64,000 nt of DNA from Dyadobacter flavalbus. Lineage in GTDB: Bacteria > Bacteroidota > Bacteroidia > Cytophagales > Spirosomataceae. Location: positions 558,001 to 622,000 of the forward strand of contig NZ_VBSN01000027.1 of assembly GCF_006149045.1 (NCBI RefSeq). Direction: 5' to 3'. Shown here one piece after another: positions 1 through 64,000 of the stretch. How positions within the stretch are numbered: position 1 is the stretch's first letter; each line of letters opens with the position of its first letter. The notes under the pieces are model-generated. The model worked only from the letters and a program-made list of their open reading frames with translations, made no database searches and had not been told where the DNA came from. The position numbers and the translations under genes are program-made.

Positions 1-401
1 GCCTGAATATAAGAAACTGCGCAACGAAAGCGGGTGCACGTTTATTCGTCAAGCCCAATTTGCTGAGCCGGCCCATGGAACTGCCTGTCTTGACGGAACG
101 GACTACTGATTTTTATCTGCCTTTTTCAGAGTACAATTTTACAGATCTGGATACGGTTTCTTACGTAATTCCTGCGGCATACAAGCTGGAAACTACATTG
201 CCTGCCTATCAGATCAGTTCATTGTTCGGTACCTATGAATCAAAAATAAGTTATGCGGATAACAAACTGGTTTGTTCCAGAAAACTGGTGCTCAACGGCG
301 GACGTTATGAATCAAAGGATTTTGCTGCGTGGATTGATTTCCTTAAAAAGATCCGCAAGGCAGATCGGGCACAGGTTGTATTTGTGGAAAACAAGCCATA
401 A
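1..401 (+). CDS. C-terminal end of a DUF3857/transglutaminase-type exported protein (5' partial)
   Basis: The open frame runs in from before base 1 (codons in phase from base 3) and stops at 399-401, so only about 132 C-terminal residues are visible. The visible part reads as an all-beta domain and ends with the sequence KADRAQVVFVENKP. An ending of the type KADRAQVV is common in Bacteroidota proteins with a DUF3857 domain, a transglutaminase-like domain and a C-terminal DUF3858-like beta domain. That family call is from memory of the family and was not tested. No catalytic residues lie in the visible part. It is followed by a 123-base gap and then the hydroxyproline genes, and it is probably not in their operon. 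The internal ATG at 60 is not the true start, because the frame is open upstream of it. Confidence 0.55.
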   Translation, partial: LNIRNCATKAGARLFVKPNLLSRPMELPVLTERTTDFYLPFSEYNFTDLDTVSYVIPAAYKLETTLPAYQISSLFGTYESKISYADNKLVCSRKLVLNGGRYESKDFAAWIDFLKKIRKADRAQVVFVENKP

Positions 402-467
402 AGACAATTGTTTGTCAAAAGGTTAAAATCTGTATATTATTGATTAAATCCAGCGAATATTCATAGC

Positions 468-491
468 TTGTCAATCATTTACCTTTGACAA
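468..491 (+). promoter_or_regulatory. Inverted repeat TTGTCAA-N10-TTGACAA upstream of the hydroxyproline cluster
   Basis: Perfect 7-bp arms lie at 468-474 and 485-491, ending 33 bases before the ATG at 525. Inside is TACCTTTG (480-487), which matches the Bacteroidota -7 consensus TAnnTTTG, but no TTG stands at the usual 17-23 base distance. A related TTTGTCAAAAG lies at about 410-420. The arrangement suggests an operator overlapping a promoter. No regulator gene is present in the cluster. Confidence 0.4.
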
Positions 492-524
492 AAAAGATAT
501 ACATTATCCTAAATATAATTCAGC

Positions 525-1463
525 ATGAACAAAGAATCGTGGCAGGGTATTTTTCCCGCATTGGTTACACCTTTTAAATCAGACGATACAATTGATTTTG
601 AAATGTTCCGTAAAAATCTGGAAGTTCAGATTGAGGCGGGAGTTACCGGCGCTATTGTTTCGGGTTCATTGGGCGAGGCAAGTACGCTTACAAGAGCTGA
701 AAAAATGGAGCTGATCAGGTTTGCCAAACAATTTGTTCCGGCCGGTTTTCCTGTTGTCCTGTGCATCGCAGAACAGTCCACAGCAGAGGCGGTCAGTATT
801 GCAAAGGAAGCAGAATCCATCGGAGCAGACGGCTTGATGGTTTTGCCGCCCATGCGTTACAAAGCAGATGATCTTGAAACTGTTACCTATTTCAAAACCA
901 TTGCACAAAGTACTGCTTTGCCGCTGATGATTTACAACAATCCGGTTGATTACAAGATTGAAGTGACGCTGGATATGTTTGAAGAGCTGGCCAAAATCCC
1001 GAATGTTCATGCTATCAAAGAATCCACCCGTGATGTAAGTAATGTGACAAGGTTGTTTAATCGTTTCGGGGATCGTTTCCGGATATTCTGCGGTGTTGAT
1101 ACATTGATTATGGAAGAAGTAATGCTTGGGGCAGACGGCGTTGTAGGCGGATTGGTGGATGCATTTCCAAAGGAGACGGTGGCAATTTTTAATTTTGTAA
1201 AAGCAGGCATGTATAAAGAGGCATTGAGCGTTTACCGCTGGTATCTGCCGCTTCTGGAACTGGATATTCATCCCAAGCTTGTACAGAATATCAAGCTTGC
1301 AGCAGCCGTTGCGGGAATCGGTTCAGAATATGTGCGTGCGCCCAGGCTGGTTCTGGAAGGTGCGGAAAGGGAAAAAGTTCTTGCCATTATCAACAAGGCA
1401 ATCGAAACGCAGCCTGCATTGCCGGATTATTTGAATTTAACAATAGATACGCCGGTTGCATAG
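525..1463 (+). CDS. Dihydrodipicolinate synthase-family lyase, probable 1-pyrroline-4-hydroxy-2-carboxylate deaminase
   Basis: This 312-residue protein has the DapA/NAL TIM-barrel features. They are a GSLGE loop (47-51, the GTTGE-type phosphate loop), the tyrosine of YNNP (Y137) and the Schiff-base lysine in HAIKEST (K165). DHDPS-family members next to 4-hydroxyproline epimerase, a DadA-type oxidase and alpha-ketoglutarate semialdehyde dehydrogenase are known to deaminate 1-pyrroline-4-hydroxy-2-carboxylate to alpha-ketoglutarate semialdehyde. That reaction is assigned here from the neighbours, since sequence alone does not separate the DHDPS subfamilies. It is the first gene of the cluster; the next gene starts 381 bases later, beyond a repeat array. 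The ATG at 525 is chosen because the core fold begins at once (GIFPALVTPF). Confidence 0.85.
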   Translation: MNKESWQGIFPALVTPFKSDDTIDFEMFRKNLEVQIEAGVTGAIVSGSLGEASTLTRAEKMELIRFAKQFVPAGFPVVLCIAEQSTAEAVSIAKEAESIGADGLMVLPPMRYKADDLETVTYFKTIAQSTALPLMIYNNPVDYKIEVTLDMFEELAKIPNVHAIKESTRDVSNVTRLFNRFGDRFRIFCGVDTLIMEEVMLGADGVVGGLVDAFPKETVAIFNFVKAGMYKEALSVYRWYLPLLELDIHPKLVQNIKLAAAVAGIGSEYVRAPRLVLEGAEREKVLAIINKAIETQPALPDYLNLTIDTPVA

Positions 1464-1470
1464 CAAGGAG

Positions 1471-1815
1471 GCTCCTCCGGAGCCGCGCTATGCCTTGAAA
1501 AGAATGTCGACTTTCTATAAACAGAGGGCTCCTCTGGAGCCGCTTGTGCGAACAGGCAGCATGCAACCGCAGAGCGGTTTCCTGTTTGTAGCAAAGAATG
1601 GTTAAATTTAAAATGTGCATATTGTTTCCATAAACAAAAGGCTCCTCCGGAGCCGTTTGTGCGAACAAGCAGCGTTCAACCGCAGAGCGGTTTCCTGTTT
1701 GTAGCAAAGAATGGTTAAATTTAAATATGCATATTGTTTCTATAAACAGAGGGCTCCTCCGGAGCCGCTTGTGCGAACAGGCAGCATGCAACCGCAGAGC
1801 GGTTCCCTGTTTGTA
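1471..1815 (+). repeat. Three tandem ~113-bp units of paired hairpins plus a fourth partial hairpin
   Basis: A GGCTCC-N3-GGAGCC dyad occurs at about 1470-1484, 1527-1541, 1640-1654 and 1752-1766; in the second copy one base differs, CTCTGG instead of CTCCGG. The last three copies are each followed by a second nested dyad, AACCGC-AGA-GCGGTT, itself enclosed by AACAGG and CCTGTT arms (AACAAG in the middle copy). The linker with AAAGAATGGTTAAATTTAAA is also repeated. Unit length is 112-113 bp, and the copies differ by a few substitutions. The array fills the gap between the first two hydroxyproline genes. The 3-nt loops resemble the REP hairpins near the two RAYT genes in the window, but the stem sequence is different. 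Confidence 0.9.
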
Positions 1816-1844
1816 ATCATTCATCGACTGCTAACCCATAAAAT

Positions 1845-3326
1845 ATGAATATTACAAAAGAAGAATTGGAAGCTGTATTGCAGAAATCGCTTGAAGCTTT
1901 TATTACAATCAGAAAATATACGGTTCAGAAGCGGATTGCATTGATGAGAGCAATTGCTGATGAAATAGAAGCGCTTGATTCCGATTTGATTAAAACAGCT
2001 CAACGGGAGTCCAACTTACCGGAAGGACGTCTTACCGGAGAAAAAGGCAGGACGGTATTTCAATGGCGGAGCTATGCAGAAGCACTTGAAAAAGGATACT
2101 CATTTGATGCAAGCATAGATACTGCCAATCCGGACAGGGTACCGCCAAAACCGGATATCAGGAAAACCAATGTGCCGCTCGGACCAGTTGCTGTTTTTGG
2201 AGCAAGTAATTTTCCTTTTGCCTTTTCAACTGCAGGCGGAGATACAGCCAGTGCGATTGCAGCGGGCTGTACGGTTGTTGTAAAAGCACATCCGGGACAC
2301 CCTGAAACATCACGGATCATGGCGGATGCCATTATGCGAGCCGTTCAGAAAAGCGGTTTTCCGGAAGGAACATTTTCGCATGTATATTTTGCAACCCACG
2401 AAGAAGCACAGTTTCTGGTAAGTCATCCGATTGTTAAAGCTGTTGGTTTCACGGGGTCTTTCCGTGGCGGTATGGCTTTGGCCGAAATTGCTTCCAAACG
2501 GGAAGTACCCATTCCTGTTTTTGCCGAAATGGGAAGTGTGAATCCGGTTTTTGTACTGGAAGGAAAGCTAAATACCTCCGCGCCGGAACTTGCCAGGCAG
2601 TATGCAGCTTCCCTTACATTGGGAGTAGGACAGTTTTGCACCAATCCCGGGTTGGTTATAGCTATTGACAGCGAAGCACTTGGGCAGTTTACAGAAGCTT
2701 TGCAGGCAGAAATCGTGCAAGTAGCGCCATCGAATATGCTCAACGAAATGATTGCAAGCAGCTATATTTCTGCAAGTCAGAAAGTGATGTCGCAATCGGG
2801 TGTAGACGTGCTTGCCGTGGCTGCAACAGAGGCAGAAGAAGGTCAGGGATCGGCTATGGTTGCTACTGCAACCGGAGAGAATTTTCTTAAAAATAACACA
2901 TTGCAGCAAGAAGTTTTCGGCCCTTTTGCATTGATTATCAAATGCCAGGATGCTGATGAAATGATTTCTGTTGCAGGAAAAATGCACGGACAGTTAACCG
3001 CAACATTTCTGGCAACCAGTGAGGATCTTGCCGGGAATGATGAATTGCTGGAAGTAGTGCAGGACAAATGCGGAAGAATTCTTCTGAACAACTTCCCGAC
3101 GGGCGTAGAAGTTTGTAAATCCATGCATCATGGCGGGCCTTTTCCTTCGTCGAGCAATGTGCAATTTACTTCCGTAGGCCCGGATTCGATCAAACGGTTT
3201 GTACGTCCGCTAAGTTTTCAAAACTGGCCGGATGAACTTTTGCCGGAAGAACTGCAAAATGCGAATCCGCTTGGAATTTTCAGAACTGTTGATAACGAAA
3301 TTACAAAAAAGTCCATCGGCATCTAG
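1845..3326 (+). CDS. Alpha-ketoglutarate semialdehyde dehydrogenase (NADP-type aldehyde dehydrogenase)
   Basis: A 493-residue aldehyde dehydrogenase. The oxyanion asparagine is in GASNFPFAF (N122), the cofactor lysine in VVVKAHPGHP (K147), the general-base glutamate in FAEMGS (E228) and the catalytic cysteine in GQFCTNPG (C265). The KAHPGHP and GQFCTNPG wording is typical of the ALDH group that oxidises 2,5-dioxopentanoate to 2-oxoglutarate. This is the last step of hydroxyproline, glucarate and some pentose pathways. Here the hydroxyproline neighbours decide the role. The protein has no signal peptide and should be cytosolic. The ATG at 1845 follows the repeat array by 29 bases. Confidence 0.9.
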   Translation: MNITKEELEAVLQKSLEAFITIRKYTVQKRIALMRAIADEIEALDSDLIKTAQRESNLPEGRLTGEKGRTVFQWRSYAEALEKGYSFDASIDTANPDRVPPKPDIRKTNVPLGPVAVFGASNFPFAFSTAGGDTASAIAAGCTVVVKAHPGHPETSRIMADAIMRAVQKSGFPEGTFSHVYFATHEEAQFLVSHPIVKAVGFTGSFRGGMALAEIASKREVPIPVFAEMGSVNPVFVLEGKLNTSAPELARQYAASLTLGVGQFCTNPGLVIAIDSEALGQFTEALQAEIVQVAPSNMLNEMIASSYISASQKVMSQSGVDVLAVAATEAEEGQGSAMVATATGENFLKNNTLQQEVFGPFALIIKCQDADEMISVAGKMHGQLTATFLATSEDLAGNDELLEVVQDKCGRILLNNFPTGVEVCKSMHHGGPFPSSSNVQFTSVGPDSIKRFVRPLSFQNWPDELLPEELQNANPLGIFRTVDNEITKKSIGI

Positions 3327-3441
3327 CCGTTCATTATAAAAAACAATAAGCCCGGCAATCAAGTAATTTCATACTTCACAAAGCCGGTTAAAAGCCAGAA
3401 GCAAACAGCTAATAGCCAGAAAGCTAACAGCTAAAAATCAT

Positions 3442-4443
3442 ATGCGTAAAACTTTTTTTTGTATTGATGCTCATACCTGCGGAAATCCGGTGCGCGTCGT
3501 TGCTGGCGGCGGCCCGCTGCTGCAGGGTAACAGCATGATGGAGCGCAGGCTTCATTTTTTGAAAGAATACGACTGGATCCGCAAAGGCCTGATGTTTGAG
3601 CCGCGCGGACATGATATGATGAGCGGCAGCATTTTGTACCCGCCCGTTGATCCTGCTAATGACATAGGCGTACTTTACATTGAGACGAGCGGTTGTCTGC
3701 CCATGTGCGGTCACGGAACAATCGGAACTGTAACGATTGCCATTGAGGAAGGACTTGTAACACCTAAAATTCCCGGAAAATTACGATTGGAAACACCGGC
3801 CGGGCTGGTATTGGTGGAATACGTTCAGGAGGGCAAAAAGGTGAAATCCGTTAAGCTGATCAATATAAAATCTTTTCTTGCCGCAGAAAATTTACAGGTT
3901 GAATGTCCTGATCTGGGAATGCTGACGGTGGATGTTGCTTACGGCGGAAATTTTTACGCCATTGTTGATCCTCAGGAAAATTTCAAAGGCATTGAAAACT
4001 ATACCGCAGACCAGCTGATCAGCTGGAGCCGGGTTTGTCGGAAAAGAATGAACGAGCAGTACACATTTGTACATCCCGAAAATGAGCATATCAATGGCCT
4101 GAGCCATTTGTTATGGGCAGGAGCGCCGCTTGATCCGACATCAACAGCGCGAAATGCCGTTTTTTACGGTGACAAAGCCATTGACCGTTCACCATGCGGA
4201 ACCGGAACTTCCGCACGGATGGCGCAATGGCATGCCAAAGGAAAATTAGGCAAAGGGGATCAATTCATTCACGAAAGTATTATTGGTTCCAAGTTCATCG
4301 GTACTGTTGAAGATGAAGTTCATATTGGCAATAAACCGGCCATTATTCCCGGCATTGAAGGCTGGGCGGTGGTTACAGGTTACAATACGATTTTTATAGA
4401 CGACGAAGAGGACCCGTACGCATACGGATTTCAGGTTTTATGA
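3442..4443 (+). CDS. 4-hydroxyproline 2-epimerase (proline racemase family)
   Basis: A 333-residue proline racemase-family protein with both catalytic cysteines: C89 in PMCGHGTIG and C252 in SPCGTGTSA. Two cysteines mark racemases and epimerases; trans-3-hydroxyproline dehydratases replace the second with threonine or serine. The enzyme should convert trans-4-hydroxy-L-proline to cis-4-hydroxy-D-proline, the substrate of the DadA-like enzyme encoded next. The gap upstream (3327-3441) carries no gene but has degenerate copies of AGCTAAYAGC (about 3389-3433). The start context is AAAAATCATATG, without a strong Shine-Dalgarno, as is usual in this phylum. Confidence 0.9.
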   Translation: MRKTFFCIDAHTCGNPVRVVAGGGPLLQGNSMMERRLHFLKEYDWIRKGLMFEPRGHDMMSGSILYPPVDPANDIGVLYIETSGCLPMCGHGTIGTVTIAIEEGLVTPKIPGKLRLETPAGLVLVEYVQEGKKVKSVKLINIKSFLAAENLQVECPDLGMLTVDVAYGGNFYAIVDPQENFKGIENYTADQLISWSRVCRKRMNEQYTFVHPENEHINGLSHLLWAGAPLDPTSTARNAVFYGDKAIDRSPCGTGTSARMAQWHAKGKLGKGDQFIHESIIGSKFIGTVEDEVHIGNKPAIIPGIEGWAVVTGYNTIFIDDEEDPYAYGFQVL

Positions 4444-4566
4444 TAAGCAGTTGGCCGTTAGCTTTTGGCTGCCGGCGGTTCGTTTTTTGTCAATAATCCG
4501 TAACCGAAAAGTCATCAGTCAACAAGCCGGCATCTCACATTTTTCGGCCCACATTTAACAAATTCA

Positions 4567-5844
4567 ATGAACACTGCATATAAAATGAACACTGCATATA
4601 AAGGGAATGCCACAATAATCGGCGGCGGAATAATGGGATTGACCTCGGCTTATTACTTGCTGAAAAGCGGTTGGAAAATAACGTTGATTGATAAGGGAGA
4701 CCTGGCGGATAACTGCTCGCAAGGCAATGCCGGAATGATCGTTCCCAGCCATTTTATTCCGCTTGCTGCGCCGGGCATGATTTCTAAGGGTATCAAATGG
4801 ATGTTCAACAGCCGGAGCCCGTTTTATGTAAAACCTTCGCTGGATCTGTCTTTGCTTTCGTGGGGATTGAAATTTATGAAAAGTGCAACACCGGCAAATG
4901 TGGAACGCGCTGCACCTTTTTTGAGAGATTACCATTTGCTTAGCAAGCAACTTTACGAAGATCTTGCCAGGGATGGCTTTGATTTTGGTATGGAAAACAA
5001 AGGCATTTTAATGCTTTATAAAACCGAAAAAGCCGGCGAAGAAGAAATTCATGTAGCAAAAGACGGGCAAAAGCTCGGATTGGAGATTGAGATGCTCAGC
5101 AAGGAGCAGGTGCAGGCCATCGAGCCCGGAATAAAGCTGGATGTAATGGGGGCCGTTCATTATCAGTGCGATGCACATTTGTATCCGTCAGCATTGTTTT
5201 CGCAGCTTCTAAATGCTGTCAAGTCAAACGGAGCGGAAGTTGTTACCAGTGCAGAGGTATTGAATTATGAAATCCGGAATGGTGAAATCAAAAAGGTAAA
5301 TACCTCGAAGGGATCTTATGAAGGAGATATTGTTATTATGACCGGAGGCTCCTGGCTGCCCCAGCTTTCCAGAATGGCTGGTTTGTCCATTCCGGTAATG
5401 CCGGGAAAAGGATATTCATTTATGGAGCCAAATGCCGAGCATCCAATCAGAACACCGGCACTGCTGATTGAAGCACGCGTGGCCGTTACGCCAATGAACG
5501 GACAGGTTCGCTTTGGCGGAACCATGGAACTTGCGGCTGTAAACGATCAGATCAACTTGAACCGTGTAGAAGGAATCGTTCATTCCATTCCGAAATATTA
5601 CCCTGAGCTGAATGTAAAAATGCCTGCAAAGGAAAATATATGGTATGGTTTTCGTCCCTGCTCTCCGGATGGATTGCCGTATCTGGGATACAGCAGCAAG
5701 CTGAAAAACCTGATTGTAGCTGGCGGTCACGGCATGATGGGAATCAGTCTGGGGCCGGCAACCGGAAAAGTTGTATCAGAACTGGCAAATCGGCATTCAT
5801 TATCGCTGAATATAGAATTATACAACCCGGAACGGTATAATTAA
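4567..5844 (+). CDS. DadA-type FAD-dependent D-amino acid oxidoreductase, probable cis-4-hydroxy-D-proline oxidase/dehydrogenase
   Basis: A 425-residue protein with an N-terminal Rossmann FAD site (IIGGGIMGLTSAYYL; glycines 19, 21, 24) and the C-terminal GGHGMMGISLGPATGK block typical of the DAO/DadA fold. In hydroxyproline pathways such enzymes oxidise cis-4-hydroxy-D-proline to 1-pyrroline-4-hydroxy-2-carboxylate. The electron acceptor cannot be told from sequence. The first 36 bases are an exact tandem duplication of an 18-base unit that includes the start codon (4567-4584 and 4585-4602), giving MNTAYK twice. Translation could begin at either ATG; the FAD motif is intact from both. The DHDPS-like, ALDH and epimerase genes lie upstream on the same strand. 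Confidence 0.85.
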   Translation: MNTAYKMNTAYKGNATIIGGGIMGLTSAYYLLKSGWKITLIDKGDLADNCSQGNAGMIVPSHFIPLAAPGMISKGIKWMFNSRSPFYVKPSLDLSLLSWGLKFMKSATPANVERAAPFLRDYHLLSKQLYEDLARDGFDFGMENKGILMLYKTEKAGEEEIHVAKDGQKLGLEIEMLSKEQVQAIEPGIKLDVMGAVHYQCDAHLYPSALFSQLLNAVKSNGAEVVTSAEVLNYEIRNGEIKKVNTSKGSYEGDIVIMTGGSWLPQLSRMAGLSIPVMPGKGYSFMEPNAEHPIRTPALLIEARVAVTPMNGQVRFGGTMELAAVNDQINLNRVEGIVHSIPKYYPELNVKMPAKENIWYGFRPCSPDGLPYLGYSSKLKNLIVAGGHGMMGISLGPATGKVVSELANRHSLSLNIELYNPERYN

Positions 5845-5846
5845 AT

Positions 5847-5946
5847 TGGCAGATTTCCTGCCAGAAAAATTGTCCCGTCAGGGACAAAACATCGCTAGCA
5901 CAGATATTGCGATTGATAAACGGATTTTTTCGTGCCGTTAGGTACG
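5847..5946 (+). repeat. REP-like hairpins 5' of RAYT 1
   Basis: Three dyads lie between the oxidase stop and the transposase start: TGGCAG/CTGCCA (5847-5863), TTGTCCC-GTCA-GGGACAA (5870-5887, perfect 7-bp stem) and CGTGCC-GTTA-GGTACG (5931-5946, one mismatch). Tetraloops are GTCA and GTTA. Hairpins 3' of the transposase have the complementary TGAC loop, so the two flanks are inverted, as in BIME elements mobilised by RAYTs. Confidence 0.8.
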
Positions 5947-6050
5947 GGATATATTTCCGTTTGATTTCAATGGCCATTTTTTGAAAATTTTAGGTTTTCA
6001 AATGCTTTTGCGACATTGCATTTGCATTAATAATTTATACACACATCAAA

Positions 6051-6509
6051 ATGGCCAACACATACACACAGATTCATTTACAAATCGTTTTTGCCGTTAA
6101 ACACCGCCAATGCCTTATTCATCCATCGTGGAAAGATGAGCTTTTCAAATATATGACGGGCATTATTCAGAACCATAATCATAAGGTACTTCAAATTAAT
6201 GGAATGCCGGATCATGTTCATATCCTGATTGGAATGAGGCCAACGCAGGCATTATCGGATTTAATGAAAAAGGTAAAAGGAGAATCTTCCGAATGGATTA
6301 ATAAAAATAAATTCATCAATACAAAATTCAGCTGGCAGGAAGGATTTGGAGCATTTTCCTATTCGCAGTCCCAATTACCGACAATCATCAATTACATCAG
6401 GAATCAGGAAGTACATCACAGCAAGAAATCGTTTCGAAAAGAATATCTAACAATGCTGGATAAAAATGACGTGCAATACGACGAACGATATGTATTTCAT
6501 GATGTCTGA
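6051..6509 (+). CDS. REP-associated tyrosine transposase (RAYT; IS200-like Y1 HUH nuclease)
   Basis: A 152-residue Y1 transposase. The HUH motif is in GMPDHVHILIG (H55, H57) and the catalytic tyrosine is in YIRNQ (Y115, with Q119 completing the metal site). GAFSYS and the EVHH run after the tyrosine are family features. The length fits single-domain TnpA-like proteins. REP-like hairpins in opposite orientation flank it on both sides, which separates RAYTs from true IS200 elements. RAYTs cut single-stranded REP DNA. The gene appears intact and sits within the hydroxyproline cluster, between the oxidase and the permease, on the same strand. A second RAYT lies at 26011-26487 and shares the MANTYTQ start. 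Confidence 0.9.
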   Translation: MANTYTQIHLQIVFAVKHRQCLIHPSWKDELFKYMTGIIQNHNHKVLQINGMPDHVHILIGMRPTQALSDLMKKVKGESSEWINKNKFINTKFSWQEGFGAFSYSQSQLPTIINYIRNQEVHHSKKSFRKEYLTMLDKNDVQYDERYVFHDV

Positions 6510-6530
6510 ACGATCATGTAAACAAACATT

Positions 6531-6600
6531 GCGTGCCTGACGGCACGCGGCATCCCGCGAACATTGCCATGTTCTACCAAGGTTTGATCCCTGACGGGAT
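6531..6600 (+). repeat. REP-like hairpins 3' of RAYT 1
   Basis: GCGTGCC-TGAC-GGCACGC (6531-6548, perfect 7-bp stem) and ATCCC-TGAC-GGGAT (6587-6600). The TGAC loop is the complement of the GTCA loop seen 5' of the transposase, so the two sides face each other. The first begins 21 bases after the RAYT stop. Confidence 0.8.
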
Positions 6601-6724
6601 TGTTTGCATTTGTTTCAAATGCTTGTTAGAATCCTATGTGCGTTTGCGTGCTTCAATTTCATTGTTTCGAATAAATACGTAGATTACAGACCAAACACCT
6701 GAACTCCTATTAATTTAAGCCCTT

Positions 6725-8140
6725 ATGCCAGAAGAAAGCACGTCCTTTAAACCCTCATTAGGTCTCGTAGATGCAACCATGCTCGTTGCCGGCAGTATGA
6801 TCGGATCGGGCATTTTTATTGTCAGTGCCGATATAACCAGAAATACAGGAAGCGTTGGCTGGCTGATGTTTGTCTGGCTGATAACCGGTTTTATGACGCT
6901 CACGGCTGCGCTCAGTTACGGTGAGTTAAGCGCCATGTTTCCAAAAGCCGGCGGTCAGTACATTTATTTGAAGGAAGCCTATAACCCGTTGGTCAGCTTT
7001 CTGTACGGATGGAGCTTTTTTACCGTAATCCAGACGGCCACTATTGCTGCCGTAGCTGTGGCATTTGCCAAATTTACCGCCTATCTGCTGCCGCAGTTCA
7101 GCGAAGATATCGTTGCACTGGACCTCGGTTTGCTGAAAATCTCACCGGCTCAGTTATTGTCCATTGTCGTTATTGTTCTGCTGACGTTTATCAATACACG
7201 TGGAGTAAACAGCGGAAAAATCATTCAAACTACATTTACGCTTACAAAATTGCTGAGCCTGCTCGGGCTGATTGTATTCGGGTTGATTTTCATGAAGCCT
7301 GAAATATGGAGCATGAACTGGGATTCCACAGCAATGTGGGACCTGCACAAGCTGAATATCGACGGAAGTGTTGAATCTTATACTACCATTGCAGCTTTCG
7401 GTGCCATTGCTGCTTCCATGGTCGGTTCTATTTTCAGCAGCGATTCCTGGAACAATGTCACTTTCATTGCAGGGGAAATTAAAAATCCGCAGCGTAATAT
7501 CGGGTTAAGTCTTGCACTGGGAACCATTATTGTTACCGTAATTTATTTGTTAACCAATGTCATGTATACGGGCGTTTTGTCTCTGCAGGAAATTGCCGCT
7601 TCGGATAAGGACCGCGTGGCAGTAACGGCTTCGCATGTGATTTTTGGCAGCGCCGGAACCATTATTATTGCCGTCATGATCATGATTTCCACCTTTGGCT
7701 GTAACAATGGGCTGATCATGTCCGGTGCAAGGGTTTATTATTCAATGGCCAAAGACGGTTTGTTTTTCCGGAAAGTAGGAGAATTAAACAAAAATGCGGT
7801 TCCGGAATTTGGTTTATGGATCCAGTGCGTGATCGCATCTTTATGGGCACTCAGCGGTAAGTACGGCAATTTGCTGGATATGATCTCCTTTGTTGTAGTT
7901 GTATTCTACATGCTCACCATTGCAGGAATATTTATCCTGAGGAAAAAAAGACCGCATGCAGAAAGGCCTTACAAAGCATTCGGATATCCGTTTTTGCCAA
8001 TAATTTACATCATTATGGGCATTGCATTCTGCGTTTTACTTATCATTTACAAACCCGAATACACATGGCCCGGGCTCATCATTGTACTGCTCGGCATACC
8101 GGTTTATTATTTTATCGGTAAACGACAAATCGTTGCCTGA
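6725..8140 (+). CDS. APC-family amino acid permease, likely for hydroxyproline
   Basis: A 471-residue hydrophobic protein with about 12 membrane segments. It has the TM1 signature GSMIGSGIFIVSADI (around residues 19-33), typical of the amino acid-polyamine-organocation superfamily, and the conserved segment MFPKAGGQYIYLKEAY after TM2. Members of this LAT/APA-like branch take up or exchange amino acids. The position as the last gene of a hydroxyproline degradation set suggests hydroxyproline or proline uptake (inference). The intergenic region upstream carries REP hairpins. A strong hairpin terminator lies about 200 bases downstream. Confidence 0.88.
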   Translation: MPEESTSFKPSLGLVDATMLVAGSMIGSGIFIVSADITRNTGSVGWLMFVWLITGFMTLTAALSYGELSAMFPKAGGQYIYLKEAYNPLVSFLYGWSFFTVIQTATIAAVAVAFAKFTAYLLPQFSEDIVALDLGLLKISPAQLLSIVVIVLLTFINTRGVNSGKIIQTTFTLTKLLSLLGLIVFGLIFMKPEIWSMNWDSTAMWDLHKLNIDGSVESYTTIAAFGAIAASMVGSIFSSDSWNNVTFIAGEIKNPQRNIGLSLALGTIIVTVIYLLTNVMYTGVLSLQEIAASDKDRVAVTASHVIFGSAGTIIIAVMIMISTFGCNNGLIMSGARVYYSMAKDGLFFRKVGELNKNAVPEFGLWIQCVIASLWALSGKYGNLLDMISFVVVVFYMLTIAGIFILRKKRPHAERPYKAFGYPFLPIIYIIMGIAFCVLLIIYKPEYTWPGLIIVLLGIPVYYFIGKRQIVA

Positions 8141-8165
8141 GGTTTTAAACTACTATTCTGCTCCT

Positions 8166-8393
8166 TTGAAATACCGGCTGCATTATTGCTTTGTTGGTCT
8201 GATATTTTATTGTGCACTTTTTTCAGCTTGTGCAAAAACAGTTGAACCTCTGAAATATGTGGTTTTAAAGAAAGATCCTGCAACACATACTTTTCATGTT
8301 TCACTTCGCTACAATCCGGAAACTGCAGATAGTATTCAGTTCCTTAATCAAATGCACTGGCTATTGATTAAGGAACTTTTTGAATCTGTCTAA
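8166..8393 (+). CDS. Possible small lipoprotein, TTG start (doubtful)
   Basis: From a TTG at 8166 the frame gives about 75 residues. A hydrophobic stretch ends in LFSACAK, which resembles a lipobox, and a polar tail follows. The last 55 bases overlap a strong terminator-like hairpin (8339-8381). That is unusual for a gene and argues against it, unless the hairpin is fortuitous. I do not recognise the protein. It follows the permease by 25 bases and converges on the AHSA1 gene. Confidence 0.25.
   Translation: MKYRLHYCFVGLIFYCALFSACAKTVEPLKYVVLKKDPATHTFHVSLRYNPETADSIQFLNQMHWLLIKELFESV
8339..8381 (+). terminator. Intrinsic terminator after the permease
   Basis: Perfect 13-bp arms GTTCCTTAATCAA (8339-8351) and TTGATTAAGGAAC (8364-8376) with a 12-base loop, followed by TTTTT (8377-8381). 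It ends transcription of the plus-strand cluster and lies 15 bases before the end of the convergent AHSA1 gene. Confidence 0.8.
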
Positions 8394-8396
8394 TCA

Positions 8397-8885
8397 TTAA
8401 AGCAGTGCATCCAGGTTTTCGAGTGCAGCTGTAAAGCCTTCTTGAAAGCCCATTTTGATATGTGTTTCCAGGTCTTCGAGTTTTTCAAACTGTATTTCTA
8501 CGGCAACCAGCGTCATTTCTCCTGATCCGGAAAATGAATTATTCCAGCTTGCACTCGCAATGGCGTTGGTCGGATTGCCGTCGCTATCACAAAAGTTATC
8601 TTTGGCAGTATAGTTTTTCAAAGGCGTTACGGATTGGAAATCAGCTCTTGCCCAATGCTCCGTACCATCCGGGCCAATCATTGCATACAGCCAGTGACCG
8701 CCTTCGCGGAAATCCATTTCTTTGGTTCTGGCTTTCCAGGGTTTTGGCGCCCACCACTGATCCAGAATTTCACTTTCCGTAAATGCAGCCCAGACTTTTG
8801 CTACCGGAGCTGCAAATTCTCTTTCGACTTTGATCTTGCTTTTTTCCTTGTCTACGGAAAAATTCATTAACAGGCTACTTTTCAT
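8397..8885 (-). CDS. SRPBCC/AHSA1-family protein
   Basis: A 162-residue START-like fold protein (Activator of Hsp90 ATPase homologue 1 family). The family pattern is visible: [20 protein letters not shown], then QWWAPKPW, then a C-terminal helix ending in [14 protein letters not shown]. These proteins bind hydrophobic ligands, and their substrates are mostly unknown. They are commonly encoded as a pair with an ArsR-type repressor, as here: the broken ArsR gene overlaps the start by 11 bases. The ATG at 8885 is taken, although MNFSVDKEK (8867) is also possible. Confidence 0.85.
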
Positions 8886-9208
8886 TTTTATCTGAATTTA
8901 GATTGATTAATACTTGATCCAATTGATTAAAGCGATCTTTCCAGTGCTTTTTGAATTGTGAAAGCCAACGGTCTGCTTCTTTCATTTTCTGTGCATTAAG
9001 AATGCTAATGTATCTCGCGGCCAGCATTATTCTGCGTCAGCAATTCATAAGCTGCCGGTACTTTTATGTGCTTTGACACGGCTTGCCGGGTAGTGTCAAA
9101 ATGTTCTGCAAGTGCATTCGGCATCATTCCCTGCGTTGCAGTCAGCACCGGAACCGCTCTTCTGGCCGGATCAGCAATCGGCTGAATATGGCTTGTTTCA
9201 TCCTTCAA
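8875..9208 (-). pseudogene. ArsR/SdpR-type repressor, frameshifted
   Basis: The N-terminal frame gives 67 residues with the winged-helix pattern IADPARRAV, PNALAEHFDTTRQAVSKHIK and GREIH, then meets TAG at about 9005. In another frame the expected C-terminus continues at once: [20 protein letters not shown], then [10 protein letters not shown], ending at TAG 8875-8877. Removing one G in CATTAGCATT (about 9006) joins the two frames as H-Y-I-L-N-A, so a single-base insertion explains the break. The intact operator-like repeats are 11 bases upstream of the start. If real, loss of the C-terminal helices may impair dimerisation and derepress the AHSA1 gene. A sequencing error is the alternative. 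Confidence 0.8.
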
Positions 9209-9218
9209 AAACTGTTGC

Positions 9219-9258
9219 GCAACTTATTGGTTGCAAATATATGCAACTTTTTGGTTGC
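9219..9258 (-). promoter_or_regulatory. Tandem operator GCAACTTWTTGGTTGC for the ArsR-AHSA1 pair
   Basis: Two 16-bp sites, GCAACTTATTGGTTGC (9219-9234) and GCAACTTTTTGGTTGC (9243-9258), each with GCAAC/GTTGC dyad arms, spaced 24 bp start to start. They lie just upstream of the ArsR start. The GCAAC-N6-GTTGC dyad is of the type found before other AHSA1-linked ArsR genes (established from similar loci, not tested here). Confidence 0.7.
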
Positions 9259-9442
9259 GAAAAATTTTAATCCGATATTTTAAAATAATTATTTCACACG
9301 ATTGCATTATTCTAATAATACGATGGTTGGCAAATGTAGTGATACTACTATACGTAAATTGAAATATGTTGATATGAATTTTTTAATTCAGTGTTTTCTA
9401 CTTTACTTTAGAATGAAAAATCGCACCTTTAAATTTTAAAAA

Positions 9443-10846
9443 ATGATGAAGAAAGTATACACGTTCTTGACTTCGGGAACAATGAAAATGGCTGTTGCTG
9501 CCACCTTTGTAATGTTTGGTTGCAAGGAAGTGGAAGTTGAGAATCAGAATTCACCTGCATCTGTTCTTTCGGATAACAACCTGAAGCTGAATGCAGAAGG
9601 TCAATTTGTTGAAGGCGAATTGCTTATCCAGTTTTCAGAAGGAGCTACGGAAGCTGTTAAAAAAAGAGCATTTGATAAGGTAAAAGGGCAGCCGTTTGAG
9701 AAAATCCTTACCAAAGCAATGCAGCGTGCGGGTAAAAAAGAGGGCGTATTGCTTGTGAAGGTTAACAAGAAAGTAGCCGAGGCAATTGCCGATCTGAAAG
9801 GTGCAGAAGGAGTGGATTTTGCAGAGCCGAACTTTATCTACAATCATTCCGCCGTTTCGGTTGATTCATACTTTACAAACGGATCGCTCTGGGGAATGTA
9901 CGGTGCCGGAACTTCACCTGCCAACCCGTATGGCAGCAATGCAGCAGCTGCATGGGCAGCAGGAAAAACCGGGTCCGCTTCTGTTTACATCGGAATTATA
10001 GACGAAGGCATTCAATTTACACATCCTGATTTGGCCGGGCAGGTTTGGGTTAATCCGGCAGATCCTGCGGACGGCGTAGACAATGACGGAAACGGGCTGA
10101 GTGATGATGTAAATGGCTGGGACTTTGCCAACAATGATGGCACCATTTACGACGGAGGATCAAGAGGAACGCTGGATAATCATGGTACGCACGTTGCAGG
10201 TACAATCGGTGCCAAATCAAACAATCAGGGCGTTGTGGGTGTCAACTGGAACGTAAAGCTTATTTCCGCCAAGTTTCTGGGACGCAAAGGAGGTACAACC
10301 GCCAATGCTGTTAAGGCTGTCGATTACCTGACAAACCTTAAAAGCCGGGGCATTAATGTAGTGGCAAGTAATAATTCCTGGGGTGGCGGAGGTTATTCAC
10401 AAGCGCTTTTTGATGCAATCAGCCGTGCAAACAATGCCGGGATCATGTTTATTGCAGCTGCGGGCAATGCGGGAACAAACAATGATGTTACGGCAAGTTA
10501 TCCAGCCAACTACAACCTTCCGAATGTAATTTCGGTAGCAGCCATTGATAAAAACGGCGCACTTGCCAGTTTTTCTCAATACGGTGCCGCTACGGTTGAT
10601 ATCGGTGCACCGGGCGTTGCCATCAATTCCACCACTGCATTCAATACCTATTCTTCTTACAACGGAACTTCCATGGCTACGCCGCATGTGTCGGGAGCTG
10701 TTGCGCTTTATGCATCCACCCATCCCGGCGCTACCGTGGCACAAATCAGAAATGCAATATTATCAAGTGCTGTGCCGACGCCATCCCTTGCAGGAAAAAC
10801 AGTAACGGGCGCAAGGCTGGATGCAAATGCAGCATTGAGCAAATAG
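9443..10846 (+). CDS. S8 (subtilisin-like) serine peptidase, lipoprotein
   Basis: A 467-residue precursor. The N-terminus (MMKKVY to FVMFGC) ends in a lipobox-like FGC with C27 as probable lipidated cysteine. A propeptide resembling the fervidolysin or I9-type inhibitor domain follows (about 50-135). The catalytic domain has the aspartate in IIDEGI (D187), the histidine in NHGTHVAG (H247), the oxyanion asparagine in AAAGNAG (N342) and the serine in NGTSMATPH (S410). All parts are intact. It has no T9SS tail, so it is probably anchored to a membrane and processes periplasmic or surface proteins. It stands alone, with a strong terminator downstream. Confidence 0.92.
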   Translation: MMKKVYTFLTSGTMKMAVAATFVMFGCKEVEVENQNSPASVLSDNNLKLNAEGQFVEGELLIQFSEGATEAVKKRAFDKVKGQPFEKILTKAMQRAGKKEGVLLVKVNKKVAEAIADLKGAEGVDFAEPNFIYNHSAVSVDSYFTNGSLWGMYGAGTSPANPYGSNAAAAWAAGKTGSASVYIGIIDEGIQFTHPDLAGQVWVNPADPADGVDNDGNGLSDDVNGWDFANNDGTIYDGGSRGTLDNHGTHVAGTIGAKSNNQGVVGVNWNVKLISAKFLGRKGGTTANAVKAVDYLTNLKSRGINVVASNNSWGGGGYSQALFDAISRANNAGIMFIAAAGNAGTNNDVTASYPANYNLPNVISVAAIDKNGALASFSQYGAATVDIGAPGVAINSTTAFNTYSSYNGTSMATPHVSGAVALYASTHPGATVAQIRNAILSSAVPTPSLAGKTVTGARLDANAALSK

Positions 10847-10922
10847 CCGGATGAATAAATTTTCAGGCGTTGAATTTCAGCTTGAAAGCAATTTTGAATT
10901 TACTAGTTAATAACTGACTGCT

Positions 10923-10971
10923 CCATGCCCGGCTTGTTTTAATATGCAGCCGGGCATGGTGCCGTTTTTTT
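10923..10971 (+). terminator. Intrinsic terminator after the S8 peptidase
   Basis: Perfect 12-bp arms CCATGCCCGGCT (10923-10934) and AGCCGGGCATGG (10948-10959), a 13-base loop, then TGCCG and seven T residues (10965-10971). Confidence 0.88.
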
Positions 10972-11083
10972 AATAAATTTCAACAGATCAAGTTGGGAAG
11001 AACGGAAAATGAAAGTTGATGCAGAATATTAATATTTGTAATGACCCGTGTAAATTGCCTGAAACTCTCTCAAATTAATTTTT

Positions 11084-12112
11084 ATGAAAATTATCTACAC
11101 GTTGCTTTTTACACTTCTTGTCCATTTTTGTTTGCCTGTAAATGTTAACTCACAATCGGTGAGCGATGCACAATGGATTTCAAGGGATACAACGGTTGGA
11201 TCCATTGACGTAATTGCATATTGGAACAAAGGCGAAAAGAAGAAATTTCGTGCATATAAAGTTACCAAAAATTTCAAGGCAGACAGCTTACTATCAGAGA
11301 AGACAGAGCTGGACTGCATTGTTCAGTTTACAGTAACCGATTCTACCGAAAAGTCATATGGCATAGAATATACAATGCTTGAAAACAAGCGTGATACGTC
11401 CAAAGACCCGGCAATTCCTTATGAAAAATTGAATTTGACCAACGATGATTTGACACTTCGTTACACAACAGATGCAAACGGCGCCCTGACGGGCTATACC
11501 AACCGTGAAGCAGTGGAAAAGAAGCTGGATGACCTGGTACAATTAATGAGTAAAAAGGCACAAAATGATTTTAAATCGAAAGATGAAGCAGAAAAAAAGG
11601 TCCTGAGCACAGTAATGGAAAAACTGGTAAATGGGAAAGTGCTGTTTAGCTCGGTTTATGAAACGTTTATTAGTCATTTCCATAATTTTCATGGCTATCA
11701 TACCGGCTTGAACGACACGCTTCGTTTTACCGAATCTACTCCGCAGGCATTCACATCAACACCAATTAAATATGATTGTTATATCTACCTTTCCTCGCTG
11801 GACTCCTTGAATGAAGCTCGGTTTGATTTGGAGAAATACGCAGATATGAGTGGGTTTATCAAAGAATATGGTACTTATTTAAAGCAGGTTGGTGAAAGTG
11901 CAGGAGCCAAGCCCAATGAACAAATGCAAACAGAACTGGCTGCGCTGGACATGAAATCGGAGATGTACACCACCACTTATATCGATTTGAATACTGGCTG
12001 GCCTGCCTTTATAAAGGTTACCAGATCAATTATAACAAAGGATCCGAAAACAAACTCCACCTTTTTCAAGGATGAAATCTGGACATTGACAAATGACTTG
12101 TCAGACCAGTAA
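11084..12112 (+). CDS. Uncharacterised exported protein
   Basis: A 342-residue protein with a Sec signal (MKIIYTLLFTLLVHFC to about NVNSQS, cleavage near residue 24). The mature part is polar and mixed alpha/beta, with lysine-rich segments (KKAQNDFKSKDEAEKK) and a C-terminal region ending DEIWTLTNDLSDQ. I recognise no domain. It is probably periplasmic. It lies between two intergenic regions with hairpins, so it is likely monocistronic. The start at 11084 fits the signal peptide. Confidence 0.75.
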   Translation: MKIIYTLLFTLLVHFCLPVNVNSQSVSDAQWISRDTTVGSIDVIAYWNKGEKKKFRAYKVTKNFKADSLLSEKTELDCIVQFTVTDSTEKSYGIEYTMLENKRDTSKDPAIPYEKLNLTNDDLTLRYTTDANGALTGYTNREAVEKKLDDLVQLMSKKAQNDFKSKDEAEKKVLSTVMEKLVNGKVLFSSVYETFISHFHNFHGYHTGLNDTLRFTESTPQAFTSTPIKYDCYIYLSSLDSLNEARFDLEKYADMSGFIKEYGTYLKQVGESAGAKPNEQMQTELAALDMKSEMYTTTYIDLNTGWPAFIKVTRSIITKDPKTNSTFFKDEIWTLTNDLSDQ

Positions 12113-12182
12113 TTACCTTTTTTGTGCCGGCGTCAAGCATAAGGTTGTTGCAGAACTTTCCGGTTCTGTTTTCTGGCTATTT

Positions 12183-12204
12183 CCAATCATTAATTAATGA
12201 TTGG
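12183..12204 (+). promoter_or_regulatory. Palindrome CCAATCATT-AATT-AATGATTGG
   Basis: A 22-bp perfect palindrome 70 bases after the uncharacterised exported gene. It has only a short T-rich tail (TTTCTGTTATT), so it may be a weak terminator or a protein-binding site. Confidence 0.4.
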
Positions 12205-12234
12205 TTTCTGTTATTAAAAAGCTACCGGTAATAT

Positions 12235-12268
12235 ATTCAAATCTGCTTTGATTTGAATAATACTTTTG
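12235..12268 (+). promoter_or_regulatory. Dyad ATTCAAATC-N6-GATTTGAAT next to a TACTTTTG -7 element
   Basis: Perfect 9-bp arms (12235-12243, 12250-12258) directly precede TACTTTTG (12261-12268), which matches the Bacteroidota TAnnTTTG -7 element. No TTG is present at the -33 distance. The gene at 12363 starts 95 bases downstream. This is a candidate operator. Confidence 0.4.
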
Positions 12269-12362
12269 TTCTTTATAAAAGCATAGTAGGTTTACATACA
12301 ACGAGCACATTCAATATCAATGTTCTTCATAATTGTATTATAATAGTTTGATGTAAGTAAAT

Positions 12363-12971
12363 ATGACCATTGAGTCAGGTGTAATTGGAAAGTTAAAACA
12401 ACATAGAAGTTTTTCTGATTGGTGGGAAAGCAAGTTTGTGGAAATTCCGTTATTTGGTAACCAAGAGCTTATTGTTTATTTCATTCATTTTAATCCTGAA
12501 AATGATAAAAGCTTTATTCCTGAAGCGGATGAGGCTCTTAGGAATTTCTTGAAGCTAGATAGTAAGGACAGAAACGATATATCAGAGTTAGTCTATAAAA
12601 ATTGTATTGATTACTTTGAAATTACAGGTTTTGATCTGGAGGTAGTTGAAATGTTTAAGCAAATTAAGAATCCGGAGACTTGGCATTTACATAATATCCG
12701 CTTAGGAAAATTACTTCATTTAAAGGATGTAAATGGAGTTTGGGATTTTGTAAAGCCCAAAGAAATCTACGTTAAAAGACGACAGTATAATGAAAAGGAT
12801 ATTTATGTTGTAATTACATGTCAATGCGATTGGGAAGATGAACACGGCCTTCAACTTGTATACAGACAAGGTAAGAAATTAACCAGAGTTAGTGCTGACG
12901 ACGACGATTTGACTGATGCAGATGCATATAACATTCCTGACAATGAGGATGAAATGTTATCTAAATTTTAA
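12363..12971 (+). CDS. DUF6985-like protein of unknown function
   Basis: A 202-residue soluble protein with no signal peptide. The C-terminal half carries YVKRRQYNEKDIYVVITCQC, then DWEDEHGLQLVYRQGKKLTR, then an acidic tail (DLTDADAYNIPDNEDEML). That pattern recalls the DUF6985 family, members of which occur near polymorphic-toxin immunity genes (from memory, not tested). The gene is clearly more AT-rich than its neighbours and has its own promoter-like region and a strong terminator, which suggests an acquired cargo gene. No toxin gene is adjacent. Confidence 0.6.
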   Translation: MTIESGVIGKLKQHRSFSDWWESKFVEIPLFGNQELIVYFIHFNPENDKSFIPEADEALRNFLKLDSKDRNDISELVYKNCIDYFEITGFDLEVVEMFKQIKNPETWHLHNIRLGKLLHLKDVNGVWDFVKPKEIYVKRRQYNEKDIYVVITCQCDWEDEHGLQLVYRQGKKLTRVSADDDDLTDADAYNIPDNEDEMLSKF

Positions 12972-13010
12972 TCATTAAAGCATTTTACATACAACAACAG
13001 CGTTAAATAT

Positions 13011-13059
13011 AAACTTTTGCTACAATCAGGAGTATTTTTCTCGTTTGTAGCAAAAGTTT
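13011..13059. terminator. Bidirectional terminator between convergent genes
   Basis: Perfect 15-bp arms AAACTTTTGCTACAA (13011-13025) and TTGTAGCAAAAGTTT (13045-13059) around a 19-base loop. It lies between the stop of the DUF6985-like gene and the stop of the aminopeptidase P gene. A T run follows on the plus strand, and A residues precede on the other side. Confidence 0.8.
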
Positions 13060-13083
13060 TCAGGTAAGAATTGAATATAATTT

Positions 13084-14469
13084 TCATCCGCGCAACGCCT
13101 CCACTTCCGCAGTTTCCTTCACCAGTTTCTTCCCAAGAATCCGGTTCCCGCTTTCCGTAATCACCAAATTGTCCTCAATCCTTATGCCTGTAAAATCTCT
13201 GAACTGTTCCAGTCTGTTGTAATCGATAAACTGTGAAAGTTTGTTTTCAGCTTTCCAGCGGTCAATCAAAGTTGGAATAAGGTAAAGGCCGGGTTCCACG
13301 GTAATGACAAAACCGGGTTCCAGTGCACGGCCAAGCCGCAGGGATTTCCAGCCGAATGCAGTTCCTTTTTTCAGGTCGTCCGTGTAGCCAACGTACTGTT
13401 CGCCGAGGTTTTCCATGTCGTGTACATCGAGTCCCATCATATGTCCGAGTCCGCATTGGAAGAAAAGGGTATGCACGTCATGAGCCAAAGCTTCGGCCGG
13501 GTCACCTTTGATAATTCCGACTGATTGAAGTCCTTCCAGCAGTTTCAACGATGCTAATGCATGAACGTCTTTGAACAAAGTCCCGGGTTTGCAGGCTTCA
13601 ATGGCCGCTTTCTGCGCACGCAGCACAATTTCGTACATTTCTTTCTGGATCGTTGTAAACTGCCTGCCCATCGGAATCGTGCGGGTAAGGTCACCGCAGT
13701 AATGCATGGCTGTTTCGGCACCGGCATCACAAAGCGCCATTTGTCCTTCCTGCATAGGCAAGTCGCGTGCATGTGTATGCAGAATTTCACCGTTTACCGT
13801 CAAAATCACCGGATATGCAATGTCACCGCCTCTGGCGATTGCCATACTTTGCAGCTTTGCAGCAACTTCCTTTTCAGTCATGCCGGGCCGGGTTGCCTGC
13901 ATAAATTCAAGATGCATATCCACCGAAGTATCCACTGCTTTTTCTATTTCAGCGATTTCTTCGGAAGATTTATACGACCGCATGGAAACAACGGCCCTGA
14001 CCAGCTTTACAGAAACTTGTTCCGAAACCTGTGCAGGCGAGTAGCCGAGCCATTCCTGCAACTGTAAGGTATGTTCTGAACGGTAAGGCGGCAAATAATG
14101 TACTTCCTGCTTTCGGGACATTGCATTGTTTAAAAATCCTTCCAATGCAGCCAGCGGCTTTACCTCGGAAATACCGATTTTTCCTGCCTTTTCAGCCAAA
14201 GCTTCTTTGGGCCCGGTCCAGACAATGTCATCGATCGTCAGTTCATCGCCAAAGATGATTTCACGGTCATTATCAATGTCAATTACAGCATGAAGTGAAG
14301 CGACATCCAGACCGAAATAATACAGGAAACTGCTGTCCTGCCGGAACGGATATACATTGTCACGGTAATTCATACCCGTTTCCAAGTTGCCCAGTAAAAG
14401 GATAAGGCCGCTGCCGACTTTCTGTTTAAGCTCGTTACGGCGGGAAATATAAGTTTGTTTAGAAAACAT
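13084..14469 (-). CDS. Aminopeptidase P family protein (Xaa-Pro aminopeptidase)
   Basis: An M24B 'pita-bread' metallopeptidase of about 461 residues. The N-terminal creatinase-like domain (GLILLLGNLETGMNYRDN, FLYYFGLD) is followed by the catalytic domain. The two-metal ligands sit in ALCDAGAE, GDLTRTIP, GHMMGLDVHD, TVEPGLY and IRIEDN. It removes N-terminal residues that precede proline, and probably hydroxyproline. It has no signal peptide. The frame is open 13 codons further upstream, but MFSKQTYISRR (14469) is the usual family start. It is the last gene of the minus-strand run that begins with AraC at 22142; the GH30 gene ends 45 bases upstream. Confidence 0.92.
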   Translation of the reverse strand: MFSKQTYISRRNELKQKVGSGLILLLGNLETGMNYRDNVYPFRQDSSFLYYFGLDVASLHAVIDIDNDREIIFGDELTIDDIVWTGPKEALAEKAGKIGISEVKPLAALEGFLNNAMSRKQEVHYLPPYRSEHTLQLQEWLGYSPAQVSEQVSVKLVRAVVSMRSYKSSEEIAEIEKAVDTSVDMHLEFMQATRPGMTEKEVAAKLQSMAIARGGDIAYPVILTVNGEILHTHARDLPMQEGQMALCDAGAETAMHYCGDLTRTIPMGRQFTTIQKEMYEIVLRAQKAAIEACKPGTLFKDVHALASLKLLEGLQSVGIIKGDPAEALAHDVHTLFFQCGLGHMMGLDVHDMENLGEQYVGYTDDLKKGTAFGWKSLRLGRALEPGFVITVEPGLYLIPTLIDRWKAENKLSQFIDYNRLEQFRDFTGIRIEDNLVITESGNRILGKKLVKETAEVEALRG

Positions 14470-14514
14470 GTTTGTTACAGTTTTTTGCTTTAAATCGTTG
14501 AAGAACAAGACATC

Positions 14515-16086
14515 CTACTTCCTTTCAAACACAATGGTCATCATGGATCTTGCCGGCATTTTTATTCCGTTCTTTTCATTTTTGACTTGGCTGTGCAGCA
14601 TATTAACGTCTTTCTCGGCAGTAGTCAAATACGTTTCCATTGTATTTTTTATCTTGAAATTCGCCAGCTCCGGCTTCAATGTCTGTTCCTTTTCCGTGTA
14701 ATTGACTGCCACAAGCACGACTTGCTTTTCGTTGCTATACGCGGTTACCATAATGTTTTGGGCAATTTGAACCGGCGTCAGGCTGTCATTTCTTCTGATT
14801 TCCAATCGGTGCATGCCGGGACGTACGAAGCGGCTGTAATGGCCCAAAGCCCACAACGTTTTGGTTGCGGTAATGCTGCCGTCGGTATATTCTTTGTTTG
14901 CCGGGTTCAGCGCAATGAGGAAATAACGCGTATCAAAATCAGGGCTGCCGGGTTCCCAGCTGTTCCAGAGCTGCCAGGCTTTTGCATTGCCGTAAACGAG
15001 ATCGTCATGAATTACTTTGGATAAAAACAATGCACAGTCAATAGCCGGGATCTTTCCGGTTCTGCCCTCCTTGTAACCGTCTGCAAGCATGGAATATTCC
15101 GTTTGCCAGAAGTCTGCGCCGTACTTGCGCGTGGTGTCGGCTACGTTTTTGCGGATTGCGATCCGGCTGCTGTCGCCTTTGTCCGTAAAGTAGCTGTGGC
15201 CGCCGATGATGGCCGGCATGTGTTTGAGCCTGCTGAGCTGCAACGGACTTTTTGCTCCGAAAAAATGTTGTGTCTGCTGCGCGGCTCCGCCGGTTTTGCC
15301 GTATAAATAATCCAGTTGTCCGGCTTCGGTAATCAAGATTCTGGAAGTTGATCCGGTTAATGTTAGTGTGCTGTCGAGGGCACGGGCTACTTTTGCTATA
15401 TCTTCATTTCGCCACGGACTGCCTTCCTGCGAGCCTTTCCCAAAAGGATGAGACCAATCCCACTGCGGCTCATTCACCGGACTGATGTAGTTGAAATGCA
15501 ATCCTTCTTTGTCAAAATGCGCCAGAACATCGGCCAGGAAACGGGCATAATCGCCGTATTTATCCGGTTTGAGGTTGGTCAGATAATCTTTTTCGGTTTT
15601 ATAACCCAATCCGTTTTTTGTAAACTGGACAGGCGGCGTATTCGAGAACGCAATCAGGTTTTCAACACCGTACTCCGCCGCTTTTTTTGTAAACCATATA
15701 TAACCCGCCTGTTTTGACCAGTCGTACGTGCCGTCCGGTTTAAGGAAACATTCCACGCGTTTACGAAAATCAATGATGCCGCTGCTGTCGCCTTGCTCAG
15801 CCGTGCCGCCGCCAATGTTGAACCGCCATGCCGACAGCCCGATTCCTTTCGGGTTTCCGTTTTTATCCAGTTCCTTGCTGAAAAGCCATTCAGCCATTTG
15901 CTCGCGCTTGTCCGCCGGCCAGTTTTTACCGATCCCTTCCGAAAACCATGCACCTGCTGCTCCGAAGTTGTCCATTTGCTGTGCGCGTTTATCGGGGTCA
16001 ATGTGTATGGTTAATACAGCGGATTGCTGGGCATTGGAGTAAAAAGGAAAGACAAAAAAGAGTACAAAGATCAAAAAGCGCATCAT
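14515..16086 (-). CDS. GH30-family glycoside hydrolase, exported
   Basis: About 523 residues from the ATG at 16086. A Sec signal (MMRFLIFVLFFVFPFYSNAQ) precedes a GH30 TIM barrel with the attached beta-sandwich. The general acid/base is E206 in PVNEPQWDW and the nucleophile is E330 in FWQTEYSML, numbered from this start. The NFGAAGAWFSE opening and the NEPQWDW wording resemble the endo-beta-1,6-galactanase subfamily more than glucocerebrosidases (inference). The protein is probably periplasmic. The longer frame to 16143 adds 19 residues before the signal and is unlikely. It lies between the NRAMP-like and aminopeptidase P genes. Confidence 0.87.
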   Translation of the reverse strand: MMRFLIFVLFFVFPFYSNAQQSAVLTIHIDPDKRAQQMDNFGAAGAWFSEGIGKNWPADKREQMAEWLFSKELDKNGNPKGIGLSAWRFNIGGGTAEQGDSSGIIDFRKRVECFLKPDGTYDWSKQAGYIWFTKKAAEYGVENLIAFSNTPPVQFTKNGLGYKTEKDYLTNLKPDKYGDYARFLADVLAHFDKEGLHFNYISPVNEPQWDWSHPFGKGSQEGSPWRNEDIAKVARALDSTLTLTGSTSRILITEAGQLDYLYGKTGGAAQQTQHFFGAKSPLQLSRLKHMPAIIGGHSYFTDKGDSSRIAIRKNVADTTRKYGADFWQTEYSMLADGYKEGRTGKIPAIDCALFLSKVIHDDLVYGNAKAWQLWNSWEPGSPDFDTRYFLIALNPANKEYTDGSITATKTLWALGHYSRFVRPGMHRLEIRRNDSLTPVQIAQNIMVTAYSNEKQVVLVAVNYTEKEQTLKPELANFKIKNTMETYLTTAEKDVNMLHSQVKNEKNGIKMPARSMMTIVFERK

Positions 16087-16152
16087 GATGCCCGGGTTCA
16101 GTTTAAAAAAAGCAATATCCTGATTTATTAACCGTATTTCCAACAGTTTTCT

Positions 16153-17316
16153 TTATTCAAAAATAGCCTTGATCGCCAGCCCCGACATAATCAGGACCAT
16201 TAACCAGCCTGCAACCTGCAAGAAAGCCGAATGCCGGTATGTTCCCATCAGCCTCGACTTGCGGCTGATCAGCAGCAAAATCGCAAGCGCAACAGGAAGT
16301 ACAAAACCATTTAGTGTACCGACAAAAACCAGCACTTTCACCGGCCTTCCGACTGCCAGGAAAATGATTGTGGAAACAAGAATGAAAACGATAGTCAATG
16401 CGGTATGGTGCTTTTCCAGAAAAGGGTGAAACGAACGCAGAAACGAAACGGAAGTATAAGCCGCTCCAACCACGGAAGTAATGGCTGCACACCAGATCAT
16501 GAGCCCGAACAGCTGCTTGCCGGATTGTCCCGCCGCATTTTCAAAGACAGATGCAGTCGGATTTTCAGGATTGATGTGCGCCCCGGCCAGAATAATGCCC
16601 AGTGTGGCAAGAAAAAGCAGATAACGAATGACGGACGTCAGCAATATGCCCGTTGCAGCACTCCGGTTCACTTGCGGCAGTGCAGCCTCGCCTTTGATGC
16701 CCGAATCCAGTAACCTGTGCGCTCCTGCAAAGGAAATATACCCGCCCACTGTACCGCCGACGAGCGTTATAGTGGCAACGGCATCAAACTTTTCGGGTAA
16801 AAACGTGTGCTTGAAAGCCGTCATCAGCGGCGGATGCGATGTGTAGGCAACGTACAAAATCAGAAGGATCATCACAATGCCCAGTATTTTGGTAAAAATA
16901 TCCATGACCTTGCCCGCATCTTTGAACAGGAAAATACCGATTGCAATGGCAGCGCTTGCAACTGCACCTGTTTGTACAGGAATGCCTGTCATGGCTTCCA
17001 TGCCAAGGCCGGCTCCGGCCACATTCCCGATGTTGAATGCAAGTCCGCCGGTGACAATAAGGAAAGCCAGTAAATAACCCAATCCCGGAAAAAGGTCATT
17101 GGCAAGATCCTGTGCCCTTTTTCCCGAGACGGTAACAATCTGCCAGATATTGAATTGAACGCAAAGGTCGATAATGACGGAAATCAGGATAATGAAGCCA
17201 AAGCTCGTCGCAAGCTGTTCTGTAAAAACAGTAGTCTGCGTAAGAAACCCCGGCCCAACCGCAGAAGTAGCCATCAGAAAAGCTGCACCCAGCAGCGCAT
17301 TGTACTTGTGACCCAT
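16153..17316 (-). CDS. NRAMP-fold transporter without the metal-binding motifs
   Basis: A 387-residue, roughly 11-segment membrane protein of the NRAMP/LeuT fold. In TM1 the metal motif DPGN is replaced by VGPGF (G21-P-G-F24). In the TM6 region, where metal transporters carry MPH, it reads GGTVGGYISFAGAH (187-200). Both changes remove the usual Mn/Fe ligands, so it is unlikely to carry divalent metals. It is encoded directly after the 5-oxoprolinase/hydantoinase gene on the same strand, with three REP-like hairpins in the 131-base gap. A role in uptake of 5-oxoproline or a related cyclic amide is a reasonable inference. Confidence 0.85.
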   Translation of the reverse strand: MGHKYNALLGAAFLMATSAVGPGFLTQTTVFTEQLATSFGFIILISVIIDLCVQFNIWQIVTVSGKRAQDLANDLFPGLGYLLAFLIVTGGLAFNIGNVAGAGLGMEAMTGIPVQTGAVASAAIAIGIFLFKDAGKVMDIFTKILGIVMILLILYVAYTSHPPLMTAFKHTFLPEKFDAVATITLVGGTVGGYISFAGAHRLLDSGIKGEAALPQVNRSAATGILLTSVIRYLLFLATLGIILAGAHINPENPTASVFENAAGQSGKQLFGLMIWCAAITSVVGAAYTSVSFLRSFHPFLEKHHTALTIVFILVSTIIFLAVGRPVKVLVFVGTLNGFVLPVALAILLLISRKSRLMGTYRHSAFLQVAGWLMVLIMSGLAIKAIFE

Positions 17317-17321
17317 ATAGT

Positions 17322-17426
17322 GTGCCTACGGCACCAGTTTATTGCATGTAAGTTAAAAGTCCCATCGGGACAAAACCCCGGTAGAAAAATGATATCCATG
17401 CAGTTTGTTTTCGTGCCGGCGGTACG
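17322..17426 (-). repeat. Orphan REP-like hairpin group similar to the RAYT 1 flank
   Basis: Three dyads: GTGCC-TAC-GGCAC (17322-17334), GTCCC-ATC-GGGAC followed by AAAAC (17359-17371), and CGTGCC-GGC-GGTACG followed by ATAT (17412-17426). The last two match the order, stems and ~40-base spacing of the pair 5' of RAYT 1 (5870-5946), but the loops have 3 bases instead of 4. No transposase is adjacent. The first hairpin ends only 6 bases before the NRAMP-like start codon. Confidence 0.75.
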
Positions 17427-17447
17427 ATATATAAAACATGCAGTATG

Positions 17448-20400
17448 TCATTTACCATATCCGCCGCCGCCCGGTGTTTCGATCATCAAAATATCGCCCT
17501 TTTCAACAGGAAAATTACAGATGCCCGGCAATTCCGCAGCATTCCGGTTTTTGTAAAGCGTATGTTTACCGCATTGCCCGTCATTTCCGCCATTGATGCC
17601 GTAAGGTGCATACTTGCGATGTTGTGCCAGTAACGTCACCTGCAAAGGCTGCAAAAACTGTACTTTCCGGATCATGCCATTGCCGCCATTGAATTTTCCT
17701 TTTCCACCTGAATTTCGACGGATGCCAAATTCCAGCAAGCGAACGGGATACTTGCGTTCCAGCTGTTCGGGATCGGTAATGCGCGTGTTGGTCATATGCT
17801 GGTGCACCGCCGATCTTCCGTGAAAACCTGGCCCGGCTCCTGCGCCCCCGCCGATCGTTTCATAATAGCCAAACTGTTCATTGCCAAAAAGGAAATTGTT
17901 CATCGTTCCCTGACTGCATGCCGCCAGACCGAATGCCTTTAAAAGCGTGTCCACAAGCCGCTGGCTTACTTCCGTATTGCCGCCAACGACGGCCGGACAT
18001 TGCAGCGGATCGTCTGAAAAGTCAGGATGTAGAAAGCTGTTTTCAGGCAGTTTGATCTCCACATGCTTCATTAATCCGTCGTTAAGCGGAATTTCCTTGT
18101 TGACCAAAAGACGCAGGACATACAATACAGCGCTGTACAGAATTGAAATATTTGCATTAAGGTTGTTGGGATGAACGCTCGATGTTCCTGTAAAATCAAA
18201 AAGCTGCTTATCTTCTGAAATGGAAATGCTGACCTGTATTTTGTGCCCGTCATCGAGGAATTCTGTTGCGTGGAAGGTTTGTCCGGAAATCGGGACAAGC
18301 GCTTGTTTCAGCTGGATTACGGCACTTGCTTTCAGTCGCTGCATGTACTTTTTTACCTGCGCCAGGCCATGCATATCCGCAAGTTTCAGCAGTTGTGCAC
18401 TTCCTTTTCGCAAAGCAGACAATGCAGCCATTATATCGGCTTCATTGGACAAAAACGAGCGGGTAGGATAGGGGCCTTCATTGAAAAGACTGCGGACCGT
18501 TTCCCATTGAAATACATTATTCTTTATCAGATATTGCGGTAAAATCACAACGCCTTCTTCGGCCAGACAAACGGCGTCCGGCGGCATGGAGCCCGGCGTT
18601 TTTCCTCCGATTTCAGCATGATGCGCGCGGTTGATCACATAGCCGATGCATTCGTTTTCTGATGTAAAAACACCGGATAATAAGGTAATATCGGGCAGGT
18701 GAGAGCCGCCGTAACGGGGATGATTGGTAATAACGACATCGCCGGGACCAATCTCGATCGCTTCTTTTACAAGCCTTCCGCATATGCCCATACTTCCGAG
18801 GTGCACGGGAATGTGCTGTGCATTCACAAGCAGCTCGCCTTCTGCGTCCAGAAGTGCACACGAAAAGTCCAGCCGTTCCTTTACATTCACCGAAAATGCC
18901 GTACGTTGCAGCTGAACGCCCATTTCTTCTGCTATGGCCTTGAAACGGTTGGTAAAAAGCTGTAAGGCAACTTCTTCGCTTTGTTCACCGGACAATGTTT
19001 TTTCATCCAGTATTTTGAATGCAATGGCATCTCTGTTTTCCTGAACAACAAGCTTCCAGCCTTCGGGAATGTAGGAAGTGGAGGTATTATTGAGCAAAAC
19101 AGCAGGTCCGGAAATTTGTTCGCCAGTGCTTAACTTGTCCCATTCGTACAAGTCAGCCGAATTGCCGGTTCCCGTTGCAAGTAAAGGTGCAACTTTTCTG
19201 ATTGGCGTGGCGGGTTTGCCGTTTTTTATGCAGTTCAGGACTTTGGGCTTTTCTGCCTTTTCGCGCAGCATCAGTTTTAGGCTTTCCAGTTCAATTTCCA
19301 GGTTTTCAGGATAATAGCCGAATTGGGAAGTATAAATTTTTTCAAAAGACTGAATGGTTTTTTCCCCGTCGTAAGCAACTTCTACGGTGTTTTCCTGTCC
19401 GGCAAATCGCAGGTATACATGGCAGAAAGCTTCATCAAATGCATCGACTCCTTGAACTTTCAATTCATTCGCAGCAGCTTTAATCAGTTCATTTTTCCAG
19501 GTTTCAATGCTGTTTTCCGCTGTCTGCCACGGAAGCAGGATTTGTCTGGACACAATCGTGCTGATCAACGCTTCGCCCATACCCACCGCGCTGAAAAGTC
19601 CGGCATCGTAAGGAATGATAACGATTTCCATGTCGAGCAGTTCGGCCAGCTGACAGCTATGCAGGCCGCCGGCACCGCCGAAAGTGATCAAAGCGTATTC
19701 AGCAGGGTCAATGCCTTTTTCAACGGAAATCCTGCGGATGGCATCTGCCATTTTCTCATTGGCGATGCGTTCAAATCCGCTAAGTAAAGCAGCATATGTC
19801 AAAGCATTTCCTGTTTTTTCAAGAATGGCGTTTCTCAGCTTTTCCAGTTCTTCAACGGCTGCTTCAGGGCGGACCGGAATTCCGAATCTGGAAGCATCGA
19901 GCTTGCCGGACAGCAGGTTGATGTCGGTGATGGCAAGCGGGCCGCCGGCTCCGTAGCAGGCAGGACCGGGCGAAGCGCCTGCACTTTCCGGACCTACTTG
20001 CAGCGAAAACCCGTCGAACCAGCAGATGGAGCCGCCTCCGGCCGCAACGGTTTCAATGGCCAGCGTGGGATTGTGAAATTCAATGCCGTCAATTTCAGTA
20101 ATGTATTTCAGCTCGGGCCGGCCGTCAATTAGCGCCGTGTCCGTGCTCGTTCCGCCCATATCGAAGGTGATGGCTTTGTCAAAGCCGAGTCTTTTTGCTG
20201 TATTTGCCGCAGCCACCATGCCGCCTGCCGGGCCGCTTAGCAGACTGTCTTTGGCATGAAAGCCAGCCGCTTCCGCCAGACTGCCCGTACTCGTCATTAC
20301 TTTCAGGCCGCCTGTTTGCAGGGCATTTTTAATGTTGGTTAAGTACTGATCCAGAATCGGGTCGAGGTATGCATTGACAACGGCCGTTTGTGTTCTGCGG

Positions 20401-21209
20401 AGGTAATGGGAAAATGGAAAAAGAGATGAAGATGCCGAAACATACTTGCTGCCGTTTGCCCTGAAAAACGTTTCAAGTTCGTTTTCATGTGCGTTGTTCT
20501 GATAAGAATGCAGCAGTGAAATGGCTATCGACTGAAAGCGTTTACCGGTTTTTGATAAATCAAAATCACCTATCTGAAAAGGCGTGATTACATTCCCGGC
20601 TGCATCCAGGCGTTCATCGGCTTCAATGACTGTGTCGTAAAGCAATGCGGGTTCGGGAATATCCAGCTGAAACAAAGAAGGACGCTGCTGATTGCCGATG
20701 TAAAGCAGATCTCTGAAGCCTTTGGTAACGATCAGTAAAGTCTTTGCGCCTTTTCGTTCAAGTAGTGCGTTGGTGCCTTTTGTGGTTCCGAGCCGCATTT
20801 CCATGTTCGGCAATGCCGCATTTACAGGTGTATTTGTAAGCAGCCTCGCCGCCAGAACAGGTGCTTCTTCTGCGGTATTTATTTCAAAATCTGCGTTTTC
20901 AGCGATAAAAAGATCATCGTCTAGTGTCAGTATTTTACGGGCATGATCAATGGAAGTTACTTTACTTGTCAGGTCAGATGCATTGATTTTAAAGTAATAT
21001 CCGGCCAAAAGATCATTGTCGAAATTCCAGCTCGCCTCAAATTCATATATTCCGGGTGCAGTTTTCCTGATAATCCGTCCTCTCAGACAGCTTGAACTCA
21101 GAACTTTAATCCGTGTCTTGTTTCCCGCCGGATCAATCGCAAGACAGTCGGTAAAAGTCCCGCCCGTATCGATCCATATTTTCCAGGCGGGATGGTTATT
21201 TGGTTTCAA
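17448..21209 (-). CDS. 5-oxoprolinase / hydantoinase A-B fusion
   Basis: A 1253-residue cytosolic protein. The N-terminal HyuA half (about 1-690) opens with WIDTGGTFTDC, the nucleotide-binding loop of the actin-like ATPase fold, and contains FDMGGTSTDTAL and the GGAGGLHSCQLA segment. The C-terminal HyuB half (about 715-1253) carries ITNHPRYGGSHLPDITL and ends in PGGGGYG. The fused order is that of eukaryotic-type 5-oxoprolinase, which hydrolyses 5-oxoproline to glutamate with ATP. Hydantoinases share the fold, so the substrate is not certain. AraC is 54 bases upstream and the NRAMP-like transporter follows. Confidence 0.9.
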   Translation of the reverse strand: MKPNNHPAWKIWIDTGGTFTDCLAIDPAGNKTRIKVLSSSCLRGRIIRKTAPGIYEFEASWNFDNDLLAGYYFKINASDLTSKVTSIDHARKILTLDDDLFIAENADFEINTAEEAPVLAARLLTNTPVNAALPNMEMRLGTTKGTNALLERKGAKTLLIVTKGFRDLLYIGNQQRPSLFQLDIPEPALLYDTVIEADERLDAAGNVITPFQIGDFDLSKTGKRFQSIAISLLHSYQNNAHENELETFFRANGSKYVSASSSLFPFSHYLRRTQTAVVNAYLDPILDQYLTNIKNALQTGGLKVMTSTGSLAEAAGFHAKDSLLSGPAGGMVAAANTAKRLGFDKAITFDMGGTSTDTALIDGRPELKYITEIDGIEFHNPTLAIETVAAGGGSICWFDGFSLQVGPESAGASPGPACYGAGGPLAITDINLLSGKLDASRFGIPVRPEAAVEELEKLRNAILEKTGNALTYAALLSGFERIANEKMADAIRRISVEKGIDPAEYALITFGGAGGLHSCQLAELLDMEIVIIPYDAGLFSAVGMGEALISTIVSRQILLPWQTAENSIETWKNELIKAAANELKVQGVDAFDEAFCHVYLRFAGQENTVEVAYDGEKTIQSFEKIYTSQFGYYPENLEIELESLKLMLREKAEKPKVLNCIKNGKPATPIRKVAPLLATGTGNSADLYEWDKLSTGEQISGPAVLLNNTSTSYIPEGWKLVVQENRDAIAFKILDEKTLSGEQSEEVALQLFTNRFKAIAEEMGVQLQRTAFSVNVKERLDFSCALLDAEGELLVNAQHIPVHLGSMGICGRLVKEAIEIGPGDVVITNHPRYGGSHLPDITLLSGVFTSENECIGYVINRAHHAEIGGKTPGSMPPDAVCLAEEGVVILPQYLIKNNVFQWETVRSLFNEGPYPTRSFLSNEADIMAALSALRKGSAQLLKLADMHGLAQVKKYMQRLKASAVIQLKQALVPISGQTFHATEFLDDGHKIQVSISISEDKQLFDFTGTSSVHPNNLNANISILYSAVLYVLRLLVNKEIPLNDGLMKHVEIKLPENSFLHPDFSDDPLQCPAVVGGNTEVSQRLVDTLLKAFGLAACSQGTMNNFLFGNEQFGYYETIGGGAGAGPGFHGRSAVHQHMTNTRITDPEQLERKYPVRLLEFGIRRNSGGKGKFNGGNGMIRKVQFLQPLQVTLLAQHRKYAPYGINGGNDGQCGKHTLYKNRNAAELPGICNFPVEKGDILMIETPGGGGYGK

Positions 21210-21263
21210 AATACAGCTTTTAGATTTGGTATGGAAGCAATTTAACGGCTATTTGGCATGCAA

Positions 21264-22142
21264 TCAAGCAAGCCTGTCGCGAAACTCCTTGTAATATTCG
21301 CCCGGCGACTTCCCGATTGTTTTTTTGAATACACGGTTGAAATTGGTGACGTTATCAAAGCCCGTTTGATAACTGATGTTCGAGAAGCTGTCGAAACGGC
21401 CGGAGAGGATGATCTTGCAGGCTTCGTTCACGCGCACTTCGTTCAGGAAACTGACAAAGGTTTTGTCCGTATGTTTCTTGAAATACCGGCAAAATGCCTG
21501 CGGCGTCAGATTGGCTACTTCCGAGATTTCAGTTAATGAAATGTGCTGCTTGTAATTGGTGACCAGATACTGGAAAATCTGATCCATACGGATTCCTTCG
21601 ACTTCTGAAATAAGCTGTTCACTGTTGCTGCTTGCAAGCGGTTTCATGTCGCGTGTGACCGAAAACAGGTGCATCAAAGAAATAAATGCGGCTACGCGCT
21701 GGCTGTCTTTGTTTTCCCTTACTTCGAAAATGATTTTTTTAACGGCGTCACTTGCTGCTGCCGGAATCTGGAATCCGTTATGCAGGCTTTCCACAAATTT
21801 TCTGATGCCGGCCATTTCAGGCAGGCTGAACAGGTTTTGGGAAAGTTGATGCGGGTCAAAAAAGATGGAAATGGAATGAACCTGTTTTTTCCCTTCCGGA
21901 TCAAAGTAAGCCTCGTCGTTTTTAAAAATATGTGACTGGTTGGCGCCTATAATATAAACTTCCCCTGCCTCAAAACGCTGCATGTAATTTCCGGCGATCA
22001 GGATTCCCGAGCCTTCCACAACCCACTCGATCTGTACTTCGCGATGCCTGTGCAAATGGTTGTAATAATGCGGCAGAATGTTTTCCTGCACCACAATGGT
22101 GTTCTCTTTCGAAACCGGAATGGTGAACTGAACAACTTTCAT
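21264..22142 (-). CDS. AraC-family regulator with N-terminal cupin
   Basis: A 292-residue protein with an N-terminal cupin (HYYNHLHRHREVQIEWVVEG) and a C-terminal double HTH domain (from about 190: LTEISEVANLTPQAFCRYF, then ISYQTGFDNVTNFNRVFKK). The HTH is in the place and of the length usual for AraC activators. It is the first gene of the minus-strand run and stands 54 bases before the oxoprolinase gene, so it likely controls that gene and its transporter. About 40 bases separate its start from the upstream terminator (22179-22217). Confidence 0.88.
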   Translation of the reverse strand: MKVVQFTIPVSKENTIVVQENILPHYYNHLHRHREVQIEWVVEGSGILIAGNYMQRFEAGEVYIIGANQSHIFKNDEAYFDPEGKKQVHSISIFFDPHQLSQNLFSLPEMAGIRKFVESLHNGFQIPAAASDAVKKIIFEVRENKDSQRVAAFISLMHLFSVTRDMKPLASSNSEQLISEVEGIRMDQIFQYLVTNYKQHISLTEISEVANLTPQAFCRYFKKHTDKTFVSFLNEVRVNEACKIILSGRFDSFSNISYQTGFDNVTNFNRVFKKTIGKSPGEYYKEFRDRLA

Positions 22143-22178
22143 ACAAACAAAAAATGCATTTTACGGGATTTGCAATAT

Positions 22179-22217
22179 AAAAAAATCCCGGGTACAGCTT
22201 GGTTGTGTACCCGGGAT
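22179..22217 (-). terminator. Intrinsic terminator after the ThuA-cupredoxin gene
   Basis: Perfect 11-bp arms ATCCCGGGTAC (22185-22195) and GTACCCGGGAT (22207-22217). On the minus strand it is followed by a run of T residues (the A run at 22179-22185). It separates the large lipoprotein gene from the AraC gene. Confidence 0.88.
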
Positions 22218-22249
22218 CAAGATTAACTGGGAATTTGCTTTTTTAAAAA

Positions 22250-25200
22250 TTATTTATTCAAAAGAGCCTGTTCCTTTACTACTTTCATGACACCTTTCAT
22301 CAGTCTCCAGTGACCCGGGAAAGTACAGACGAAAGGATAATCGCCGGTCTGATCCGGAACTACGAATTTGAGACGGAAAGTTTGTCCCGGATTTACAAGC
22401 GGCGTGGCAGCCAGAACCTGCGGTATGTTCGGCACATAATTTTTCTCGGCACCGTCTTTTGCGGTAATCATTTTATCGGCAGCTGTGCCAATGGTTTCGT
22501 ACGATTTCGGCTTTCCTACTACTACGTTATGCTGCATGGCATCCGGGTTTTCAAAAACCAGTTCAACGGTTTTTCCGGCAATGGCAGTGAATTCAGTCAG
22601 GCTGAACTTCATTTCTTCACGTATCGCCTTGATCTGTACAACCTGAACATTCGGATCAGCCGGCGTTTCATCTTTTATACCGTATGATTCCAGAAATGTA
22701 AGGTATCTGCTGTTCAGGTCGTCCGGAATATTGTTTTTCACCGATGCCAGCAAAGTCTTTGTTTCGGCGGAAGCCGTTTCTTTACGTTTCGGGTTCCATG
22801 CACCAAGGATTCCTTTCATCACGGCATTGCGGCCCTGCGGATCAAGCGACTGTGCTTTTGTAAGCAGCGTAACCACTTCATCACCTTTGGCATAGGATGT
22901 ATATCCGCGTGTAGCGCGTTCCAGTGCAAAGTCCGAAAGACGGTCAAGACGACGTACTTCAAAAGTTTTGCTCATCGTATTGTTCTTGTTCTCCTCTTTT
23001 TCAGGAACCACATTGTCAACGTCCACAGTAGCCGTAACGCTTACTTTGCCGGCCTCATCGGAAGTAAAGCCAAAAGCAGTTTTCCACGGACCGTTGTTTC
23101 CTTCAACCAGTTTTACCGTTTCGCCGGGCGCAATGCCGTTTGAAAGCTGGCGGCTGATGTAATTCGTATTCAATGAACGGCTTCTGATTCCTACATTGAC
23201 AACCGGCACCAGTTCTTTCGGAACGGCCACACTTCCCTGATTAGTAATTTCAATGACTACCCGCGCATATTCCCGTACATAAGGTGTTACGGGTTCAATA
23301 GTGATGTTGGTTATAGCTAGATCTGCCGAACCTTGCACGGTTACTTTATTGGCAGCGTGCGCGTCGTGGTTCATCGTTGAATGATCCATTGCTTTGGCTG
23401 TTTCCGTTTTTTGTGCAGAAGCATTGGAAGAAGAAGCCTTGCTGATGCGCTGTGCCAGATATTTTTCGCGTAAAGTACCGTTATGCGAATTCAGGATTGC
23501 TGCAAACGCATCCGGCATCCAGCGGTCGTCCGCCTGTGAATAGCTGTCAAGCAAACCAAGAACGGCATTTTCGATTTCCGGTGTAAACGGAATTTCAGAA
23601 AAGGCAAGCAATGTATTCATCACCACCAGCGGCTCTTTGTCGTGCAAGGCATCCGTAGTCAGCAATGCAATGCCGGTTGAGGCTGTGCGGGGCAATACTT
23701 TCACGGCTGTTTTACGAACGTCACCGGAAGGATGTTTCAAAGCTTCGGTAACAGTTGCAAGAACCTGCGGATCTTCCATCGCATTCAGTCCGTGCAAAGT
23801 CCACAAGGCATGAATAGCCGGTGCATTGATCCCGATTTCATCTACTGATTTGTCTTTAACCAGATCAAGCAGTTTGGAAACAACGTCTTTTTGTCCGCGT
23901 TCCACCAGCAGGCGCTGTGCATGCCGGCGCCATAGCATATTGGTGTTTTTCAAAGTAGCCACCAGTTCATCCGGACGGTCTTTGCTCAATGAAACCGGCT
24001 TGTACTCCGGCGCGTTTTTCCATGCAATGCGGTAAAGACGGCCATGTGTATAATCACGCAGATCGGTTTCATACGCATTTCCTTTTCCGTTTTCCGATCC
24101 TTTTGGCGTCGGGTTATGCTGAATGATAAAGCTGTACCAGTCTGCAACCCACACGGCGCCGTCTGGCCCGACTTCTGCAAAAACAGGAGAAACCCATTCG
24201 TCCGCTCCGGCCAGCAAGTTGAATCCAAGTACATCTTCAAAGTCAGTGCCTTTTTTGGCCATTACATTCTGGTGCAGAATATGTCCGGTCGGCTCGGAAA
24301 CAAACGCAACTCTGTTCCAGTAACTTTTCGGAAACGCTCTTGCAGTATAGAAATTATGTCCGGCTGCGGCTGTAAATCCGCCGAATACGTCCACCTGACG
24401 AACTTTCGGCGTAATTGGCTGCATGTCTTTATGCGTATCGGTACTGCGGCTTCCGTTATCCACTTTGCTGTTGCCAAAGTAACGGTTCGGAATCGCACTA
24501 TACCAGCCGTGTGAGTTATTTGCCGTAGAGCCAAACAGGTCGCCCGTTTCATTAAAGCCGAGTCCCCACGTGTTGTTGGATGTTTTGGCCACAATTTCCA
24601 TATTCGATCCGTCCGGCTTGAAACGGAACAGTGCCTGTCCGAAATCCAGTGAATCGCTTTGACCTACTTTTCCTTTGAAACCCGAGTAGCCGACTGATCC
24701 GTAAACCCAGTTGTCAAATCCGTAATGCAGATTGGAAGGCCCGGCATGTGTGTCACCTGTTCCGAATCCTGAGAAAAGGATTTTCTTCACGTCCGCTTTG
24801 TCATCGCCGTCTGTATCCTGCAGGAAAAGCATGTGCGGTGCCTGCGAAACGATTAATCCGCCGTTGGCAAAAACGAGGCCGGTCGGAATGCTGAGGTCGT
24901 CGGAGAACTTGGTGAATTTGTCTGCTTTTCCGTCCTTGTTTGTGTCTTCACAAATGAGGATGTAATCGCTTCCGCCGGTGTCTTTGCGCTCATTCGGATA
25001 ATCTTTTGTGATCAGTACGAACAACCTGCCTTTTTCATCCCACGTCATCGCAATCGGGTGCATAACGTCAGGCTCGTGCGCGAAAACATCCAGTGTAAAA
25101 TCAACCGGAATCTGAATGTGCTTTACGGACTCTTCAGGTGAAAGCGGCAATTGCTGCAACTGAGGACCGGGGCGCTGTTCGTAGTTGGGAAGTTTGGCTT

Positions 25201-26014
25201 CGCGGTATTCAAATGGCTTTGGATTCAATGCTGCCAGCGATTTTCTGGCGTCATCATTAACCGCCCACAAAATTCCTTTTTCCAGCAGATCCTGAAATCC
25301 CTGAACCGCCCAAGTGCGCTCGTCATGGCCGTAAGCGGTATAAAAAACACGTCCTTTTCCATGTGTCCTTACCCAAGTATAGGGTTCTTTTGTTTGTCCG
25401 GGCTTGTCATTTTCCTGATCTTTCTGGATCGTGCGTTCGGTAAGAACTATGTTATCCGGTTCCAGCAAAGTGTGCAGATATGTTTCATCTACGGTTTTAA
25501 AAGGTTTTACACCCGCAATGGCAGGATGGTCAGGCTTGGACCATACCGGCTGAATGGTGTCCCACGTATGTCTCCAGAACTGGCCGCCGATGAGTTTTAC
25601 AACTTCCGGATTGTTCCTGAAACAATAAGAGGCACAGTGCACCGGAATAAAGCCTTTGCCGCTCGCAACGAAATCGAGCAGTGATTTTGCCTGTTTCGGA
25701 GCAATGGAATCCCAGTTTGCGAAAAGCATCAGTGCATCGTATTTGCCTAACGTTTCCGGGTTAAGGTCGTCCAGATTATCGGTATAAGTGAAGTTGAAGC
25801 CTTTTGGCCCCAGCGCCGCCATAATCTGCGGAACACGTTCAGCGGGTTTGTGATGACCTTCTTTGTCACCCATAAACAGGATTTCAAGGCGCCGTGCCCT
25901 GACGGTTTCATTCTTCGAGGACGCGCTTTTGACCGAGGCGTTCTGTGAAGTTTGTTTGACGGCACAGCCCAGCAGGACTATGCCAAGTAAAAAGGATAAC
26001 GCTCTGGCTTTCAT
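22250..26014 (-). CDS. Multidomain lipoprotein: ThuA, PVC-type propeller, HEAT-like, CARDB and azurin-like cupredoxin
   Basis: A 1254-residue lipoprotein. A lipobox (IVLLGC, C17) is followed by a ThuA/glutamine-amidotransferase-like domain (about 43-255, with IPVHCASYCF and GHDERTW). Next come a PVC-type membrane-bound dehydrogenase propeller (about 300-680: FAHEPDVMHPIAMTWDEKG, THAGPSNLHYGFDNWVYG), a HEAT-like helical part (about 690-850) and a CARDB-like beta domain (about 893-1010). The C-terminus is an azurin-type cupredoxin (about 1135-1254). The copper ligands fit azurin exactly in spacing: H1162 (MQHNVVVG), C1230, H1235 and M1239 in CTFPGHWRLMKG. There is no CxxCH haem site, although homologues often end in cytochrome c. 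The start ATG overlaps the stop of RAYT 2. It probably oxidises a sugar at the cell envelope (inference). Confidence 0.88.
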   Translation of the reverse strand: MKARALSFLLGIVLLGCAVKQTSQNASVKSASSKNETVRARRLEILFMGDKEGHHKPAERVPQIMAALGPKGFNFTYTDNLDDLNPETLGKYDALMLFANWDSIAPKQAKSLLDFVASGKGFIPVHCASYCFRNNPEVVKLIGGQFWRHTWDTIQPVWSKPDHPAIAGVKPFKTVDETYLHTLLEPDNIVLTERTIQKDQENDKPGQTKEPYTWVRTHGKGRVFYTAYGHDERTWAVQGFQDLLEKGILWAVNDDARKSLAALNPKPFEYREAKLPNYEQRPGPQLQQLPLSPEESVKHIQIPVDFTLDVFAHEPDVMHPIAMTWDEKGRLFVLITKDYPNERKDTGGSDYILICEDTNKDGKADKFTKFSDDLSIPTGLVFANGGLIVSQAPHMLFLQDTDGDDKADVKKILFSGFGTGDTHAGPSNLHYGFDNWVYGSVGYSGFKGKVGQSDSLDFGQALFRFKPDGSNMEIVAKTSNNTWGLGFNETGDLFGSTANNSHGWYSAIPNRYFGNSKVDNGSRSTDTHKDMQPITPKVRQVDVFGGFTAAAGHNFYTARAFPKSYWNRVAFVSEPTGHILHQNVMAKKGTDFEDVLGFNLLAGADEWVSPVFAEVGPDGAVWVADWYSFIIQHNPTPKGSENGKGNAYETDLRDYTHGRLYRIAWKNAPEYKPVSLSKDRPDELVATLKNTNMLWRRHAQRLLVERGQKDVVSKLLDLVKDKSVDEIGINAPAIHALWTLHGLNAMEDPQVLATVTEALKHPSGDVRKTAVKVLPRTASTGIALLTTDALHDKEPLVVMNTLLAFSEIPFTPEIENAVLGLLDSYSQADDRWMPDAFAAILNSHNGTLREKYLAQRISKASSSNASAQKTETAKAMDHSTMNHDAHAANKVTVQGSADLAITNITIEPVTPYVREYARVVIEITNQGSVAVPKELVPVVNVGIRSRSLNTNYISRQLSNGIAPGETVKLVEGNNGPWKTAFGFTSDEAGKVSVTATVDVDNVVPEKEENKNNTMSKTFEVRRLDRLSDFALERATRGYTSYAKGDEVVTLLTKAQSLDPQGRNAVMKGILGAWNPKRKETASAETKTLLASVKNNIPDDLNSRYLTFLESYGIKDETPADPNVQVVQIKAIREEMKFSLTEFTAIAGKTVELVFENPDAMQHNVVVGKPKSYETIGTAADKMITAKDGAEKNYVPNIPQVLAATPLVNPGQTFRLKFVVPDQTGDYPFVCTFPGHWRLMKGVMKVVKEQALLNK

Positions 26015-26487
26015 TTGCTTGTTATTACGTTTTCTTCAAAATCAAAAAGGTATTCTTCCTTGTAATCTATACCAAAATCATTCAGGATTCTGATATACTC
26101 TTGCTTGAATGTTTTTGTCAGGTGATGTATTTCCTGATTTCCAATGTACTTAACGACACGATGGATATGAGAGCGGCTGTATGAAAATGCGCCATATCCT
26201 TTTTGCCAGTTAAATGCAGAAACTGAATAATTGTCTTTGATAAATTTATTCGAGGATGTTTTAATTTCCTCTACCAGTTTTGCTACGGAAACAGCAGGGT
26301 TGTATCCGAAAAAGATATGAATATGATCCGGCATTCCGTTTATGGCAAGCGGCTTGCATCCCTGTTTTGTTAAAATGCCGCCGATGTAAGCATAAAGGTC
26401 ACTTTTCCATTTCATGCTGATCAGATTTTCTCTCCCTCTTACCGCAAAAACGACTTGAATGTATAGCTGTGTGTATGTATTCGCCAT
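26011..26487 (-). CDS. REP-associated tyrosine transposase (RAYT) 2
   Basis: A 158-residue Y1 HUH transposase with the HUH pair in GMPDHIHIFFG (H55, H57) and the catalytic tyrosine in YIGNQ (Y114, Q118). MANTYTQ, INGMPDH, GAFSYS and the HH after the tyrosine are shared with RAYT 1, but the proteins differ over most of their length. REP-like hairpins lie only on the 5' side (26515-26633). On the 3' side its TGA overlaps the ATG of the large lipoprotein gene (ATGA), so the two genes may be translationally coupled. The last residues (FEENVITSK) may be read-through of flanking DNA. Confidence 0.9.
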   Translation of the reverse strand: MANTYTQLYIQVVFAVRGRENLISMKWKSDLYAYIGGILTKQGCKPLAINGMPDHIHIFFGYNPAVSVAKLVEEIKTSSNKFIKDNYSVSAFNWQKGYGAFSYSRSHIHRVVKYIGNQEIHHLTKTFKQEYIRILNDFGIDYKEEYLFDFEENVITSK

Positions 26488-26514
26488 GGATTAATGTGTG
26501 TTATTGTTTGTTAC

Positions 26515-26633
26515 GGTGCGCTGCACCTGACATTTGTGCATTAACGCTGATTTCTACTACAATTGTTGCGGTGCTCCGCACCTTCAAACAAACAAGGTGC
26601 AACGCACCGTAACATTTGTAGGTGCAGCGCACC
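26515..26633 (-). repeat. Four GGTGC-N3-GCACC REP-like hairpins 5' of RAYT 2
   Basis: Identical 5-bp stems with different 3-base loops: GCT (26515-26527), TCC (26570-26582), AAC (26596-26608) and AGC (26621-26633). ACATTTGT follows or precedes several of them. The stem differs from those of RAYT 1, so this is a separate REP family matched to its own transposase. Confidence 0.82.
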
Positions 26634-26706
26634 GGAATAAAATTCAATTGCAATTATTTCAATTTACAAATTTATCTAACGTGATATTTTTGTTTGATTT
26701 CTCATT

Positions 26707-27831
26707 TCAGACATTCTTGAAATCCGGCAGCTGGATCAATGCGCCGCCTTGCAATGCCGATTCATGTGCCAGAATTCCCACGCTTGTCCAGTTTGCCGAT
26801 TGTGCTGCATTCGGGAAAGGATCACGGTCTTCAATCAATGCGCTGATGAATTCATGTGCAAGGTGCGGGTGCGAACCACCGTGGCCGCCGCCCTGTACAA
26901 ACGACAAATGGGCGTTGTCATCCAGGTTATAAACGCCGTGACCGGTAAAGTGACGTATTTCTTCCGGAAGATAATGTGCATAATCGGGCGTTGTCACGCG
27001 TTCTGCAATTTCGTGCTCCGGCTTTTTGGCTGTATGGATTACAGGATCTTCGCCTTCGATCAGCGGCCATTCAAATGATTTCTTGCTTCCGTAAACCTCA
27101 AAGCTTTCGCGGTACTGACGCGCCACATCAAATAATGAACGGTAAACATAAGCCGACAAATCGCTGTCTTTGAATTTAATATGCGCGGATTCAACGGCAA
27201 ACGGCGAGTTGTGGATCTTTGCAAGATCTTCACTGATCGTTCCCGATCCGAAACACGAAACATATTCGGCTTCCAGTTTCAGCAAACCTGCAACGGGACC
27301 TACGCAGTGCGTTGCATAATGCATCGGAGGCAATCCGGGCCAGTAATCGGGCCAGCCTTCCATATCCTGCTGGTGACTTGCTTTCAGGAACTGCACTTTG
27401 CCGAGTTCTCCTTTTTCGTACAGTTCTTTTACAAACAGGAATTCCCGTGCATATACCACGGTTTCCATCATCATATATTTTTTTCCGGATTCTTTGGTAG
27501 CTTTTACAATTTCCATGCAATCTTCCACGCTTGTTGCCATGGGTACCGTGCAGGCAACGTGCTTTCCGGCGCGCAGGGCTTTCAGTGTTTGTTCGGCATG
27601 ATTCGGAATTGGTGAGTTGATATGTACAGCATCTACATTCGGGTCATTCAGAAGGTCATCGTAACTGGTGTAGCGTACATCAATTCCGTACTGATCGCCG
27701 ACAGCATTCAGTTTGGATTCCGTACGCTGGCATATTGCATACATATTGGCATTGGGATGCTGCTGATAGATAGGAATAAATTCGGCTCCGAAGCCCAGTC
27801 CGACAATAGCAACATTAATTTTTTGAGACAT
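26707..27831 (-). CDS. Gfo/Idh/MocA-family sugar oxidoreductase
   Basis: A 374-residue cytosolic protein. The N-terminal Rossmann domain has VAIVGLGFGAEF and the AGKHVACTVPMA segment, where the usual EKP is TVP. The C-terminal alpha/beta domain carries MHYATHCVGP and a histidine-rich loop GGGHGGSHPHLAHEF. The family oxidises or reduces sugars and inositols with NAD(P). The changed EKP lysine is notable. The gene has its own upstream region with a 29-bp motif (27958-27986) also found before the sugar isomerase at 31291-32127. RAYT 2 and its REPs lie downstream. Confidence 0.88.
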   Translation of the reverse strand: MSQKINVAIVGLGFGAEFIPIYQQHPNANMYAICQRTESKLNAVGDQYGIDVRYTSYDDLLNDPNVDAVHINSPIPNHAEQTLKALRAGKHVACTVPMATSVEDCMEIVKATKESGKKYMMMETVVYAREFLFVKELYEKGELGKVQFLKASHQQDMEGWPDYWPGLPPMHYATHCVGPVAGLLKLEAEYVSCFGSGTISEDLAKIHNSPFAVESAHIKFKDSDLSAYVYRSLFDVARQYRESFEVYGSKKSFEWPLIEGEDPVIHTAKKPEHEIAERVTTPDYAHYLPEEIRHFTGHGVYNLDDNAHLSFVQGGGHGGSHPHLAHEFISALIEDRDPFPNAAQSANWTSVGILAHESALQGGALIQLPDFKNV

Positions 27832-27957
27832 ATTTATTACAGGTTAATGATTCGGTTTACAGGTTTGAGGAAGCAGATGACAAGGTAATTTCCTCAACGA
27901 AAGAACATAGGATTGACAATACAATTTTAAAGCAAAATAATACTAAAAACTTTACGT

Positions 27958-27986
27958 CTTTTGATTAGTACTGACTGTATTTTGAT
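27958..27986 (-). promoter_or_regulatory. 29-bp motif shared with 32360-32388, copy 1
   Basis: CTTTTGATTAGTACTGACTG (27958-27977) is identical to 32360-32379, and the next nine bases match at seven. It lies 127 bases upstream of the Gfo/Idh gene start on the minus strand. Two TTTGAT boxes 21 bp apart fit two AraC-type half-sites. Confidence 0.65.
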
Positions 27987-28068
27987 CTTTTTTTAATTGA
28001 TGTGAAATTTAATTGCAAAATAATGCTTGAAATTACTGCTGTCATCCATAACTTTTAACTTAGTTCCT

Positions 28069-28623
28069 ATGATACGTTCCGCTTTACCCGAAGATGCGCC
28101 TGCTGTGGCTCCGTTACTTGTTCTTGCAATGGACCATATTGCAGGCATTTTTGCCGGATCAGCAAATTATACGGATGCAATTCCTTTCTTTCATGCGTTT
28201 TTTGAAGCGGATAATAACCAGTACAGTTATACCAATACGCTGGTTTTTGAAGATAGAAAAATGGTAATCGGCTCTGTAACGGGTTATGACGGAGCAAGGC
28301 TGCATGAACTGAGAAAGCCGGTTGTGGACAAATTACGTGAATCAAATCCTGAATTTACGCCCGAAGATGAAACCGAAGCCGGTGAATTTTACATCGATTG
28401 TGTTAGCGTTCATCCGGAACATCAGGGGAAAGGAGTTGGTAAAAAGCTGATCCTTGCCATTTGTGACAAAGCTGCTGCATCAGGATTTGAACGTGTGGGC
28501 CTGATTGTCGATCAGGTAAATCCGCAGGCAAAAAGGCTGTATGAAAAGCTGGGTTTTGAAGTGGCCGGAGAAAAGGATTTTCTGGGTCACCGGTATTTCC
28601 ATATGGTTAAAAAAGTATTGTAA
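28069..28623 (+). CDS. GNAT-family N-acetyltransferase
   Basis: A 184-residue GNAT protein. Motif A is VSVHPEHQGKGVGKKLI (acetyl-CoA pyrophosphate loop QGKGVG), and the C-terminus has NPQAKRLYEKLGFEV. The substrate is unknown. The ATG at 28069 (MIRSALPEDAPAV) is chosen over 28027, because the extra residues do not resemble the fold. It is single, divergent from the Gfo/Idh gene. The 237-base gap between them holds the 29-bp motif. Confidence 0.9.
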   Translation: MIRSALPEDAPAVAPLLVLAMDHIAGIFAGSANYTDAIPFFHAFFEADNNQYSYTNTLVFEDRKMVIGSVTGYDGARLHELRKPVVDKLRESNPEFTPEDETEAGEFYIDCVSVHPEHQGKGVGKKLILAICDKAAASGFERVGLIVDQVNPQAKRLYEKLGFEVAGEKDFLGHRYFHMVKKVL

Positions 28624-28769
28624 CTGAACTCTGATAACCGGAGTCTGTGATTTTGTCTGTTCTATCCAGAAACCGGAATGCAGGTTTGAGCTTCTTAAAA
28701 GGATGTGAAGGAAATTTACCTAAATTGCTTCTTTAAATTTTTTAAGAATTCAAATTTTTACCTGAATCC

Positions 28770-30212
28770 ATGTTTCAAAGAAGAACATTCATAAAAACCG
28801 GTGCACTGGCAGTGGCCGGAATCGCTGCTTCGCAGTGGTCATTTGCCAAAAATGCTGCAGACTTTCCGGTTGTACGGATTCCTGCGGACAAGCGCAGTTT
28901 TACAAGTCCGGCGGTGGAAGCAACGATAACCCGGATGAAAAAGGTGATCAAAGATCCGGAGCTGGCCTGGCTTTTTGAAAACTGTTTTCCCAATACGATT
29001 GATACAACTGTTCATTATAAACCGATTGACGGCAAGCCCGATACCTTCGTAATCACCGGCGATATTGATGCCATGTGGCTGCGCGACAGTACGGCGCAGG
29101 TATGGCCGTACTTGCCTTTGCTGAAAGAAGACAGCAAACTGAAAGACATGGTGGCCGGCCTGATCAACAGACAGACCAAATGCATCAACATTGATCCTTA
29201 TGCCAATGCATTTTATGACCGGCCGAAAGAGAGCGAATGGACAAAGGATGCCACGGATATGAAACCGATGCTGCATGAACGCAAATGGGAGCTGGATTCA
29301 CTTTGTTACACGATCAGGCTGGCTTATAATTACTGGAAAATAACGGGTGATACGAAGCCTTTTGATGCGGACTGGCGAAAAGCAATGGGACTGATCCTGA
29401 AAACCTGCAAAGAACAGCAGCGGAAAGACGGTCCGGGTCCTTACAAATTCGGACGCGTTACTTCATGGTCGACGGATACGGTTCCCGGAAACGGATACGG
29501 AAATCCGGTTAAGCCGAACGGCCTGATTGCAAGTACTTTCCGACCGTCGGATGATGCCGCGATTTATCCTTTTTTCATTCCGTCCAATTTCTTTGCAGTG
29601 GTTTCTTTCCGTGAAATAGCCGAGCTGCTGGAAAAAACGGGCGGCTCCGCAGGAGGGCAGGATGCCGCGCTTGCTGCCGATTTCCGGGCACTGGCGCTGG
29701 AAGTTGAAAATGCATTGAAAAAATACGCCGTATATCCGCATCCGGAATTTGGTAAAATCTATGCTTTTGAAGTGGACGGCTTCGGCAACTATCTGCTGAT
29801 GGACGATGCAGGTATTCCGGGTTTGATCAGCATGCCGTATCTGGGCGCCATGCCGGTGAAAGATCCGATCTATATGAATACCAGAAAGTTTGTGCTGAGT
29901 GACTCCAATCCTTATTTCTTTAAAGGAAAAGCAGGCGAAGGGCTGGGCAGTCCGCATACTTTGGTCAATCAGATCTGGCCGATGGGAATCATTGCGCGTG
30001 CGATCACATCAACGGACGACAAGGAAATTGAAGCGCAGCTGAAATTGCTGAAAACAACGCATAATCATACGGGTTTCATGCATGAATCCTTTGACAAAGA
30101 CGACCAGTCCAAATTCACCCGTAAATGGTTTGCATGGGTAAATACCTTGTTCGGAGAGCTGATTCTGAAACTTGAAAAAGAAAGGCCGCATTTGCTGGCC
30201 AAGGTTTACTGA
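28770..30212 (+). CDS. GH125 exo-alpha-1,6-mannosidase
   Basis: A 480-residue protein with a Tat signal (RRTFIKTGALAVAGIAASQW) and a full-length GH125 (alpha/alpha)6 barrel. The family markers are GDIDAMWLRDSTAQVWPYL (D106), FRPSDDAAIYPFFIPSN, LGSPHTLVNQIWPM and the C-terminal GFMHESFDKD, which holds the conserved glutamate. GH125 enzymes release mannose from alpha-1,6 linkages of N-glycans or yeast mannan. The Tat signal places it in the periplasm. It is single-gene, with a terminator directly after. Confidence 0.93.
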   Translation: MFQRRTFIKTGALAVAGIAASQWSFAKNAADFPVVRIPADKRSFTSPAVEATITRMKKVIKDPELAWLFENCFPNTIDTTVHYKPIDGKPDTFVITGDIDAMWLRDSTAQVWPYLPLLKEDSKLKDMVAGLINRQTKCINIDPYANAFYDRPKESEWTKDATDMKPMLHERKWELDSLCYTIRLAYNYWKITGDTKPFDADWRKAMGLILKTCKEQQRKDGPGPYKFGRVTSWSTDTVPGNGYGNPVKPNGLIASTFRPSDDAAIYPFFIPSNFFAVVSFREIAELLEKTGGSAGGQDAALAADFRALALEVENALKKYAVYPHPEFGKIYAFEVDGFGNYLLMDDAGIPGLISMPYLGAMPVKDPIYMNTRKFVLSDSNPYFFKGKAGEGLGSPHTLVNQIWPMGIIARAITSTDDKEIEAQLKLLKTTHNHTGFMHESFDKDDQSKFTRKWFAWVNTLFGELILKLEKERPHLLAKVY

Positions 30213-30258
30213 GCCATTTTGTTACAGCTTATCACTGAATTGAAAATGCATTTAACGA

Positions 30259-30293
30259 AAGAAGCCGGAATCGCATGATTTCGGCTTCTTTTT
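30259..30293 (+). terminator. Intrinsic terminator after GH125
   Basis: Perfect 9-bp arms AAGAAGCCG (30259-30267) and CGGCTTCTT (30282-30290) with a T run (TTCTTTTTATT). It also lies just before the convergent pirin stop. Confidence 0.8.
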
Positions 30294-30309
30294 ATTGTAA
30301 ATCAATTGC

Positions 30310-31170
30310 CTAATGCTTCCAGCTCCCGAACTTTCCGCGCTGATAATCCTGATAAGCCTGTTCGATTTCATATTCCGAATTCATGACAAAAGGGCCTTGC
30401 GCAACAACCGGTTCATGGTTCGGCTTTGCATGACCGATCAGCAGCAGGCTGTTTTCTTTGGCTTCGACCTGGATTTCCCCGTTTTCTGTATCAAATTCAA
30501 CCAGTTCCAGTTTATTTACTTCTTCATTGTTTACGTTCAGTTTTCCCTGAATTACATAAAACAGAACCGTACGTCCTTCGGGAATATCTACATTGATTTT
30601 GCCGCCTTTCTGAAAACCGATTGTGGCAATGTGTACATCCGCAATGGATTGCAGGCTGCCTTTTTGTCCAAACCATTCACCGGAAACAGCATCAGCAACA
30701 ACTTTGCCTTCATCCAGCGCAATATGCGGAATGTCATCTTTTTGCAAACCCGTATAGGCCGGTTCCGTATTTTTCAGATTGGCCGGCAGATTAACCCAAA
30801 GCTGAAGAATTTCCACGTTCCCGCCATTGGCCAGGAATTCTTTCGAAGAATTTTCAGAATGAATAATGCCTTTTCCCGCAGTCATCCATTGAATTCCTCC
30901 GGCCTCGATCTTGCTGTTATAGCCGGTACTGTCCGTATGAACAATGTCTCCTTCCACGATAAATGTAACCGTTTCAAAACCTTTGTGCGGGTGAGGTCCG
31001 AAAGGCAAACCTCTGTTCCGGGAAGGATACGTCTGCGGCCCGTGATGATTAAGAAAAAGAAACGGTTCGAGGTCATCAATGGCGACTTCCTGCGACGGCA
31101 TAACGCGATAGGTTACAAGTCCGCCCATGTCCGCCCGGACGGCCCTGAATATATTTTTAATCGTTTTCAT
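30310..31170 (-). CDS. Pirin-family bicupin protein
   Basis: A 286-residue protein with the pirin metal site GPHPHKGFETVTF, GKGIIHSE and the second cupin in the C-terminal half. Bacterial pirins may act as quercetinases or as redox sensors; the role here is open. It has no signal peptide. Two perfect inverted repeats lie directly upstream (31188-31216, 31246-31271). The gene is close to, but probably separate from, the isomerase that ends at 31291. Confidence 0.9.
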   Translation of the reverse strand: MKTIKNIFRAVRADMGGLVTYRVMPSQEVAIDDLEPFLFLNHHGPQTYPSRNRGLPFGPHPHKGFETVTFIVEGDIVHTDSTGYNSKIEAGGIQWMTAGKGIIHSENSSKEFLANGGNVEILQLWVNLPANLKNTEPAYTGLQKDDIPHIALDEGKVVADAVSGEWFGQKGSLQSIADVHIATIGFQKGGKINVDIPEGRTVLFYVIQGKLNVNNEEVNKLELVEFDTENGEIQVEAKENSLLLIGHAKPNHEPVVAQGPFVMNSEYEIEQAYQDYQRGKFGSWKH

Positions 31171-31187
31171 AACTATGTTTTTATACT

Positions 31188-31271
31188 TCTTTCAGACTTT
31201 AATGTAATCTGAAAGAAAATAGTTTATGTACGGACTATTCAAAAGTATAGCGGTCAATTGTTGCCGCTATA
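31188..31271 (-). promoter_or_regulatory. Two inverted repeats upstream of pirin
   Basis: TCTTTCAGA-N11-TCTGAAAGA (31188-31216) begins 18 bases before the pirin ATG, and TATAGCGG-N10-CCGCTATA (31246-31271) lies 20 bases after the isomerase stop. The first may be an operator. The second may be a terminator for the isomerase gene. Confidence 0.5.
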
Positions 31272-31290
31272 GATTAATTTGACTATATTC

Positions 31291-32127
31291 TTACTGGGCT
31301 CCCGAAATGCCGGATTTGATAAAAGCAAGTCCGTCGCGCATCAGCTGTTCTTCGGATTCAAACATTTTCCGCCAGATATTCGCAACCGGAAGTTTGGGAC
31401 TGAATGCCTCGATACTGATCCAGCCGTCGTATCGGATGTCTTTTATTGCCTGAAAAATTCCCGTCCAGTCCACGTTTCCTTTTCCCGGCGTAGACCTGTC
31501 GTTTTCAGAAAGCTGGATAAATGAAATCCGGTCGCCGGCCTTGCGCATGGTGTCGCCGATGTTTTTCTCCTCAATATTGGCATGAAAAGTATCGAACATG
31601 ATTTTGCAGTTGGGATGATTTACTTCATCCACAAAGCGGATCAGTTCATCGCCGCAGCTTGTAAGATACAGTTCAAAACGGTTCAGGTATTCCAGCCCGA
31701 GCGTGATGTCCAGCGATTCGGCATAATCTGCAACTTCCCGGATGCCTTCAATTCCCCATTTCCATTCGTCTTCTGTTGCCGGCTTGCCCGAAAATACGCC
31801 TAATGCCGAATGGTAAGGGCCCATTAATTTGGTTGCGCCCAGAACAAGCGAGCAGTCAAGCGCTTTCTTAAGATGTTCAACGGTATGTCTTCGCATGGCG
31901 GGATCAGCGCTGATGAGATGCTCGTCCGGGCCGCAGATGGTATCCGTTTCACAGGCAAGTCCGAGATCGTCGAGTTTCTTTCTGAAATTAAACCAATGCG
32001 CAGGATCGGTATTGAAAATCGGAACTTCCACGCCGTCAAACCCTATTTCCCTGATCAGTTCAAGCGTTGGGAAAAGGCTTTCGTCTATTTGATTTCCCCA
32101 AAGCAGGAGATTCATGCTGTACTTCAT
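31291..32127 (-). CDS. Sugar phosphate isomerase/epimerase (xylose isomerase-like TIM barrel)
   Basis: A 278-residue cytosolic AP-endonuclease-2/xylose-isomerase-like TIM barrel. The metal ligands of the ketose 3-epimerase type are visible in order: GLEYLNRFE, IMFDTFHANIEE, the SENDRSTPGKGNVDW segment and SIEAFS. The protein is close in pattern to D-tagatose/D-psicose 3-epimerases. The upstream region (32128-32503, no gene) carries the second copy of the 29-bp motif shared with the Gfo/Idh gene, so the two are probably co-regulated. Confidence 0.88.
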   Translation of the reverse strand: MKYSMNLLLWGNQIDESLFPTLELIREIGFDGVEVPIFNTDPAHWFNFRKKLDDLGLACETDTICGPDEHLISADPAMRRHTVEHLKKALDCSLVLGATKLMGPYHSALGVFSGKPATEDEWKWGIEGIREVADYAESLDITLGLEYLNRFELYLTSCGDELIRFVDEVNHPNCKIMFDTFHANIEEKNIGDTMRKAGDRISFIQLSENDRSTPGKGNVDWTGIFQAIKDIRYDGWISIEAFSPKLPVANIWRKMFESEEQLMRDGLAFIKSGISGAQ

Positions 32128-32359
32128 TCAAATTGGTTTTTGCCGTTCAATCTTTACAATTGCCCGGATTGATAATAAAAATATTCAGATCAAATATGCT
32201 GTTACAAGTGGCTGCCGGCCATTGGCTTCAGGTTTTCAGAAAGATCAGGTTCTGGCAGAGAGCAAGTTGTAAAAACGGAAACGCTCAATCGCTTTCAGGC
32301 AAATACCCGGATCGAAATGCGTACAATTTTACAATAAAAAAATACAGTGTTTTTATTCG

Positions 32360-32388
32360 CTTTTGATTAGTACTGACTGCATATTGAT
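32360..32388 (-). promoter_or_regulatory. 29-bp motif shared with 27958-27986, copy 2
   Basis: CTTTTGATTAGTACTGACTG (32360-32379) is identical to copy 1; the next bases CATATTGAT differ at two of nine. It is 233 bases upstream of the isomerase start on the minus strand. Apart from this motif and the terminator at 32448-32486, I see nothing else in the 376-base gap. Confidence 0.65.
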
Positions 32389-32447
32389 ATATTCTGTAAT
32401 TGTAAATGAATACCGGAACAAAATAAAACCGTTTTTGGAAAGCGTAA

Positions 32448-32486
32448 AAAAAGGCAGTTTCCGATCATAAACGAAACTGCCTTTTT
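32448..32486. terminator. Bidirectional terminator downstream of the META-like lipoprotein
   Basis: Perfect 14-bp arms AAAAAGGCAGTTTC (32448-32461) and GAAACTGCCTTTTT (32473-32486), loop of 11, T-rich on both strands. It serves the minus-strand gene ending at 32504. Confidence 0.9.
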
Positions 32487-32503
32487 GCATTATTCTGTTT
32501 TAT

Positions 32504-32932
32504 CTACTGCACCCGGCTGAAAATCATCTGATTGTTATTTTCGTAATATAAAACAAGCTGGTTTGTTTTTAAATCGTATAAATTGACATTAGGTAAAGCA
32601 TTGATGAACAAATTTCCCCAGGATGTTTCCGCTCTTTCCGTTCCGCCTCCACCGATCTGGATTGTATTTTGCTGCGCTGTTTCGTAAAAGCCGGTCAGGA
32701 AATTGGTTGAAGTCGTTCCTTCCAGTTCTCCTTTCTCCTTGAAATTCAAGACAATATCCATTGCACCTTTGGGTGGGTTCGGTTTTTTGATCGTGTCGGA
32801 TTCCTGCACGATGCTTTCCAGCTTCCATGTTCCGGTCAGTTCCAGATTACTGCTGATTGTGGTGGTTTTTCCACAGCTGACTGTCAGGGTTGTAAACAGT
32901 ACGAATACTGTCCTATGTATCAGATTTTTCAT
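32504..32932 (-). CDS. Small lipoprotein resembling the lipocalin-like/META type
   Basis: About 142 residues from the ATG at 32932. A signal and lipobox-like sequence (FTTLTVSCGK) is followed by LTGTWKLESI, the usual opening of lipocalin-like and META-type small beta-barrel lipoproteins, and by ETSWGNLFINALPNVNLYDL and a final beta strand MIFSRVQ. The function is unknown; such proteins are common in Bacteroidota. The open frame extends 17 codons upstream, but that part lacks a signal peptide. Confidence 0.72.
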   Translation of the reverse strand: MKNLIHRTVFVLFTTLTVSCGKTTTISSNLELTGTWKLESIVQESDTIKKPNPPKGAMDIVLNFKEKGELEGTTSTNFLTGFYETAQQNTIQIGGGGTERAETSWGNLFINALPNVNLYDLKTNQLVLYYENNNQMIFSRVQ

Positions 32933-33139
32933 TGTAGTTATTATAACAAGATGAGGATTTAATATAAATATTCCAATAGGCATTTGCGTTTGGCCGAAAC
33001 AAGCATCATTCCTGAAAATATTATACCGGATTTAACCTGTAAAAGCACTCCGGACCGTTTCATTTAACGCGTTTATTACAACGAATTTCAGGTAAATTTT
33101 CTTTCGCCGTTTGCTAATTCCTCTCGCATGAAACTGACC

Positions 33140-33233
33140 TTTCTTTTTGCTGTAAGCACAAAAAGAAAAGAATTACTGACCTTATTTTGACATTTATATT
33201 CACATTTGATGATATTTGAAGGTAAAATAAGGT
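33140..33233 (+). promoter_or_regulatory. Leader of the AraC gene with two inverted repeats
   Basis: TTTCTTTTTG/CAAAAAGAAA (33140-33149, 33159-33168) and ACCTTATTTT/AAAATAAGGT (33179-33188, 33224-33233). The right arm of the second ends 5 bases before the ATG and includes the AAGG ribosome-binding sequence, so a transcript starting upstream could hide it. The rest of the 306-base gap (32933-33238) shows nothing else. Confidence 0.5.
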
Positions 33234-33238
33234 AAGAA

Positions 33239-34099
33239 ATGAAGGCGCCAATTCATAAAAACATCGAAAGTCAGGTAAGAACCGTAACCATACAGGAACT
33301 AAAAGCCGCTTATTTTGACCCAAACTGGCATTTTCATCCGCATTACCAGCTTTTTACGGTTCTGGAAGGAACCGGCAAGCGGCTTATCGGTGATTCCGTA
33401 CAGACTTTCGGCCCGGGCGATACCGTGTTTCTCGGACCCGACGTTCCGCATTTATGGCGCAGTGACCCGGCTTATTTTGAAAACGATTCTGCGTTGTTTA
33501 CGCACGGGGTTGTACTGTATTTTCAGGAAGATTTTCTGGGCAGGGATTTTCTGGAAAAACCTGAAATGCTTGCCTTGCGGCAGCTGCTGCTGGACAGCAA
33601 AAGAGGAATCGAATACAAAGGCTCGCTACGCGAACACATTCGCTCCGAGTTGATGTCTTTGATGCATCAGGAAGGTTTTCAAAGTATTATTCAGCTGCTT
33701 GCCTTGCTGCACAAGCTTGCACATGATCCGGGCGGTTCGCCGATTTCCAGTTACGGTTACGTGAATACCTACAAAGTTTCGGAAACCGAACGCATGCAGA
33801 AAGTTCACAATTATGTACTTCAGCATTTTGCACAGGAAATAAGGCTCGGCGATGTCGCGTCATTGGCCGGAATGACGGAAGCTGCTTTTTGCCGTTATTT
33901 CAAGGCAAGGTCAAACAAGACGTTCATCGATTTTGTAAATGAAATCCGGATCGGGCATGCCTGCAAATTGCTGCTGGAAGACAAATGGACCATTGCCCAG
34001 ATTGCCTACGACAGCGGGTTTGATTCTTTGTCCAATTTCAACCGGAACTTCAAGCGTTACATTGGCCACACGCCAAGGGAGTACAAAGGAAATTATTGA
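33239..34099 (+). CDS. AraC-family regulator with N-terminal cupin
   Basis: A 286-residue protein with a sugar-cupin N-terminus (WHFHPHYQLFTVLEGTGKRL, GPDVPHLWRSD) and two HTH motifs at the C-terminus (LGDVASLAGMTEAAFCRYF; IAYDSGFDSLSNFNRNFKRY), ending GHTPREYKGNY. It stands between the sugar isomerase and the uxuA/Gfo-Idh operon and is the best candidate for a local sugar-responsive activator. The 29-bp motif with 21-bp spaced boxes could be its target (inference). Confidence 0.9.
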   Translation: MKAPIHKNIESQVRTVTIQELKAAYFDPNWHFHPHYQLFTVLEGTGKRLIGDSVQTFGPGDTVFLGPDVPHLWRSDPAYFENDSALFTHGVVLYFQEDFLGRDFLEKPEMLALRQLLLDSKRGIEYKGSLREHIRSELMSLMHQEGFQSIIQLLALLHKLAHDPGGSPISSYGYVNTYKVSETERMQKVHNYVLQHFAQEIRLGDVASLAGMTEAAFCRYFKARSNKTFIDFVNEIRIGHACKLLLEDKWTIAQIAYDSGFDSLSNFNRNFKRYIGHTPREYKGNY

Positions 34100-34146
34100 T
34101 TAAAAGGGTTTTTGTTGAATCATTTAGCTTTTGTTCTGCTTATTTA

Positions 34147-35580
34147 TCAGCCTTTTACATAATTCGTTCCGTAAGGCGCTCTTTGCGGCCTTGAAAGCAT
34201 GGCGTTTGCTTCGGCGTCACCGATATACTCTTCTTTTTCCGGGTTCCATGTAAGTTTTCTTCCCAGTTTCATTGCGGTATGTGCAATCAGACATGCGGAG
34301 CAGGAACGCTGTGCAATTTCGGCATGACTGATGGTTTGTTTGCCGTTCTGAATGCATTCCAGCCAGTTCTGATGCTGTTCAGGGCTTTCATATAAACGAA
34401 TTTCATCGGGCTGAATAACGGAACCCAGAATTTTGCTGTCGCTTGCATAAAACGCCTCATTCTGTTTGGCCGATTCAGCAGCACCGGGATCGGATGCAGT
34501 TACACCGACATTGCCTCTTGAAACAAAAATCCAGCCGTCCGTTCCTTCGAACTTGATCCCGTTCGGATTGGTGCCGCCGATTTCCATTTCCACGCCGTTT
34601 GCATACTTTGCATTCACCAGAAAATCGCCGTGAACGTTCCACAAGCCCGAGCCTGCCGGCGGGAAAGTGGCCTTGCCTTCAATTTCAATCGGACCGGTGA
34701 GTTCGGTATCCATGCCCCAATGCGCAATATCCAGGTGGTGAGAACCCCAGCCTGTGATCATGCCCGCGCCAAACTGTTCCAGACGAAGCCAGCCCGGACG
34801 GTCGTTGATGTTGGTCTGCGAATGCACACGGTCGAGCGTATAATAAATCTCTGGCGTGGAGCCTAGCCACATGTCGTAATTCAGATTGGCAGGAACAGGC
34901 ATTTTTTCAGGATTGCCGCCGGCAGGATCGCCCGGCAGGCCGACGTACACTTTTTTAAGCTGCCCGATGCGTCCATTTCGTACCAGTTCACAGGTTCTTT
35001 TAAACTGCGGCCACGGGTTCATGGAACGCTGCTGACTGCCGAGCTGGAAAACAACTTTCTTTTTCTTGATCATATCCGCCATTATCCTGCCTTCCTTGAT
35101 GGTAAGCGACGTCGGTTTTTGCATGTAAATGTGCTTTCCGGCCACGGCAGCTTCCATCGCCGGCTGTGCATGCCAGTGATCGGGCGTACTGATGATAACG
35201 GCGTCTATTTCCTTGTTGGCCAGCAACTCCTTGTAATCATCATACGTTTTGACATTTACATAGTCGGCTTTACCGGTTTTATCCGCGTATTTCTTTTCAA
35301 TCCATAGTTTGCCTTGTGCAAGCCGGTTTTTATCAACATCCGCCACAGCCATCACATGCGCAACTTCGTTCTTCATCACTTCGGGCAAATCATGCGTGGT
35401 TGCTATGCGCCCGATCCCGATCTGTCCGATCTGAATTTTATTGCTGGGTGCATTTTTACCGAAAACACTTGCCGGAACAATGGCCGGAAACATGGATGCT
35501 GCAAGGATGCCGGCTGTACCGGAAGCGGCAGTTTTAAGAAAGGATCTTCTGTCCTGGTTATTTTCGCTGTTGTTTTTCAC
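34147..35580 (-). CDS. Tat-exported Gfo/Idh/MocA oxidoreductase
   Basis: A 477-residue protein with a Tat signal (DRRSFLKTAASGTAGILAAS). The Rossmann domain (IGQIGIGRIATTHDL) has ISTPDHWHAQPAMEAAVAGK and KHIYMQKPTS; the EKP motif is QKP, which keeps the lysine. GWGSHHLDIAHWGMD is typical of the exported glucose-fructose oxidoreductase-like subgroup, which uses tightly bound NAD(P). It lies 27 bases after the ThuA gene in the operon uxuA, SDR, ThuA, Gfo/Idh, and is the last gene. Confidence 0.92.
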   Translation of the reverse strand: MKNNSENNQDRRSFLKTAASGTAGILAASMFPAIVPASVFGKNAPSNKIQIGQIGIGRIATTHDLPEVMKNEVAHVMAVADVDKNRLAQGKLWIEKKYADKTGKADYVNVKTYDDYKELLANKEIDAVIISTPDHWHAQPAMEAAVAGKHIYMQKPTSLTIKEGRIMADMIKKKKVVFQLGSQQRSMNPWPQFKRTCELVRNGRIGQLKKVYVGLPGDPAGGNPEKMPVPANLNYDMWLGSTPEIYYTLDRVHSQTNINDRPGWLRLEQFGAGMITGWGSHHLDIAHWGMDTELTGPIEIEGKATFPPAGSGLWNVHGDFLVNAKYANGVEMEIGGTNPNGIKFEGTDGWIFVSRGNVGVTASDPGAAESAKQNEAFYASDSKILGSVIQPDEIRLYESPEQHQNWLECIQNGKQTISHAEIAQRSCSACLIAHTAMKLGRKLTWNPEKEEYIGDAEANAMLSRPQRAPYGTNYVKG

Positions 35581-35607
35581 CGGATTCAGGATTAATGTTT
35601 TTCAGAA

Positions 35608-36456
35608 TTACTTTTTGCGTACTTCATCGTTCGGGCTTGTAGCGTAAGCCTTACTGTAATTTCTTGGTTTCTGTGGACCTATTGCCCATTCAATTCCGCC
35701 AAGAATATGCTTTTTCAAATCTTCTTTTTCATAATCTTCTTTCTGGTGCCCGAGCGAAGTATAAAATGCGCGGCCTCCGTCGTACTCATGCCACCAGACG
35801 GAAGGAAATACAGTGCCGAAAGTGTCCAGCGCTTTTCCTGCCGGTTTCTGAATCGTTGTATGGTCATTTACGGCCAGCACATGCAGGTTAACGGCCATTT
35901 CCTTTACAAAATAGAATTCGTCCGTTTCGCGCTTCCATTCTGCGGGCAAATGCGCAAGTGCAGGGTTTTTATTGTCAAGAATTTTCACCGTAAAACTTTG
36001 ACCGGGTTCATGCCAGAAGAACGTTCCGCCGAGCATATCTTTAAACCACCGCCATTTTCGCTCCGTACCCGAGGCAGAATGCAGCCCGACAAAATTTCCG
36101 CCGGCCTGCATGTAGCGCATCAATGCAACGCGCTGTGCATCGGTGTCGAACACGTCGTTATTAGTATTGGAAAAAACAAGTGCATCATATTGTTTGAGAT
36201 TGTCATCGGTAAAAACGGCAGGATCATCCGAAACGTCAACGGCAAATCCGTGCTGCTTGCTTAGCAATTGTATGGCCGTTACGGAACTTGCGAGGTTATC
36301 ATGCACGTAGCCTTTTCCGTTTTTGGTATAAAACAAGATTTTTACCTTGTTCCACCTGATTTTCTGTGCGTATGAATGATTTGAAGCAAAAGTGCAGAAA
36401 ATCAGCAGGAAACAAACGGAATAAGCCAGACGGTTTACTTTTTTCATTTTATCCAT
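35608..36456 (-). CDS. ThuA domain-containing exported protein
   Basis: About 282 residues. A Sec signal (KKVNRLAYSVCFLLIFCTFA) precedes a ThuA domain (VKILFYTKNGKGYVHDN, GNFVGLHSASG, FPSVWWHEYDGGRAFYTSLG, ending in GGIEWAIG). ThuA domains have a glutamine-amidotransferase-like fold and occur with Gfo/Idh enzymes in trehalose and 3-keto-sugar pathways; here too it is next to one. The start is MDKMKK (36456) or the next ATG (36447); the longer frame overlaps the SDR gene and lacks a signal. It begins 7 bases after the SDR stop. Confidence 0.88.
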   Translation of the reverse strand: MDKMKKVNRLAYSVCFLLIFCTFASNHSYAQKIRWNKVKILFYTKNGKGYVHDNLASSVTAIQLLSKQHGFAVDVSDDPAVFTDDNLKQYDALVFSNTNNDVFDTDAQRVALMRYMQAGGNFVGLHSASGTERKWRWFKDMLGGTFFWHEPGQSFTVKILDNKNPALAHLPAEWKRETDEFYFVKEMAVNLHVLAVNDHTTIQKPAGKALDTFGTVFPSVWWHEYDGGRAFYTSLGHQKEDYEKEDLKKHILGGIEWAIGPQKPRNYSKAYATSPNDEVRKK

Positions 36457-36463
36457 ATTCGTT

Positions 36464-37249
36464 TTAAAATCCGATTGAATTGCCGCCGTCCACCGGCAGC
36501 GAAACGCCGGTAATGAATTTGGCTGCCGGCGATGCCAGAAATACAGCCGCCCAGCCCACATCGTCCGGTTTTCCCCAGGTTCCCATCGGCGTGCGGTCCA
36601 TGGCTTTGTCACGTCTTGCCGGATCGCCGTTCATGGCGGTCAGCATCATGGGTGTTTCTATAAAACCCGGAGCGACGGCATTTATCCTTACATGATGCGG
36701 AGAAAATTCTGTGGCCAGTGCACGCACCATTCCGGCAACGGCCGATTTGGAAGCTGAATAAGCCACCACGCGGTCAATTCCGTACAATGCAGCCATGGAA
36801 GTAATCATGATAATGGAGCCTTGCCTGCGTTCCGTCATCCGTTTGCCGCATTCGCGAGTGATGGCAAATACCGCATGCAGGTTGGTTTGAACAATGCGGT
36901 CAAATTCCTGATCGGTTACCTCAACGGCATGTTTTTTCATATTGATTCCGGCATTGTTGACCAGAATATCAATCGGGCCTTCTCGGGTTTCAATGTCTGC
37001 GATGAGTTCCGGAATGGTATCCAGCCTTGTAATGTCATTGACAAAATACCTTGAATTCGGTCCGAGCGTTTCGGCTGCTTCTTTCAAAACCGTTTCGCGT
37101 CTTCCTGTGATAACAACCTTTGCGCCTGCACGGATCATGCACTGAGCAATGTAAAATCCGATCCCGCTTCCGCCGCCGGTAATGAGCGCCAGTTTTCCCT
37201 GAAGTGAAAAGACATCGTGTAATATTTCCTGTTGAGCAACTGGCATCAT
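36464..37249 (-). CDS. Short-chain dehydrogenase, probable D-mannonate/fructuronate or gluconate-type oxidoreductase
   Basis: A 261-residue classical SDR: TGGGSGIG cofactor loop, NNAG, the catalytic serine in ITSMAALYG, YSASK with the tyrosine and lysine, and VAPGFIETPM. It stands 21 bases after uxuA, where an SDR often performs the fructuronate/mannonate step (UxuB-like) or acts on 2-keto-3-deoxy sugars (KduD-like). The exact substrate is inferred from context only. It is cytosolic. Confidence 0.88.
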   Translation of the reverse strand: MMPVAQQEILHDVFSLQGKLALITGGGSGIGFYIAQCMIRAGAKVVITGRRETVLKEAAETLGPNSRYFVNDITRLDTIPELIADIETREGPIDILVNNAGINMKKHAVEVTDQEFDRIVQTNLHAVFAITRECGKRMTERRQGSIIMITSMAALYGIDRVVAYSASKSAVAGMVRALATEFSPHHVRINAVAPGFIETPMMLTAMNGDPARRDKAMDRTPMGTWGKPDDVGWAAVFLASPAAKFITGVSLPVDGGNSIGF

Positions 37250-37270
37250 TTGACTGAAAGTAATTTTATA

Positions 37271-38503
37271 TTAAAGCTGGTTTGCAAAAGATAAGGCATG
37301 GGTTTCAGGATAAAAAGTATACGTGATTCCCATTTCCAGGCCACGCAGCTCAGCCAGTCCTTTCAGGCGGCCAATGGCAGAATAGCCCGGATAGGTTCTT
37401 TTATGCAGATCGTCCAGCATCTGAAAACCATGGTCCGGGCGCATCGGCAGTTGCGGATCGCTGATGCCGGCTATTTTCCGCTTTTGTTCTTCCTGAATCA
37501 GCGCTTTTACAACTTCATACATGTCCACGTCTCCGTTCAGATGCGGCGCTTCATGGAAATTTCGGGTACCTGCTTCTCTTTTTGTCGTTCGCAAATGCAC
37601 AAAATGAATCCGGTCGCCAAACTGTCCGATGATTTTTACAAGGTCGTTGTCTTCTCTTACGCCCAGCGAACCGGTGCAGAAAGTAATGCCGTTGGCTCTC
37701 AGCGGGCATGCGTTCATTAACTGCAGAAGATCGTTTTCTGTACTTACAACCCTTGGAAGCCCGAGCAGCGATGCCGGCGGATCATCGGGATGAATGCAGA
37801 GGTTTATGCCGCATTCCTGCGCAACCGGTGCAATCTGGTTTATAAAATAATACAGGTTTTCACGCAGCTGTCTGTCATCAATATGCGCATAAGCATCGAG
37901 TAAATCCTGAAATCCGTTCAGGTCAAATGCTTCTTCCGAACCCGGAAGCCCGAGCAAAACCGTATTGGTAAGCAGCGTCATCTCTTCGGCTGTCATGCTT
38001 TGAAATTTGTCAAGTGCTGCCTGCCGGATTTCCGGTTCGTAATCATTTGCGGCATTCGGTCTTTTAAGAATATAAAGGTCAAACAACGCAAAATCTTCCC
38101 AGACAAACCGCAGCGTTTTATGTCCTTCCGGCAATGGATAGTCCAGTGCCGTACGCGACCAGTCAAGTACGGGCATAAAGTTGTAACAAACCGTTTTCAA
38201 GCCACACGCAGCCAGGTTCCTGAGTGATTGCCTGTAATTTTCGATATAAAGTTCCCTGTCCGGAAGCCCTTTTTTGATGTGTTCATGAACCGGAAGACTT
38301 TCCACTACGAGCCAATTCAGATCAGTAAAATGCCCGTTATCCGCTTCAATAAGGTTTTTTCTTTCCCTGATAGCGTCAATTGTCCATATTTCCCCGACCG
38401 GAACCTGATGCAACGCGCTCACTACTCCCGAGCATCCGGCTTGCCGTATATCCATCAAGGAAACCGGATCATTCGGTCCAAACCAGCGCATGGTATGAAT
38501 CAT
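37271..38503 (-). CDS. uxuA: Mannonate dehydratase
   Basis: About 410 residues from MIHTMRWFGPNDPVSL (38503). It is a TIM barrel of the UxuA family: DIRQAGCSGVVSALH, CYNFMPVLDWSRT, NLCIHPDDPP, FCTGSLG and MRPDHGFQML are all family blocks. It dehydrates D-mannonate to 2-keto-3-deoxygluconate in glucuronate degradation. The open frame runs 14 codons further upstream without resemblance to the family. It is the first gene of the four-gene operon ending at 34147. No uxaC or kdgK is in the window. Confidence 0.93.
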   Translation of the reverse strand: MIHTMRWFGPNDPVSLMDIRQAGCSGVVSALHQVPVGEIWTIDAIRERKNLIEADNGHFTDLNWLVVESLPVHEHIKKGLPDRELYIENYRQSLRNLAACGLKTVCYNFMPVLDWSRTALDYPLPEGHKTLRFVWEDFALFDLYILKRPNAANDYEPEIRQAALDKFQSMTAEEMTLLTNTVLLGLPGSEEAFDLNGFQDLLDAYAHIDDRQLRENLYYFINQIAPVAQECGINLCIHPDDPPASLLGLPRVVSTENDLLQLMNACPLRANGITFCTGSLGVREDNDLVKIIGQFGDRIHFVHLRTTKREAGTRNFHEAPHLNGDVDMYEVVKALIQEEQKRKIAGISDPQLPMRPDHGFQMLDDLHKRTYPGYSAIGRLKGLAELRGLEMGITYTFYPETHALSFANQL

Positions 38504-38730
38504 AAAATTTGTAAGATTAATGCATAAATACCAGACGCAATCCAACTGATTTCCCCCTGACAGCCGGCAGAATTATTGTCTTTTATCAAGCTACGGAATT
38601 GGATTTGTCTTACCGTATGAAAACAGATTTTTGTCATTTGCAAAGTATTCGGGTATTATGGAAAGTATGCCTGATGACTAGTCTGAAAATATTGCAAGAA
38701 TTGAGTATTCTTGAATAAAAGCAGATTATT

Positions 38731-39285
38731 ATGGAAGCTGTTGCCGAAAAACTTTATACTCTGGAAGAATACTTTACCTTCTGCGAATCGCATGAAGGGC
38801 GCTTTGAATATGTAAACGGAGATATTATAGAGATACCGGCAAAATCCGTTGCTGCTAACCAGATTGCTGGAAACATACACTTTTACATTCGCGGGCTTCT
38901 TGAAGACCAAGCATATTTATTTGTTCAGAATGCCGTAAAGCTTCAGGTTAAGGAAGGAAAAGTTTTTCGTATTCCGGATTTCCTTATTTTTAAGGAAAGC
39001 GGCAATCAAATAAAATATGCTACGGAGCCTGTTTTAATTACTGAAGTCATTTCAGTAAGTTCCGAGAAAACAGACCGCACTACCAAACTGAATGAATACT
39101 TATCTATTCCGTCTTTGCAGTATTAACTGATTGCAGAACAGGAAAGCTGTTTGATTAAAATTTACATTCGGGAAGGCGAACGCTGGTATGTGGAGCTTTA
39201 CAGCAAAATGGAAGATGTTATTCCGCTGTCTTATTTCAGCATTGAAATTCCGGTGAGTGCCATTTATAAAAAAGTAGCTTTTTAG
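38731..39285 (+). pseudogene. Uma2-family (DUF820) nuclease with an internal stop codon
   Basis: Frame 38731 encodes 131 residues of a Uma2 restriction-like fold (YTLEEYFTFCESHEGRFEYV, IPDFLIFKE, LITEVISVSSEKTDRTTKL). It stops at TAA 39124-39126 directly after SLQY. The same frame continues without another stop to TAG 39283-39285 with the expected end (LIAEQESC, IKIYIREGERWYVEL, IPLSYFSIEIPV). Homologues usually read YYLI at this place, so a tyrosine codon changed to TAA by one base. The PD-(D/E)xK core is upstream of the stop. A small dyad (38695-38713) precedes the start. Uma2 proteins are common in this phylum and of unclear function. Confidence 0.82.
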
Positions 39286-39314
39286 CCTGAAAACAATACA
39301 GTGCTGATTTGATA

Positions 39315-40700
39315 CTACTTTATTTTCACCAGAAATATCTGCTGCGTGGCGTTGCCGTTCTTTTCAGGTTTTACTAACCGGTTATAAGCGATTGTTTTTC
39401 CATTCGGTGACCATACTGTATTGGTTGGAGCCGGGCTGGTGGAATCGGTTAATGCAAGGATTCGTTCTGTAAAGGGCTCTTTTCCTACTTTGCACAATAT
39501 AATGCTTCCGTTCCAGACATAACTTACGTGCTTTCCGTCCGGATGCCACCTTAAACTGCCGGTTATATCGGAACCATGTTCAGTTAATTGTTCCGGTTCG
39601 CCGCCCTCGGGAGATATCCGGAAAACCTGTTCAACGCCGGTTCTATCTTTGGCAATAAAGGCAATTGAACTTCCGTCCGGTGAAGAACGCACAATGCCTC
39701 TGCATCCCGGATACCGAAATTTTGCGGTGAAAGTCAGCCTTCTTTGCACCGCACCTTCGGGAGGCATCGGGAAATCGTCAGCAGTTCCTTCGAGTGGCCC
39801 GTGTATGCCGGGCTGCGTAATGTCATCGGGAATGTCAACGATAAAAACCTCATTAACTTCGTTGCCGTGTTCATCTTTCACTGTTCCGATAAATGCCCTT
39901 GCAATTTGCCTTTTTCCATTCCGGCGTACATAACCGTTTGTTCCGACCCAGCTGTCACTGGCCGCATGGCTGATTTCGTCGGACCCCGGCACAGGCTCAG
40001 GTACCACGCGGACTACAAGTACACTGAACCAGCTGCCGGAAACGTTTTCCTGATTTTTATCTACAATAACCTGTTTTATTCTTTTGGAAACGCCTATTGT
40101 CCGAAGGTTTCTTTTCTTTCCGGTTGCATCTTCCAGTGCTTTCAAAATGGCGTCATTGTATGTAAATCCGATCCATTGTCCGTCGCCGCTCCATTCATGA
40201 CGGTGCGTTCCGCCGCGCAATGCTCCGGGCGTAAATGGAAAAGTTACATCGCGGGCATCCATATACACGGGAGTGCCGGGACTGGATTCGTAAATGATAA
40301 CTCCGGTTCGTCTCCATTGCTGATACGGGTTTTCCTTTGTGCTGCCGGCAAGCCCGTGAATAAAAACGATCGCATTTTTTTTCGGGCTGTAACTGACTGC
40401 ACCCACACCCGGACCCCATGCCTGGTTATTTTTTATTTCAAAAAGGACCTGCTTTTCTCCATTGCCTACATTTACTTTTTCAATTTTTGAAGATTCGGCA
40501 ATGCCGCCGGAGTCTGTTCTGGTATCGTAAACGAGCCATTTTCCATCAGGGGAAAAGTTATCGTTATTATCCAGGTCGTGATGATAACCCGGATCGTTCG
40601 TAAGCTGTATTTCTTCAAAATGTTGTTCGGGCCGGCAGAAAAGCATAACGTGCGATATCAGTAAAGCCGTAAGTTTAATACAAAGTGTCCGCACCGGCAA
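39315..40700 (-). CDS. DUF3748-like TolB/WD40-type beta-propeller protein
   Basis: About 461 residues. HDLDNNDNFSPDGKWLVYDT, HRHEWSGDGQW, RSSPDGSSIAF, RWHPDGKHVSY and VWSPNGKTIAY are successive propeller blades of PD40 type. The opening blade matches DUF3748 (E. coli YidR group; by recollection). The N-terminus is hydrophobic and ends near FCRPEQ, so export is likely. The start codon in this frame is TTG at 40700, directly after the TAA of the upstream gene; an ATG at 40646 is the alternative. It is the last gene of the trio 44171 to 39315. Confidence 0.7.
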   Translation of the reverse strand: MPVRTLCIKLTALLISHVMLFCRPEQHFEEIQLTNDPGYHHDLDNNDNFSPDGKWLVYDTRTDSGGIAESSKIEKVNVGNGEKQVLFEIKNNQAWGPGVGAVSYSPKKNAIVFIHGLAGSTKENPYQQWRRTGVIIYESSPGTPVYMDARDVTFPFTPGALRGGTHRHEWSGDGQWIGFTYNDAILKALEDATGKKRNLRTIGVSKRIKQVIVDKNQENVSGSWFSVLVVRVVPEPVPGSDEISHAASDSWVGTNGYVRRNGKRQIARAFIGTVKDEHGNEVNEVFIVDIPDDITQPGIHGPLEGTADDFPMPPEGAVQRRLTFTAKFRYPGCRGIVRSSPDGSSIAFIAKDRTGVEQVFRISPEGGEPEQLTEHGSDITGSLRWHPDGKHVSYVWNGSIILCKVGKEPFTERILALTDSTSPAPTNTVWSPNGKTIAYNRLVKPEKNGNATQQIFLVKIK

Positions 40701-42932
40701 TTATTTCCGGGGTGAAGTAATGACACCCAGAAACCTGCCCATCCAGTAAGGTAAAAGCCAGATGTCCCCTGCACTGTATTCCGATCCGCCATTATTGCCG
40801 TTTTGGTCCAGGCTAAACATGTTTGCATTGTGCCGCTGTACAGGACGTTCATCCGGCGGCAGCACTTCTTTTATCGTTTGTTTGCGGAAATTATCCGGAA
40901 GGCTTTCAATGTCTTTCCGATGGCTGTTTTTTACATTCCAGTCGATCAGGTCCAGCGGGTGTTTCTGTAAATACCAAACTGCTTCGTTCAGGTCAAAATC
41001 TTCTGTTCCTGTAAGCGCGGTGAAAATGTTCCATGCACCTTCTTTTTCGGGCCTTTCTATTTGCCAGTGGTCAAGAATTGTTTCTTTGTATTTTGCTTTA
41101 AGCGTATCGTTGAAGGCATAGCGGTAAAGGCCCCAGTAACCGATAAAGTACATTTCGTCATCGGAATGGTTCCAGCCGTCAGAAATCAGCCTGGCATGTT
41201 CATTTGCATTTTGAGGTGCCTGGCCGATTCCTTGCATCGGCCGCATCATATTCTCGAGATAGCCGTTTTTAGTCATCAGTTCAAAAGCCTTTGACTTGTA
41301 CTTTTCCTTTTTTGTAAAATGGTAAGCAGTCTGCAGCATGGCAATAATATTGGAAGAGTTCAGTTTCCGGTCTCCGACATTAACCGGAAATGAATTTACA
41401 TATTCGGGGTTCCATTTGCCCCACAGGGTCGGCTTGCTGTCAAAATCAATGAGATAAAGGTTGTTTTTGATGATGTTTGACATCAGTGTATCAATAAGTA
41501 TGATTGCACGGCTTTTTATTGCGGGCTCATCAATCAGTTCGGCCATGGCGCCGAATGCAAAAATATGCCCGATCGCTTCATCGCTGCTGGTTGTCGTTTT
41601 CCAGTCCCATTCGGGATCCTTTGCATGTTGCCAGCGCTCATTATCATTCAGTTCCTTCATGTGGCCGGAGCGTTCGAATGATCTTGCAGGGAACCCGGGA
41701 ATGGAAGTGACGGTATACAGCCGTTCCATGGCATCGAGCGATTCACGGCAGTTTTGCAAAGCTTCCGGATCTTTGGTAACGGCATACCTGAAAACTTCCC
41801 CGCCCAGATACATGGAAGTCCACAAGCCATCGTTGTCCGAATCTTCCATGTAGCCCGTTGTGAGATCGCCATGATGAATATTGACGAGTGATGCATTGAA
41901 GCCGTTTCTGATATGTCTCAGCCGCACCTGCTCTTCAAAAATCAGGGCCTTTTCTTCCAAGGTGATGTTTTTGAAAATAATCTGTCCAAGCCCTTTGGTT
42001 GTCAGAATGAGTGCCGAATTTTCAGGGCCGGCTGCGATGTCTGTAACTACATTTCCGGGCAGCCATCGTTCGCCGTAATAGTAATCAAATTTGCCGTCCG
42101 GCCTGAGTACAAATGCGCCCTGATCGGTTCCGAACCAGATTTTTTCATTGATTTCCTTAACAGCTGTTATTCTGGTGGCAGGAAGTTTTTTAAATGTTTC
42201 TCCGATCTGTTTTTTTGTTGCTATATCAAATTCAATATATCCGTCAGAAGTGCCTATAAATATTTTTCTGTTCTGACCGGCTATGTCAAAACAGGTGAAA
42301 TTGCTGCCGTCCAGAACCTTGGTCAGCTGGTTGTTTCCGGGTGTGAAAGTATAAAGGGATTTGCTGCCCAGAATCCAGAACTGATCTGTACTTTTCTGAA
42401 ATCTGATTTCAGAAACGTCATCGTCGGGCAGATTGCCGCTCCACAGCATTTCGGAATTCCGGATCAACTGAAGGGTTTTTCCATCTGAAACCAGAAACGA
42501 GAATGCGGTTCCTCCGGCAAAACAGCGGGCTTTCGGAAGACTGTGTCTGGAAAACAAATTTCCTGCCCATGCATTGCTGAAAACAACTGAATCGGTAAGA
42601 TATACGAACTGGTTTTCATAGTTTTCCAGTGCTGCTATCTTTTTATCTTTCATAAACCGGTAAGAATGGTCGGCTGTAATTATTCCGGGACATTGAAATT
42701 TTCCGTTGGCAGGTTTTATCAGTCCGTTTTTCGAGCATATGCTGATTACTCCGTTGCGGTCTGTGCGTACTTTCAGTAAATCATGCTTTGAGGTGTCGGC
42801 ATAGAATTTTATGCTGTAATCCTGCAAAAAAGGCTCATCCTGATAAATATGCTGTGCTGCTGTTTCAATGCTGAAAAGTACTGCGGCAATTATAATCCAG
42901 GATAAAAGCGGTAATTGTGATTTCTTGTACAT
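40701..42932 (-). CDS. Exported protein: beta-propeller plus (alpha/alpha)-barrel, unclassified carbohydrate-active candidate
   Basis: A 743-residue protein with a Sec signal (LLSWIIIAAVLFSIETAAQ). Residues about 30-330 form sensor-like propeller blades (KIWFGTDQGAFVLRPDG, IFIGTSDGYIEFD). Residues about 340-740 look like an (alpha/alpha) toroid: GYMEDSDNDGLWTSMYLGGE, EALQNCRESLDAMERLY, SSDEAIGHIFAFGAMAEL and ARLISDGWNHSDDEMYFIGY, with several acidic residues that could be catalytic. I do not recognise a CAZy family. The BNR gene ends 51 bases upstream and the DUF3748-like gene follows with no gap, so the three are likely one operon. Confidence 0.72.
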   Translation of the reverse strand: MYKKSQLPLLSWIIIAAVLFSIETAAQHIYQDEPFLQDYSIKFYADTSKHDLLKVRTDRNGVISICSKNGLIKPANGKFQCPGIITADHSYRFMKDKKIAALENYENQFVYLTDSVVFSNAWAGNLFSRHSLPKARCFAGGTAFSFLVSDGKTLQLIRNSEMLWSGNLPDDDVSEIRFQKSTDQFWILGSKSLYTFTPGNNQLTKVLDGSNFTCFDIAGQNRKIFIGTSDGYIEFDIATKKQIGETFKKLPATRITAVKEINEKIWFGTDQGAFVLRPDGKFDYYYGERWLPGNVVTDIAAGPENSALILTTKGLGQIIFKNITLEEKALIFEEQVRLRHIRNGFNASLVNIHHGDLTTGYMEDSDNDGLWTSMYLGGEVFRYAVTKDPEALQNCRESLDAMERLYTVTSIPGFPARSFERSGHMKELNDNERWQHAKDPEWDWKTTTSSDEAIGHIFAFGAMAELIDEPAIKSRAIILIDTLMSNIIKNNLYLIDFDSKPTLWGKWNPEYVNSFPVNVGDRKLNSSNIIAMLQTAYHFTKKEKYKSKAFELMTKNGYLENMMRPMQGIGQAPQNANEHARLISDGWNHSDDEMYFIGYWGLYRYAFNDTLKAKYKETILDHWQIERPEKEGAWNIFTALTGTEDFDLNEAVWYLQKHPLDLIDWNVKNSHRKDIESLPDNFRKQTIKEVLPPDERPVQRHNANMFSLDQNGNNGGSEYSAGDIWLLPYWMGRFLGVITSPRK

Positions 42933-42983
42933 TAAAGTATGGTTTAGGGATTTATCTCGGGCGGGATGCCTTGCCGTTTTATA

Positions 42984-44171
42984 CTAACTTCCGTTGAGTG
43001 TAATTTGCGCCGGATCAACAACAACATACCGTATCGATTTTTTCTGCTTTTCGGGATGCCAGGAGTAAGTCATATGCAAAAGTCCGTCAGCCGTTTGTAT
43101 CAGGGAAGGATACGAGTAGCTTCCTTTTCCGGCAGGGTCGTTTTCAATAAACTGTTTCCATTTCCACGATTTTCCTTCATCATCTGAAATACGGAGGCTC
43201 AGCTGATAACGTCCGCCAGCTATGTCATTTCCCAGAAAAGCCCATTTCCCATCTTTTAAAACCAGTAGTTCCACGCTCGCGGTATTGGGGATTTCGGTTT
43301 TCTGTGACGCTGTCCAGCTTAGTCCTCTGTCTGCCGATTCGCTGACATGTACCCGTTCCGGGCCGTCTCCGCTGTCACGCATGTAAGCCACCAGATTGCC
43401 GGTTCTGCTTTGTATAATTGCCGGCTGTATCGGCCCGCGTCCAACTATGGGCAGGCCGGGTTTCCATGTACTGCCATGATCTTCTGAAATGGCCGTTATA
43501 GAAAAATTGTACCCGTCAGAGTAGAGCGGCAGTACAATCCTTCCGTTTTCCATCAGCAGCGGTTTGATGCGCGTCATCCAGCCAATGCTTCGTTTCCGGG
43601 CATCTTTGCTTGCTTCTATAATCATCTGATCATATTTTGGCGCATATCCCGCCCAGCCCAGCGTGCTTTCAGGAAGTTCTTTAAATTTCTTTTCTACTTC
43701 TTCTGCAAAACGGTCGTCTGGCTTCAGCAGGATATTGTCCTGCCAGTTCCAGCGGGGTGCTTCGCTGTTGCTGTAATCTGTCGAGGTACGAAAGCGCAGG
43801 ATGGATTGTTCCCATGCATTGGCCTGTACTGCAATCCAGACCAGAAACAGTTTTTTGTCCGCATTCATAAAAAGTACGGGATTGCAATCGGGAATGCCCG
43901 GAGTGTCGGCCATTACAAATGGTTCACTCCAGTTTTTGGATCCTTTTCTCAGTCTGGATCCCATAATCATGACATCGTCTGCTGTACGTTCGCCGCTTCC
44001 CTGAAACCATGCCACTAGAAAATCGCCATTCGGCAAGCTGACCAGACTGCTTCCGTGTACGTGTTTTTCCTGCGGAGGAAATACAAGCATCTGGTTTTTA
44101 ATGACTTTTTCCTGCGCAAATGTGCTGATTGTAAACAGAATCAGGACCGCTGTAAATACTATTTCCTTCAT
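42984..44171 (-). CDS. BNR/sialidase-like exported protein
   Basis: A 395-residue protein with a Sec signal (FTAVLILFTISTFAQ). The sialidase-type propeller is shown by Asp-box motifs SEDHGSTWKPG, SADRGLSWTAS and SDDEGKSWKWK, and by GSSLVSLPNGDFLVAWFQGS at the start. The FRIP-type arginine and the exact catalytic set of GH33 are not evident, so 'sialidase' is a fold call and not a proven activity. It is the first gene of the trio 44171 to 39315. The 262-base upstream gap has a 63-base palindromic element. Confidence 0.78.
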   Translation of the reverse strand: MKEIVFTAVLILFTISTFAQEKVIKNQMLVFPPQEKHVHGSSLVSLPNGDFLVAWFQGSGERTADDVMIMGSRLRKGSKNWSEPFVMADTPGIPDCNPVLFMNADKKLFLVWIAVQANAWEQSILRFRTSTDYSNSEAPRWNWQDNILLKPDDRFAEEVEKKFKELPESTLGWAGYAPKYDQMIIEASKDARKRSIGWMTRIKPLLMENGRIVLPLYSDGYNFSITAISEDHGSTWKPGLPIVGRGPIQPAIIQSRTGNLVAYMRDSGDGPERVHVSESADRGLSWTASQKTEIPNTASVELLVLKDGKWAFLGNDIAGGRYQLSLRISDDEGKSWKWKQFIENDPAGKGSYSYPSLIQTADGLLHMTYSWHPEKQKKSIRYVVVDPAQITLNGS

Positions 44172-44203
44172 TTAACCGACAAGGTTATTTGTACTTTCCA
44201 ATC

Positions 44204-44266
44204 AGCCACGAATACACGAAAAAGGCACTGATATTTTTGTTCGTGTTGATTGGTGTATTTGTGGCT
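44204..44266 (+). repeat. 63-base imperfect palindrome
   Basis: AGCCACGAATACAC (44204-44217) and GTGTATTTGTGGCT (44253-44266) match at 13 of 14 positions, with a further CACGAA/TTCGTG pair inside. Palindromes with a CACGAA-type core occur as dispersed repeats in many bacteria. It lies between the BNR start and the kinase-phosphatase stop. Confidence 0.7.
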
Positions 44267-44433
44267 TTATAAATTATTCCGAAATCATTTCAAAATATCC
44301 TGTTCCAGCCAGGATGCTTTTGTCTGATGAACAGTCTTTTCCAAAACAGCACTTTTCCCTTTTTGGCAGGAAAAAAGAATCCGAAGTGTGGACAAGAGAA
44401 CTAACCTGCAGAAAACGCTGGAAGAAGAGCCCG

Positions 44434-46365
44434 TCATGCTTTGGCATAATTTACATTTTCCTGAAAAAGCAGGGCTACAAGCTTTTGATGCTGGGAAAAA
44501 TCCGGGATCAATACATGTGCGCCGGCTCGGATCAGCCTCGGGCGCTTGGCCGGATTATGACCAAAACGCTGCACTTCATTGCTGGCAATTCCCACAGCAA
44601 TACCGCCGGCACGTCTTCCTTCACGGATTTCATCAGGCCCGTCACCAAAAACGGCAAGTTCATTTCCATGAAGTTGATTGTCATGAATGATCTTTTCAAT
44701 GACCATTTTTTTGGAAAATCTGGTGTAATCCTGCATTGCACCGAAAATGCCGCCGTCAAACAAATCTGCATAACCAAGTATTTGCGCCTCATTTTTGACA
44801 TCTTCAGCATCCGTACCGCTGGCAAGATACAAGGTTACGCCTCTTTCTTTCAGCGCATTTAAAAAAGCAACGGCACCTTTTATGGTATAATCTGCACTAT
44901 CGAGTTCGCCGGCTCTCAGCTTTTCAATGCGGTTGCGGACCATTTCCAGCAATCCTTTATTGTAAAGCGATTTATACTGGAATTTGTCAAGAATTTGATC
45001 TTCCGGAACGTAGCCATGTTCACGCACCATCTGAACAAGCCCTTCCATCTGGTAAATGGTCTGGATTCCGGTTGTTTTATGTATAAATTCCCTGACCTGC
45101 AGCTGGATATTGCAAAAAATTGCTGAATCAACTTTATGGTAATGATCGCCCAGTATGGCCTGCATGATAACAGGTTCCATAATATTTTCCCAGCCATGAC
45201 GCAGTGTACTGATGGTTCCGTCGTGGTCAAAAACCGCGTGGCGTATATGTCCTGTTTTTTCCAGGATTTCCGATGTACAGATTTCAAATTCCGTTTCAGG
45301 AATAAATACCGCACTTCTATCATTTTGGGCCAGATCTGCGTTGTAAATAAAATCCGGCTCTTTGCTGATGCTGATAATTTCCTGTCCGTTTGCCGTGCCG
45401 GTCGTAAACAGCTTTTGCACCGTTACGGCAGCTGCAAAATTGGCAAATTGTGCCGATTCTCTTGGTGAAATGCCGGCCGCCAGGCATAATGTCAGCGCAC
45501 TGACTGCCGTATCTCCGGCACCAACCGTATCAAGTCTGCTTTTAAGCTGAAGGCCCGGCACTTCATAGCTGCCCGTTTCGTCAAATGCAATGATCCCTCT
45601 TTCGCCGCAGGTTACAAAAACAGGTTTCCGGGACTTTTCATAAACAGTCCTGCCGTATTTCCTGACATCTGCAATCGGGATATTTTCTTCCGGGCTGATA
45701 TACAATCCGTTTAAGGAAGCAATTTCGCGGTCATTCGCCTTCAGATACGTATTTTCTATCCGGTGATTGAAATGCCGTGAATCAAGCATGATGATTTTAT
45801 TACTGTACTTTTCAAAAAGCCGGTTAACCTGTTCAATAAAGGATTCATTATTGATGCTTCCGGTAACCTGCTGGTTAAAAATCAGCGCGTCACATTCCTG
45901 TAAGGCAGCTTCAATCGCAGTCAGTATATGCCGGTCGGTTTCAACGCTTCTTTTGCTGTAAACGCCAAAGTCAATCCGGGGCTCTTCGCGGCCGTTTACA
46001 AGTCTTTTCAGATAGCAGTAAGTGCTGAAATCCTCTTTCTGTATAAAGAATGCTTCGGTATCGGCGCCAAGTGATTTCAGCTGTGCGGCCAGTTCCCTTC
46101 CGTGCATGTCATCGCCGGCCACACCGATTACCCTGATCAAAGCAGGGTTCAGGGCCGAAAGATTGGCGACAACATTGGCTGCTCCGCCGGGAGAATAATA
46201 ATCCCGGGCAACAGCTTCTGCCTTAAGGCTTGTTTCAATGGAAATTTCTGAGCCTCGTTCATCCATAATCCAGTATGCATCCAGACAGAAATCGCCATAC
46301 ACGGCCACTTTGACGTGTGCTATTTTTTCCAGAACAGAAGAGATACGACTTTGAAGCATGACCAT
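44434..46365 (-). CDS. PfkB-type carbohydrate kinase fused to a HAD phosphatase
   Basis: A 643-residue cytosolic fusion. Residues 1-330 form a PfkB/ribokinase domain of the RfaE-I type: SPGGAANVVANLSAL, EPRIDFG and the anion-hole motif DTVGAGDTAV with catalytic base D285. Residues about 370-640 form a HAD phosphatase of the PGP type: AVFDHDGT (D380, D382), LASGTDAEDV and GDGPDEIREGRRAGG. This is the kinase-then-phosphatase pair of heptose biosynthesis in one chain, but GmhB is a different HAD group, so the sugar is open. It is flanked by a 556-base gene-free region upstream and is probably monocistronic. Confidence 0.85.
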   Translation of the reverse strand: MVMLQSRISSVLEKIAHVKVAVYGDFCLDAYWIMDERGSEISIETSLKAEAVARDYYSPGGAANVVANLSALNPALIRVIGVAGDDMHGRELAAQLKSLGADTEAFFIQKEDFSTYCYLKRLVNGREEPRIDFGVYSKRSVETDRHILTAIEAALQECDALIFNQQVTGSINNESFIEQVNRLFEKYSNKIIMLDSRHFNHRIENTYLKANDREIASLNGLYISPEENIPIADVRKYGRTVYEKSRKPVFVTCGERGIIAFDETGSYEVPGLQLKSRLDTVGAGDTAVSALTLCLAAGISPRESAQFANFAAAVTVQKLFTTGTANGQEIISISKEPDFIYNADLAQNDRSAVFIPETEFEICTSEILEKTGHIRHAVFDHDGTISTLRHGWENIMEPVIMQAILGDHYHKVDSAIFCNIQLQVREFIHKTTGIQTIYQMEGLVQMVREHGYVPEDQILDKFQYKSLYNKGLLEMVRNRIEKLRAGELDSADYTIKGAVAFLNALKERGVTLYLASGTDAEDVKNEAQILGYADLFDGGIFGAMQDYTRFSKKMVIEKIIHDNQLHGNELAVFGDGPDEIREGRRAGGIAVGIASNEVQRFGHNPAKRPRLIRAGAHVLIPDFSQHQKLVALLFQENVNYAKA

Positions 46366-46921
46366 GAAGCGACCCGATTACGTATTGTTCGTACTTAACT
46401 TGATGTTTTCCCGATTATATACTTCATGAGTAACCTGTCGGGCTATTTGTTTTTACTTTATTCAAATAAATAGTTGAAAATTATGTTACCAAAGCCTAAA
46501 AAACACGTCTAAATTATATTTACGCTCAGTTGAAAGCGGTTGTCCGAAAGCAAACAAAAAGGCCGGGTTTAAATAATTGTTAAGTATAAGTTAACCTGGC
46601 CGGAATTGCCGGAATAAAAAATAATTTTACGCAATTGTTTTTATTCCGTAAAAATGGAAGCGCAGATTTAGTGAACAATAGCAGTAATACAGTCCGTAAC
46701 AGCGCTTTATATCATAATCCTGCAAAAGGCAATCACTGCATTTTGCCAGGATTCCGAAGCTTGCATAATGATGAATTTCCGGGGAAAAAGTTGCTTGGAT
46801 AAGCAGCCTGCATGGTAATCAGGTAGTGATGCATGAGATTTATCCGGAAATAAAAGTTACGCCGGCTTTTATCAGGCAGAATATAAACCTAAATCTTTAC
46901 TATCGATAAATTTTTACAACT
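46366..46921. other. Gene-free region of 556 bases
   Basis: No convincing gene. Two dyads are seen: GGCCGGGTT/AACCTGGCC (46561-46569 with about 46593-46601, one G-T wobble) and CGGAATAAAA/TTTTATTCCG (46610-46619, 46639-46648). The region divides the divergent kinase-phosphatase and sigma factor genes and must hold both promoters, but I could not place them. Nothing else is visible. Confidence 0.6.
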
Positions 46922-47458
46922 GTGACCTGTCCCGACGAAAATACGATCAGAAAAGCGATACAAGGTGATGCCGTTGCTTTTGCCAAATTATACAACCATT
47001 ACAAAACGCCGGCCCTGCGCTTTACGGTTTCATTGCTGAAAGATGAAGAAGAAGCAGAAAATATGGTTCAGGATGTTTTTGTCAAAATCTGGGTGAAAAG
47101 AGCGCATATCAAACCCGAGTACAACTTTAATTCCTATCTTTTTGCCTGTCTGCGCAATATGGCGTTTGATCATTTCAGGAAACTGGAAAAAAGCGAACAG
47201 ATGAGAAGGTATTATACCGAGGCGGCAAGGCTGGCAGAAGATGAAAAAGAGGAAAGTGAAAGGCGGATCAGCATGGTGCAGGCGGCAGTGGATTCTTTAT
47301 CCATCAAAAGGAAACTGATCCTGAAATTGAATGTTGAAGAAGGCAAGTCTTATCAGGAAATTGCAGAATTTTTAAGAATTTCGAAAAATACGGTTAAAAA
47401 CCAGTTGGTAAAAGCCAAGCAGATCTTGCGGGACAAAGTTGATTTTGCTGCGGTTTAA
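46922..47458 (+). CDS. ECF-type RNA polymerase sigma factor
   Basis: A 178-residue sigma-70 family protein. Region 2 is AFAKLYNHYKTPALRFTVSL, then EAENMVQDVFVKIWVKR. Region 4 is YQEIAEFLRISKNTVKNQLV with the HTH. The start is GTG (46922); there is no ATG in the frame before the fold. No FecR anti-sigma or SusC/SusD pair is adjacent, so it is not the usual PUL-linked type and its signal is unknown. Confidence 0.88.
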   Translation: MTCPDENTIRKAIQGDAVAFAKLYNHYKTPALRFTVSLLKDEEEAENMVQDVFVKIWVKRAHIKPEYNFNSYLFACLRNMAFDHFRKLEKSEQMRRYYTEAARLAEDEKEESERRISMVQAAVDSLSIKRKLILKLNVEEGKSYQEIAEFLRISKNTVKNQLVKAKQILRDKVDFAAV

Positions 47459-47528
47459 GCCTTTTTTCCTTAAACCTAATTGGGCCAGGTTCCGGAATGA
47501 AACTTCCTGGCATTACTGATCAGGATGA

Positions 47529-48137
47529 TTACTTCAGATTGTTCAGTTTCGACAGGTTAATGGCGTTTATGACGTCTTTTAACTGGTTTATGGAAATATT
47601 TTCCCCTTCCGCATTAACCAGAAAACGTTCTGCAACCATTACATTCAGCACACCGGTTTTACTTGTATTGTCGTATTTTTCAAAAGCTTTATGCCCTTCT
47701 ATGTCAGTCGTTTTTTCATGGCCCGAAGCAGTTTCACTGTTGATTCCGGCCATTGCACGGGAAGCAAGCGTCATCGTGGAAGTGCTTGCAATTCCTCCGG
47801 TATCAATAATTTCGATTCTGATTATCTGATCATTTTTCCCTTTGTAGCGGGCTTCTGCTGTTGAAATCAGGAACCCGGCCGCTCCGGATTTTTCGCCTTT
47901 TATCTGGATCCGGCTGAAGTTACCCAGTTTTTCAGCAAGCAGCATTTTAAGTTTGCTGATTTCAACCGGTTCGGAAGTCTTGCCGTTTTTCAGTTTTTTG
48001 ACATTTTCTGCAATGGCCTGAATGGTACCGACGGGTTTTTTATTGCTGCCTGCGTTGTTTTCCCGACTGTTATCGGTGCAGCTGCTGATAAAAAGCAGGA
48101 TGATGAATGCAAGTGACCGGACAGCTGAAGTGCTCAT
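47529..48137 (-). CDS. Uncharacterised lipoprotein
   Basis: About 202 residues from MSTSAVRSLAFIILLFISSC, a lipoprotein signal with C20 followed by TDNSRENN. The mature part is lysine-rich (AIAENVKKLKNGK), then mixed alpha/beta, with SRIQIKGEKSGAAGFLIS and VAERFLVNAEGENISINQLK. I recognise no domain. The frame extends 21 codons upstream without a better start. It follows lgt by 64 bases on the same strand. Confidence 0.72.
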   Translation of the reverse strand: MSTSAVRSLAFIILLFISSCTDNSRENNAGSNKKPVGTIQAIAENVKKLKNGKTSEPVEISKLKMLLAEKLGNFSRIQIKGEKSGAAGFLISTAEARYKGKNDQIIRIEIIDTGGIASTSTMTLASRAMAGINSETASGHEKTTDIEGHKAFEKYDNTSKTGVLNVMVAERFLVNAEGENISINQLKDVINAINLSKLNNLK

Positions 48138-48201
48138 ATAGCGAAGGTTAAGTTTTGATTTCAGCACTTCGGCTACGAGAAACTGTATCAACAGCAGCAA
48201 C

Positions 48202-49041
48202 TCATCGGTTATGGACCGGTTCCTGTATTCGATGCTGTCTTGACCTTACGATAAAGTACACGCCAAGCAATACAGCAGGAATACTGAGGATCTGGCCCAT
48301 GTTCAGTGCATAGTTATCCTCAAATGCTTCCTGATTTTCTTTAAGAAACTCATAAAAGAAGCGCAGCGTGAAAACCCATACAAAAAACACACCAACCATC
48401 AACCCGCGCGGCGTTGCGGCTTTGTACTTATTCCAGATCCACAGCAGGACAAAAAAGAGTATAAAGCAGGAAATGGATTCATATAACTGCGCCGGATGAC
48501 GCGGAATCTGCCTGAATTCAAGATTTTTCATAAAAATAAATCCCCAGGGGACATCCGTTGGCCTTCCTACAATTTCAGAATTCATCAGATTGCCAAACCG
48601 GATAAATGCACCGCCCAAGGCAACGGTTATTACCATGCGGTCGGCAACCCAGAAAAACGTTTGTCCGGATGCGGCCCTCGAGCGGGAATACAGCCATAAG
48701 CCGGTAATAATTCCGATCACTGCGCCGTGACTTGCCAGACCTGCATAGGGCGGCAAAATAACTTCAAGCGGGTTTTTGAACAGAACCTCAGGCTCATAAA
48801 AAAGAAAATGCCCGATCCTTGCACCCAGGACTGTTGACAAAACCATATAAAGGGTCAGTGAATCAATATCTTCCAGCGGTTTGCCTTCTTTTTTGAAAAT
48901 ATGGATCATGATTTGCTGCCCGATCAGGAAACCGGCTGCAAAAAGAAGCCCATACCAGCGTACAGGAAAAGGGCCAAAGCCGGAAAATTCAGGAATGGTA
49001 AAGATTTCGGGACTTGCATCCCATATAATAAACGAAATCAT
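48202..49041 (-). CDS. lgt: Prolipoprotein diacylglyceryl transferase
   Basis: A 279-residue, about 7-segment membrane enzyme that transfers diacylglycerol to the lipobox cysteine. Family marks are [51 protein letters not shown] (Lgt signature) and [10 protein letters not shown]. It fits the many lipoproteins in the window. It is divergent from yidD across 50 bases. Confidence 0.95.
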
Positions 49042-49091
49042 GCCTTTGTGATGTTAATTGTCAAATATACTATTTTGATACAACAAGAGAA

Positions 49092-49301
49092 ATGAAAACT
49101 TTGCTCATAGGACTGGTGCGGATATATCAGGGTGTGCTGTCGCCTTATTTGCCGAATTCCTGTCGTTACACGCCTACTTGCTCGCTGTATATGATTCAGG
49201 CCATACAGAAACACGGCGCTGTAAAAGGTACCTGGCTTGGCCTTAAGCGCTTTTCCAGGTGCCATCCATGGGGCGGGCACGGCCATGATCCGGTGCCGTA
49301 A
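49092..49301 (+). CDS. yidD: YidD, membrane protein insertion efficiency factor
   Basis: A 69-residue YidD with the family pattern [20 protein letters not shown] and [10 protein letters not shown]. It assists YidC-dependent insertion. Usually it stands next to rnpA/yidC, but here it is alone beside lgt. Its stop abuts the convergent MoxR stop with no gap (49301/49302). Confidence 0.93.
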
Positions 49302-50276
49302 TCAGCCGATTGCTACTTTGCGCAGAATGGAATCAATAATGGTGGTAGTCCGGATACCGTCAGCCTCGGCTTCGTAATTCAGCAAAATGCGGTGATTCAT
49401 GATGTCCGGCGCCAGTTCCTTGATATCTTCCGGCAGCACGTAATCTCTTCCTTCCAGGTAAGCCAGTGCTTTGGCCGCCCGGTTCAGGTAAATAGTTGCT
49501 CTCGGAGAAACGCCGAACTGAATATACCGCGCTTCGTCCCGCAAGCCGTAATCCAGCGGACGTCGGGTGGCAAATACAAGTTCAATGATGTACCTTTCCA
49601 GCGTGTCGGAAATGTTTACTTTGTTGACGTTCTCGCGGATGGCAAAAATGTCCGCTTTGTTCAGGATCGGCCGGATTTCATAATCGTAGTTGATGTCCGA
49701 CATCCGGCGCATGACTTCCAGTTCTTTTACCTTATCCAGATAATCAACGTAAACTTTCATCATAAACCGGTCGATCTGCGCTTCGGGAAGCGGATAAGTT
49801 CCTTCCTGTTCCACCGGATTCTGGGTGGCAAGAACAATAAAAGGGCGGTCGAGAAGGTAAGTTTCGTCGCCGATTGTCACCTGTTTTTCCTGCATGGCTT
49901 CCAGCAGGGCCGACTGCACTTTTGCAGGCGAGCGGTTTACTTCATCGGCCAGAATAATATTGGAGAAAATAGGTCCTTTTTTAACCTCGAAATCACCGAT
50001 TTTCGGCTTGTAAATCATGGTTCCGATCAGGTCGGCAGGTAAAAGGTCCGGTGTAAACTGAATTCTTTTGAAATCAAGATGCAGTACTTTGGACATGACA
50101 TTGATCGTCAATGTTTTTGCCAGGCCGGGAACTCCTTCCAGCAGCACATGGCCGCCCGTGAACAGTCCGATCAGCAGCCGGTTCAGCAGTTTGTCCTGGC
50201 CGACAACCACTTTGCCCATTTCATCAAGTACCTCTCTTATTTTTTCTATATACATTGATTTGTATTCGTTAATCAT
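49302..50276 (-). CDS. MoxR-family AAA ATPase
   Basis: A 324-residue MoxR ATPase: Walker A GVPGLAKT, Walker B ILADEVNRSPAKVQSALLEA, sensor 1 in LATQNPVEQEGTYPLPEAQ, and the C-terminal lid with SPRATIYLNRAAKA. These chaperone-like ATPases act with VWA and DUF58 proteins. Here neither is adjacent: prmC lies upstream and yidD is convergent. The partner genes must be elsewhere or absent. Confidence 0.92.
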   Translation of the reverse strand: MINEYKSMYIEKIREVLDEMGKVVVGQDKLLNRLLIGLFTGGHVLLEGVPGLAKTLTINVMSKVLHLDFKRIQFTPDLLPADLIGTMIYKPKIGDFEVKKGPIFSNIILADEVNRSPAKVQSALLEAMQEKQVTIGDETYLLDRPFIVLATQNPVEQEGTYPLPEAQIDRFMMKVYVDYLDKVKELEVMRRMSDINYDYEIRPILNKADIFAIRENVNKVNISDTLERYIIELVFATRRPLDYGLRDEARYIQFGVSPRATIYLNRAAKALAYLEGRDYVLPEDIKELAPDIMNHRILLNYEAEADGIRTTTIIDSILRKVAIG

Positions 50277-50321
50277 AGCGGCCGGCAGTATGGAACAACC
50301 GGCGCAAGGAAAATGCAGCAG

Positions 50322-51182
50322 TTATTCCCAGATGGCTCTTACAAAACGGTCTTTGCCATTGATATCACGCAGGATTTCTACATTTTTATAATTTCTGTCT
50401 TCAAAAACCTGTCTGGTTTCTGCGCCGAAATGTTCATTGATTTCAACATAACATTTACCGGCCGGTTTCAGATAATGCGTGCCGAAGTCTGCAATGGCCT
50501 TGTAAAAAAGCAAAGGATCGCTGTCCTCGACAAACAAGGCTTCATGCGGTTCGAAGCGGAGTACATTGGGCCGCATATGCTCTGCTTCAGAGTAAGTTAC
50601 ATAAGGAGGATTGCTCACAAGGCAATCAAACTGGATAATGTTTCCCGGCAATGGAAACGTTACGTTCAGCATGTCCTGCTTGGCAAAATTCACGTCTGCA
50701 ATAAGCTGGCGGGCATTTTCCCGTGCTACGGCAAGGGCTTCATCCGAAACATCCCAGGCATGAACGGAAACATGCGGGAGAAATCTGGCGAGTACAATGG
50801 CGATGCAGCCGCTGCCGGTTCCGATGTCCAGTATGGAAATATTCTTGTCCGGCTCGGCATAATCGCGCGTAACCATTCTGACGAGTTCTTCCGTTTCCGG
50901 GCGCGGGATCAGAACGGAGGATGAAACCCGGAATTCGAGTCCGCAGAATTCGGTGGAGCCGATGATATGTTGTACGGGTTCATTATTGTTCAGGCGCGAA
51001 ATGATGCTTTCCCAGTCGGGCTGGGCAGAAGTTTCAGGAATCGGCCTGTCAACAAGCACATCAATGTTGCGTAAACGCATGTAATGTTCAAGCAGCATAA
51101 AAGTGATGGCTTGCGCTTCTTTTTCAGGATATACTTTAATGCCTTTTACAATGTATAGATATAGCTGGCGTGCAGAAGTCAT
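50322..51182 (-). CDS. prmC: Release factor glutamine methyltransferase
   Basis: A 286-residue HemK/PrmC protein. The N-terminal helical domain is followed by the AdoMet fold (ILDIGTGSGCIAIVLA), VLIPRPETEELV and the NPPYV catalytic motif. It methylates the GGQ glutamine of peptide release factors. It lies 45 bases upstream of the MoxR gene on the same strand and is divergent from ribD across 91 bases. Confidence 0.94.
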   Translation of the reverse strand: MTSARQLYLYIVKGIKVYPEKEAQAITFMLLEHYMRLRNIDVLVDRPIPETSAQPDWESIISRLNNNEPVQHIIGSTEFCGLEFRVSSSVLIPRPETEELVRMVTRDYAEPDKNISILDIGTGSGCIAIVLARFLPHVSVHAWDVSDEALAVARENARQLIADVNFAKQDMLNVTFPLPGNIIQFDCLVSNPPYVTYSEAEHMRPNVLRFEPHEALFVEDSDPLLFYKAIADFGTHYLKPAGKCYVEINEHFGAETRQVFEDRNYKNVEILRDINGKDRFVRAIWE

Positions 51183-51240
51183 TTTCAGATTATTTTATTG
51201 CAATGTCGGAAAGTTAGCAAATTATAGGAACTCACGAAAG

Positions 51241-51269
51241 TTGCATTTAAGAAGAGGTTTGTATTTTTG
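51241..51269 (+). promoter_or_regulatory. Promoter of ribD, TTG-N18-TATTTTTG
   Basis: TTG at 51241-51243 and TATTTTTG at 51262-51269 match the Bacteroidota -33/-7 pattern (TTG, 17-23 bases, TAnnTTTG). The ATG at 51274 begins 4 bases later, so the transcript would be leaderless or nearly so. Confidence 0.5.
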
Positions 51270-51273
51270 CTTC

Positions 51274-52353
51274 ATGGACGCAAATAATCAATGGATGCAG
51301 CGGGCACTGCAGCTTGCCGCATATGGTCGCGGAAGCGTAAGCCCCAACCCGATGGTCGGATGCGTTATTGTATATGAAAACCGGATTATAGGCGAAGGTT
51401 GGCACCGGAAATACGGCGGTCCGCATGCGGAAGTAAGGGCCATTGAAGATGCAGGAGAAAAAGAAAATGCGGATTTGCTGGACAAATCCACGGCGTATGT
51501 GACGCTGGAACCCTGTTCGCATTACGGCAAAACGCCGCCATGCGCCGATCTGTTGATCCGGAAAAAGATCAGAAAGGTTGTCATCTGCAACGACGACCCG
51601 AACCCGCTCGTTTCAGGAAGCGGCATAAAACGCATGTTGGAAGCGGGCATTGAAGTAGAAAGCGGCATGCTTGCCGGTGAAGGCGAGAAACTGAACAAAC
51701 GGTTTTTTACCGCCATGCGGCAGAAAAGGCCCTATGTTATCCTGAAATGGGCTGAGAGTGCCGACGGTTTTATAGGCCATGCTGCTGGTCCTCCGGTTCA
51801 GATCAGCGGGTCGTTATCCAATATGCGCGTCCACAAATGGCGTACCGAAGAAGATGCCATTCTGGTGGGATTCAAAACGGCATTGCTGGACAATCCAAGG
51901 CTTAACGTGCGGAACTGGCATGGAAAAAACCCGGTGAGAACAGCGTTGGACAGATTTCTTCAGCTTCCTGAAAAGCTTAACTTTTTTGACGGTTCGCAGC
52001 CCACCATTATTGTAAATCATCTGGAACAAACCATTGTGCCGACAGATCCGGAACGGTATGCCGAAAATCCTGCAATTGCTTACGTACAGGTTGAAGCCGG
52101 CCAAAATGAAATTCAGCAGTTGCTTGCGAAGCTGCATGAACGCAAAATCCAGTCGGTTTTCGTAGAAGGCGGTGCTACGGTGATCAATGCGTTTTTGCAG
52201 GCTGGTTTATGGGATGAAATCAGAAAGTGCCAGGGGCCGAAAATAATCGGAAGCGGAGTCAAAGCGCCGTTGGCAGAAGGAATCCTGACGGATTCCGAAA
52301 AGGTTCAGGATGATCTCTGGACATTTTATTCCAGAAGTTCAGACACTCCATAA
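51274..52353 (+). CDS. ribD: Bifunctional riboflavin deaminase/reductase
   Basis: 359 residues. The N-terminal deaminase has the zinc ligands in GPHAEVRA and PCSHYGKTPPC. The C-terminal reductase has KWAESADGFIG, SNMRVHKWRTEEDAILVG and FVEGGATVINAF. It carries out the second and third steps of riboflavin synthesis. The longer frame to 51103 crosses prmC and is not used. The last 15 bases overlap the convergent aroE end. Confidence 0.95.
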   Translation: MDANNQWMQRALQLAAYGRGSVSPNPMVGCVIVYENRIIGEGWHRKYGGPHAEVRAIEDAGEKENADLLDKSTAYVTLEPCSHYGKTPPCADLLIRKKIRKVVICNDDPNPLVSGSGIKRMLEAGIEVESGMLAGEGEKLNKRFFTAMRQKRPYVILKWAESADGFIGHAAGPPVQISGSLSNMRVHKWRTEEDAILVGFKTALLDNPRLNVRNWHGKNPVRTALDRFLQLPEKLNFFDGSQPTIIVNHLEQTIVPTDPERYAENPAIAYVQVEAGQNEIQQLLAKLHERKIQSVFVEGGATVINAFLQAGLWDEIRKCQGPKIIGSGVKAPLAEGILTDSEKVQDDLWTFYSRSSDTP

Positions 52354-53112
52354 GTTTTCCTCGTTCGTCCAGATTTCCCAGGCTTTTTCAGCCTGAAGTT
52401 CCAGCATTTTGAGCCCGTTCTGCACAGCCGCTCCTTTTGCATGTCCGTTTTTGAGGAACACCGTTTCGGCCGGATTATAAACCAGATCGTACAGATAATG
52501 CTTTTTGGTTACCCATTGAAAAGGTATGGCAGGACATTCTTCTGTTTTCGGGAAAGTGCCCAGCGGCGTTGTATTGATAATCAGCAGGTGTGAGCTCAGT
52601 ATTTCTTCCGATAATTGCTCGTACAGAATGGAATCGTCGCTTTTCTGGCGCGATACAATCTGAAATTCCATATGCAGGTCCTGTAATGCGACTTGTACCG
52701 CTTTTGCCGCACCGCCGTTTCCAAGCACGAGTGCTTTGAAGTTGCTGCACGATTCACCCCGTTTTTCCAGCCATTCGGTCAGTGACTGGCGAAATCCGTA
52801 ATAATCCGTATTGAAGCCCTTTGTGCTTCCGTCCGCATAGATTTTAATGGTATTCACGGCTCCGATCCGTTCCGCGGAGGCATCGTCCAGATCATCAAGA
52901 TAAGCGATTACGTCTTTTTTATATGGAATTGTGACGTTCAGTCCTCTCAGATCCGTTTTCTTTTTCAGCAAAGCCGGCAATTCGTCCAGCGTTTTCATTT
53001 CATAAAGCTCATAACTGCTTTCCTTGATTTTCTCGCGTATGAACTTGTCTGTAAAGTAACGTTTTGAGAATGAATGTGTCAGCGGATAACCGATTAAACC
53101 GTATAAATTCAT
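52339..53112 (-). CDS. aroE: Shikimate dehydrogenase
   Basis: About 257 residues from MNLYGLIGYPLTHSFSKRYF (53112). GLNVTIPYKK holds the catalytic lysine, IGAVNTI and GNGGAAKAV the NADP site. It reduces 3-dehydroshikimate to shikimate. The frame extends 31 codons upstream but lacks similarity to the family. The 3' end overlaps ribD by 15 bases. The 252-base gap before 53365 shows no gene or clear signal. Confidence 0.94.
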   Translation of the reverse strand: MNLYGLIGYPLTHSFSKRYFTDKFIREKIKESSYELYEMKTLDELPALLKKKTDLRGLNVTIPYKKDVIAYLDDLDDASAERIGAVNTIKIYADGSTKGFNTDYYGFRQSLTEWLEKRGESCSNFKALVLGNGGAAKAVQVALQDLHMEFQIVSRQKSDDSILYEQLSEEILSSHLLIINTTPLGTFPKTEECPAIPFQWVTKKHYLYDLVYNPAETVFLKNGHAKGAAVQNGLKMLELQAEKAWEIWTNEENLWSV

Positions 53113-53364
53113 ATTTTCTGGTCGGCTTGAACGACTTTGTTTAGTGAGACTGGATTTCGGGAAAGTAGCCGATTTTTCAGACAATTCATACAAATACACC
53201 GGCACTTTCTCCGGCTGCTAAGTTAACGCTGTGAGATGCATTTACAAAAACTTGCAATCCTCGGCTTTTTTTATCCGGTGAAATCAGGCGGTTCGGAGGC
53301 TCATTTTATTTGTAAATCTTTGAAAAATAAAGTACAATTACTCTTTGTATTTAGTTGATTCTTT

Positions 53365-56300
53365 ATGAAACTGAAAAACGTTTACCACACACTTGTTTTC
53401 TTTCACCTTGTTTCATTTTTTGCCTATTCACAGGAAGCAAAAGATTACAGGATTCTTCTGAAAAGCGGCTCTTTTACGCCGCAAAAAAATATTTCATCCG
53501 GTAAAAGCCATCCGGTCAACGCAAAGCATTCGGCCGTTGATTCAAAAGAATTTGTAATCATCCAGTTTGAGGCTGTTCCCGATCAGAAAACCAGAGATCA
53601 GCTGAAACGGGAAGGCATTGAACTGCTCGAATACATTCCCAATTACGCCTATACGGCAGTCATTTCCGGTTGCTCTGCAAATGTACTGGCCAGAATGGGC
53701 GGCCGGTCTGTCATTACATTGTCTCCCGAACAGAAAATGCAGCCTGCGCTGGCAAGAGGTCCTATTCCTGCTTATGCCGTACGACGTGCAGGAACCGTTG
53801 ATGTATGGATCAATTATCCAAAGGCATTTCAGTTTAAAGAAGTAACGGATCAGTTGAAAGAACGGCATTTTGAAATACTTTCCGATCAGTTCAAAGATCA
53901 TCAGGTGCTTTCTTTGAGGGTTGCGGCTGAAAGACTTACGGAGCTGGCTTCGCTGCCATTTATCCAGTATGTGCAGGCGATTCCGCCGGATGACCAGGCA
54001 TTCAATGATAAAAGTACGGTTAATGCAAGGGCCAATATGCTGCATTCTGCACTGAACGGCCGACCGGATCTGTCGGGTAAAGGCGTTACCGTCGGGGTAG
54101 GGGACGAGTCCAATCCTTTGCAGCATATTGACTTTTCCGGACGCATTATTAACCGGACGCCTGCCAAAGAAGGTTCGCATGGCCTGCATGTCATGGGAAC
54201 GCTCGCCGGCGCAGGAATCATGAATGAGAAATACGCGGGTTATGCCCCGAAAGCAAAGCTGGTCGTTCAGGAATATTCAAAAATCCTTGCCTATGCACCG
54301 GTTTATGTAAAGGATTTCGGAATGGTGATTACCAATAATTCGTATGGCGGGGATGTCAACAATTGCGAAACCTTCGGCACTTACGACCTTTATTCACGCA
54401 TTCTGGATGAGCAGGCTTTTCAGATGCCTTATCTGCAGCATGTATTTGCTTCGGGAAACAGCGGTTCTGTGGCATGCAGTCCGTACCCGACGGGTTTTGC
54501 CAATGTACTGAGCGGATACCAGACTGCGAAAAACGTGATCAGTGTAGGAAATACGTCGGCAATCGGTTTAATTGCCAGCGGTTCCAGTCGCGGGCCTGTC
54601 AGAGACGGCCGCATCAAACCGGAAATCACTGCGCAGGGCTCGGCTGTAATTTCCACTGTTCCGGTCAATAATTACGGCAATGCAACGGGAACCAGTATGT
54701 CTTCTCCGGCAGTGGCAGGCGGTCTGGCCCTGTTATATGAACGTTACCGGCAGCTTCACCAGAACCTCAATCCGAAAAATGCCTTGATGAAAGCGCTTGT
54801 GTGCAACGGCGGAACGGACAAAGGAAATGAAGGCCCGGATTACAAATACGGATTTGGCTGGCTGAACCTGGAACGTTCAGTTCAAATGCTGGAAAACAAT
54901 CATTACAAAAATGATTCGGTAAGTCATCAGAATACAAAACTGCATACGATTGCAGTTCCTGTAAATACAGCCGAACTGAAAGTAATGCTGTACTGGAATG
55001 ATCCGGCGGCAGCTGTTCTTTCCGCTCAGAACCTTGTCAACGATCTCGATCTGAGCGTAACAGATCCTTGGTCGGCAGTAACTTTGCCCCGGCTTCTGGA
55101 CCCGACGCCGGCAAACGTGAACAATGTGGCCGTTACGGGAGTTGATAAAATCAACAATGCAGAACAGGTCATAATCCAGAATCCGGCGGCGGGCAATTAT
55201 ACGATTTCGGTGAAAGGAAGTTCGGTGGGCCAGAATCCGAATCAGGAATATTTTGTGGTATACGATATTATTCCGAATTCTGTTCAGCTTACTTATCCGA
55301 TCGGCAATGAACGGCTGAAAGACGATGAGGCCATTTCCGTAAGCTGGGATTCCTATGGAAATCCGTCCACTACATTTACGGTTCAGTATTCGCTGGACAA
55401 CGGCTTGCAATGGAGCAATATCGCGCAGAACCTGGCTGCCAATGTGCGGCAGTTTTCCTGGACCGTACCGGCCGCAGCAACTACGGATAAAGCCAGAATA
55501 AGAGTTATTCAGAACAGCACCGGAATAGAAAGTGCAAGCGAGCCTTTTACGATTCTGGGGATTCCGGTTGTAAGCCTGTCCGCAGTGCAGTGTGAAGATT
55601 ACATTTCGCTGGACTGGACGCCGGTTACAGGCGCTACCGATTATGAAGTCATGCTTTTAAAAGGAGATGAAATGATTTCTGCCGGCACAACTTTATCCAC
55701 GAATTATGTGCTCAGCGGCATGAACAGCGACAGCACTTATTTCCTTTCCGTACGGGCGCGGTTAAACGGACATCCCGGCCGAAGAGCACTGGCTGTTTCA
55801 CGCAGGCCGGACAGCGGAACGTGCGTCGGAACGATTTCTGATAACGACCTGAAAATCGAGGCAATCCTTTCACCTGCGCGTTCGGGAAGAAAAAATACTT
55901 CCACGCAGTTTACCGGAAATACGCCTGTTAAAATCAGGATCAGAAACCTGGACGATACGGATTCTAATGTACCGTTTAACGTTGGCTATACTTTAAACGG
56001 CGTTTCTTCATCTTTGGAAACCATTAGCCCGGTTATTGAAAAAGGTAAAACGTACGATCATACTTTCAGTGTTGCAGCAGATTTGTCCAATGCCGGCGAT
56101 TATGCCCTGACTGTTTTTCTGAGCAAGGCCAATGACAAAGTAGTTGCCAACGATACGCTTTCAACAACAATCCGTCATTCATCTAATGACCCTGTAACAC
56201 TGCCGTTTACCGACAATATGGAAGCATTTCCGGTTCAGACCGTACATGCTGCTCCAAACGAAATTTCCGGAATGGGCCGTTATGATTTCAGTTCCACATC

Positions 56301-58746
56301 GGATGCAGGACGTTTGAGGACGTTTGTAAATTCAGGCATAGCATTTTCGGGTGAAAAGGCACTTACGCTGGATGCAGACCGGTATTTTGCCAGCGGAAAC
56401 ATCAATTTTCTGGATGCTACATTCAACCTTGCGGCTTATGATATTGCAAGCAAAGACATTCGCGTAAGTTTCCGTTATAAAAACCATGGCCAAAAAGCGG
56501 GCATCGGCAATAAAGTATGGATCCGAGGCAAAGAAACTGATCCGTGGATAGAGGCATTCGATCTTGTTGAAAATCAGAACCTGCCGGAAAATGGCTACAA
56601 AATGGCTCCGGCAATCGAAGTCAGTAATCTGCTGCTTGGTAACAACAAAATCCTGACGTCCGGATTTCAGGTGCGGTTTGGACAGAACGGAAATACAATA
56701 GCGGCCGATTATACCAGCGGTGCAGGCTATACTTTTGATGATATCAGCATTTTTACCGTCACGGACGACATTCAGGTGCTTGCTTTGGTTGCGCCACTGG
56801 CCGAAAACTGCGGTTCGGGCAATCAGGAGCCGGTTACGGTTCAGGTAAAAAACAGCTCGTCCGGTGACATGACGAATATTCCGGTATTTTATCAGCTCAA
56901 CAACGGCGCTGTGATCAGCGAAGTAATTCCGTTTATCCAGAAAAAAACGACTTTAAACTATACTTTTACAAACAAGGCCGATCTGACAACATTCGGAACT
57001 TACAACCTGAAAGTATGGACGGCACTCGCAAGCGACAGTTATCATTTAAATGACAGTCTGAAAACCGAACTTCACAATGCTCCCGTAATCAGTACTTTTC
57101 CGTATCTGCAGAATTTTGAAACAAACGACGGATTCTGGTATAGCCACGGAACGAACAATTCGTGGCAGTACGGCGTTCCGGCTTCTGCCCGGATCAGCCA
57201 TGCTGCAAGCGGCAAAAAAGCCTGGAAAACCAATCTGGCAGGAAATTACAACGATAAAGAAGATTCGTATCTGTATTCTCCGTGCTTTGCCGTTTCGGGG
57301 CTTGCTGCGCCGGCACTGAGTTTCAGCGTAGCCCTGGACCTGGAAGTTTGCAATCCGGATGCATGTGATTTTGTATACATTGAATATTCAGGAAACGGCG
57401 GTCAATGGACACGCCTCGGGGCTGCCGGGCAAGGCACAAACTGGTATAACAAAATATATTCAGGACAAAGCGTATGGAGTGTTCAGGATTATTCCAGATG
57501 GCATGTCGCCAGCATTCCGCTGCCCACAGGATTCACTGATCTCAAACTGCGCTTCGTCATGCATTCCGATAATTTCACGCACCGCGACGGCATCGCTGTT
57601 GACGACATTCACATTTATGATAAAATAAACAGCATTTATGACGGCGCAACGATGAGTACTGCCGTAACGCAAAACATTCCTGCAAACAACAACTGGGTGC
57701 ATTTTACGGAAAATGGAAAAAGGATTGCATCCGTTAATTCCAACGGCCAGAATCTGGGAAATACCGAAGTACAGGCTTACATTCATGCAGGAACGGTAAG
57801 AAATGCAAATGGCCAGTATTATCTTGACCGGAATATTTCTATAAAACCGGCAAACGGAAACCTGACGGATTCTGCTTCGGTAAGGCTGTATTTTCTGGAC
57901 AAAGAGTCGGAAACGCTGATCAATGCGTCAGGATGTAACGATTGCGAAAAGCCGTCGGAAGCATATGAACTTGCCGTTTCAAAATACAGCCATACGGATC
58001 AGTCCAAGGAAGACGGAAACCTGGATAACAACATGGCAGGAAACTGGAATCTTCTGGCTTCTTCCAAAGTGACCAAAGTGCCTTTTGAGCAGGGTTATTA
58101 TGCCGAGTTCAAGGTGAAGGATTTTTCTGAATTCTGGCTTGCAAGAAAGTTTGTCGGCCCGGCGGGTGCCTTGCCGGTGGAGCTGGTTTGGTTTACTGTC
58201 GAGAAAAATGAGCAGGACGGCGCATTTCAGGCGATTATTGCATGGGAAACAGCTTTTGAAGACCATTTTGACCACTTTGAAATAGAACTTGCAAAAGGAG
58301 ATGAGGCTTACCGTCTGAACCATTTTACTTCGTTAACATCCGTTCCGGGAAACGGTACGCTGCATACAGGCCGAAAATATACGTTTACCGACGGGAATAT
58401 TACCGAAACCGGCATCCGGTATTACAGGCTGAAAATGGTGGATGCGGACGGAAGCTTTCAGTATTCGAGTGTAAAGGCTGTTATTTTTGATGGAAAAATC
58501 AAATGGAACGTTTACCCGAATCCGTCTTCGGGCATTTTCAACATCACATATAAAGCCGAAAAAGGGCAACGGATAACCTTTAAAATATACGATCTGAACG
58601 GCCGGTTGTGCAACAATACAAGCTCGGAAGCGACAGGGTCGGTACAAAAGCAGTCCGTGGATTTATCGGAGCAAGCGCGTGGCCTGTATTTTATTGAAGT
58701 AAAAACAGAAAAAGAAAAGCAGGTTTTTAAGGTTGTGAAAGAGTAG
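53365..58746 (+). CDS. Large S8 peptidase with T9SS sorting domain
   Basis: 1793 residues. A Sec signal (VFFHLVSFFAYSQ) and a long N-terminal region precede an S8 domain with the triad D247 (GVGDESN), H272 (SHGLHVMG) and S444 (GTSMSSPAVAG), and FASGNSGS for the oxyanion. Then come beta domains: a prepeptidase-like part, a fibronectin type III-like part (SLDWTPVTGATDYEVML) and two jelly-roll/MAM-like units with FPYLQNFE and DDIHIYD. The C-terminal sorting domain reads VYPNPSSGIFNI, GQRITFKIYDLNG, ending VFKVVKE, which marks secretion by type IX and attachment to the surface. It is monocistronic. The aspartate context GDESN is unusual for the family (normally DTG/DSG). Confidence 0.9.
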   Translation: MKLKNVYHTLVFFHLVSFFAYSQEAKDYRILLKSGSFTPQKNISSGKSHPVNAKHSAVDSKEFVIIQFEAVPDQKTRDQLKREGIELLEYIPNYAYTAVISGCSANVLARMGGRSVITLSPEQKMQPALARGPIPAYAVRRAGTVDVWINYPKAFQFKEVTDQLKERHFEILSDQFKDHQVLSLRVAAERLTELASLPFIQYVQAIPPDDQAFNDKSTVNARANMLHSALNGRPDLSGKGVTVGVGDESNPLQHIDFSGRIINRTPAKEGSHGLHVMGTLAGAGIMNEKYAGYAPKAKLVVQEYSKILAYAPVYVKDFGMVITNNSYGGDVNNCETFGTYDLYSRILDEQAFQMPYLQHVFASGNSGSVACSPYPTGFANVLSGYQTAKNVISVGNTSAIGLIASGSSRGPVRDGRIKPEITAQGSAVISTVPVNNYGNATGTSMSSPAVAGGLALLYERYRQLHQNLNPKNALMKALVCNGGTDKGNEGPDYKYGFGWLNLERSVQMLENNHYKNDSVSHQNTKLHTIAVPVNTAELKVMLYWNDPAAAVLSAQNLVNDLDLSVTDPWSAVTLPRLLDPTPANVNNVAVTGVDKINNAEQVIIQNPAAGNYTISVKGSSVGQNPNQEYFVVYDIIPNSVQLTYPIGNERLKDDEAISVSWDSYGNPSTTFTVQYSLDNGLQWSNIAQNLAANVRQFSWTVPAAATTDKARIRVIQNSTGIESASEPFTILGIPVVSLSAVQCEDYISLDWTPVTGATDYEVMLLKGDEMISAGTTLSTNYVLSGMNSDSTYFLSVRARLNGHPGRRALAVSRRPDSGTCVGTISDNDLKIEAILSPARSGRKNTSTQFTGNTPVKIRIRNLDDTDSNVPFNVGYTLNGVSSSLETISPVIEKGKTYDHTFSVAADLSNAGDYALTVFLSKANDKVVANDTLSTTIRHSSNDPVTLPFTDNMEAFPVQTVHAAPNEISGMGRYDFSSTSDAGRLRTFVNSGIAFSGEKALTLDADRYFASGNINFLDATFNLAAYDIASKDIRVSFRYKNHGQKAGIGNKVWIRGKETDPWIEAFDLVENQNLPENGYKMAPAIEVSNLLLGNNKILTSGFQVRFGQNGNTIAADYTSGAGYTFDDISIFTVTDDIQVLALVAPLAENCGSGNQEPVTVQVKNSSSGDMTNIPVFYQLNNGAVISEVIPFIQKKTTLNYTFTNKADLTTFGTYNLKVWTALASDSYHLNDSLKTELHNAPVISTFPYLQNFETNDGFWYSHGTNNSWQYGVPASARISHAASGKKAWKTNLAGNYNDKEDSYLYSPCFAVSGLAAPALSFSVALDLEVCNPDACDFVYIEYSGNGGQWTRLGAAGQGTNWYNKIYSGQSVWSVQDYSRWHVASIPLPTGFTDLKLRFVMHSDNFTHRDGIAVDDIHIYDKINSIYDGATMSTAVTQNIPANNNWVHFTENGKRIASVNSNGQNLGNTEVQAYIHAGTVRNANGQYYLDRNISIKPANGNLTDSASVRLYFLDKESETLINASGCNDCEKPSEAYELAVSKYSHTDQSKEDGNLDNNMAGNWNLLASSKVTKVPFEQGYYAEFKVKDFSEFWLARKFVGPAGALPVELVWFTVEKNEQDGAFQAIIAWETAFEDHFDHFEIELAKGDEAYRLNHFTSLTSVPGNGTLHTGRKYTFTDGNITETGIRYYRLKMVDADGSFQYSSVKAVIFDGKIKWNVYPNPSSGIFNITYKAEKGQRITFKIYDLNGRLCNNTSSEATGSVQKQSVDLSEQARGLYFIEVKTEKEKQVFKVVKE

Positions 58747-58842
58747 TTCCAGAATGCGCCAAAGTTTTGTAACCGGATATTTAACAATTTTCTGCCGCAC
58801 TGCATCAATTCTGAATGATCATACGAATATATTACCGGTTTT

Positions 58843-59851
58843 ATGGTTCAAAGCTTTTTATCCATTGTTATGCACAAGTTTTTTCTGCTGTTTTTACTTT
58901 TTACTTTTTCTTCTGCAATGGCCCAAACGGGCGGCAGACAAGCCAATGCAATCATTCTGGATACGGATATAGGTCCGGATTATGACGATGTGGGTGCCAT
59001 GGCGGTCATGCACGCACTGGCCGACCGCGGTGAAGCAAAGCCGCTGGCTGTTATTTCCTGCAACAAAAACGAACTCGTCGTTCCCACAATCGAGATAATC
59101 AATACATTTTTCGGACGTCCTGAATTGCCGACCGGCGCCCCGAAAGGAACTGCTGCACCCGATCAACGGCGCTTTTCAGAAATGGCCTGAAATGCTGACG
59201 GAAAAATACCCGCACAAAATAGCCAGAACTTCCGACGCACCGGACGCCGTGGAAACCTATCGTAAAATCCTTGCAAAGCAGCCGGACAAAAGTGTAACCA
59301 TCATTACAATCGGTTTTCTGACAAACCTTGCCGGTTTGCTGGATTCCCAAGCGGATGCCAGTTCGCAGCTTTCCGGTGCAAATCTGATCCGCAAAAAAGT
59401 GAAATTACTGGTTTCCATGGCTGGCGCATTTCCGCAGGGAAGAGAGTATAATGTGCTTGTGGATTCACTGGCTTCACAAAAGGTTTTTTCGGAATGGCCT
59501 ACGGATATTGTCTTCAGCGGATGGGAAATAGGGGAAAAAATTAAAACAGGCTTGAAAGTCATTGCAAACGAGCAGTTAAAAAGCCCGGTCAAGGATGTTT
59601 ATCAACTGGCCATGCCGAAAGCCAAAGAGGATGCAAACGGCAGAATGAGCTGGGACCAGACTGCTGTTCTGGTGGGTATCCGCGGCGTTCAGCCCTATTT
59701 CGGCCTGAAAAAAGGCAGGATCATTGTCGAAGGCGGAAATAACAAATGGCAGGATGATCCGATGGGCCCGCACGCGTACCTTACGCAGCAAATGCCGGCC
59801 GGCCAATTAACGGAACTGATCGAAGGCCTGATGATGTGGGAAGGGAAATAA
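58843..59851 (+). pseudogene. Nucleoside hydrolase-like gene, frameshifted
   Basis: Two adjacent frames make one protein. The first (58843-59190) has a signal (FFLLFLLFTFSSAMAQ) and the DTDIGPDYDDVGA calcium site of inosine-uridine nucleoside hydrolases. It ends at TGA 59188-59190. The second frame reads through before its ATG as INGAFQKWPEMLTEKYPHKI and continues to 59851 with VTIITIGFLTNLAGLL and MSWDQTAVLVGIRG. Skipping one base near 59162 (after GCACCC) joins them. A real mutation or a sequencing error are both possible. Family members hydrolyse N-glycosidic bonds of nucleosides. It stands upstream of GH20 on the same strand. Confidence 0.82.
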
Positions 59852-59990
59852 TACCGGTATTTTCAAGTCCTGACAAAGATTCTTCTGTAAAAAAGAATAT
59901 CAGCCAAAATAAGATTGATGCCTGTAAAAAGCAATGACTTTCATTGTTTCGTGCGTTATTTGCAGCCTTGTTTTAATATTTAATTTACTT

Positions 59991-62597
59991 ATGAAAAAGA
60001 TTGTTCTATTTCAATTGGTTGTACTCAGCATTATACTTTTGGCCGGATGCGGGCAGTCGGGCGGAGTATCAAAGGAACAGGCGGAGAAAATCGGTATTTC
60101 CTGGAAACTGGTCAGCAATTTTGTGGAGCCGGCCGGCACCTTCGAAGCAAAATTCACGATCCGCAACGGAAGTGACTTCACAATGGACGGCAGCAACTGG
60201 GCATTGTTTTTCAATATGTCGCCGAGGCCGATACAGACCAATAAAACGCCTCAGCCGGCAACAGTCGAGCACATCAATGGCGACTGGTATAAAATGGTTC
60301 CGTCAAAAGACTTCAAACTGAATTCCGGAGATTCGATTGTCATAAATTACAGAGGTACGGATGCGGTTATCAAAGAAACGGATGCGCCGCTCGGGCTGTA
60401 TTTTGTTTTCTACGACAAAGAAGGAAAGGAAAAAGATATTGTTCAGGTTGCAGATTACAGCATTGAGCCGTTTACAACCAAAGAACAGATTCTGAGAGGA
60501 AAAAATGACCGCAGACAAATCCCGACGGCGGAAACACGTTACAAGGATAATCTGGCTTTTACTAAAATAGGAGCGGAGCAGCTGCTGAAAATCATTCCAA
60601 GTCCGGTTAAAATAAATGCGGGCAGCGGAACATTCGCACTCAGCAGCAAAAGTCACATTTTTTATCAGGAAGGTCTGGAAAATGAAGCCCGGTTTATGGC
60701 TGCAAAGCTGAAAACCTTATCCGGAACAGACTTCACAATCAAGAACGGCTTGCCGGCAAACGGCACGGCGGATTCTTCGGCCATTGTTTTGAGAACGGAT
60801 AAAATAACGGTTAACGGCATTGCAAAAGAAGCATATCATCTTGGCATTGATCAGAAAGGGATTACGATCAGCGGAAGTGATGCGGCGGGTGTTTTTTACG
60901 GCATACAAAGTCTGCTGCAGCTTGTTCCGACTGCAAATTACCAGAAAGCAGGAAACACAATTAATCTGGGATATGTACAGGTGGAAGATGCGCCGAGGTT
61001 TCATTTCCGGAGCCTGCATCTGGATGTAGCCAGAAATTTCCAGACGAAAGAATCCGTCAAGCGAATTCTGGATTTGTTGGCGTCTTATAAAGTAAATCAT
61101 CTGCTTTTTTATATAACCGAAGATGAAGGCTGGCGGGTAGAAATTGACGGTTTGCCTGAACTGACCGAGATCGGCTCGCAACGCAGTCATACTGCAGGGA
61201 TGAATGTATCGGCTTTGCACCCGAGCTATGGTTCCGGTCCGGTGGCTAATGACGAAGGCAAATACGGAAGCAGCCATTATACCAAAGCCGATTTTATCGA
61301 AATCCTGAAGTATGCGAATGAAAGGCATATCAAAGTAATTCCCGAGCTGAATTTTCCCGGACATGCACTGGCGGCCATCAAATCCATGGAAGCACGTTAT
61401 GACAGACTGATGAAAGAAGGCAAGGAAAAAGAAGCCAATGAATACCGGCTGATTGATCCGGAGGATAAATCGGTATACATTTCAGCGCAGGGTTATAAAA
61501 ACAACGTCGTGAGTGTTGCGCGGGAATCTACTTATCATTTTTATGAAAAAGTAGTGGATGAAATAGCCAAATTGTACAAGCAAGCGGGTTTGACAATGGA
61601 TACGTTCCATACCGGCGGTGACGAAGTAGCCGAAGGCGTCTGGACCAAATCGCCCATGGCAGCCAAACTGATGAAGGAAAACCCGAATATCAAGGATGCA
61701 AAAAACCTGCAGTCCTACTTTTTCGGAAAGCTGCTGCCAAGACTGGAAAAACGCAATCTGAAAGTACATGGCTGGGAAGAAGTTGCGCTTACCAAAACGC
61801 CCGAAGGCATTTATCTCCCCAATCCGGAATTTGCCAAACGGCCCGTTGTTCCTTATATATGGAACAACATCTTTGATGTGGACCTTGGCAACAGGCTTGC
61901 CAACGCAGGTTATCAGGTTGTGTTCTGCAATGTGACCAATTTCTATTTTGACATGTCGTATAACAATGATCCGAAGGAACCCGGATTATATTGGGGCGGA
62001 TTTGTGGATACACGCGATAACTGGGCATTTGCGCCGTTCAATATGTTCAGGACAACAGAGGAAAATGCATTGGGAAAACCTTTGAAAGAAGAATTCGTCG
62101 GAAAACAGCTGCTGAAACCGGAAGCAAGAAAAAATGTACTCGGTATTGAAGCGCAGCTATGGAGTGAAACCATAAAAGGCCGCGATATGATGGAATATTC
62201 TGTTCTGCCAAAGTTGCTCGGATTTTCAGAAAGTGCATGGTCGCCTGAACGCAAATGGGAGAACGTCGCGGACGCAGCAGCAAGAGGAAAAATGATTATG
62301 GAAGGCTGGAATATTTTTGCCAACTCGATTGCCCAGAAACATCTTCCGAGACTGAAATATGTAAACGGCGGTTATAATTACCGTTTGCCGATGCCGGGAG
62401 CAGTTGTTGAAAACGGTATGCTGAAAGCAAATGTAGAACTTCCGGGCCTGGATATTCGCTACACGACGGATGGTTCCGAACCCACTACGACATCTCCGGC
62501 TTATGCCGCGCCGGTGAAAGTTTCGGGTACTGTCAAATTGAAAAGCTTTGATCTTGCCGGACGATCAAGCCGGACGAGCGTTGTAACTGCAAATTAA
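59991..62597 (+). CDS. GH20 beta-N-acetylhexosaminidase, lipoprotein
   Basis: 868 residues from the ATG at 59991. A lipobox (SIILLAGC, C20) precedes a CHB_HEX-type N-terminal domain (WALFFNMSPRPIQ), a GH20b domain and the TIM barrel. The barrel has FRSLHLDVARNFQ, FYITEDEGWRVEI, IKVIPELNFPGHA and the catalytic pair D544-E545 in HTGGDEVAEGVW. A CHB_HEX C-terminal beta domain ends the chain. It releases GlcNAc from chitobiose-like or N-glycan ends. The MFS transporter starts 26 bases after it, so the two likely form a GlcNAc-use unit. The longer frame to 59934 is not used. Confidence 0.93.
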   Translation: MKKIVLFQLVVLSIILLAGCGQSGGVSKEQAEKIGISWKLVSNFVEPAGTFEAKFTIRNGSDFTMDGSNWALFFNMSPRPIQTNKTPQPATVEHINGDWYKMVPSKDFKLNSGDSIVINYRGTDAVIKETDAPLGLYFVFYDKEGKEKDIVQVADYSIEPFTTKEQILRGKNDRRQIPTAETRYKDNLAFTKIGAEQLLKIIPSPVKINAGSGTFALSSKSHIFYQEGLENEARFMAAKLKTLSGTDFTIKNGLPANGTADSSAIVLRTDKITVNGIAKEAYHLGIDQKGITISGSDAAGVFYGIQSLLQLVPTANYQKAGNTINLGYVQVEDAPRFHFRSLHLDVARNFQTKESVKRILDLLASYKVNHLLFYITEDEGWRVEIDGLPELTEIGSQRSHTAGMNVSALHPSYGSGPVANDEGKYGSSHYTKADFIEILKYANERHIKVIPELNFPGHALAAIKSMEARYDRLMKEGKEKEANEYRLIDPEDKSVYISAQGYKNNVVSVARESTYHFYEKVVDEIAKLYKQAGLTMDTFHTGGDEVAEGVWTKSPMAAKLMKENPNIKDAKNLQSYFFGKLLPRLEKRNLKVHGWEEVALTKTPEGIYLPNPEFAKRPVVPYIWNNIFDVDLGNRLANAGYQVVFCNVTNFYFDMSYNNDPKEPGLYWGGFVDTRDNWAFAPFNMFRTTEENALGKPLKEEFVGKQLLKPEARKNVLGIEAQLWSETIKGRDMMEYSVLPKLLGFSESAWSPERKWENVADAAARGKMIMEGWNIFANSIAQKHLPRLKYVNGGYNYRLPMPGAVVENGMLKANVELPGLDIRYTTDGSEPTTTSPAYAAPVKVSGTVKLKSFDLAGRSSRTSVVTAN

Positions 62598-62623
62598 TCA
62601 GGCATTGAATCCGGGATTTTCTT

Positions 62624-63871
62624 ATGCAAAGAAATGCGTTTATAGTTGTTCTTATTCTGCTTATCTTTTTTGTCATCTCGTTTCTGACCAATATTCTCGG
62701 CCCGATTATTCCGGATATTGTCAAAAGTTTTGACCTGAGTATCGGGCTTGCGGGCTTTCTGCCGTTTTCGTTTTTTGTTGCTTACGGCATTATGTCCATT
62801 CCGGCCGGGCTGATGGTTGAGAAATACAGAGAGAAGAACGTGCTGATCATTGCATTTACGCTGGCTTTTGCCGGCGCGCTGCTGTTTGCACTGATTCCCG
62901 GATTTGCAGTTGCCTTGTTATCGCTGTTTATGATCGGGATCGGCATGGCGATGCTTCAGGTCGTTATTAATCCGCTGATGAGAGTGTCCGGCGGGGAAGA
63001 GAAGTTTGCATTTTATCTGGTTTTGGCGCAGCTCTTCTTCGGTGCAGCTTCTTTTCTCAGCCCGCTGCTATACAGTTATCTTGTTTTGAACGTGCATTCT
63101 GGGAAGCCGGGGTTTTTGATTGATATACTGAACAACCTTGTTCCGGCATCGCTCAAATGGGTTTCATTGTACTGGGTTTTTGCTGTGATTTCCTTTGCGA
63201 TGGTTGTCGTTATCCGGATGGTGAAGTTCCCGAAAGTGGTTCTGCTTGAAGATGAGCGAATGGACATCGGCAATTCCTTTAATGAACTGATCAGAAACAG
63301 AACAGTTTGGCTTTTTTTCATTGGAATGTTTTCCTACGTTGGAACCGAACAGGGAATTGCCAACTGGATTTCACAGTTTTTACAGACTTATCACGGCGTT
63401 GATCCGGCCACTACGGGCGCATCCGTCATTTCGTATTTCTGGGGTTTGCTTACGGTCGGGTGCATTCTGGGGCTGATTCTTCTGAAACTGCTCGACAGCC
63501 GTAAGGTTCTGATCGCATTTACGACCGGTGCCATTATCGCTTTATTATCCGCTTTGTTTGGCTCTGCTGAAACTGCGTTGTATGCTTTTCCTGCGACCGG
63601 CTTTTTTGCCTCCGTGATGTATTCTGTTATTTTTTCGCTCGCGCTTAATTCAGTGCCGAGGCATCACGGAACATTTTCCGGAATCATGTGCACAGGAATT
63701 GCCGGCGGGGCAGTTGTACCGTTAATCATCGGAGGATTGGCAGAATTGTTTGGTCTGCAGCTTGCCATGCTGTTTCTTTTCATTCCGCTTGGCTACATTC
63801 TAAGCATTGGATTATGGGCAAAACCTTTGATCAATAATGACCGGATTACAAGTATAAAGGAGATTTTTTGA
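62624..63871 (+). CDS. MFS sugar transporter (FucP/NagP type)
   Basis: A 415-residue, 12-segment major facilitator of the FucP/NagP-like group: FLTNILGPIIPDIVKSFDL and GLAGFLPFSFFVAYGIMSIP at the start, GIGMAMLQVVINPLMRV in TM4, and SYVGTEQGIANWIS in the second half, all common to sugar-proton symporters. Its place 26 bases after the GH20 gene suggests GlcNAc as substrate (inference). Confidence 0.9.
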   Translation: MQRNAFIVVLILLIFFVISFLTNILGPIIPDIVKSFDLSIGLAGFLPFSFFVAYGIMSIPAGLMVEKYREKNVLIIAFTLAFAGALLFALIPGFAVALLSLFMIGIGMAMLQVVINPLMRVSGGEEKFAFYLVLAQLFFGAASFLSPLLYSYLVLNVHSGKPGFLIDILNNLVPASLKWVSLYWVFAVISFAMVVVIRMVKFPKVVLLEDERMDIGNSFNELIRNRTVWLFFIGMFSYVGTEQGIANWISQFLQTYHGVDPATTGASVISYFWGLLTVGCILGLILLKLLDSRKVLIAFTTGAIIALLSALFGSAETALYAFPATGFFASVMYSVIFSLALNSVPRHHGTFSGIMCTGIAGGAVVPLIIGGLAELFGLQLAMLFLFIPLGYILSIGLWAKPLINNDRITSIKEIF

Positions 63872-63910
63872 CTGACGGTTTGGGAGGAGGTGTGTGGAGT
63901 TGTAGACTGT

Positions 63911-64000
63911 TATTTTTAGACATGGGTTGTTATTTTTAGACATGGGTTGTCATTTTTAGTCATGGGTTGTCATTTTTAGTCATGGGTTGTCATTTTTAGT
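63911..64000 (+). repeat. 20-bp tandem repeat running off the window
   Basis: Units of 20 bp: TATTTTTAGACATGGGTTGT twice (63911-63950), then CATTTTTAGTCATGGGTTGT twice (63951-63990) and a half unit to 64000. The two unit types differ at positions 1 and 10. There are no spacers, so it is not a CRISPR. It begins 40 bases after the MFS stop. Confidence 0.93.

Follow-up and report, generated by a model that had tools for sequence, protein, structure and literature searches.

The window analysed here, a 64,000-nucleotide stretch of the Dyadobacter flavalbus genome, carries two copies of a 29-bp motif, each upstream of a minus-strand sugar-enzyme gene, and a nearby gene for an AraC-type regulator. 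The features concerned are as follows.

22250-26014, minus strand: gene for a ThuA, DUF7133 and azurin-like protein, downstream of GFO1; it abuts GFO1 in other genera
26707-27831, minus strand: GFO1, Gfo/Idh/MocA oxidoreductase, proposed from the sequence as the target of site 1
27922-27929, minus strand: predicted -7 box of site 1, TAAAATTG, with a predicted start near 27917
27945-27965, minus strand: downstream 21-bp half-site of site 1, ATCAAAAGACGTAAAGTTTTT, predicted at about -48 to -28
27958-27986, read on the minus strand: motif copy 1, 27/29 identical to copy 2
27966-27986, minus strand: upstream 21-bp half-site of site 1, ATCAAAATACAGTCAGTACTA, kept in all Dyadobacter loci fetched
31291-32127, minus strand: ISO, TIM-barrel isomerase/epimerase, proposed from the sequence as the target of site 2
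32324-32331, minus strand: predicted -7 box of site 2, TAAAATTG, with a predicted start near 32319
32347-32367, minus strand: downstream 21-bp half-site of site 2, A-box retained, B-box indistinct
32360-32388, read on the minus strand: motif copy 2, 27/29 identical to copy 1
32368-32388, minus strand: upstream 21-bp half-site of site 2, ATCAATATGCAGTCAGTACTA
33173-33191, minus strand: GTCAAAATAAGGTCAGTAA, resembling a single half-site, ahead of the AraC gene at 33239 itself
33239-34099, plus strand: AraC-type regulator (cupin and AraC HTH), proposed as the cognate regulator from its domains and neighbourhood

The repeated motif and its layout

A sequence-only reading of this DNA had reported a repeat at 27958 and 32360, followed by nine bases matching at seven, upstream of two minus-strand genes. 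Both observations were confirmed: the 20-bp word CTTTTGATTAGTACTGACTG has the same letters at 27958-27977 and 32360-32379, the nine bases that follow it (TATTTTGAT and CATATTGAT) agree at 7/9, and the genes are those of the Gfo/Idh/MocA oxidoreductase and the TIM-barrel isomerase. The number of matches to the 20-bp word expected by chance, with up to 3 mismatches allowed, was 0.00 in dinucleotide shuffles. The closest PDB relatives of ISO are D-tagatose/D-psicose 3-epimerases, and an NCBIfam search with GFO1 and ISO gave no equivalog above the cut-off. The product of 22250-26014 is a protein of 1254 aa with ThuA, DUF7133 (TIGR02604, PVC-type), HEAT-like and azurin-like domains.

Read on the minus strand, the 29-bp motif is ATCAAAATACAGTCAGTACTAATCAAAAG in the window and opens two tandem 21-bp half-sites, in which an A-box (TCAAAA) and a B-box (AGTC or AGT) can be recognised. 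The sequence TAAAATTG lies at columns 58-65 in both copies, an equal spacing that goes beyond what the earlier reading had seen, and is close to the -7 consensus TAnnTTTG reported for Flavobacterium (PMC9723704). When placed by this predicted -7 box, the proximal half-site overlaps the -33/-35 region, which corresponds to the layout of an AraC activator site. TTTTGAT/TATTGAT boxes recur exactly 21 bp apart, and the proposal that such boxes represent AraC-type half-sites gained support from other genera, where self-similarity among the sites is greatest at 21 bp.

Conservation within Dyadobacter

The 19-bp core was present with at most 2 mismatches in 24 of 37 Dyadobacter genomes, the host genome counted, and a 70-column profile matched the element in 41/41 Dyadobacter genomes searched, a profile built from 12 sequences of Dyadobacter loci, which match by construction as the remaining genomes do not. 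Across the genus the minus-strand form of the element reads RTCAAAATACAGTCAGTACTAATCAAAAG...AGTTTTTAGCATTATTTTGCTTTAAAATTG. GFO1 is preceded by a site in every fetched Dyadobacter region holding GFO1, and ISO is preceded by site 2 in 23 of the 24 loci with AraC and ISO, in some of them weakly (about 20 bits); the exception is L078, where site 2 before ISO was not flagged. Site 1 is less variable than site 2, and the features which site 2 has retained, a -7 box and TCAA boxes with 21-bp spacing, are therefore informative. These Dyadobacter sites were located without reference to AraC and still fall in the AraC cluster, the usual order of which, with variations, is ThuA/azurin - GFO1 - site 1 ... 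ISO - site 2 - (META) - AraC - GFO2 - ThuA - SDR.

In the first set of loci the element was found before GFO1 in most cases; three loci had it before ISO and five before the gene of a SusC-type receptor. In L070-L073, L075-L077, L080-L082 and L086 a third copy stands elsewhere in the genome, ahead of a SusC/SusD-type pair. Of 12 loci inspected later, each with a third site away from the cluster, 11 had a SusC-sized gene directly 3', SusD was confirmed in both of those tested (2/2), and the twelfth locus, L074, had a GH43 gene about 1.3 kb off.

Two single-domain IS200-like (Y1_Tnp) transposase genes are also present in the window, at 26011-26487 (minus strand) and 6051-6509 (plus strand), and in several further Dyadobacter loci (L089, L092-L094, L097, L103 and L105) a relative occupies the interval that separates GFO1 from the ThuA/azurin gene. 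This position may have been targeted more than once, or the gene may have been kept there.

The AraC regulator

The 286-aa protein encoded at 33239-34099 has a C-terminal AraC-type double HTH (HTH_18, E 6.4e-23; HTH_AraC, 3.4e-14) and an N-terminal cupin-type ligand domain of the sugar-responsive subgroup (Cupin_2, 2.1e-8; AraC_binding, 8.7e-7). One clear ortholog was found in each of 41/41 Dyadobacter genomes at 72-100% identity (99% in D. sediminis), the next paralog being at 41%, and orthologs at about 50-70% identity occur across much of the family. The link drawn earlier between the motif and this gene is borne out by its distribution, since the motif tracks AraC 33239 orthologs through many genera, in the adjoining divergent gap. 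The lone half-site-like sequence upstream of AraC recurs at comparable spacing in many species of Dyadobacter, a META gene lying between, and could possibly serve in autoregulation.

The window contains a second AraC gene, at 21264-22142, also put forward earlier as a candidate. Lying at the end of the Dyadobacter GFO1-ThuA run, it could be envisaged to regulate its own operon through the site, and it does share strand and run with GFO1, both in the window and in many Dyadobacter genomes. However, at E<=1e-70 no ortholog of it was found in G065, G073 and G077 (complete) or in G075 (82% complete), all of which have strong sites, and in other genera it was not encountered next to the ThuA gene. 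In the same four genomes AraC 33239 orthologs adjoin the site, in loci picked by that gene. AraC 33239 is thus the likely regulator and AraC 21264 is not; we regard control by the latter as very unlikely.

Other genera and the probable operon split

In the usual arrangement outside Dyadobacter, AraC is divergent from an ISO-GFO1-ThuA/azurin run and a single element lies in the AraC-ISO gap; these loci were selected by their AraC gene, and linkage there is no unbiased count. A matrix made solely from Dyadobacter GFO1 promoters, with p-values taken against dinucleotide shuffles of each AraC upstream region, found a site at p<=0.01 in 26 of 40 non-Dyadobacter AraC upstream regions. It gave no site at that threshold in the other 14/40, three Flavobacteriaceae loci among them, though in these three a CAGTCAGTTATGG or CAGTTAGTTATGG core is visible. 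When the sites from outside Dyadobacter are compared with themselves, similarity is highest at an offset of 21 (0.49 vs about 0.3), so that across the 40 loci the element has the tandem direct repeats of an AraC-type activator operator. The element adjoins AraC in Pontibacter, Botryobacter, Imperialibacter, a Cyclobacteriaceae bin and a Saprospiraceae bin, and in several of these distant relatives the divergent neighbour of AraC is the ThuA/azurin gene.

These loci also bear on another view of the motif, namely that it is a palindromic operator, centred on AGTACT, for a GntR- or LacI-type repressor. While AGTACT is self-complementary in the window copies, this centre is not conserved in other genera (e.g. 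CAGTCAGTATTGGCTAA), where the 21-bp tandem boxes are retained, and the conserved neighbour gene encodes AraC rather than GntR or LacI. We regard a repressor palindrome as very unlikely.

Because other genera have one run and one site, the window would represent a split operon with a copied operator. The spacer of site 1 is alike at 12/15 positions to the single sites of three other genera, which fits an origin of the second operator copy by duplication, and we infer duplication rather than convergence.

Further arrangements were observed around the same genes. The 1254-aa ThuA/azurin gene adjoins AraC 33239 orthologs even in distant families where ISO and GFO1 were not seen alongside. A 638-aa gene lies between AraC and ISO in L145 (AAA helicase-like) and, at the same place, in L163, the site staying near ISO with weak scores (p 0.08 and 0.03, respectively), and in the Runella loci L206/L207 a 628-aa gene occupies the gap between AraC and ISO.

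Rarity in the host genome

A genome-wide motif search gave two strong copies, plus a near match inside trpA. With a 29-column profile the window copies scored 38.8 and 34.9 bits and the runner-up 13.8 bits, and in the 6.5-Mb genome a third non-coding copy of like strength was absent. The only further match at up to 3 mismatches, C46, was rejected as a third site, lying within the trpA coding sequence. Three weak profile matches without a 21-bp pair were also rejected: C60 is inside a called ORF, C44 overlaps the start of an 805-aa ORF, and C28 coincides with the 3' ends of a convergent gene pair. In the sister species G006 a SusC gene bears a site; the host genome has only a 48% relative of that SusC, and no third member was found there.

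The motif is thus not a dispersed repeat unrelated to gene starts. A reading without a dedicated regulator, in which the motif would be a mobile or dispersed repeat or simply a core promoter that the two genes share through coincidence or a recent copying event, is very unlikely, for although the -7 box belongs to the shared sequence, there are just two copies in 6.5 Mb, they are conserved before these genes across dozens of species, the element also adjoins the AraC gene in other genera, and the 29-bp part sits upstream of the core promoter.

Proposed mechanism

The motif is very probably where a neighbouring AraC-type regulator lands on the DNA, with one copy ahead of each of two sugar-enzyme genes; relatives have these genes in a single operon, which is split here. 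The protein encoded at 33239-34099 would recognise an operator of which each copy is the upstream portion. This operator would be formed by a pair of tandem 21-bp half-sites, the second of which overlaps the -33 region, so that protein bound there would contact RNA polymerase; binding of a sugar-like ligand by its cupin domain would switch on transcription. ISO would be driven by one copy, and GFO1 together with the ThuA/azurin gene by the other. Activation is favoured over repression because of the placement of the half-sites and the known behaviour of the AraC family. In the simplest history, ISO, GFO1 and ThuA/azurin would ancestrally have made up a single run that lay divergent to araC and had a single operator; in Dyadobacter, genes inserted on the other strand would have split this run, the GFO1 part gaining its own operator copy. 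Several features count against this reading: the matrix gave no site at p<=0.01 in 14 of the 40 loci from other genera, which were themselves selected by their AraC gene; the second half-site of site 2 has no distinct B-box, so that this unit may be weaker; and the predicted ISO leader is long (192 nt). Taken as a whole, an activating AraC 33239 operator, copied with the splitting of the operon, is nonetheless an explanation in which we place high confidence from the comparative sequence evidence.

Relation to known systems

In Escherichia coli, AraC at araI1-araI2 occupies a pair of direct-repeat half-sites with a spacing of 21 bp, of which the second overlaps the -35 region. The proposed Dyadobacter operator is alike in its direct-repeat pair at 21 bp and in the predicted position of the second half-site, and differs in its Bacteroidota promoter and its half-site sequence. 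Direct repeats of 21 bp have been described for AraC-family rhamnose regulators (PMC3870299), and the RhaR motifs of Bacteroides and other groups resemble the present case in that an AraC-type regulator adjoins sugar genes; however, RhaR serves the rhamnose pathway, and its motif sequences are described as unique to each group (PMC3870299). The HTCS motifs of B. thetaiotaomicron are likewise direct repeats, with tandem sites on average 21 bp apart, recognised through an AraC-type DNA-binding domain (PMC3878776). In contrast to an HTCS, in which periplasmic sensor, kinase and receiver are fused to an AraC domain, AraC 33239 is a 286-aa cupin and HTH protein without sensor kinase or receiver. 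Since 21-bp direct repeats are described for both the rhamnose regulators and HTCS, the AraC 33239 operator belongs to a known class and the type of switch is well known. The AraC 33239 switch itself seems to be undescribed; a literature search for a Dyadobacter regulon of the AraC/21-bp-operator type found nothing relevant.

This analysis proposes a regulator, an operator and targets for a sugar gene set widely conserved in Bacteroidota. We give an even chance to the broader reading that this AraC switch controls an undescribed oxidative sugar pathway in several Bacteroidota families, comprising the Gfo/Idh/MocA oxidoreductase, the ketose-3-epimerase-like isomerase and the ThuA/azurin protein; the Dyadobacter operator would have been copied at the split and, in some species, again before SusC/SusD transport genes, and would thus have spread after the operon broke up. 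The step from a single operator in other genera to two in Dyadobacter and three in some species provides a natural series in which to follow how a regulon coheres during the break-up of its operon.
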